NCBI GenBank assembly: GCA_905612265.1
Contig: CAJQRI010000067.1
Coordinates: 1 to 38,328 of the forward strand
Direction: 5' to 3'
Origin: an uncultured Nitrospinota bacterium
Lineage (GTDB): Bacteria; Nitrospinota; Nitrospinia; Nitrospinales; VA-1
DNA length: 38,328 nt
In this document: positions 1-38,328 of the stretch, in pieces
Layout: the number at the start of each line of letters is the position of its first letter
Position numbering within the stretch: position 1 is the stretch's first letter
The notes under the pieces: model-generated
What the model was told of the DNA's origin: nothing
Seen by the model: the letters and a program-made list of their open reading frames with translations, nothing else
Database searches by the model: none
Made by a program: the position numbers and the translations under genes

Positions 1-1917
1 ATCATCACCACCATAGCTGGGAACGGGACTGCTGGTTATTCCGGCGATGGGGGGCCGGCTTTAAAGGCATCCCTCAACTTTCCTGCTGGATTAGCGGTGG
101 ATGATAAGAGTAATGTGTATATTGCCGACCGCAATAATCACCGAATTCGAAAAGTTTCGCCCGATGGTATCATTACCACTGTTGCAGGAACCGGGGTGGC
201 AGATTTTGGAGGAGACGATGGCCCGGCGTTGGAAGCTCACCTTCACCTTCCTTCAGATATTGAAGTGGGGCTCAAAGGTGTGCTTTATATTTCAGACCGA
301 TCCAACAGCCGCATTCGCAAAGTAGATCAGGATGGAACTATTACCACCATAGCAGGAACTGGTCTTCCAGGTTTTGGTGGTGATTTTGGCCTTGCCGTTA
401 ATGCTTTGCTGAAATATCCATTTGGAATTTCCCTGGACCGTCACGGCAATCTCTATATTGCTGACCGGGGCAACAACCGAATTCGTAAGGTTGATAGTGG
501 TGGAATCATAACGACTCTTGCAGGGGACAGCATGCATGCCTTTGGGGGTGACTACGGCCCAGCCTCCTATTCCAATCTGGCCTATCCCACCGATGTGGTG
601 GTGGATGAAATGGATAATGTGTATATCGCGGATCGCAACAATAACCGCATTCGCAAGATAGACGGGCAGGGCGTCATCACGAGTTTTATGGGAACGGGCG
701 ACACTGATTTTAACGGTGATAGCGAAATTGCTCCAGAGACCAGCTTGCATCTGCCTTTCGCTTTAGCGATTCACCCCGACAACAAACTACTGGTGGCAGA
801 TCGTTCTCATTTTCGTGTACGTAGTGTCGGGCTTAAAAATTATGTTGTGACTACGGTTGCTGGTAATGGCAACTCGCTTTTTAAAGGCGATGGAGGCCCC
901 GGCCTTGGAGCTACACTGAACACACCGTCAGGTATTTGCATTGATAGTTATAACAATATCTTATTCACCGATTTACAGCACCATCGAATCCGCAAACTGT
1001 CTCCGGATGGCATCATCACGACGTTTGCAGGTAACGGACGTGAAGGCAATGAAGGGAATGACGGTCCGGCTCTATCCGCCTCCCTTTTTATGCCTTCGAC
1101 TCTGGCGATTGACAAGGAGGACAATGTTTATGTGGTGCATCGTCTTGGAAATGGTTGGACCATTCGAAAAATATCTGCCCAGGGCACGATAACGCATTTT
1201 GCCGGAAACGGACAACAGGGCGATAGTGGGGATGGTGGCCCGGCTGTGGAAGCTGCATTCTACACGATCAGTGACATTGCCACTGATAGGGAGGGTAATG
1301 TATTTATTTCCGACGCAACAAGTCGTTCGATTCGAAAAATAACTAGGGATGGCATTATCCAGAAGGTGTTGGATGAGACTATGGTGCCGATGGGGGAAGA
1401 GTTTCACCCTAACAGTGTTATGGTCGATGATGCTGGGACTCTTTACTTTTCTGATGCAGGGAGTAGTCGGATAGCTAAAATTGAAATCGATGGAACCTTT
1501 AAAGTCATTGGTGGAACCGGAGAATTTAAGGATGACGGGGATGGCGGTCTTGCAGTTTCTGCTGGAATCAGATCGCCAGGAGGTTTGCTTTTGGGGCGTG
1601 ATGGAACTGTCTATTTAGCTGAAGAGCAAACTGCAAGAATAAGAAAGATTGATGTGCAGGGCATCATTTCTCTAGTTGCGGGAACGGGAGTGACGGGTTA
1701 TTCGGGTGATGATGGGCCAGCCAGTCAGGCTCAGCTAAAAAGTCCTTTCAGAATGGTTTTTGATAATTCCGGGAACTTGATTTTTACCGATCGGGACAAC
1801 AATCGCATTCGAAAAATTGATACTCAGGGCATTATTTTTTCACTAGCCGGTCACGGTAATTTTGGTTGGATGCAGGATGGTTTGGAAGTCAAGTTCACCG
1901 TGCAGGATTTTCCTTAA
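1..1917 (+). CDS. NHL-repeat (beta-propeller) protein, 5' end outside window
   Basis: Frame 1 is open from base 1 (IITTIAGNGTAGYSGDGGPALKASLNFPAGLAVDDK...). Tandem ~55-aa units of the form 'GIITTVAGTG..GFGGDDGPA..A.L..P..I.VD..GNVYIADR.NNRIRKV'. Confidence 0.93.
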   Translation: MITTIAGNGTAGYSGDGGPALKASLNFPAGLAVDDKSNVYIADRNNHRIRKVSPDGIITTVAGTGVADFGGDDGPALEAHLHLPSDIEVGLKGVLYISDRSNSRIRKVDQDGTITTIAGTGLPGFGGDFGLAVNALLKYPFGISLDRHGNLYIADRGNNRIRKVDSGGIITTLAGDSMHAFGGDYGPASYSNLAYPTDVVVDEMDNVYIADRNNNRIRKIDGQGVITSFMGTGDTDFNGDSEIAPETSLHLPFALAIHPDNKLLVADRSHFRVRSVGLKNYVVTTVAGNGNSLFKGDGGPGLGATLNTPSGICIDSYNNILFTDLQHHRIRKLSPDGIITTFAGNGREGNEGNDGPALSASLFMPSTLAIDKEDNVYVVHRLGNGWTIRKISAQGTITHFAGNGQQGDSGDGGPAVEAAFYTISDIATDREGNVFISDATSRSIRKITRDGIIQKVLDETMVPMGEEFHPNSVMVDDAGTLYFSDAGSSRIAKIEIDGTFKVIGGTGEFKDDGDGGLAVSAGIRSPGGLLLGRDGTVYLAEEQTARIRKIDVQGIISLVAGTGVTGYSGDDGPASQAQLKSPFRMVFDNSGNLIFTDRDNNRIRKIDTQGIIFSLAGHGNFGWMQDGLEVKFTVQDFP

Positions 1918-2027
1918 AATAGCGGTTTATCCCAAGTAAAATTAAATAAAAGGGATGTTATAATCCTGTTTAGAGTAAAAACCTTATAAGTAATCCGTTT
2001 AAAGTAAATTGGGGTTTTTGATTAGAC

Positions 2028-3326
2028 ATGAATATTACTGATATTGCGAAAAATGCCAATACTTCGGCTTTGGTTCTGGCGCATCTTTCTACCGATTTAA
2101 AGAATCAGGCTTTGGGACTTATGGCTGATGCCCTGGAAGAAAACTGCGATGCCATTTTGTCTGCGAATGAAAAAGATTTAGAGTTTGCAAAGAAAGAAGG
2201 CATTGCCCAGCCATTGATTGCCCGCTTGGCTTTGAATGAAGAAAAAGTTAGTGGTATGGCAAAAGGCATTCGTAGTGTAGTGGCATTGGAAGATCCTGTG
2301 GGAAAAGTGAAAAGCACGATGGAGATGGATCAAGATCTGGTGGTTAAGCAGGTCACTTGCCCCATTGGTGTGATCGGAGCTATTTTTGAGTCCCGACCCG
2401 ATGCCGTACCGCAGATTTCTTCGCTATGTCTGAAATCTGGTAATGCAGTTATTTTAAAAGGCGGAACCGAGGCGCAGAATTCTAATAAAGTGATTGTTAA
2501 CCTGTTGGTGGAAGCAATAAGCAAAGTGCCCGGTTTACCTACATCGGCAGTTCAGATGATTGAGACACGTTCTGAAGTGGCGGACATGTTGAAGGAAGAT
2601 AAGTATATTCATCTAGTAGTTCCACGGGGGAGCAATGCTTTTGTGAAATATATTCAGGAAAATACAAGAATCCCGGTTCTGGGTCACTCCGAAGGAGTTT
2701 GCCACGGCTATATTGATAAGCTTGCTGATTTGGATAAATCTATTCGCATATGTCTAGATTCGAAGTTGCAGTATCCTGCTGCTTGCAACGCTATGGAGAG
2801 TTTATTGGTGCATAAAGATATCGCTGAAAAGGTTTTGCCTGATTTAGTAGGAATATTTAAGGAAAAACAAGTGGAGTTGGTGGGGTGCGTGAAAACATGT
2901 CAGGTTGTTCCTGAAGTTACCCTGGCGCATGAGTCGGATTGGGATATGGAATATAACGACCTTAAACTATCTATCAAAATTGTGGATAGTTTTTCTGAGG
3001 CGGTGAAGTTCATAAACCGGCATGGCTCCGGGCATACTGATGTCATCATTACAGAAAATTTGGAGCGTGCAGAGCAGTTTCTTAACGAGGTCAGTTCATC
3101 CAGTGTCATGTGGAATGCATCAACACGTTTTGCCGATGGTTTTAGATATGGATTGGGAGCGGAAATTGGCATCAGCACAAATAGGACGCATGCCAGAGGT
3201 CCGGTTGGATTGGAAGGATTGATAATCTATAAATATAAACTTTATGGGAACGGTCAATTAGCTGGCGATTACTCTGGTGCTAACGCGCGCGAGTTTACCC
3301 ATAAACCTTTAACACCGTCCATGTGA
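2028..3326 (+). CDS. proA: Gamma-glutamyl phosphate reductase
   Basis: 432 aa. ProA motifs: CPIGVIGAIFESRPDAVPQISSLCLKSGNAVILKGG, HSEGVCHGYID, STRFADGFRYGLGAEIGIST, ARGPVGLEGL. Confidence 0.97.
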   Translation: MNITDIAKNANTSALVLAHLSTDLKNQALGLMADALEENCDAILSANEKDLEFAKKEGIAQPLIARLALNEEKVSGMAKGIRSVVALEDPVGKVKSTMEMDQDLVVKQVTCPIGVIGAIFESRPDAVPQISSLCLKSGNAVILKGGTEAQNSNKVIVNLLVEAISKVPGLPTSAVQMIETRSEVADMLKEDKYIHLVVPRGSNAFVKYIQENTRIPVLGHSEGVCHGYIDKLADLDKSIRICLDSKLQYPAACNAMESLLVHKDIAEKVLPDLVGIFKEKQVELVGCVKTCQVVPEVTLAHESDWDMEYNDLKLSIKIVDSFSEAVKFINRHGSGHTDVIITENLERAEQFLNEVSSSSVMWNASTRFADGFRYGLGAEIGISTNRTHARGPVGLEGLIIYKYKLYGNGQLAGDYSGANAREFTHKPLTPSM

Positions 3327-3335
3327 AATTTTAGC

Positions 3336-4205
3336 GTGAAGCAAGACAATCAAAACTCCCTTGAGGAAACCCCTCCTTCATTAGATTCCTCTGAATCTGA
3401 CATCTCTAAGCCGCTAAAGACAGAAAACTGGTGGTTGTTTTTCTTATTACTATCGGGAACTCTGGTAACAACTTATTTGTCGGGTGGCTTGCTGTTTTCA
3501 ATCAGCTTGATTCTGATTTTAGGAGCGCATGAGTTTGGGCATTACTGGGCCAGCAGAAGGAATGGGGTGCGTTCGACGTTGCCTTACTTCATCCCCGCTC
3601 CACCTGTCTTCATCGCCGGAACCTTTGGTGCTTTTATTCAAATCAAGCAGGTCATCCCTAATCGTAGGGTTCTAATGGAGATTGGTTGCGCAGGTCCCAT
3701 AGCTGGATTTATCGTGGCCTTGCCAACATTGGTATATGGACTGTCCCTTTCATATGTTTCGCCGTTACTGGGCATTGAAAGCGTCAATTATGGAAGCTCT
3801 CTGATATTAAATATTTGCGCGGAATTTGTCTTAGGAGTGGACCCACAGTCCTCGGACTTAAATATTAATCTGCACCCGATTGCGTTTGCAGGATGGATAG
3901 GCATGTTAGTGACCGCTTTAAACTTGATACCCATAGGTCAGTTGGATGGAGGGCATATTGTCTTTGCATTGTCCCCGAAACAACATAAATGGACGGGACG
4001 TCTTTTTTTTCTGGCATTATTTCCATTAGGGTATTTTTGGACAGGCTGGTTTTTCTGGGCAGTGATGATAGTGTTGGTGGGTTTTAAAACGGCGCCTTTG
4101 TTGGATGATACAGAAGAGTTAGGCACCCTGCATAGAGTGCTAGGACTGGTATCTATTTCAATTTTTCTGGTGACATTCATACCCATTCCCTTCTCCCTGC
4201 TGTGA
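3336..4205 (+). CDS. Site-2-protease-like (M50) integral membrane metalloprotease
   Basis: GTG start; HEFGH zinc motif (GAHEFGHYWASRR), multiple TM segments, NLIPIGQLDGGHI second motif. Confidence 0.88.
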   Translation: MKQDNQNSLEETPPSLDSSESDISKPLKTENWWLFFLLLSGTLVTTYLSGGLLFSISLILILGAHEFGHYWASRRNGVRSTLPYFIPAPPVFIAGTFGAFIQIKQVIPNRRVLMEIGCAGPIAGFIVALPTLVYGLSLSYVSPLLGIESVNYGSSLILNICAEFVLGVDPQSSDLNINLHPIAFAGWIGMLVTALNLIPIGQLDGGHIVFALSPKQHKWTGRLFFLALFPLGYFWTGWFFWAVMIVLVGFKTAPLLDDTEELGTLHRVLGLVSISIFLVTFIPIPFSLL

Positions 4206-4432
4206 GTCTTAACATGCTGATAAATTGAGTATTAATTAGACCAAGGTAGGAATAATTTGGCTTTAAAGTACCCCAGAATAGTTGTCGTTCTATTTATATT
4301 AACTTCTTGAAAAATAAGGCCTTAAATCGCCTAATTGCCCATAGAAAATGGCGACTAATAGGTAACTAGTTGAAAATAAAGGGGTATTTTGTCAAAATTT
4401 TGTTAAATTTATGCGTTATATTTGGAATAATA

Positions 4433-4462
4433 TTGACAGGGGTGGGGGGGCTATGCTAAATT
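4433..4462 (+). promoter_or_regulatory. Sigma70-type promoter, TTGACA - 18 nt - TGC TAAATT (extended -10)
   Basis: Consensus -35 at 4433-4438, -10 at 4457-4462 with TG at 4454-4455. Spacer contains GGGGTGGGGGGG. Confidence 0.55.
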
Positions 4463-4468
4463 TACACC

Positions 4469-4580
4469 ATCTGAGGGGTTCTAAGCTTCTGTCCTTTTAG
4501 CGGGACACTTTTTTATATAAGAGAACATTCTTGGTTGCCATCAAGGTTTCTTTTAGAAGTTTAGTGCCCCTCTTTTCTTT
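4469..4580 (+). ncRNA. Candidate structured small RNA (~110 nt)
   Basis: 4473-4490 (GAGGGGTTCTAAGCTTCT) pairs with 4555-4572 (AGAAGTTTAGTGCCCCTC): 17 of 18 positions counting G-U, followed by T-rich TTTTCTTT. Internal hairpins TGTCC/GGACA (4490-4507) and CTTG/CAAG (4530-4545). Consensus promoter directly upstream; no ORF inside. Confidence 0.45.
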
Positions 4581-4656
4581 CCTTTAATCAAATCTCTGTT
4601 CTTAATTCCAATAAAACGTCCGTTTTTTCATGCATAAAAATACGTTGTGGAGTGTC

Positions 4657-5466
4657 ATGAAACCTTTAGTTACAAACCTGGCAATATTAACTCTACTTTC
4701 TACCCTTTTTCTTTCTAGTTCTCTAGCTGCCGGTGTGAAACCATTGCCTGGATTACAAAAGGCGGTTGAAGACATACGGTTTCATCATAAGGGTGAAGAT
4801 CTTTCCTTTTTAGCCGAGAAAGAGTATCAAGTCCGAAAGTATTATTATGAGATCCAAAGTAAAATGCAGAAACTGGAGATCCTGGAAGAAGTCAAAGAGC
4901 ATTTTGAAAAGGCGGTCACAAAATCCGAAGAAAAATATGATTCTGGTGAGGAAGAGGTCAGCCAATCTTCCATAACAAAGCTTAAACTAGGGCTTGCTGG
5001 GACTTTAAATGATATCTTAGAGTTGGGTAGTGATATAACGGTGGCACGATTATCAATGGCTGATATGTTCAATGAGAACTATTCTGTCGATGCAGAAATG
5101 CGCGAGTCTGTAATAGATCCTGTTGACTTTAAATTTAATGACTACAAAAAATGGTTTAAGGATTCTGGTCTTGCCGCTTTTACGAAGGACTTAAATAATG
5201 AATTGGATTTGAAGGTCGGTTATCTGAAAGCTGTGGAGAACAGAGGAAAGTTGCAACTTGCCCAGAAAAATCGCAAAATTACGAGGGCTTTGTTAGTGAG
5301 TGAAGCGGCTAATTATGATTTTGGAATTGGCGATCCGAGAGACTTATTCGAAGCCCTCATTATATATACTCGGGTATTGGGTGGCTATTATGATGCCATT
5401 TATAATTTTAACGTTTCTGTCGCGGAATTAAATCGAGTAAAAGCCCTATGGACAGGGAATCTTTGA
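4657..5466 (+). CDS. Secreted alpha-helical protein with single TolC/OEP-like region
   Basis: Start at 4657 preferred over ORF-track start 4630: GGAG just upstream and MKPLVTNLAILTLLSTLFLSSSLAA signal peptide. OEP-like patterns 'SEEKYDSGEEEVSQSSITKLKLGLAGTLNDILELGSDITVARLSMADMF' and 'ALIIYTRVLGGYYDAIYNFNVSVAELNRVKA'. Confidence 0.6.
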   Translation: MKPLVTNLAILTLLSTLFLSSSLAAGVKPLPGLQKAVEDIRFHHKGEDLSFLAEKEYQVRKYYYEIQSKMQKLEILEEVKEHFEKAVTKSEEKYDSGEEEVSQSSITKLKLGLAGTLNDILELGSDITVARLSMADMFNENYSVDAEMRESVIDPVDFKFNDYKKWFKDSGLAAFTKDLNNELDLKVGYLKAVENRGKLQLAQKNRKITRALLVSEAANYDFGIGDPRDLFEALIIYTRVLGGYYDAIYNFNVSVAELNRVKALWTGNL

Positions 5467-6545
5467 AATATTGGCTGGCGTTAAATATGGTTGTCGAGGT
5501 AGGCCCCGGACCCTGTTTTATCGTTTAGTCCAAGGGCTGGTTTCACTGCCTGAAGTTTTTTCTGCATCAAGAAGTCAATTGTTGCGAGTCCAGGGTCTTG
5601 GCGAGAAGGTAGCAGGCGAAATAAAGAGCTTTGATGCCGACTCTGTTACAGAGTGCGAATTGAGGCTGGCTGATAAAGAGAGTGTAAGGACTCTAACCCT
5701 GGAAAGTCCAAATTACTCACCCTGCTAAAACTTACTTATGATCCTCCTCAAGTAAGGCAAAGCTCTAGATAATATTTCCTTTACTTTAGTTGTGGTGGAA
5801 ACGCGTACGCCTTCTGAATAGGGCAAGTTAATAGAGGAAGGGCTTTTTTTGAAACGGGCTTCTGAGAGATTTAGTATAATCAACGGCTTGGCTATAGGGA
5901 TAGATGCTTTGCCTCACAATGCGGCAATTTCCGCCGGAGCAGATACAATTGCTGTATTTGGTTGTGGTTTAGGGCACACCTATCCGCCGGAGAATATTAA
6001 GTTAAAGCAACAAATTGTTGAGCAAGGGGCTATAGTGTCTGAGTCCCTAATTTATGAGGCCCGACGGGAATAATTTCCCGATATAAAACAGGATCTCAAG
6101 TGGCTTAGCTTTAGGGGTCGTAGTTGTTGAGGGGGCTGAAAAAAGTGGAGCCTTATTCACTGCTGAATTTAATTTGGAGCAGGGCAGAGAGGTTTTCGCG
6201 ATTCCGGGCAGTATTATGCCGCTTAAAAGTAGTGGCACTAATAGTCTGATCAAAGCAGGCGCTAAGTTGATTGATAGCCCAGAGTCCACTCTTGAAGAAC
6301 TTTTACCCGCTTATGATGAAAGATTAAAGGCTAAGAAAGAAAGTGTTGAGCCTGAACTTGATAATGATCAGGAAAGAAAGATTTTTTATTTATTATCATT
6401 GGAAGGCCGACATATAGATGACTTGATTGAAAACAGCAATTTGTCTCCTGAGCAAGTTTCGGCTACACTGCTATAAGTGGGATTGGGAGGCTTGGTTCGA
6501 CAACTGAGTAGCAAAATGTATATTTCTAATTACGGCGATGAATAA
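5463..6545 (+). pseudogene. dprA: Decayed DNA processing protein DprA/Smf
   Basis: Colinear DprA fragments across three frames: LKYWLALNMVVEVGPG / TLFYRLVQGLVSLPEVFSASRSQLLRVQGLGEKVAGEI / LLTLLKLTYDPPQV / GKALDNISFTLVVVETRTPSE*GKLIEEG..FSIINGLAIGIDALPHNAAISAGADTIAVFGCGLGHTYPPEN / [47 protein letters not shown] / ..ATLL*VGLGGLVRQLSSKMYIS. Sits directly upstream of topA. Confidence 0.9.
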
Positions 6546-6560
6546 AACTAGTGAGGAATT

Positions 6561-8825
6561 ATGGGTAAATCGTTACTGATCGTTGAGTCACCTACCAAAG
6601 TCAACACGCTGAAAAAAATTGTTGGCAAAGATTTTATTATTAAAGCCTCGGTGGGGCACCTTAAGGATCTTCCCAAGAAAAAGCTTGGCGTTGATGTTGA
6701 GAACGACTTTGCTCCGGAATACATCACTATCCGGGGAAAAGGAAAAATTCTTCAGGAACTGAAAACTGCTGCCAAGAAATGTGACATGATTTATCTCGCC
6801 CCGGATCCGGATCGCGAAGGGGAAGCGATTGCCCACCATATTGGTAATGAGGTGGCAAGGTTCACCAAGGGAAAAATTGTTAGGGTGACGTTTAACGAAA
6901 TCACCAAAAAGGCGGTTTTGGAGGCTATCAAAAATCCGACTGAACTCAATCATAACCGTGTGAATGCGCAACAAGCTCGTAGAATTTTGGATCGGTTAGT
7001 GGGATATAAAATTAGCCCCATCTTATGGAAAAAAGTTCATCGTGGGCTGAGTGCGGGGCGAGTACAATCTGTTGCTCTGCGGATCGTTTGTGAAAGAGAA
7101 CGTGAAATCCTGGCCTTTGAGCCTCGCGAGTATTGGTCTATCACGCTGGAGTTGGAGGGCAGTGAGAAACCTCAGTTTCAGGCAAAGCTGTTTAAAATTG
7201 ATGGCGATAAAGCTGAGGTTGCCAATAAAGCTGAGGCAGATGAAATTCTCAAAGGTTTAGAAGGCGCCAAGCCTGTACTGGAAGACATTGTCAAGAAAGA
7301 GCGAAAAAGAAACCCAAGTGCTCCATTCATCACCAGTACACTTCAGCAGGAAGCTTCACGAAAACTTAATTTTTCCCCAAAAAAAACCATGATGCTTGCC
7401 CAACGTTTGTATGAGGGTATTGCCATGGGTAGAAAGGGGACTGTGGGTCTCATTACGTATATGCGTACCGACTCTGTGAAATTGTCAGACCAGGCTCTCG
7501 AAGAAGTTCGTGCCTTCATTCCTGAAAGATATGGCAAAGAGTTTCTACCTGGAACCCCCAATTTATATAAAAGTAAAAAGTCAGCTCAAGAGGCGCATGA
7601 GGCTATTCGTCCTACTGATGTTCTGTTGGAGCCGAGTACCATCAAGGAGAGTTTGGAAAAGGATATGTTCCGGCTTTATCAGTTAATCTGGTCGCGTTTT
7701 GTTTCCTGCCAGATGGTTCCCGCAGTTTTGGATACCACTCAATTTGACATCAAAACGGGGAAATTTTTATTTCGTAGTAACGGGTCGATATTGAAGTTTG
7801 CCGGCTTTATGAAAGTCTATGTAGAAAGCCAGGATGATGAAAAGGGTGATGCGGTGCAATCATCTGGAAAAGCTGATGACCGTCTGCTTCCTGCTTTGAA
7901 AAAAGGTGAAGAATTAAAAGTTCAGGAAGTTCTTCCTGAGCAACACTTTACTCAGCCTCCGGCTCGTTTTTCTGAGGCGATGCTGGTTAAGGAATTGGAG
8001 GATAAAGGTGTAGGACGGCCTAGTACTTATGCGGCGACCATCAGTGTGATTAAAGACAGGGACTATATTCAAAATGTGGATAGACGTTTGCAACCTGTCG
8101 AACTTGGCTTTATGATTAATGATCTTCTGGTTGAAAACTTTCCCGATATCATGACCACAGAATTCACTTCGAAAATGGAAGAGCAGTTGGACGATATTGA
8201 AGCAGGGAAGCTTGAGTGGGTCGATGCCCTTAGATCTTTTTATACTCCCTTTAAGGCAGACTTGGAAAAAGCTGAAGAAAAAATGAAGGACTTCAAAGCC
8301 CAGGTTGAAGAAACGGATGAAGTCTGTGAAAAATGTGACCAACCCATGATTATTAAATGGGGGCGTTTTGGAAAGTTCATGGCTTGTACAGGTTATCCAG
8401 AATGTAAAAATACGAAGGACCTTGGAGGAAAAGGTGACTCTGTGGATGGTGCCAAGGATGATGAGGTGGAAGGTAATTGTGATAAGTGTGACTCTCCTTT
8501 GATCATGAAAAGAGGGCGTTTCGGCAAATTCATTGCGTGTTCTAATTACCCTGAGTGCAAATTCACCAAGGCGATTGGCTTGGGTATTACCTGTCCTGAG
8601 GAAGCTTGTGAAGGAGAAATTGCAGCTCGCCGGTCTAAAAAAGGCAGAACCTTTTATGGCTGTACGAAATACCCTGATTGCAAATTCACCTCTTGGGACA
8701 AGCCTGTCGCGGAAGCCTGCCCAGAATGTAAAAATCCATTCTTGATTGAGAAATGGAAAAAGAACGAAGATCCATCAACTCTTTGCCCTAGTTGTGGCTA
8801 TAAGAAAACCGATGCTGCGGCTTGA
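6561..8825 (+). CDS. topA: DNA topoisomerase I with C-terminal zinc-finger repeats
   Basis: SLLIVESPTKVNTLKKI, DPDREGEAIAHHI, SAGRVQSVALRIVCERE, TYMRTDSVKLS, three CxxC..C zinc ribbons at C-terminus. Confidence 0.97.
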   Translation: MGKSLLIVESPTKVNTLKKIVGKDFIIKASVGHLKDLPKKKLGVDVENDFAPEYITIRGKGKILQELKTAAKKCDMIYLAPDPDREGEAIAHHIGNEVARFTKGKIVRVTFNEITKKAVLEAIKNPTELNHNRVNAQQARRILDRLVGYKISPILWKKVHRGLSAGRVQSVALRIVCEREREILAFEPREYWSITLELEGSEKPQFQAKLFKIDGDKAEVANKAEADEILKGLEGAKPVLEDIVKKERKRNPSAPFITSTLQQEASRKLNFSPKKTMMLAQRLYEGIAMGRKGTVGLITYMRTDSVKLSDQALEEVRAFIPERYGKEFLPGTPNLYKSKKSAQEAHEAIRPTDVLLEPSTIKESLEKDMFRLYQLIWSRFVSCQMVPAVLDTTQFDIKTGKFLFRSNGSILKFAGFMKVYVESQDDEKGDAVQSSGKADDRLLPALKKGEELKVQEVLPEQHFTQPPARFSEAMLVKELEDKGVGRPSTYAATISVIKDRDYIQNVDRRLQPVELGFMINDLLVENFPDIMTTEFTSKMEEQLDDIEAGKLEWVDALRSFYTPFKADLEKAEEKMKDFKAQVEETDEVCEKCDQPMIIKWGRFGKFMACTGYPECKNTKDLGGKGDSVDGAKDDEVEGNCDKCDSPLIMKRGRFGKFIACSNYPECKFTKAIGLGITCPEEACEGEIAARRSKKGRTFYGCTKYPDCKFTSWDKPVAEACPECKNPFLIEKWKKNEDPSTLCPSCGYKKTDAAA

Positions 8826-8831
8826 TTAATT

Positions 8832-10157
8832 GTGAATGACTTTTTAACAGTTATCGGTGCAGGACTTGCGGGGTCTGAAGCGGCCTGGCAGGCGGCTGAA
8901 CGGGGTGTGCAAGTTATTTTGTATGAAATGCGTCCGGTTGTCCGTAATCCTGTTCATAAAACCGAAAATTTTGCCGAGCTCGTTTGCAGTAACTCTTTAG
9001 GGAATAACTTTCCTCATTCTGCACCCTTCATTCTTAAAGAAGAACTCCGTATTTTTAATTCCATTATTATCGCATCCGGTGATAAAAATTCCGTTCCTGC
9101 GGGTTCCGCCCTTGCTGTTGACCGAGACTTGTTTTCTCAGGAAATTACTGAGAAGTTAGCCAATCACCCCAATATTACTATCAAGCGAGAAGAGGTTGTG
9201 GATATTCCTCATGAAGACCCGGTCATTATTGCCACCGGTCCCTTAACTTCACCAAAGTTGTCAGAACAAATTTCAAAGTTAATTGGTCAGGAATATCTAT
9301 ATTTTTACGATGCGCTGTCTCCTATCGTTAATGCAGACTCGATAGATTATGACAAAGCATTTTTTGCTTCTCGTTACGATAAGGGAGATGCTGACTACTT
9401 GAATTGTCCGATGAGCGAGGAACAATATTATACGTTTATCCGAGAATTGAAGGCAGCGGAAAAGATGGAATTTGCCACATTTGAAAAGCCTGCTTATTTT
9501 GAAGGATGTATGCCTATTGAAGTGCTTGCTGATCGAGGAGATCGCACTTTAGCATTTGGTCCTTTGAAACCCGTAGGTCTGCCTGATCCTAAAACCGGTA
9601 AAATAGCTTATGCTGTTGTTCAATTACGTCGGGAAAACCGTGATAGTTCTGCTTACAATCTGGTAGGGTTCCAAACTAAACTGACTTACCCAGAACAGAA
9701 AAGAATTTTTTCTATGATTCCAGGTTTGGAGAATGCTGAATTTTTCCGATTAGGTGCCATTCATAGAAACACCTTTATAAATTCACCTAGTCTTTTAAAT
9801 AACGAGTTACAGTTGAAGAGTAGATTAGAAAATTATTTTGCAGGCCAGATTACTGGAGTGGAGGGGTATGTTGAATCGTCTGCGATGGGGCTTTTGGCGA
9901 GTTTGAGCGCGGTGGCAAAAATCACTGGACAGGCTTATACGCCTCCGCCTGCCGATACAGCATTGGGTGCATTGATAAATTACTTGACCAAGTCACGTAG
10001 TAAAGGATTTCAACCCATGAATATTAATTTTGGTTTGTTTTGGGTTCAAGATATGAAGATTCGCGATAAAAAAATGCGAAATGAGAAGATTGCAACAAAT
10101 GCACTGGAAAAAATAAAACAATGGAAGGACGGACTTTCTATTCCCACCCACTCATAG
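8832..10157 (+). CDS. trmFO: tRNA (uracil-54-C5)-methyltransferase, folate/FAD-dependent
   Basis: GTG start; VIGAGLAGSEAAWQAAERGVQVILYEMRP, NFAELVCSNSLGNNFPHSAPFILKEELR, YFEGCMPIEVLADRGDRTLAFGPLKPVGL; topA-trmFO synteny. Confidence 0.95.
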   Translation: MNDFLTVIGAGLAGSEAAWQAAERGVQVILYEMRPVVRNPVHKTENFAELVCSNSLGNNFPHSAPFILKEELRIFNSIIIASGDKNSVPAGSALAVDRDLFSQEITEKLANHPNITIKREEVVDIPHEDPVIIATGPLTSPKLSEQISKLIGQEYLYFYDALSPIVNADSIDYDKAFFASRYDKGDADYLNCPMSEEQYYTFIRELKAAEKMEFATFEKPAYFEGCMPIEVLADRGDRTLAFGPLKPVGLPDPKTGKIAYAVVQLRRENRDSSAYNLVGFQTKLTYPEQKRIFSMIPGLENAEFFRLGAIHRNTFINSPSLLNNELQLKSRLENYFAGQITGVEGYVESSAMGLLASLSAVAKITGQAYTPPPADTALGALINYLTKSRSKGFQPMNINFGLFWVQDMKIRDKKMRNEKIATNALEKIKQWKDGLSIPTHS

Positions 10158-10241
10158 AAATATTGTCTGGAGTTTTTCTAGACAATACAGATGGCCAAAA
10201 CTTGCTTCAGGTCGCAACCCCCTTTAAATGTTTTATAAATT

Positions 10242-10268
10242 CCATCCTGCTTCAGGGATGGTTTTTTT
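10242..10268 (+). terminator. Rho-independent terminator downstream of trmFO
   Basis: CCATCCTGCTTCAGGGATGG stem-loop followed by TTTTTTT. Confidence 0.8.
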
Positions 10269-10501
10269 AGTTTAAAAATATGGACACGTTCCCCGCTTCC
10301 GTAAAAAAATAAATTTTTAGATTTATCTTAAAACCGTACTGCAAGTCGAAAAAAATCAAATTTAAACAGCCGTAGGTAGATTCATAAGGCAGTGGAATAT
10401 TTCAGTTATATTAATAGTGGCGTTGATCGGTGTAGATATGTGCGAAGGAAATACTTGGAATATAGTGGTGATGAAGGAGGTTGAATGAATAGAAACATGA
10501 C

Positions 10502-12391
10502 CTAAACATCGAGGTCCTGAACAAACTCGGCTTTTTCTTTTATGAATTTGAACCGCGTTTCGGCATTTTTCCCCATTAGTTCGGAAACTGTTTTGCTGGC
10601 CTGTTCGGCCGACCCAAGTGCTACTCGAATAAGGGATCGGGATTTTTTGCTCATGGTCGTTTCTTTCAAGTCAGAGGAGGGCATCTCTCCGAGCCCTTTA
10701 AAACGGCCTATTTCGTATGAACTACCGTTTAAGTCGTCAATAATTTTATCTTTTTCCTCATCGGTCAAGGCATAAAACAGTTTTTTTCCGGCATCGATAC
10801 GATATAAAGGTGGTTGAGCAATAAATAGATGCCCTTTTACAATGATTTCTGGAAGGTATCTATAAAAAAACGTAAGAAGAAGGGTGCAAATGTGTGCTCC
10901 GTCAACATCAGCATCGGTCATTATGATGACTTTCCCATAGCGAAGCTTATTGTAATCAAATTTAGGACCTATTCCGGTACCACATGCAGAAATGAGATTT
11001 TGAATCTCCGTATTTGCCAAAGCCTTTGCAAGGGTTGCGGTTTCTACATTCAGTATTTTTCCGCGAATGGGAAGAATAGCTTGGGTTTTCCGGTCTCTTG
11101 CCATTTTGCTGGAACCGCCTGCGGAGTCACCTTCACAAATAAAGAGTTCTGCTTGATCTTTATCTGTCGTGGCGCAATCGGAAAGTTTTCCTGGTAAATT
11201 GAGTCGATGTGAAATATTGGTTTTTCTCTGAACCGCATCCTTCGCCTGACGAGACGCGATGCGGGCTTGGGCGGAAAGGATGATGCGGTTAGCAAGAATA
11301 TTTCCCAAACTCTGATTTTCATTTAAGTAGTTTTCTAGAGTGTGGTTGACCACAGACTCCACCTGTGATGTGATTTCCGAATTCAATCGTCCTTTAGTCT
11401 GGCCTTGAAACTCCACTTCTCCTTGCAGGTACACGTTGATAATGGCAACGAGACCTTCTCGAACATCTTCCCCTGTGATTCCAGGTATACTTTTGGGGAG
11501 CAGTTTGCGTCTGTCAATATAGGCGCGAATCGCTTTAGTCATGCCATTACGGAAACCGTTCTCGTGGGTGCCTCCGTCAATCGTGCGGATGGAGTTGGCG
11601 AAAGAAAGAATTTGAGTATCGGTGCTTGATGTCCAGTAAAATGCTGTTTCTAACTTTAAGTTCTTATCTTCTTTTTCTACGTAGAAAGGCTTCTCCATCA
11701 AAGTATCTTTCTTACCGATAATTTTCTTTATGTAATCCTGAATCCCGTCCGGGTAATGAAACAAGTGTGTGTTTTTGTTTTCATTGACGATTATTTTAAG
11801 TCCCTTATTGAGGAAGGCTTTCGATTCGGCCCGCTCCAAAATAAGTTTGGGATTGAATTCTGTCTTTGGAAAAATTTCCCCGTCCGGTTTGAAATATATG
11901 GTGGTGCCATAATTTCGTGTGGGTTTTTCTTTTGTGATTTTTGTGGTGGGCTCACCCCTTGAATATGTCTGACGCCATTCAAATCCGTCCCGGCGGGAAG
12001 TTGCGATAAGGTTCTCCGACAGGGCGCAAACTACAGCCATGCCAACTCCATGAAGACCGCCGGATACCTTGTAATTGCCCTGGCCGAACTTACCCCCTGA
12101 ATGCAAGGTGGTGAAAAGTATTTCCATAGCACTCTTGTTTGTATTGCGGAACTGGTCTACCGGGATCCCACGTCCATCATCCTTAATGGTGACGCTATGG
12201 TCCTTATCCAAAGTCACTTCGATAGTGTCGCAATGTCCGTTTAGTGCTTCATCTACCGAGTTGTCAAGGATTTCCCAAAGTAAGTGGTGCAGGCCCGTTG
12301 ATGATGTAGAACCAATATACATGCCCGGACGTTTGCGAACTGGGTCAAGGCCTTCGAGAACTTGGATATCTTCAGAGCGGTATTTTGTCAT
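10502..12391 (-). CDS. parE: Type IIA topoisomerase B subunit (ParE/GyrB family)
   Basis: VLEGLDPVRKRPGMYIGSTSSTGLHHLLWEILDNSVDEAL, ELFICEGDSAGGSSKMARDRKTQAILPIRGKILNVE, KVIIMTDADVDGAHICTLLLTFFYR. ParE versus GyrB assignment is uncertain. Confidence 0.85.
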   Translation of the reverse strand: MTKYRSEDIQVLEGLDPVRKRPGMYIGSTSSTGLHHLLWEILDNSVDEALNGHCDTIEVTLDKDHSVTIKDDGRGIPVDQFRNTNKSAMEILFTTLHSGGKFGQGNYKVSGGLHGVGMAVVCALSENLIATSRRDGFEWRQTYSRGEPTTKITKEKPTRNYGTTIYFKPDGEIFPKTEFNPKLILERAESKAFLNKGLKIIVNENKNTHLFHYPDGIQDYIKKIIGKKDTLMEKPFYVEKEDKNLKLETAFYWTSSTDTQILSFANSIRTIDGGTHENGFRNGMTKAIRAYIDRRKLLPKSIPGITGEDVREGLVAIINVYLQGEVEFQGQTKGRLNSEITSQVESVVNHTLENYLNENQSLGNILANRIILSAQARIASRQAKDAVQRKTNISHRLNLPGKLSDCATTDKDQAELFICEGDSAGGSSKMARDRKTQAILPIRGKILNVETATLAKALANTEIQNLISACGTGIGPKFDYNKLRYGKVIIMTDADVDGAHICTLLLTFFYRYLPEIIVKGHLFIAQPPLYRIDAGKKLFYALTDEEKDKIIDDLNGSSYEIGRFKGLGEMPSSDLKETTMSKKSRSLIRVALGSAEQASKTVSELMGKNAETRFKFIKEKAEFVQDLDV

Positions 12392-12396
12392 GGTAT

Positions 12397-14673
12397 TTAT
12401 TTAATTTTTAGTATGGCTTTGCGTTTGGAAATAATTACACCCTGACTACCGCGTTTGCAGAGACGGACGCTTTTTACAGTGATTACTTTGTCATCACCGG
12501 AGCTGAATTCAAGTGTGACTTTATCCTTTAGGCTTACAAATTTGAATCCGATTAAATTACTTTCCCCAGGCTTCATGAGGATTACTCCTTTGCCTGAACC
12601 TGTCAGTTGGGCTACCTCATCTGTGGGGATGATCACGGCTTTTCCCTTGGCAGAGGCTAGAACAACGTGGTCGTGTGTTACTGGAGCGAAACCGATCATG
12701 TTGTCATCATCCTTCAAGCCCATGATTTTTCTTCCTGATCGTGTGGTTTCGGTCAGGTTGGATAATGGAAACCGAAAACCAAAACCATTAGCACTTACGA
12801 CCATGAACTCTTGGTCGCCTTTCTTTTGTTTATTCTTTTTACTGAAGTTCAGCAAAGCTTGGCCTGTTGCGATCGGTGTAATCGAACCGTCACCTGCGGA
12901 TGAAAGTGCTAGCATGCCTATCACCTTTTCCCCGTCACCAAATTTAAATAGACTTTGTATGGGCTCGCCAAAACCACTCCTTGCGTAAGGTAGATTGTAA
13001 ACCTTGGATACATAAACGGTTCCAAATGATGTGAACATTGCAAGCAGATTTTGTGTGTTGGTTTGCAGAGTATCGAGCAGTTGGTCGTTCTCTTTGAACT
13101 TGAGGGTTGTAGGGTCACTCAGATTTTTCAATTTCCTGATCCAACCATTTTGGCTGAGGACAATATGCACATCCTCATGTTCAATGAAGTCTTCTTCATT
13201 GTACTCGATTCTTTTGACAGTTTTAATTTGAGTGACGCGTTTATCTCCGTGTTTCTTTTTGATTTCTTCAAGCTCTTCTCGCACTAAATCCCAAATTTTT
13301 TGGGATGATGCGAGAATAGACTGGATTCTTTTTTGCTCGGCGAGTTTCTCTTCTTGCTCTTGCAGAATCTTCGCCATTTCCATTCCAACCAGTCTGTAAA
13401 GAGGGATCTCAAGGATTGAGCTGGTCTGATCGTCATCTAGCTTAAAGTAATTTTGTAGTTTTTCGTGAGCTTCCTTGCGGGATTTGGAAGATCGTATCAG
13501 CTTTAAGGCTTGGTCCAGCTCATTAAAAATTATTGCGAATGCCGTAAGGAGGTGCAGGCGTTTTTCGATAAGAGCCAACTCGTAATTCAACCTGCGTGTG
13601 ATCACCTGCGTGCGAAATTTCAAGAACTCCTGACATATTTCCAGAAGGGACAGGCGTTCGGGTTCTCCGCTTGGTTTGAGGCAGTTAAAGTTGACTTGGA
13701 AATTATTTTCCAGTTCGGTGTGTTTGAAAAGATAGCTCATCAATTTGTTTTCATCGGACGTACTTTTAATCTCAAGCACGACTCGAACCTTTTCATCACT
13801 CTCATCCCGGACATCGGTAAGGGCAGGGAGTTTTTTAGCAATGATGATTTCTGCGATCTTTTCTATCAACCGGGATTTATTGACGCTATATGGAATGGCC
13901 GTGAGAATGATCTGTTTTTTGCCTCGAGGCAGTGATTCGATCTTCCATAGCCCGCGAATTTTTATTGCACCTAAACCAGATTCATAAGCCAACTGCAAGT
14001 TAGCTTTACTGTTTAGAATGATGCCTCCTGTGGGAAAGTCAGGGCCCTTTATATGTTTCATAAGGTCGGCCACAGTTTGATCAGGGGTGTCGATCAATGA
14101 AATTAAAGCCGACATCACTTCATTTAAATTGTGGCTGGGAAATGAGCAGGCCATTCCTACTGCAATACCAGATGAACCGTTGATCAATAAGTTGGGGATG
14201 CGTGACGGTAGTACGACAGGTTCTTTTAAGGTGTTGTCATAATTAGAGCGGAATTCGACAGTGTTCTTTTTAATATCCTGTAGCAAATAAGAAGTGATGG
14301 GTGTCAATCGACCTTCGGTATAACGGTAGGCGGCCGGCGAATCTCCATCCATAGAACCAAAATTCCCTTTTCCATCTACCAAGGGATAACGCATGGAAAA
14401 ATCCTGGGCCATGCGTACCATGGATTCATAAGTGGAGGCGTCTCCATGTGGATGGTACTTACCGAGCACCTCACCGATGATCTTGGCAGATTTGACATGC
14501 TTGCTGGCAGAATTCATACCCATACTTTCCATTGCAAACAAGATCCTGCGATGGATAGGTTTCAAACCATCCCTTACATCAGGAAGAGATCGAGAGACAA
14601 TTGTTGAAAGCGCGTAGGTCAGAAATCTTGTTTCGAGTTCGTGTTGTAAATCAGAAGTTTTTTCCTGCCCCAT
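12397..14673 (-). CDS. parC: Type IIA topoisomerase A subunit (ParC/GyrA family)
   Basis: RFLTYALSTIVSRSLPDVRDGLKPIHRRILFAM, GEVLGKYHPHGDASTYESMVRMAQ, catalytic-Tyr region DSPAAYRYTEGRL. No QRRGG[KR]G GyrA-box seen, so ParC-like preferred. 5 bp upstream of the B subunit. Confidence 0.85.
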   Translation of the reverse strand: MGQEKTSDLQHELETRFLTYALSTIVSRSLPDVRDGLKPIHRRILFAMESMGMNSASKHVKSAKIIGEVLGKYHPHGDASTYESMVRMAQDFSMRYPLVDGKGNFGSMDGDSPAAYRYTEGRLTPITSYLLQDIKKNTVEFRSNYDNTLKEPVVLPSRIPNLLINGSSGIAVGMACSFPSHNLNEVMSALISLIDTPDQTVADLMKHIKGPDFPTGGIILNSKANLQLAYESGLGAIKIRGLWKIESLPRGKKQIILTAIPYSVNKSRLIEKIAEIIIAKKLPALTDVRDESDEKVRVVLEIKSTSDENKLMSYLFKHTELENNFQVNFNCLKPSGEPERLSLLEICQEFLKFRTQVITRRLNYELALIEKRLHLLTAFAIIFNELDQALKLIRSSKSRKEAHEKLQNYFKLDDDQTSSILEIPLYRLVGMEMAKILQEQEEKLAEQKRIQSILASSQKIWDLVREELEEIKKKHGDKRVTQIKTVKRIEYNEEDFIEHEDVHIVLSQNGWIRKLKNLSDPTTLKFKENDQLLDTLQTNTQNLLAMFTSFGTVYVSKVYNLPYARSGFGEPIQSLFKFGDGEKVIGMLALSSAGDGSITPIATGQALLNFSKKNKQKKGDQEFMVVSANGFGFRFPLSNLTETTRSGRKIMGLKDDDNMIGFAPVTHDHVVLASAKGKAVIIPTDEVAQLTGSGKGVILMKPGESNLIGFKFVSLKDKVTLEFSSGDDKVITVKSVRLCKRGSQGVIISKRKAILKIK

Positions 14674-15133
14674 GAAGTGGTCCCAGTTTGTTTTGAAGTT
14701 TAAGAAAAGATGGGTGGTTCGGCTTGACGTTTGTGGTTTGCGGTCTTATATAGTTTCCAGGCTAGAAGTTTTTGAGCGTGGACAGCAGGTTTTTATTTTA
14801 AGTATTAATTTCAACAAGTTAGAGACTTTTTCCTTTTTTATCTGTAATTCTCACTAATCAGCAGATGTCCATATATTGTAGGTCTGTTTTGTTTATATAC
14901 AATATAGAAAATTATAAAGCAAGTGAAATCAAGGGTTAACGACGGTCCCTTTTCTAGAACTCCAAAAGACCTTGGAAAATAGTAATGCGATTCATTTCAG
15001 AGAGTTAAAATCTTTTTTAAGAGAGCATCATCTTATAGTGTCTGGTTAAGTACTAAGTATAGATTTTTATTTCCCCCATAATTATAAAGACCCATTACCG
15101 TTTTAGAAAATATTTTTGTTTAAGGAGCGATTG

Positions 15134-16231
15134 ATGTCCGACCCCAAGCTACAAGAAAAAATAATTGATGCACTGAAGACGGTTCAAGATCCTGACTTGC
15201 ATAAAGACATTGTCACCCTTGGGTTTGTCAAGAATATGAATATAGAAGGAGGAAGCGTCAAATTCGATGTTGAATTGACCACACCCGCCTGTCCGGTGAA
15301 AGAGCAGTTGCGTACCGAATGTGAAACGAAGGTCCAGGCTATTGAAGGCGTTGAGAAGGTCGATGTAAACATGACTGCTGTTGTTCGTTCAACGGAGCAT
15401 GCACAGCCAGTTTTGACTGGAGTAAAAAATATCATAGCCGTGGCGAGTGGGAAGGGCGGAGTGGGGAAATCCACAGTTAGTACTAACCTGGCTATTGCTC
15501 TTTCTTTGACAGGTGCTCGTGTTGGCTTGATGGATGCAGATATTTATGGACCCAGCATTCCTCAAATGATGGGCATCCCCATTTCTTCACCAAAAGTGGG
15601 TGAGGAGAATAAGTTTTTTCCTCATGAGAAATATGGGTTGAAAGTAGTTTCCGCCGCATTTTTGACGAAACAGGGACAGCCCTTGATGCTTCGCGGCCCA
15701 ATGCTGGGCGGCATCATCCAGCAATTCCTTCAAAACGTGGAATGGGGTGAACTGGATTATCTGGTTATTGACTTGCCCCCTGGTACGGGTGATGTTCAGT
15801 TAACTCTGACTCAGAAGGCACCCATTTCAGGAGCAGTAGTCGTGACTACCCCGCAAGAGGTGAGTCTGATTGATGCGGATAAAGGCGTGAAAATGTTTCA
15901 GCAGGTCAAAGTGCCTCTTCTCGGTATCGTTGAGAACATGAGCTATTTTGTCTGCGATGGTTGTGACAAGAAACATCATATATTCAGGCAGGGCGGCGGA
16001 AAAACCCTGGCCGACAACTTTGATATTCCGCTTCTTAGTGAAGTGCCGATTATTGAAGCTATTGCAGAAGGTGGGGACTCTGGTATTCCTATTGTCATGT
16101 CTAACCCGGAATCACCTGCAAGTAAGGCCTACAAAGATTTAGCAGGCAAGGTGGCAGCGCAACTCAGTATCAATCAGGCTAACAGCGGAGACAAAGTATC
16201 CGCGTCTTTTGAATTGGATTGGAAAAGTTAG
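15134..16231 (+). CDS. mrp: Mrp/ApbC Fe-S carrier ATPase (with N-terminal MIP18/DUF59 domain)
   Basis: Start refined to ATG 15134 behind AAGGAG. N-terminal LKTVQDPDLHKDIVTLGFV, then GKGGVGKSTVSTNLAIAL, DADIYGPSIPQMMG, DLPPGTGDVQLTL. Confidence 0.95.
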   Translation: MSDPKLQEKIIDALKTVQDPDLHKDIVTLGFVKNMNIEGGSVKFDVELTTPACPVKEQLRTECETKVQAIEGVEKVDVNMTAVVRSTEHAQPVLTGVKNIIAVASGKGGVGKSTVSTNLAIALSLTGARVGLMDADIYGPSIPQMMGIPISSPKVGEENKFFPHEKYGLKVVSAAFLTKQGQPLMLRGPMLGGIIQQFLQNVEWGELDYLVIDLPPGTGDVQLTLTQKAPISGAVVVTTPQEVSLIDADKGVKMFQQVKVPLLGIVENMSYFVCDGCDKKHHIFRQGGGKTLADNFDIPLLSEVPIIEAIAEGGDSGIPIVMSNPESPASKAYKDLAGKVAAQLSINQANSGDKVSASFELDWKS

Positions 16232-16240
16232 AAAGGAATT

Positions 16241-16576
16241 ATGATTATGACTCCCCCTGCACCCAAGAGTATTAAACAGGTGGATGAGTCCACTCTGGGC
16301 ATTTCCTGGAACGATGGACACGACTCGATATATTCGGTTAAAAAGCTACGGGAAAGTTGTCCGTGCGCAAATTGTATCGATGAATGGAGTGGGAAGAAAT
16401 TGATAGCCCCGGGCTCTATTCCCAATGAAATTCGACCACGAAACCTTAAAGCCGTGGGACTTTATGCCTTTCAGTTTGACTGGAGTGACGGGCATAGTAC
16501 CGGGTTCTATACGCATGAGCTTTTGAGACAACTGTGTGAATGTGAAGCCTGTAAAAATAAAGAGACTGAAAGCTAG
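16241..16576 (+). CDS. DUF971 (GBBH-like) domain protein
   Basis: 'LGISWNDGHDSIYSVKKLRESCPCANC...FDWSDGHSTGFYTHELLRQLCECEAC' pattern; immediately follows mrp. Confidence 0.85.
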   Translation: MIMTPPAPKSIKQVDESTLGISWNDGHDSIYSVKKLRESCPCANCIDEWSGKKLIAPGSIPNEIRPRNLKAVGLYAFQFDWSDGHSTGFYTHELLRQLCECEACKNKETES

Positions 16577-16992
16577 AGAATAATCCATAAACTAGAAAAT
16601 AATTCATTAATTTTGTTACAGACTTGAAACATCGTTGAAACACAACTGGAGTATAGGTTTTCCATAATCAAGCTAGGTTGTTATCCCTGAACTTTCACCT
16701 TCGCCTCTTCCTGAAAAATAGCGGAAGGATATCCAGACAAGCTGTCAAATACAGTAAAAAGTATTCAGAGTTTTTTGGAATATAGACTTTCCAACCCAAA
16801 CGAGAGTAGCAGTCGTCAGGCTGCCCCATTTTTTCTTTTAAGTTGTTAACCTATGGGCTCGGCAGATTGAGGTTTTGATTCTGAAGAAACACTTTTTAGT
16901 TTTTCTTTGAAGGACTGTCAAGCTTATAGAAGGAAGAAGTTAATAGTGCCCCAACTACAGCTGAGGCAAACATTCCTCGTTAAGAAGAAAAA

Positions 16993-17026
16993 AAGAGCTA
17001 TGAGAGAATAAAATCTCATAGCTCTT
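16993..17026 (-). terminator. Terminator hairpin downstream of the minus-strand PCP-reductase-domain gene
   Basis: AAGAGCTATGAGA / TCTCATAGCTCTT, 13-bp perfect stem; A-rich flank gives TTTTTT after the stem on the minus strand. Confidence 0.75.
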
Positions 17027-17126
17027 AAAAAAATCTGCTTAGTCGGGAATAAAAATCGGCAATAAGTATCTATCCGCAAATCCGCTTCAAAATTCTGATA
17101 ATTTTTATTTCTGTGCTGGCATTTAC

Positions 17127-17563
17127 ATGCCCACTTTTTCTCGGACTTGATCCATGACTTTGGCGTCAATAGTCGTAATACCATTTTCTGTAGCAAAGCT
17201 GATGACAGTTTTCTTAGCCATTCCACGGACGAAGAATGGAACACGTTTGATACGTTCCAATGCTTCCTCGGTCCAAATCAGATCACCTTCAGAGTCGGGG
17301 TTGGTGTTTTTGAGTTCTTCTTTAGCTTGAGCCAAAGAGGAACCGACTGCCGACATGGGTGATGTGCTGACATCGGTGGCACCGCCCATTTCGACCCCCA
17401 GTTTGCTGACAAACTCGGTTTCAAATTTATTGGTGAGCATAGCAATCATGTGGCCACATTTTTTACATTTAAACTTCATCGCAAGATTGGTATTTTCTTC
17501 CGGCATGATGCCATCAGTTTGTGTTTCCATCTTGACGTCACAAGGGATACAAAGGAATTTCAT
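17127..17563 (-). CDS. Small zinc-ribbon-like protein with C-terminal PCP-reductase (protochlorophyllide reductase 57 kDa subunit-like) domain
   Basis: N-terminal CIPC...CKKC cysteine pairs; C-terminal IWTEEALERIKRVPFFVRGMAKKTVISFATENGITTIDAKVMDQVREKVG resembles the PCP_red family. Confidence 0.75.
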
Positions 17564-17581
17564 TTCGGCTCCTGTATAGAA

Positions 17582-18463
17582 CTATTTTGTGGTGAATTTT
17601 TGAATATTGTCAACGGCCTCGGCAATAGCTTTGCCCGTAACAGAATCTTTAAACTCGCTATAAAAAAGGTTTCCCGATTGACTACGTGACACGCGAGTGT
17701 CAAAGGGGATCTTGCCAATATAGGGGATATCTTTTCTCTCACTTAGTTTGTGCACGTCTTCCCCATCGAACAGTTTTCCTTCTTTATCGCAATGGGGACA
17801 AACATAGGTAGCCATATTTTCGATCAACCCGATTATAGGCACGCCCATTTTGTTGTTCTTGGTGATTGACTTTGTGACAATATGCTGTGAAAGGGGCGAG
17901 GGGATAGTGATTTCAACCACTCCTGCCAGTTCGGGGATCAATGAGCGGATGTTGTCAATGCGGTCACTTCCTGGAGGCATATCGATGAGAAGGTAGTCCA
18001 ACTCGCCCCAATTAGTGTCTGCAAGCAGTTCACGGATGGCTGTAGACTCCATAGTACTGACCCATACGGCTGTGGCATCGGCTTCTTCTGTCCACATCAC
18101 CGGAGTGTCGGCGGTCTTCACCAACATATCCATAGACATGATGCGGATTCCCTGATGCCCGATTCCGGGCTCTAGTCCATTATCCCTCATTTCCAGTTGA
18201 ACATCGTTGCCGACCCCTAAAAGGTGGCCGATGCTGGGTCCGTTAAGGTCGGCATCGAGAATCCCGACTTTATTGCCTCGGTCTGCAAGGCAAGAGGCAA
18301 TATTAGCGGTGATAGAACTTTTGCCGACACCGCCTTTGCCGCTCATCAATGCGACTTTATATTTGATTTTATCGAGACGGGCTCTAAGCTTTGCGCCTAA
18401 TTGAACCACCTGCCCTACAATATCGGATCCACCATCACCTTCCAGATCCTCATACGTTTTCAT
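17582..18463 (-). CDS. Mrp/NBP35-like P-loop ATPase (second paralogue, no MIP18 domain)
   Basis: MSGKGGVGKSSITANIASCLA, ILDADLNGPSIGHLLG, LLIDMPPGSDRIDNI, ENMATYVCPHC. Confidence 0.92.
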   Translation of the reverse strand: MKTYEDLEGDGGSDIVGQVVQLGAKLRARLDKIKYKVALMSGKGGVGKSSITANIASCLADRGNKVGILDADLNGPSIGHLLGVGNDVQLEMRDNGLEPGIGHQGIRIMSMDMLVKTADTPVMWTEEADATAVWVSTMESTAIRELLADTNWGELDYLLIDMPPGSDRIDNIRSLIPELAGVVEITIPSPLSQHIVTKSITKNNKMGVPIIGLIENMATYVCPHCDKEGKLFDGEDVHKLSERKDIPYIGKIPFDTRVSRSQSGNLFYSEFKDSVTGKAIAEAVDNIQKFTTK

Positions 18464-18716
18464 AAAAAAACTCCTTAATTACTCCGGATCTCTAAAAATT
18501 TCGGACTTTTGATTGTTGGAATTCAATCGGCCATTTTAAATTAAAAACTACTTATTTTAAAGGATTTATTGGGTTTCCAGTCAGAAAAAATGGAACTTGA
18601 GATATTTATTACCCGATTTGGTGGTTTTTGGTTGACCCTATAGGTTTAACTCATTTATCTTGATAAGTTTAGCTCTTGTTAAATGCAAGGATTTTTTAAC
18701 CTTTGGAAGGTAAAGC

Positions 18717-20858
18717 ATGGCACTGACGGAAGAAGACAAGCAGTTGATCAAAGAGGAAGAGACATTACTGGAAAATACTTTAGAATCACTATGTCAACAG
18801 CTTCCCATTGTTCAGGCATCGAAAATTAGTGCTAATGCAGCGGCCCGCGAACTGACCAAGCAAGTAGTCAATGAATGGAATCACGAAGAAAGACAACCTC
18901 TGGTTTCGGATGAGGCTGTGGCTCACCGTATTTTGGATATACGCAAAAACAGCGATAAAGCTTTGTATGAATTGATTCAGGAACCTTATTTTGGCAGAGT
19001 TTGCACGAAGGAGGAAGACGGCAGTGAAGTGTCTTTCATGATCGGGAAAAAAAGTAATATTGAAGCGGGGATCGTGGATTGGCGAAATGGTCCCATCGCA
19101 GGATTATTTTTCAACTATAAGCAGGAAGAAGAATTCGACGAGGTCATCAATCAGCGCGAGCGTAGCGGTCACATTCAATTGCGCCGGTCTTACCGGGTTG
19201 AGAATGGCCAACTGGTTCAAATTGATACGCCCGAAGGAGTCTTCAGACGAAGCGAGGCGGGTTGGGAAAAACTCGATGTCGAGGATGAAATCGCTGCCCA
19301 TCGTTCAAGAGTTGCCGGGTCAACCGAAAAACGTCTGCCAAGCATTCTTTCTTTAATCACGAAGGAACAGTTTGAACTGATCACCAGTGACCCCGAACGA
19401 CCTGTAATTATTCAAGGTTCGGCGGGCTCGGGTAAAACAACCGTAGCTCTGCATCGGCTTGCATGGCTCCTGCACGAAAAAAATTCCTTCGCCAAAGCGC
19501 AAAACACCCGAGTGGTGGTGATGAACAAATCTTTGCAGATTTATGTCAGTGCGACTTTACCGTCTATGGGCATTGATGGGGTGCAAGCTTCAACCTTCAA
19601 CAGTTGGGCATTGTCCATCGTTGGCAAAGTGGTTCACGGGCGGCCTTTCTTTAAATTTCTTAATGTTCCCTCGTTTGTTGAGGAGATAAAGTTTTCTGAA
19701 GAAATTCTCAGTGCTCTTGAAGGCTGGGTGAAAAAACAGTACCAGTCTTTGAATGCCGAAGTGGAGCAGGTGTTTAAAAAATGGCCGGGCCAGATAAAAT
19801 CATGGAAGAAGACGGAAGGCACGGCACTGTTGCCTCGACTTAAAGACTTCGTTCATGATGTCAAAGGGTCTAGCTTGCCCAAATTTGACAAGGATAAATG
19901 CTTGGAGCTTCTGGAACGTAAAAGCTTCGACCTGGAAGATTATGTTCAGGATGTCTACAACTTGTTGTCAGACTCCGAGCACCTGAAAGCCCATCTTCCC
20001 CCCGATCCGAAACTGGACTCGAACTTGGATTACCTGAAAAGGTTGACGGAAAAAAATCGCGAGAAGAATAATCTGGATTATTTCGACATGTCTCTAGTTC
20101 TGCGTCTGATTCAGCTTAAACACGGTGGACTGCCGGATGGAACAGGTGGAGTGGAGACTCTCGATCATTTGGTGGTTGATGAAGCGCAAGATTTTGGTCC
20201 GGTTGAATTTGCCATCATGACGTCTGCGGTCAGTGATAAACGCCAGATGACCATTGTCGGTGATGTGGCGCAGAAAATTCTGTTGGCGAGGAAATTCATC
20301 GGCTGGAACAAAATCGTGGAAAATTTAGGAATGGAAGAGGATTCTATTATTCGTCTCGAAGTTTCCTTCCGTTGTACCGTTCCCATTATGACGTTGGCGC
20401 ATAAAGTGGCGGGAGACCCGAAAAAAGTTGAGGGAAGGGCGGGCGCTGAACCCGAATGGAAAAAATCTGGCGACAGGGAAAGCATGCTGGAGCATCTGGT
20501 GGAGTGGAGCAATCGTTTGGTCAAGGCCGACCCCTATAAACTCATTGCTATCATTTGTCGTTATCCGAAGCAGGCTATGGAACTCAAAGAGGAACTTGAA
20601 GAGTTTCTGTCAGGAGAAGTTCGTCTCGGGCACCGCGACCAGTTTTCTTTTGAACCCGGTATTATGGTGACCAATATTCATCAGGTTAAAGGTTTGGAGT
20701 TTGATTCCGTTGCCATGGTCGAACCTGATGAAGATAACTATCCCATTAGAAGAGAAGAAAGCCGCAACATGATTTATGTGGGCATCACCCGGACCCAGGA
20801 TGATCTGCTTTTGACAACGGTCAAACCCTATTCGCGAGTATTCTTCTATGATAAATAG
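18717..20858 (+). CDS. HelD/UvrD-like superfamily 1 helicase
   Basis: GSAGSGKTTVALHRLAWLL (Walker A), LVVDEAQDFGPVEF (Walker B), VKGLEFDSVAMVEPD, MIYVGITRTQDDLLL. N-terminal EPYFGRV...VDWRNGPIAGLFF resembles the HelD N-terminal region. Confidence 0.85.
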   Translation: MALTEEDKQLIKEEETLLENTLESLCQQLPIVQASKISANAAARELTKQVVNEWNHEERQPLVSDEAVAHRILDIRKNSDKALYELIQEPYFGRVCTKEEDGSEVSFMIGKKSNIEAGIVDWRNGPIAGLFFNYKQEEEFDEVINQRERSGHIQLRRSYRVENGQLVQIDTPEGVFRRSEAGWEKLDVEDEIAAHRSRVAGSTEKRLPSILSLITKEQFELITSDPERPVIIQGSAGSGKTTVALHRLAWLLHEKNSFAKAQNTRVVVMNKSLQIYVSATLPSMGIDGVQASTFNSWALSIVGKVVHGRPFFKFLNVPSFVEEIKFSEEILSALEGWVKKQYQSLNAEVEQVFKKWPGQIKSWKKTEGTALLPRLKDFVHDVKGSSLPKFDKDKCLELLERKSFDLEDYVQDVYNLLSDSEHLKAHLPPDPKLDSNLDYLKRLTEKNREKNNLDYFDMSLVLRLIQLKHGGLPDGTGGVETLDHLVVDEAQDFGPVEFAIMTSAVSDKRQMTIVGDVAQKILLARKFIGWNKIVENLGMEEDSIIRLEVSFRCTVPIMTLAHKVAGDPKKVEGRAGAEPEWKKSGDRESMLEHLVEWSNRLVKADPYKLIAIICRYPKQAMELKEELEEFLSGEVRLGHRDQFSFEPGIMVTNIHQVKGLEFDSVAMVEPDEDNYPIRREESRNMIYVGITRTQDDLLLTTVKPYSRVFFYDK

Positions 20859-20899
20859 AAATAATTATATTTCTTTAAAAAATGTTGCGAAATAGAGAA

Positions 20900-21097
20900 G
20901 GCGGACTATATTATTGTTGTAAGGGATTTGAGACCCACCTTATCGAAGGAGGTCGGTATAGAAGCTGATAGTCCACCTAAAAAGTATAGTAAAACCAAAT
21001 TGAAAGTTCGCATATAAATGTGAACGGTCCCACACTGATTGCAAGACGGGCCAAACAAAAGAGAAAAAACGCGTTGAGCAGGTGCAACGCGTTTTTT
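20900..21097 (+). ncRNA. Candidate structured RNA or leader in helD-truA gap (five successive hairpins ending in a terminator)
   Basis: 20900-20909/20968-20977 (9 of 10 pairs) enclosing GACC..CCTTatcgAAGG..GGTC; GTTCGC/GTGAAC (21006-21025); GGTCC/GGGCC (21026-21052); terminator at 21064-21097. Confidence 0.3.
21064..21097. terminator. Bidirectional-looking intrinsic terminator upstream of truA
   Basis: AAAAAACGCGTTG AGCAGGTG CAACGCGTTTTTT, 13-bp perfect stem with A/T tracts on both sides. Confidence 0.85.
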
Positions 21098-21117
21098 ATT
21101 TATATGCATAGGGTGGA

Positions 21118-21855
21118 ATGGAAAAGAAATATCTTCTTTTAATAGAATATGAAGGCACCGCCTATCACGGCTGGCAAGTGCAGATAAACGCCATCACCAT
21201 TCAGGAAGTCGTGGAAAAATGTCTAAGTAGAATCCTCAATACTCGAACAACTGTTTTAAGTTCTGGCAGAACCGATGCCGGTGTGCATTCCGAAGGATTG
21301 CCGGCCCATTTTGTGACCGCATCAAAAATGTCAATGGGTGAGATGCAGCTTGCTCTTAACAGTCTTCTTCCGCACGATATTAGCATTAGAGAAGTGCGCG
21401 AGGTTCCGATGGCGTTCAATGCGCGTGGCTCTGCCAAGAGCAAACTTTATCGTTACACTATTTTAAATAGAGATTACCCTTCGGCGCTCAACTTCCGCCG
21501 TTCCTGGTTCGTCCCTCATGAACTGGATGTTACGGCCATGCAAAATGGAGCCAAATATTTGATGGGTGAACACGATTTCACATCGTTCCGCGCCGGTAAC
21601 TGCAATGCAAAATCTCCTGTCCGGACTATGAAGCGTGTCGAAATTTTAAGGCAGAGCGACTACGTGGTTTTCGAGTTTGAAGGCAAAGGATTCCTCAAAC
21701 ATATGGTGCGCAATTTTGTCGGAACTCTGATTTATGTCGGCAAGAAAAAAATCCCCGCAGAACAAGTAAAAACCATCCTTGAAACCTGCGATAGAAAAGT
21801 AGCAGGCCCCACCGCTCCGTCTCATGGCCTTTGCCTGATAAAAGTCGAGTATTAG
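21118..21855 (+). CDS. truA: tRNA pseudouridine(38-40) synthase
   Basis: LIEYEGTAYHGWQ, SSGRTDAGVHSEGLPAHF, RFRRSWF-like and GKGFLKHMVRNFVGTLIYVG motifs. Confidence 0.95.
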   Translation: MEKKYLLLIEYEGTAYHGWQVQINAITIQEVVEKCLSRILNTRTTVLSSGRTDAGVHSEGLPAHFVTASKMSMGEMQLALNSLLPHDISIREVREVPMAFNARGSAKSKLYRYTILNRDYPSALNFRRSWFVPHELDVTAMQNGAKYLMGEHDFTSFRAGNCNAKSPVRTMKRVEILRQSDYVVFEFEGKGFLKHMVRNFVGTLIYVGKKKIPAEQVKTILETCDRKVAGPTAPSHGLCLIKVEY

Positions 21856-22613
21856 GCTTCTAACTTTTTTCCATTGGGATTGAAAATTCTAAAATGGCCC
21901 ATGCCACGTCTGGCCATGGCGTATTTCATTGCAGTTTGCATCACGCCTAATCCATAGGTGACGCTGCGGCTGAAGCTGATGGATGAGGCATCGTCGAAGT
22001 ACAGGGCAGGGCAGGAGACTTCCCCCACGTCAAATCCAAAATAAAGGGTCTGGCAAAGCATTTGGTTGTCGAACACGAAATCATCGGAGTTTTCCAGCAA
22101 TGGAATTGTCTCTAGCACTTTTCGGCTGAAGACTCGGTAGCCTGTGTGATACTCAGAAAGTTTTTGCTGGATGAGCAGGTTTTCCGACAGGGTTAAAATG
22201 CGGTTTGAAACATACTTATAGAGTGGCATTCCCCCCATCATGGCTTTATTCCCCAAAATTCTAGAGCCAATTATGGCATCAAAAAGCCCTTCTGTTATCA
22301 TTGATGCCATAGGTAGTATCAGTTTTGGCGTATATTGGTAGTCGGGGTGCAACATGATAACGATATCGGCTCCGCTCTTAAGAGCGGCCTGATAGCAGGT
22401 CTTTTGATTTCCTCCATAGCCTTTATTTACAGTGTGGACAAAAGTTTTGATATCCAGTTCTCGTGATATTTTGACGGTTTCATCTGTACTTGCATCATCA
22501 GTGAGGATGACATCATCGACAATATCTTTAGGAATTTCGTCGTAGGTTTTTTTTAGAGTTTTTTCGGCGTTGTAGGCCGGCATGACGACGCAGATGCGTT
22601 TGCCATTTAACAT
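21852..22613 (-). CDS. Family 2 glycosyltransferase (dolichol/polyprenol-phosphate-type)
   Basis: ICVVMPAYNAEKTLKKTYDEIP, DDVILTDDASTDET, HTVNKGYGGNQKTCYQAAL, IVIMLHPDYQY. Convergent with and overlapping truA by 4 bp. Confidence 0.9.
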   Translation of the reverse strand: MLNGKRICVVMPAYNAEKTLKKTYDEIPKDIVDDVILTDDASTDETVKISRELDIKTFVHTVNKGYGGNQKTCYQAALKSGADIVIMLHPDYQYTPKLILPMASMITEGLFDAIIGSRILGNKAMMGGMPLYKYVSNRILTLSENLLIQQKLSEYHTGYRVFSRKVLETIPLLENSDDFVFDNQMLCQTLYFGFDVGEVSCPALYFDDASSISFSRSVTYGLGVMQTAMKYAMARRGMGHFRIFNPNGKKLEA

Positions 22614-22683
22614 AGGCTTGGTGGCGGTGAGTGCTCGGTTATAGATTTAGTTTCAACGCGTTATGATAATGCAAAAATAAATA

Positions 22684-22711
22684 TTTACAACGAAATTTAT
22701 GCCCGTATACT
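22684..22711 (+). promoter_or_regulatory. Putative sigma70 promoter for leuB-asd
   Basis: TTTACA - 16 nt - TATACT, ~110 nt upstream of the leuB start. Confidence 0.4.
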
Positions 22712-22822
22712 GCGACGAGCCTTCGCTGGCAATGCATAATCAACTTTGATCCGTAGAGATCTTTTTGTAAAAGGACCGGGGGTAGGGTGGACTATCCCTA
22801 TATTTAGGAGTTTGATTTAGAT

Positions 22823-23917
22823 ATGAAAACTGAACTTAATATCGCGGTATTTCCCGGTGACGGAATTGGCCCGGAAGTGGTCGAGGAAGCATTAAAAATC
22901 CTCAAAATCATCGAGTTAAAACTGGGTTTAAAGATAAGTCTCAATGAAGCACCGGTAGGTGGTGCTGGTTATGAAGCTACCGGACACCCTTTACCGGAAG
23001 CATCTTTGAAGGCAGCGCAAAATGCCGATGCGGTCTTGTTGGGCGCAGTCGGTGGCCCGAAATGGGAAAATATCGACTTTGCTCTGAGACCAGAACGAGC
23101 TTTGTTGGGGCTCCGCGCCAGCTTGGGACTCTATGCCAATCTTCGCCCTGCCAGTATTTTCCCGGCTTTGGTAGATTCATCCACGTTGAAGCGTGAAGTG
23201 GTTGAAGGGTTGGACCTTCTCGTCGTGCGTGAATTGACCGGCGGAATCTATTTTGGTGAGCCGCGTGGTATTGACACACTTGAAGATGGCACGCGAAGAG
23301 GATTCAATACCCTGGTTTATACGGAACCAGAAATCGTGCGTATTGCTCGCATTGCCTTTGATGTGGCCCGCAAGCGCAATAAGTCTGTTTGTTCTGTGGA
23401 TAAAGCCAATGTTCTGGAGGCCACGGGTTTCTGGCGTGAGGTTGTGACGAATTTGCATTCCGAATATTCGGATGTGAACCTCTCACATATGTATGTGGAT
23501 AACTGCGCCATGCAGTTGGTGAGGAACCCCAAACAATTTGATGTAATCCTGACGACCAATATGTTTGGTGATATTTTAAGTGATGAGGCATCCATGTTGA
23601 CAGGGTCCATAGGTATGTTGCCCTCTGCAAGTCTTGGGGAAAAGTATGCCATGTATGAACCAATTCATGGCAGTGCCCCGGATATTGCCGGTCAGGAACT
23701 GGCTAACCCATTGGCTACAATTTTGTCGGTAGGAATGATGTTTAAATATTCTCTGGATAGAGAAGAACCGAATACCTGGATTGAGGAAGCGGTTGAAGCG
23801 GTATTGGCAAAAGGAGTCCGCACCGCAGATATCATGTCTGATGGAATGAAGCAGGTGGGGACCAAAGAGATTGGTGATATGGTCGCTGAAGAGCTAGAGA
23901 AGAAGAATGTTGATTAA
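22823..23917 (+). CDS. leuB: 3-isopropylmalate dehydrogenase
   Basis: [92 protein letters not shown]. Confidence 0.97.
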
Positions 23918-24926
23918 GAAGGAACAATATAATGTGGCAGTGGCTGGTGCTACGGGTGCAGTAGGCAGAAAAATGTTCGAAATTCTTGCCGAGCGGGACT
24001 TCCCTGTCGCCAACCTGAAGGCACTGGCATCAGCCAGATCGGTAGGGCAAGCTCTTGATTTCAAGGGAAGCTCTGTTTTAGTTGAGGAGTTGACCGAAAG
24101 TTCATTTGATGGTGTTGATATTGCCCTGTTTTCGGCTGGGGCAAGCGTGAGCCGTCAGTTTGCTCCTTTTGCTGTGAAGTCGAGTTGCATAGTGATCGAT
24201 AACAGCAGTGCATTTCGTATGGAACCAAATATTCCACTTGTGGTGCCGGAAGTGAACCCGGATGCGATTGGCTCTGAACCCGGTATCATTGCTAACCCTA
24301 ATTGTTCGACCATTCAGATGGTCGTGGCGTTAAAGCCAATTCATGATAATTTCAAGATAAAACGGGTTGTGGTTTCCACTTACCAGTCCGTTTCCGGTTC
24401 CGGTCAAAAAGCTATTGATGAACTACAAACCCAGACTAAGAATCTACTGGGTGGAGAGACCATAAAAGCTAATGTTTATCCTCATCAGATAGCATTTAAC
24501 TGTCTGCCACATATAGATATTTTCTTGGAAAATGGCTACACGAAAGAAGAGATGAAGATGGTCGATGAAACCCGAAAAATCTTGGGGGATTCATCGATTC
24601 TGATCTCGCCCACCGCCGTTCGAGTGCCAGTATTTTATTGTCACTCTGAATCTGTAAATGTGGAAACTGAAAAGCCTATCAGTGCGAAAGAAATTAAAGA
24701 ACTTTTAGCCGGGAGTGATGGAATCAGAGTGGTTGATAATCCTAAAAATAATGAATATCCACTGGCAACGGATGGGGCTGACCAGGATGAGGTGCTTGTG
24801 GGTCGGATTCGCGATGATATTTCCTGTGAGAATGCCATCAACTTCTGGGTGGTATCTGACAACTTACGCAAAGGGGCGGCACTCAATGCCGTTCAAATTG
24901 CGGAGTATCTTATTCAAAGAGCCTAG
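23907..24926 (+). CDS. asd: Aspartate-semialdehyde dehydrogenase
   Basis: [70 protein letters not shown]. Overlaps leuB 3' end by 11 bp. Confidence 0.96.
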
Positions 24927-24957
24927 GCCTGAATTTACTCTAAAACAGCTATCCTGC

Positions 24958-24986
24958 TTGACATTGATTTTCCATAAGTATATAAA
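24958..24986 (+). promoter_or_regulatory. Near-consensus sigma70 promoter for the coiled-coil gene
   Basis: TTGACA (24958-24963) - exactly 17 nt - TATAAA (24981-24986). Confidence 0.6.
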
Positions 24987-25057
24987 AACATAGTGCCTTA
25001 TGGTATCCGGTTGTTGCCGTTTGCCAAAAATTAATCCTCTTTGACCCAGGTTCTGTT

Positions 25058-27328
25058 ATGGCTGAAGAATTTATACCTGAGAATCCACAAAGTTCTACAC
25101 CCTCGGGGAAATCTGGTTTTGACTCCAAAGAATTTAAAGAACTCATTAGTGTTGCTTCTCATGAGCGCAAAAACCTGCAGTTGCTGGTTGAATATTTTGA
25201 AAAAAAATCAGATGAACTGGAAGATAAGAAAAAGTCTTTTGACCGTGTTAGCACTGAGGTGCCCGATGCTCTTAGAAAACTGGATTCGCTTGATGTTCGC
25301 TTTCAAGAGATCAAGAATTTTGATGTCCGGGTGCGTGACTTTCAACTTGTGTCAAAGGAGGTTAACTCTAATTACAACACCCTGAAAAGGGATTTAGAGG
25401 GGTTACATCTTCTTAACGAACATATTGACAGCAAAATTAAAAGCCTGAGTCAGCAAAAGCAAGTTGTTGATAAAGCTAATGAAGATGCCGGTCGCCTGAA
25501 TGTCCTGGTCTGGGACATGGACTCCAAAGTTAAAAAGCTTAGAGAAGAAAGTAAGCTTCTCAAGTCTGCCGATCGCAATATCGATCGACTAGAGCATATG
25601 CTCGATAGTGTTTCGAGTCAGGTACAGGATGTTGTCAACATGAAGGATTTGTTGAGAACTGCCGCTGTTAAAGTCGGAGTCATGAAGGACACTCTGAGCG
25701 AACTCGACACCCGCTATGAGAGGATCAAGCAAGATAAGGAAACTATAGAAAGTCATACTCGGGATACGGAAGAGTTAAAGCATATTCTTGCGAGTGTACA
25801 GTCAGATTATGAAAAACTCCTTGGGCAGAGCCATATGATTAGCGAGACCCAGGAGACTCTTCACAGCCTGATACAACAAATCAGCGAGCTGAAAATCGAA
25901 TCCAAGAATATTTCCGTGAAAAATGAAATGATCCGAAGTATCACCGGACGTTTGCGGGGCTTGGATTCTTTATCTGTGGATGTGGAGACCAAGATAGCCA
26001 GGATCTATGACGAAAAGTCAATGATCGAAAAGACTGAGGAGAAGATACACAAGCTCAATTCTTTTCTGATCGACAATCTCAGCAACAAAATGAAAATTTT
26101 GAAGGATGAGATGAAGGTCATTGATGATGCCTATCAAAAAATGAGCCGCTTTAACGTTATGGCAGAGGAGGCAGAACAAAAGGTCAGACGGCTGGATGAT
26201 GATATGAGGAAGATTGACACCCTCCCTGGAATTCTCAAGCAGGTTGAGTTGATGAGCCAATCCACTCATCAGCAGATGGAAGAAATCATCCGCAAGCAAC
26301 AGCTGGTGGATCAGGTTGATAAAAAATTCGACAATCTCAGTTCGATGGTGATCAGCCTTGATGTGAAGATGGAAACCCAGGTTCAGAGGAAAGCCCTCGT
26401 TGAAAAGATGGAGAAGAAGGTGGACGGGCTGGATTTCTTCATTGAAGAGGCGAACATCAAAATTGCCAAGGTTACCAAGAAAATCGACTTCCTTGAGAAA
26501 GTGGATCAGAAGCTTGAAGACTTAAAGTCCATGGTAAATACCATTGAGGAAAAAATCCTCGATATGGCCAAAGAAAAAGCCGCTATTGATGATCAGGAAA
26601 AAAGGATGAACAATATTTCCTCTAAATTGAGTATTCAGGAAATTGAATTACGTACTCGTTTTAAGGAGGTTCAGGAGTCGAAGGAAGAGATCTCCCGCAT
26701 TGACCAGATTCGCGAAGAACTGGGACAAATAGCTACCAACTTTGAAGGCAAGATGGACGAGTTGAACAAGTGCTCGGGTCAGGTGGAAAAGACAGACTCC
26801 AAACTTCAAGACCTTGATGACATGATGAAGGGTTTGCTCAACAGGCAGGATGCTCTCGATGAAAAGAAGGAACTCATGCTGGATGTTGAAAAGAAAATGG
26901 ACCAACTTAGCAATATGCTAGAGATAACGGAAAAGCGCATCAGTCAGGTTCATGAGGGCGAAGAGAAAATTAATTTCGTCCAGCAGGCTCTAGGTGGACT
27001 TGAGTTGGTTATCAAACGAACGAATATCGAAAAAGCGAGACTTGATAAGGAAAGAGGCAACCTCGACAACATGACCTTGAACATTGAAAAACTGACTAAC
27101 ATTACCGAAGATGCAGAATTAAAAATTGATCAGCTTAATAGCAAAATTAAGGTGCTTGGTGAGGTAGAAAAACGGTTGAGTACCTTAAACCTTCTTGCAG
27201 AGGATGTTAGTGTCAAGATTCAAAACCTCAAGAAAGAAGAAGCCTTATTTGGCAGGGCTGGAGATCAGATCGCAGAATTGAAATTTTTATTAGCTGAAGT
27301 AGAAAGAAAAAAAGAAGACTCGGTATAA
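25058..27328 (+). CDS. 756-aa coiled-coil protein with tandem 31-residue repeats
   Basis: Long Glu/Lys/Leu-rich ORF with no enzymatic motif. Units such as LVEKMEKKVDGLDFFIEEANIKIAKVTKKID / FLEKVDQKLEDLKSMVNTIEEKILDMAKEKA recur every 31 residues. Confidence 0.9.
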   Translation: MAEEFIPENPQSSTPSGKSGFDSKEFKELISVASHERKNLQLLVEYFEKKSDELEDKKKSFDRVSTEVPDALRKLDSLDVRFQEIKNFDVRVRDFQLVSKEVNSNYNTLKRDLEGLHLLNEHIDSKIKSLSQQKQVVDKANEDAGRLNVLVWDMDSKVKKLREESKLLKSADRNIDRLEHMLDSVSSQVQDVVNMKDLLRTAAVKVGVMKDTLSELDTRYERIKQDKETIESHTRDTEELKHILASVQSDYEKLLGQSHMISETQETLHSLIQQISELKIESKNISVKNEMIRSITGRLRGLDSLSVDVETKIARIYDEKSMIEKTEEKIHKLNSFLIDNLSNKMKILKDEMKVIDDAYQKMSRFNVMAEEAEQKVRRLDDDMRKIDTLPGILKQVELMSQSTHQQMEEIIRKQQLVDQVDKKFDNLSSMVISLDVKMETQVQRKALVEKMEKKVDGLDFFIEEANIKIAKVTKKIDFLEKVDQKLEDLKSMVNTIEEKILDMAKEKAAIDDQEKRMNNISSKLSIQEIELRTRFKEVQESKEEISRIDQIREELGQIATNFEGKMDELNKCSGQVEKTDSKLQDLDDMMKGLLNRQDALDEKKELMLDVEKKMDQLSNMLEITEKRISQVHEGEEKINFVQQALGGLELVIKRTNIEKARLDKERGNLDNMTLNIEKLTNITEDAELKIDQLNSKIKVLGEVEKRLSTLNLLAEDVSVKIQNLKKEEALFGRAGDQIAELKFLLAEVERKKEDSV
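25370..27325 (+). repeat. Protein-level tandem repeat, ~21 units of about 31 aa (93 nt)
   Basis: Hand-segmented residues 105-756: unit lengths 31x7, 32, 31x5, 38, 28, 31x5, 27 (sum 652, equal to the residues available). Confidence 0.85.
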
Positions 27329-27497
27329 TTTGGTTGAACAAACAGGTTGCACACCAATAACCTTTTCCGGATAAGGGAGAGAGTTTGTGAATTGTTTAAT
27401 CGGATGAGCTCTCTGCTCGTCTACTGCTTTTCATCCTAATTTTAACTCAATGATCTTTGAGCTAAATCCCTTTTAATATTCAGTGGAGTAAATTTCC

Positions 27498-28349
27498 ATG
27501 GTGGAGAAATTGTTAGGTGTGATCGGCGGGAGCGGATTGTACCAAATGAAGGGCCTTGAGGTAATCGAGAAAGTAACTGTGAACACCCCGTTTGGGTCTC
27601 CTTCCGATAGCATCATTATCGGCAAACTAGCGGGTGTTAAATTGGCTTTTCTTCCTCGTCACGGAGTAGGTCATGTTATTCCACCCTCTGAGATAAATTT
27701 TCGGGCAAATATTTTTGCGATGAAAAAAATCGGAGTCGAACGAATTATATCTGTCAGCGCCGTGGGTGGCATGAAGGAAAATATGCCTCCCGGTCACTTT
27801 GTGGTGCCGCATCAATTCATTGATAGAACCTATAAACGCATAAGCACGTTTTTTACTGAAGGAATGGTCGGTCATGTCAGCATGGCAGATCCTGTTTGCC
27901 TTTCAACGGCGGGAACGCTCTTTAATGCCGCTCAAAAAGCTGGCGCTAATGTTCACGAAGGGGGAACTTATATTTGTATTGAAGGCCCTCAGTTTTCCTC
28001 TCGGGCAGAGTCACTTTTATATCGCCAGTGGGGTGTTGATATTATAGGTATGACCAATGTTACAGAAGCTAAATTAGCTCGTGAAGCGGGAATATGTTAT
28101 TCGACCTTGGCTTTGGTGACTGACTTCGATTGCTGGCATATAGATGAGGAGCCTGTAACCCTTGAAGCGGTACTGGAAATAATGCATAAAAATGTAGAGC
28201 AGGCGCAAAAAGTGATAAAAGAGTTGATACCCATGTTGGGGAGCATTGAACCTTGTTCCTGTTGTGACGCTGCCAAATTTGCTGTGGTTACAGCTCCTGA
28301 GAAAATTCCGCAGAAGCTGAAAGATGAACTCTCAATTTTATTTGGTTAA
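27498..28349 (+). CDS. mtnP: S-methyl-5'-thioadenosine phosphorylase
   Basis: LGVIGGSGLYQMKGLE, FLPRHGVGHVIPPSEINFRANIFAMK, GGTYICIEGPQFSSRAES, IGMTNVTEAKLAREAGICYSTLALVTDFDCW. Confidence 0.93.
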   Translation: MVEKLLGVIGGSGLYQMKGLEVIEKVTVNTPFGSPSDSIIIGKLAGVKLAFLPRHGVGHVIPPSEINFRANIFAMKKIGVERIISVSAVGGMKENMPPGHFVVPHQFIDRTYKRISTFFTEGMVGHVSMADPVCLSTAGTLFNAAQKAGANVHEGGTYICIEGPQFSSRAESLLYRQWGVDIIGMTNVTEAKLAREAGICYSTLALVTDFDCWHIDEEPVTLEAVLEIMHKNVEQAQKVIKELIPMLGSIEPCSCCDAAKFAVVTAPEKIPQKLKDELSILFG

Positions 28350-28355
28350 TAAGTT

Positions 28356-30940
<2,585 letters not shown>

Positions 30941-30988
30941 TCGTGGCGGTTTTTAAGTTTTTTTTTAATAAAAAGTAGCATAAATTTT

Positions 30989-31303
30989 ATGACTTTAAAT
31001 TCTCGATATCAGAAAATATTTTTGTTGAGCTTGGGCTTTTTTTTATTGTTGCTCTTGATGGCGGTTTTTCACGAGAATGGAATTTTGAATGCTTACCAGT
31101 TGGAACAAGAACAACATAAAATAAAAACCGAAAATGAAAACTTGCGGGCGAAGAACGAAAAAATTCGGATGGAAATTAAGGGTTTGAAATCGGACCCCTA
31201 CGAAATTGAAAAAATTGCCCGTGAAAAACTGCATCTGGTCAAACCCGGCGATCAGGTATATCACATAGTTCAAATGCATAAACCGTTACCTCTCTCTCCC
31301 TAA
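30989..31303 (+). CDS. ftsB: FtsB/DivIC-type septum formation initiator
   Basis: Short N-terminal TM + coiled coil + 'YEIEKIAREKLHLVKPGDQVY'; located directly after eno. Confidence 0.82.
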   Translation: MTLNSRYQKIFLLSLGFFLLLLLMAVFHENGILNAYQLEQEQHKIKTENENLRAKNEKIRMEIKGLKSDPYEIEKIAREKLHLVKPGDQVYHIVQMHKPLPLSP

Positions 31304-31681
31304 TTACGGTCCCCTTGGTTTTTTAGTTATCAGACCCCATAAGTTTGGCACTTCCATAAACCTTTTTAAAGAAGGGGTTATCTCGATGTTGTCTTTTTTC
31401 TTTTTTTAAGGCGTTGTCAAGTGAGAAATTTGCAAAATCTTGATGGCATGGAAATACTGCTAAATTCTTGAATTAATTATTGATATTTTTAATTTAAGTG
31501 ATAAAGTAATGTTATCAATTCAAGTAATTCGTTGTTATTTATTTGCCGTAGAGTTACCTAGTTTTAACTCGATATGACACCCTTTGAGATGTAAGTCTTT
31601 CTCTCAAGGGTTGAACATAGCAATTAATATTTTGGCCAAAAATTTTTAAAAATATCATTAGTTTGTTTTTGAGGAGGGAGT

Positions 31682-31969
31682 ATGACCAAACAAGATATCA
31701 TTAATCAGGTCTCGTCTCGTGCCAGCTTGTCAAGAGCCAAGGCTGAAGAAGCTGTGGAAACAGTGATTGAATTGATAAAAGAATCACTGGGTCATGGCGA
31801 GCCGGTAATCTTACGTCGGTTCGGAACATTCCAGGTTCGTGCAAAAACTAAACGTGTTGGCAGAAACCCAAAAACGGGTGAAGAAGCTGATATTTCTGCA
31901 CGGAAGGTAGTTCGCTTTAAATCTGGTAAGTTTTTCAAGCAAGTGGTGGATGATGGCACGACTTTATAA
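31682..31969 (+). CDS. HU/IHF family DNA-binding protein
   Basis: 95 aa: MTKQDIINQVSSRASLSRAKAEEAVETVIELIKESL...RRFGTFQVRAKTKRVGRNPKTGEEADISARKVVRFKSGKFFKQVV; GAGGAGGG SD. Confidence 0.93.
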   Translation: MTKQDIINQVSSRASLSRAKAEEAVETVIELIKESLGHGEPVILRRFGTFQVRAKTKRVGRNPKTGEEADISARKVVRFKSGKFFKQVVDDGTTL

Positions 31970-31992
31970 CTTCTTGGCCAAAGATCTTACTT

Positions 31993-33045
31993 TCAAAGAA
32001 TTAACATTGCGTCACCGTAACTGAAAAAGCGGTATTTTTGACTGATCGCCTCTTTGTAGGCTATCTTTGCTAATTTCTCACCCATGAAGGCGCTTACGAG
32101 CAAGAAAAGCGTTGATTTAGGTAGGTGAAAGTTGGTGAGTAGGTGATTTACATTCCTGAACTCCCATCCCGGATAGATAAAGCAGTTGCTCCAACCGGAT
32201 ACCTTTTTCCGTATAGTCTTATCAAAGACCTGGGTCTCCAAGACTCGCGTTGATGTTGTTCCCACTGCCAAAAATTTTTGTCCCTGCTTTTTTGCCTGAG
32301 CGATTTTGTTCCAATTAATAGGTGAAACTTCAAAATATTCTGCCTGCATTTTATGGTTGATAATATTTTCTTCGCGTATGGGAACGAAAGTTCCCGGTCC
32401 TACATGTAATGTCAGGCGGGCGGTATCGACCGTATTTTCTCGCAGGTTTGCTAATTGAGACTGGGTGAAATGCAATCCAGCTGTGGGAGCAGCGATAGCT
32501 CCTGTGTGTGAAGCAAAAATGGTCTGGTAGCGCTTTTTATCCATCTCCAGGGTTTGTGGGTTCGTGCTCAGAGGTCTTTTGATATATGGAGGCAGGGGCA
32601 TTCGACCACTTTCTTTTAAATGAGCTGTAAGCCCTTCTAGAGATGAAAACCGTATAACAGCCCGGCTATCATGCCGACTGATGAATTGAGCTGTTAAATC
32701 ACTTTTCTCGAACTTGAGCGTGGTTTCTCGTTTTAAACGATTCAATCCCTTCATCATGACTTCCCACAACCCGGGTTCCAACTCACGAATGAGCAAAATT
32801 TCTTTCTGCTTGGAATTAGGTCCAATTTGAACCAGAAGTTTTGCCGGGATAACTCGAGTGTCATTAAAAATCATCAGTGGATGATTTATGAGGTGGTTTT
32901 TTAAATTACCAAAAGTATCGTGGGTCAGGGTTTGTCTTTCCCTATCTACGACGAGTAAGCGGGACTGACCTCGACGCTGAGTTGGTTTTTGGGCGATCAG
33001 TTCCATTGGTAAGCCAAAATCGTAATGAGAAAGCTTATGTTTCAA
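31993..33045 (-). CDS. queA: S-adenosylmethionine:tRNA ribosyltransferase-isomerase
   Basis: FGLPMELIAQKPTQRRGQSRLLVVDR, MIFNDTRVIPAKL, HTGAIAAPTAGLHFT, HVGPGTFVPIREENI, LTNFHLPKSTLFLLVSAF. Confidence 0.97.
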   Translation of the reverse strand: MKHKLSHYDFGLPMELIAQKPTQRRGQSRLLVVDRERQTLTHDTFGNLKNHLINHPLMIFNDTRVIPAKLLVQIGPNSKQKEILLIRELEPGLWEVMMKGLNRLKRETTLKFEKSDLTAQFISRHDSRAVIRFSSLEGLTAHLKESGRMPLPPYIKRPLSTNPQTLEMDKKRYQTIFASHTGAIAAPTAGLHFTQSQLANLRENTVDTARLTLHVGPGTFVPIREENIINHKMQAEYFEVSPINWNKIAQAKKQGQKFLAVGTTSTRVLETQVFDKTIRKKVSGWSNCFIYPGWEFRNVNHLLTNFHLPKSTLFLLVSAFMGEKLAKIAYKEAISQKYRFFSYGDAMLIL

Positions 33046-33381
33046 TAGGGTTGGTCCTAGGTTTAGATTGTCTATCTATAGATAAAGGGCGAAGGGTTTT
33101 AAGTAATAAAACTAGGCTATATCTGGGAGGATGTGATTATCCCTCACATTAATTTAATGTCTTGCAGGGGTAAATATAGCAAGCGGTTGTTGGGCCGTCT
33201 ATATCTCTTTACTCGATTAAAAAATAAGCCAGCGAGCTACTCCGCAATGACTATTGACCCGATAAGGGATTTATATTATCCTTCCTCTTGTCATTGAACG
33301 ATATAGAATTGATGGGTTTATCTATATGTTAAGACTATTGCGTAAATATAGCCTCAAATACTTGCAAGTTTTTAGGAGAAA

Positions 33382-34308
33382 ATGGAGTTGAAAATGGGAA
33401 GAATAGTGAAAGTTCTGAGCTTGGTTTTGGTTTCCTTAGTTTTGGTATTTGGGACCGGTATTGAGGCGGACGCTAAAAAGAAGAAAAAGAAAGTAGTACT
33501 GACCGCAGAAGAGACAGCCATGTTTGATAAGTGGGAAGTCAAGCCAAAAAAACGGGCCAAGGCGGTCAAGGACATGCGGAAGAAACCTAAATTTGTTGGT
33601 GCTATTAAATGTAATGGTAGCTGCCATGACCCTTATTACCAGGCTTGGCAAAACTCACCTCACGGTGGCACTTATAAATTATTGAAGCCCGGTGAGCGTA
33701 AGGAAGCTAAATTACGCGTCAAACTAGATCCTGAAAAAGATTACACCACAACCCCTCTTTGCTTACGTTGCCATACAACAGGCTATCGTCAAAAAGGCGG
33801 ATTCAAACCAGCCGGTAGTAAGAGTAAAAAGGGTAAGGACACGGCTACTAAAATAGATCCGACTGAGCCAAATAAGGAGCAGGTGGGTTGTGAAATGTGT
33901 CATTCGGTTGCGGGTGGTTCTCAGTTCCGTGCGGTGATGAAATCCTCAAAAGGAAATTTCACTAAGGCGGAAACGGAGCACTACGGCCAGCGATGGGATT
34001 ATGCCAATGTATGTACTCGATGTCACACGCATAAAAATACACCTTTTAAGCCAGAAGTTCACGATAAGTACAAATTCAACTACGAAGAAAGGAAGTTGAA
34101 GGTCCACAAAATTGCGGATTACTGGAGCGAGGACAATGCAGATCAGAAACTAGAGAAAAAAGATGAACGCGCCAAGCAAGTTGGGCAGACGGAGAAAACT
34201 CCATTGTTGATCGAAGACTTTAAGATCAATGATAAAGGTAAGCTGAAGTTCAAAAAAGGTACTAAACCTTATAACAGCAAGAAAAAGACCTATAATTACA
34301 AAAAGTAA
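33382..34308 (+). CDS. Periplasmic tetraheme cytochrome c (c554-like)
   Basis: Signal peptide; heme motifs CNGSCH (CX3CH), CLRCH, CEMCH, CTRCH; very Lys-rich. Confidence 0.85.
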   Translation: MELKMGRIVKVLSLVLVSLVLVFGTGIEADAKKKKKKVVLTAEETAMFDKWEVKPKKRAKAVKDMRKKPKFVGAIKCNGSCHDPYYQAWQNSPHGGTYKLLKPGERKEAKLRVKLDPEKDYTTTPLCLRCHTTGYRQKGGFKPAGSKSKKGKDTATKIDPTEPNKEQVGCEMCHSVAGGSQFRAVMKSSKGNFTKAETEHYGQRWDYANVCTRCHTHKNTPFKPEVHDKYKFNYEERKLKVHKIADYWSEDNADQKLEKKDERAKQVGQTEKTPLLIEDFKINDKGKLKFKKGTKPYNSKKKTYNYKK

Positions 34309-34332
34309 TTTTTTACTGTTTCCTAAATAAAT

Positions 34333-34366
34333 AGGCCTGGTCCATTCAGGGCTAGGCCTTTTTTTC
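34333..34366 (+). terminator. Intrinsic terminator after the cytochrome gene
   Basis: AGGCCTGGTCC ATTCA GGGCTAGGCCT (11 bp with G-U pairs) followed by TTTTTTT. Confidence 0.85.
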
Positions 34367-34402
34367 TTAAAGCCTCACTTCGCCCTTACCGAAAAGCTCT
34401 TA

Positions 34403-35788
34403 ATGAAACTTGAAAAATTTAAAAAAAATATTTTGTGCATCGGGGCAGGTTATGTGGGGGGACCGACCATGACCGTTATCGCCAACAAATGCCCCGAATA
34501 TAAGGTGACGGTTGTTGATATCTCCCAGGAAAGAATCGATGCCTGGAACTCCGATAAGCTCCCTATCTTTGAACCTGGGCTGCAAGAACGGGTTCTGACT
34601 GCCCGTGGTAAAAACCTGTTTTTCTCTACAGATATTGACCGTGCTATTGATGACGCTGACATCATTTTTGTCAGCGTCAACACTCCAACTAAAATGTTTG
34701 GTGAAGGAGCAGGAAAAGCTGTCGATTTGCAGTTCATTGAGCAAACAGCACGACGTATAAAAGAAAACTCAAAATCCAATAAAATTGTTGTGGAAAAAAG
34801 CACACTTCCTGTTCGTGCTGCAGAGGCTTTGGCGACTATCCTTCATTCCGGTAACAATTCTGTCGAGTTTGAAATTCTATCGAACCCTGAGTTCATGGCA
34901 GAAGGGACGGGGATTAGAGATATGGAAACTCCGGACCGGATTTTGATTGGCTCAAAAGATACTCCATCGGGGATAGTGGCTCGTGATGTTTTGGTCGATA
35001 TTTACCTTCATTGGGTTCCTAAGGAACGTTTGATAACCACTAATTTATGGAGTAGTGAGCTTTCAAAACTTGTTGCTAATGCTTTTCTTGCTCAGAGAAT
35101 TTCTTCTATCAACACAATTGCTTCCCTATGTGAGGTGACAGAAGCAGATGTGACGGAAGTTTCTCGTGCTATTGGTATGGATTCCCGCATCGGTTCAAAA
35201 TTTTTAAATGCTGGGCCAGGATTTGGCGGGTCTTGTTTTCGTAAGGATATCTTGAACCTTGTTTACTTATGTGAGTATTACCAATTGAATGAAGTTGCTG
35301 CTTTCTGGGAACAGGTTGTATCTGTCAACGATTACCAAATGGAAAGATATGTAAGGCGTATTCTGCAGGCCATGTTCAATACACTAGTTGGGAAGAAATT
35401 GGCGATATTTGGCTTTGCATTTAAGCCCGATACGGGTGATACTCGGGATGCTCCTGCGATTTATATTTGTAAACGTCTTCTTGAAGAAAAAGCCGACTTG
35501 AAAATTACCGACCCCTACGCTCTGGATAATGCCCGAAAAGATATGCATGATAGTGAAGAGGGCGTGGAGTTTATTGAAGATCCCTACCAAGCAGTTGAAG
35601 GCGCTCATGGAATTGCTTTGATAACAGAGTGGTCGTTATATAAGGATCTGGATTACCAGAAAATTTTTGATAAGATGGAAAAACCCGCTTTTATTTTTGA
35701 TGGAAGAAATCATTTGGACCATCAAGCTCTATACGAGATAGGTTTTAATGTTTATCCTGTAGGAAAACCAGCATTATCGCATTTATAG
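34403..35788 (+). CDS. UDP-glucose 6-dehydrogenase, animal/plant-type
   Basis: 461 aa: CIGAGYVGGPTMTVIANKCPEYKVTVVDIS, FVSVNTPTK, EKSTLPVRAAEA, LSNPEFMAEGT, NLWSSELSKLVANAFLAQRISSINTIASLCE, GPGFGGSCFRKDILNLVYLCE, FGFAFKPDTGDTRDAPAIYI, KPAFIFDGRN. Confidence 0.95.
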   Translation: MKLEKFKKNILCIGAGYVGGPTMTVIANKCPEYKVTVVDISQERIDAWNSDKLPIFEPGLQERVLTARGKNLFFSTDIDRAIDDADIIFVSVNTPTKMFGEGAGKAVDLQFIEQTARRIKENSKSNKIVVEKSTLPVRAAEALATILHSGNNSVEFEILSNPEFMAEGTGIRDMETPDRILIGSKDTPSGIVARDVLVDIYLHWVPKERLITTNLWSSELSKLVANAFLAQRISSINTIASLCEVTEADVTEVSRAIGMDSRIGSKFLNAGPGFGGSCFRKDILNLVYLCEYYQLNEVAAFWEQVVSVNDYQMERYVRRILQAMFNTLVGKKLAIFGFAFKPDTGDTRDAPAIYICKRLLEEKADLKITDPYALDNARKDMHDSEEGVEFIEDPYQAVEGAHGIALITEWSLYKDLDYQKIFDKMEKPAFIFDGRNHLDHQALYEIGFNVYPVGKPALSHL

Positions 35789-35830
35789 TTATCACGTCTT
35801 TCATGAACGGGATAATTCCCCACACTCAGA

Positions 35831-37138
35831 ATGTCAAACCTTTCCCTTGATAGTGAAAATCTCAAGCCCTTCTTGACCGATCAGGAGGTCAATGACCTCC
35901 AGTCACAGATTAACTTGTGCCATGACGGGTTTGAGGGGGGAACTGGCAAAGGTTCGGACTACCTGGGCTGGTCATGCCTACCTTCGGGATTTTCTGATAC
36001 TGTTGCGACTGAGATCATTTCTACAGCAGACTCCATTCGTAATATATGTGACGCTTTCATTGTTGTGGGTATCGGCGGGTCTTACCTGGGATCCCGCGCA
36101 GGAATCTCCTACCTAAGCTCCTCTTTCTCCAATCAGTTTGGTAGGGAGAGTGTGCCGGAAATATACTTTGCTGGGCAGAATTTCAGTTCAGATTACCATG
36201 CGGATCTTTTTGACTTGTTAGCAGACCGGGACATCTGTCTCAACGTTATTTCGAAGTCAGGTACCACCATGGAACCGGCTATTGCTTTTCGCCTGTTAAA
36301 AGAGATGATGGAGGATAAATACGGTACTGAAGGGGCTCGGGATCGTATTATCGTAACTACGGACTCCAGCAGGGGAGCGCTTAAAAGTCTTGCTGATGAG
36401 CTGGGTTACAGGACTTTTGTGATTCCAGATGATGTTGGGGGTCGCTATTCGGTGCTGACTCCTGTAGGGCTTTTCCCCATGGCTGTTGCGGGGATAGATA
36501 TTAAGGAATTGATGGAGGGGGCTTGTCAGGCTGAGATTTTATATAAAAAACCCTCTTTGGATCAAAATGATGCCTACTATTATGCTGTGATGCGTCATTT
36601 GCTTTATCAGAAGGGAAAAACCAATGAAATTCTGGCAACATTTCAACCGGCTTTCCATTATCTGGCAGACTGGTGGAAGCAATTGGCTGGTGAAAGCGAA
36701 GGCAAGGACCTGAAGGGAATTTTTCCCTCATCTGTAGAGTTCACACCTGATCTTCATTCCATGGGCCAATGGATTCAAGATGGAAAACGCAATATTTTTG
36801 AGACTTTCTTGATTCTTGAGTCATCCCGGCGACAGTTGAAAATACCTGCTTTTAAAAATGATGCAGACGGTTTAAACTACCTCGCTGGTGAAACGCTGGA
36901 TACGGTGAATGAGAAATCCTGGCTGGGAGCGGCAAGTGCACACAAGGAAGGGGACGTTCCCAACATGACTTTGAAAATTAAAGATCGTTCGCCATACTCT
37001 TTAGGGCAGATGTTTTATTTTTTTGAGAGAGCAGTGGCAATGACTGGCTATTTGAATGGGGTGAACCCTTTTGATCAGCCGGGTGTTGAGTTTTATAAGA
37101 AAAATATGTTCAAGCTTTTGGGGAAACCCGGCTTTTAG
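35831..37138 (+). CDS. pgi: Glucose-6-phosphate isomerase
   Basis: VVGIGGSYLGSRAGISYL, LNVISKSGTTMEPAIAFRLLKE, GGRYSVLTPVGLFPMAVAGID, HSMGQWIQDG, QPGVEFYKKNMFKLLG. Confidence 0.96.
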   Translation: MSNLSLDSENLKPFLTDQEVNDLQSQINLCHDGFEGGTGKGSDYLGWSCLPSGFSDTVATEIISTADSIRNICDAFIVVGIGGSYLGSRAGISYLSSSFSNQFGRESVPEIYFAGQNFSSDYHADLFDLLADRDICLNVISKSGTTMEPAIAFRLLKEMMEDKYGTEGARDRIIVTTDSSRGALKSLADELGYRTFVIPDDVGGRYSVLTPVGLFPMAVAGIDIKELMEGACQAEILYKKPSLDQNDAYYYAVMRHLLYQKGKTNEILATFQPAFHYLADWWKQLAGESEGKDLKGIFPSSVEFTPDLHSMGQWIQDGKRNIFETFLILESSRRQLKIPAFKNDADGLNYLAGETLDTVNEKSWLGAASAHKEGDVPNMTLKIKDRSPYSLGQMFYFFERAVAMTGYLNGVNPFDQPGVEFYKKNMFKLLGKPGF

Positions 37139-37151
37139 AAAGGGAAAATAC

Positions 37152-38328
37152 ATGGATACTGTGAGCCAAAAGCTGGAAGAGGTTTTGCACGGGCTGGCTT
37201 TTGAAAAAATTGAAGGAGAATCGCCTCGTAGCAAATCTGACCCTTTACTAGCTAGACTAAAAGCTTTAGGTACTGAGGTGTGGGTTGACACGGGTGAGTT
37301 AGAAAAAGCTCAGGCAATCTGGAAGGAGGAACTAACGGCTTTGACCACCAATAACACCTTGGCGAACCAGGTTGTGCAAAGTGGAATCATGGACAAGGTC
37401 ATTGAAGACACCATCCATAAAATCAGACTGGAAGGATTAGAGTTGTCTGAAGAGGATATGATTTTGGAGGTGGGGTTTGTGATCAATTGTAAGATCGCCC
37501 TGCGTCTGGTTCAGGCTTTCAAGGTTAAGGTCAGTGTTGAGTTGCACCCGGCTGTGTCCCGAAGTTTGGAGCGTACGCTTCATTTTGGTCGCAGGTATTT
37601 CAAAGTTTGTCCGGAATACTTTACTGTCAAAGTGCCCCTGACCCCTGAAGGGTATCTGGCGGTTCGTACTTTAAGGCAAGAAGAGGTTCCAATTAATTTC
37701 ACCTTGGGGTTTTCAGTCCGGCAAAACTATCTGGCAGCACGTTTGGCCAGTCCTGATTTTGTGAATGTTTTTTTGGGCAGGTTGAATCAAGTGGTCATAG
37801 ACCACAAAGCTGGGACGGGTGATCTGGTGGGTGAAAAAGTGACTTTGGCAACTCAACAGGCGTTATGCTCAGCGCGAGACAACCACAAAGAAGTGAGCTC
37901 ACGATTGATTGCGGCTAGTATTAGAAATGGCGAACAGGTGGCTTTTCTAGCGGGATTGGATGTGTTAACCATTCCACCTGCGGCAATGAAAGCATTTCAA
38001 GATTCAGGGAAATCTGCTGAACAGGTTGTATCTCACATTGACGATGCGATTGATCCGGGGATTGATCCCCAGCATGCTCTTGCTAAACGTTTTTCTGAGC
38101 TTTGGGAGTTGTCTGACGAATTCGAAAATTTTGTGAATGCTCTGGTTGCCAATCCACAGTTAGACAACATGCAGGGTGATGAATTGGCTGAACTGGCGAG
38201 TGGATTTAGCCTGTTTTATCCTTTCAGCAAGGATGATTTAAAGAAAATCCAGAGTCATGGCAAAATCCCTGATCTGTCTGCATGGCCAGAATCTATTGCG
38301 ATTGACGACTTGATGACGCAGTCGGCGT
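37152..38328 (+). CDS. Transaldolase-like protein (TalC/FSA-type motifs), 3' end outside window
   Basis: Open from ATG 37152 to the window edge (missing from the ORF track). EVWVDTGELEKAQ..LTALTTNNTLANQVVQSG, FTVKVPLTPEGYLAVRTLRQEEVPINFTLGFSVRQNYLAARLASPDFVNVFLGRLN. Confidence 0.8.
   Translation, partial: MDTVSQKLEEVLHGLAFEKIEGESPRSKSDPLLARLKALGTEVWVDTGELEKAQAIWKEELTALTTNNTLANQVVQSGIMDKVIEDTIHKIRLEGLELSEEDMILEVGFVINCKIALRLVQAFKVKVSVELHPAVSRSLERTLHFGRRYFKVCPEYFTVKVPLTPEGYLAVRTLRQEEVPINFTLGFSVRQNYLAARLASPDFVNVFLGRLNQVVIDHKAGTGDLVGEKVTLATQQALCSARDNHKEVSSRLIAASIRNGEQVAFLAGLDVLTIPPAAMKAFQDSGKSAEQVVSHIDDAIDPGIDPQHALAKRFSELWELSDEFENFVNALVANPQLDNMQGDELAELASGFSLFYPFSKDDLKKIQSHGKIPDLSAWPESIAIDDLMTQSA

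Follow-up and report, generated by a model that had tools for sequence, protein, structure and literature searches.

A long coiled-coil rod protein of Nitrospinota with a 31-residue, nine-turn repeat

The FilP and Scy proteins of Streptomyces are long bacterial rods with a non-heptad coiled coil (PMC9858780). FilP forms striated filaments (PMC6599971) and shows that bacterial rod-domain coiled coils can form filaments (PMC2680258); Scc of Leptospira, as it is cited in the same paper, is a filament-forming rod-domain coiled coil as well. SF-assemblin, which makes striated fibres, consists of consecutive 29-residue units, each of four heptads and a skip residue (PMC8435291). Stammers are described as less common than stutters and as destabilising in general (PMC5940361).

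We analysed a window of 38,328 nucleotides from an uncultured Nitrospinota bacterium, which encodes a long rod that resembles each of these systems in part. FilP and Scy are hendecad-rich (11/3 = 3.67 residues per turn, nearly straight) and have a DivIVA-like N-terminus, whereas the window protein has 31/9 = 3.44 residues per turn and appears overwound. Its measured period was 3.456 residues, and a Pfam scan of the protein gave no DivIVA match. Like SF-assemblin, it is a rod of fixed units whose length is not a multiple of 7. However, SF-assemblin is eukaryotic, its units have 29 residues, and it carries a skip instead of a stammer equivalent, so that its coil deviates from the heptad in the other direction. 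The arms of SMC and Rad50 gave weak whole-protein matches through their coiled coil. Membership in that family was rejected because the window protein has no ATPase head (Walker A and B) domains, scored 42.8 against the SMC_prok_B cut-off of 567, and differs from the SMC period of 3.50. It is a long coiled-coil rod without other known domain, which is what the definition of bacterial intermediate-filament-like proteins in PMC2680258 asks for.

The rod gene and its 31-residue period

The coding sequence starts with ATG and spans 25058-27325 of the forward strand, on which all features below lie; with the stop codon (27326-27328) the open reading frame covers 25058-27328. It encodes 756 residues. 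Orthologs have 79-89% identity to it in the genus and 31-42% across the phylum, and the nearest named records match over the full length at 85-89%. The earlier note had read 25370-27325, corresponding to residues 105-756, as a coiled coil of tandem 31-residue units. Autocorrelation of hydrophobic residues (ILVMF) over residues 60-756 had its top lag at 31 (about 0.50-0.51, z 12.5 versus permutations), with further peaks at 62 and 93 and a lower one at 124. BLOSUM62 self-similarity had the same top lags of 31, 62 and 93, with z scores of 13.1, 11.8 and 8.8. The Fourier spectrum showed one dominant peak at 3.456 residues (31/8.97), that is, 31 residues per 9 turns. Nine homologs, down to ~25% identity, all had periods of 3.455-3.457.

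As a control, we measured both SMC arms in eight genomes of the phylum. They had a period of ~3.50 and gave 0.00-0.14 at lag 31 and clear peaks, of ~0.14-0.38, at lags 28 and 35. The rod protein gave 0.15 at lag 28 and 0.05 at lag 35. Thus, the rod pattern is not that of an ordinary heptad coil. The 31-residue unit of the earlier note is real: its lag-31 peak has no counterpart in the SMC arms, a single period dominates the spectrum, and more is present than the mere 3.5-residue period of coiled coils.

An independent dynamic-programming segmentation on a profile divided residues 74-756 (25277-27325) into 22 consecutive units, and 19 of the 21 complete ones had exactly 31 residues. Because this cut penalises other lengths and thereby favours 31, it is the spectrum that gives an unbiased result. 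The exceptions were a 32-residue unit (residues 322-353, 26021-26116) and a 35-residue unit (residues 478-512, 26489-26593). In the local phase analysis the former carried the larger phase slip (~-95 degrees) and the latter a second one (~-50 degrees). The earlier cut had 17 of 20 complete units at 31; its neighbouring units of 38 and 28 residues, slightly farther along the chain, contain the same 4-residue excess as our pair of 35 and 31. The phase was locked to 31/9 over three stretches (about residues 45-300, 360-500 and 555-740) and slipped near residues 130, 330 and 520. Most local period estimates lay within 3.42-3.47; those at the N-terminus and close to the slips were higher.

On an ortholog-weighted profile the hydrophobic positions of the unit were 2, 5, 9, 12, 15/16, 19, 23 and 26, which bears out the positions listed earlier with 15/16 in place of 16. 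Position 30, on the ninth turn, was polar (76% K/E/N/R/Q/D/S/T). Residue identity at lag 31 was 15.0%, versus 12.3% in class-preserving shuffles (z 2.6); the repeat is carried mostly by the residue-class pattern. A recent tandem duplication at the DNA level was ruled out, as no tandem arrays are left in the DNA.

Conserved blocks and near-frozen length

Residues 1-44 (25058-25189) comprise a variable N-terminal head and the first part of a conserved ERKNLQLLVEYFEKK segment (residues 36-50), in which E36, R37, K38 and L40 are invariant in an alignment of orthologs (A1). The most conserved part of the protein is a signature block, QQ(R/K)xxV(E/D)KANE(E/D)xG(R/K)LNxLxWDM(D/E), at residues 133-160 (25454-25537), with the top conservation peak at residue 143. 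It is common to the proteins of another phylum described below and keeps many invariant columns in an alignment at ~25% identity (A2). A central block occupies residues 416-515 (26303-26602; LVDQVDKK..LSSMVISLDVKMETQ..RK..EKMEKKVDGLDFFIEEAN..EEKILD..KEK..IDDQEKRM), with conservation peaks at 438 and 504 and invariant columns in A1. A C-terminal block at residues 715-745 (27200-27292; LNLLAEDVxVKIxNLK...AGxxIAELKFLL) peaks at 717 and 741 and has invariant columns in A1 and A2. Gly145, Gly457 and Gly735 are 97-100% conserved. The signature block holds Gly145 and Trp152 as invariant residues within an otherwise fast-changing rod. Pro69 (25262-25264), near the start of the repeat, is the sole well-conserved proline of the rod, being kept in 97% of those aligned sequences with a residue at this site; an 11-residue deletion has removed the stretch from two sequences.

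Length varies among orthologs mostly in the N-terminal head and the C-terminal tail. Down to 35% identity, the aligned orthologs had no internal indel in residues 45-752, apart from that 11-residue deletion near residue 61, deletions of 65 and 7 residues in one genus, and a single-residue deletion (L014). The 65- and 7-residue deletions define a rod variant in two genomes of genus g14 (L026 in G037, L027 in G034); several other members of g14 had no match to the gene.

The rod had 0.73 gap openings per 1000 aligned residues (13 pairs, 36% mean identity). SMC from three genomes opened 16 gaps over 3567 residues at 35-38% identity, a rate of about 4.5 per 1000 and ~six-fold above that of the rod at equal identity. 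HemL and Asd had zero gap openings at 60-65% identity, and thus a low indel rate alone is not unusual for well-conserved proteins. The near-frozen length of the rod in Nitrospinota points to a strong constraint on its length or phase but by itself is no proof of a ruler. The selection on length that the earlier note had suggested is upheld to this extent.

Relatives, genomic context and gene loss

We found the rod gene in 44 of 59 Nitrospinota genomes (E <= 0.001), one of which, G012, has only a relic. Besides the Nitrospinota members, a scan of genome contigs matched three loci at 23-25% identity (L086, L087 and L088; 889, 892 and 912 aa), whose genomes all fall within one small phylum-level group of ten genomes. 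Each of the three proteins has a period of 3.455 and a lag-31 peak, and they have the block QQR.IVEKANEEAG.LNVLFWDME in common with the window protein. There was no spirochaete locus among the matches of this one scan, and a plasmid collection gave no match to the window protein or to L087. Locus L065, in a record titled Candidatus Dadabacteria UBA1144, encodes a rod protein 57% identical to the window's; at that identity the record appears to be a Nitrospinota contig, either mislabelled or contaminated.

The NCBIfam models of SpiroCoCo, a spirochaete family, were just out of reach of the window protein, which scored 119.3 bits against SpiroCoCo_C (NF047515, cut-off 125) and 59.4 bits against SpiroCoCo_N (NF047514, cut-off 75). 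L071, L081, L086, L087 and L088 passed the SpiroCoCo_C cut-off with 134-174 bits, and L081 alone passed that of SpiroCoCo_N (83.2 bits). Such whole-protein scores add up many stretches and are inflated for repetitive proteins; we therefore tested the register of the SpiroCoCo_C alignments. On Nitrospinota orthologs, 114 of 132 alignment ends shared just two registers modulo 31, offset by ten residues, and thus the SpiroCoCo_C model has the same 31-residue repeat. Compared through these models, SpiroCoCo shares with the rod a long coiled coil in a fixed 31-residue register; it differs in that the window protein stays just under the cut-offs and the Nitrospinota members have ~756 residues. We regard the rod protein as closely related to the SpiroCoCo family, itself uncharacterised. 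The earlier note recognised no described family with this architecture, a view that is thereby only half right. A literature search, mostly without subscription journals, found no publication on SpiroCoCo, on a 31-residue coiled-coil repeat or on Nitrospina coiled coils.

The window protein also scored 59.4 against the LA_3659 family (NF047516, cut-off 36), with its best stretch at residues 510-595 of 756. This is a 221-position model, and the score is identical to that of SpiroCoCo_N; generic coiled coil that recurs along the protein is the probable cause of the pass, which was not used for family assignment.

In Nitrospinota the rod gene lies between asd and mtnP-hemL, with mtnP-hemL downstream even in most deep branches. 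In the other phylum it stands beside unrelated genes (polysaccharide deacetylase, RseC, PFK). Since the neighbours are housekeeping or unrelated genes, the context gives no function. The gene is missing from several near-complete Nitrospinota genomes and has been lost repeatedly in the phylum. At L132, asd adjoins mtnP with no room for it. The relic of G012 (L133:2815-3063) sits between intact asd and mtnP and consists of the start and about a dozen codons fused to a C-terminal remnant with an early stop; it looks like a recent internal deletion. Taken together, these absences show that the rod gene is dispensable in some lineages and not essential everywhere. In G012, flhA is also split, in two pieces with stops. 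MreB was found in all 59 genomes and is uninformative for co-occurrence.

Geometry and possible roles of the rod

With 9 turns per 31 residues, the supercoil would be tighter than that of a heptad coil, and left-handed. If the free helix has 3.62-3.64 residues per turn, the calculated pitch is 64-71 residues (~10 nm), against 91-106 for heptads. One 31-residue unit would then measure ~4.6 nm, or about half a supercoil turn, and the whole rod ~100 nm. The overwound geometry is well supported by the period, and with 3.44-3.46 residues per turn the overwound left-handed coil with one stammer equivalent per unit, as put forward in the earlier note, holds up. A run of ~21 stammer equivalents is unexpected and counts against such a coil, given that stammers are described as rare and destabilising (PMC5940361).

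The a positions of the unit (2, 9, 16 and 23) are rich in Ile and Val (I+V 0.42, L 0.17) and the d positions (5, 12, 19 and 26) in Leu (L 0.37, I+V 0.30); each unit has one polar a-type layer, at position 30. Ile/Val-rich a positions and Leu-rich d positions are a trait of parallel dimers, and the core composition would suit a parallel dimer. AlphaFold2, run with an alignment as input, predicted nearly all helix at low confidence (mean pLDDT 65, pTM 0.18), with breaks near conserved glycines at 146-149, 297-304 and 456-461; a segmented or folded-back rod is possible on account of these breaks. A single-sequence search of the PDB gave no relatives at E below 0.2. The profile search gave only marginal coiled-coil matches (keratin 5, a designed protein and the sigma-1 outer capsid protein), which we did not take as homology. 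Neither a Pfam scan nor NCBIfam profiles of the window protein revealed a catalytic domain.

The explanation that we prefer, at about even confidence, is a cytoplasmic structural rod or filament built as an overwound parallel-dimer coiled coil. The protein would be an all-helical, homodimeric rod, most likely a parallel coiled coil, in which 9 turns about the partner helix, with eight hydrophobic layers and one polar, make up a unit of 31 residues. The three most conserved blocks (133-160, 416-515 and 715-745) are probably contact sites. The rod might be a structural scaffold or polymerise in the manner of intermediate filaments, and its job is probably structural; dimerisation, orientation, cytoplasmic location, assembly and function are what we infer here.

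The same features could be read in other ways. If the protein were a molecular ruler or tether, fixed length would be its function, and its ends and conserved blocks would bind different partners ~100 nm apart. The near-frozen length at 31-42% identity and the placement of discrete conserved blocks in the N-terminal third, the centre and the C-terminus speak for this. However, continuous coiled coils, SMC included, resist indels anyway, one genus lacks 65+7 residues, and the relatives outside the phylum have 889-912 residues, so that there is no universal length; we regard a fixed ruler, as the earlier note suggested it, as rather unlikely. Alternatively, the chain could double back at the conserved glycines into an antiparallel bundle of four or five ~150-residue arms, ~22 nm long. 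The AlphaFold2 breaks near 146, 300 and 458, together with low confidence near 640, are about five units apart, and Gly145, Gly457 and Gly735 are almost fully conserved. Yet the confidence of the model is very low, and a long coiled coil that is predicted as a single chain is prone to fold back so that its core is buried. The 31/9 phase, moreover, passes 146 and 458 without a large break, and only ~300 is close to a major slip. A folded rod therefore seems unlikely to us.

A scaffold associated with motility or the cell pole, working with the flagellar apparatus, was suggested by gene content: an intact flhA match was lacking in 6/16 rod-less versus 3/42 rod-bearing genomes (Fisher p 0.0096), in an exploratory test that ignores phylogeny, genome reduction and incompleteness and whose hypothesis was picked after looking. 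G012 combines the rod relic with the split flhA, and SpiroCoCo is named for spirochaetes, which are motile bacteria. On the other hand, flhA is present in ten genomes without the rod and missing from three with it, and we saw no flagellar genes around the rod gene. The link to flagella is thus weak, and this role is improbable. Finally, the protein could be an ordinary heptad coil in which the 31-residue spacing is a by-product of duplication without geometric meaning. Coiled-coil proteins often expand through internal duplication, and residue identity between units is modest; but every homolog tested had its dominant period at 3.456 instead of 3.50, and locally the values stayed mostly within 3.42-3.47 while SMC of related genomes gave 3.50, which makes this account very improbable.

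Returning to the structural rod, we suggest tentatively, and with some doubt, that the proteins form a phylum-crossing structural family with a continuous, genetically fixed 31/9 overwound coil of ~21 units; because each unit is close to one half-turn of the supercoil, it would determine lateral contacts or the spacing of the assembly. If this is true, a continuously overwound coil would be a stable, selected architecture over ~700 residues and across phyla, to ~25% identity. The rod would be a natural test case for coiled-coil theory and would connect Nitrospina and its relatives to the uncharacterised SpiroCoCo proteins of spirochaetes. A charge-stagger analysis of rod orthologs gave no clear preferred stagger; charge had a weak period of 15.7 residues, or half a unit (family mean 37.2 versus a null 95% level of 33.2).
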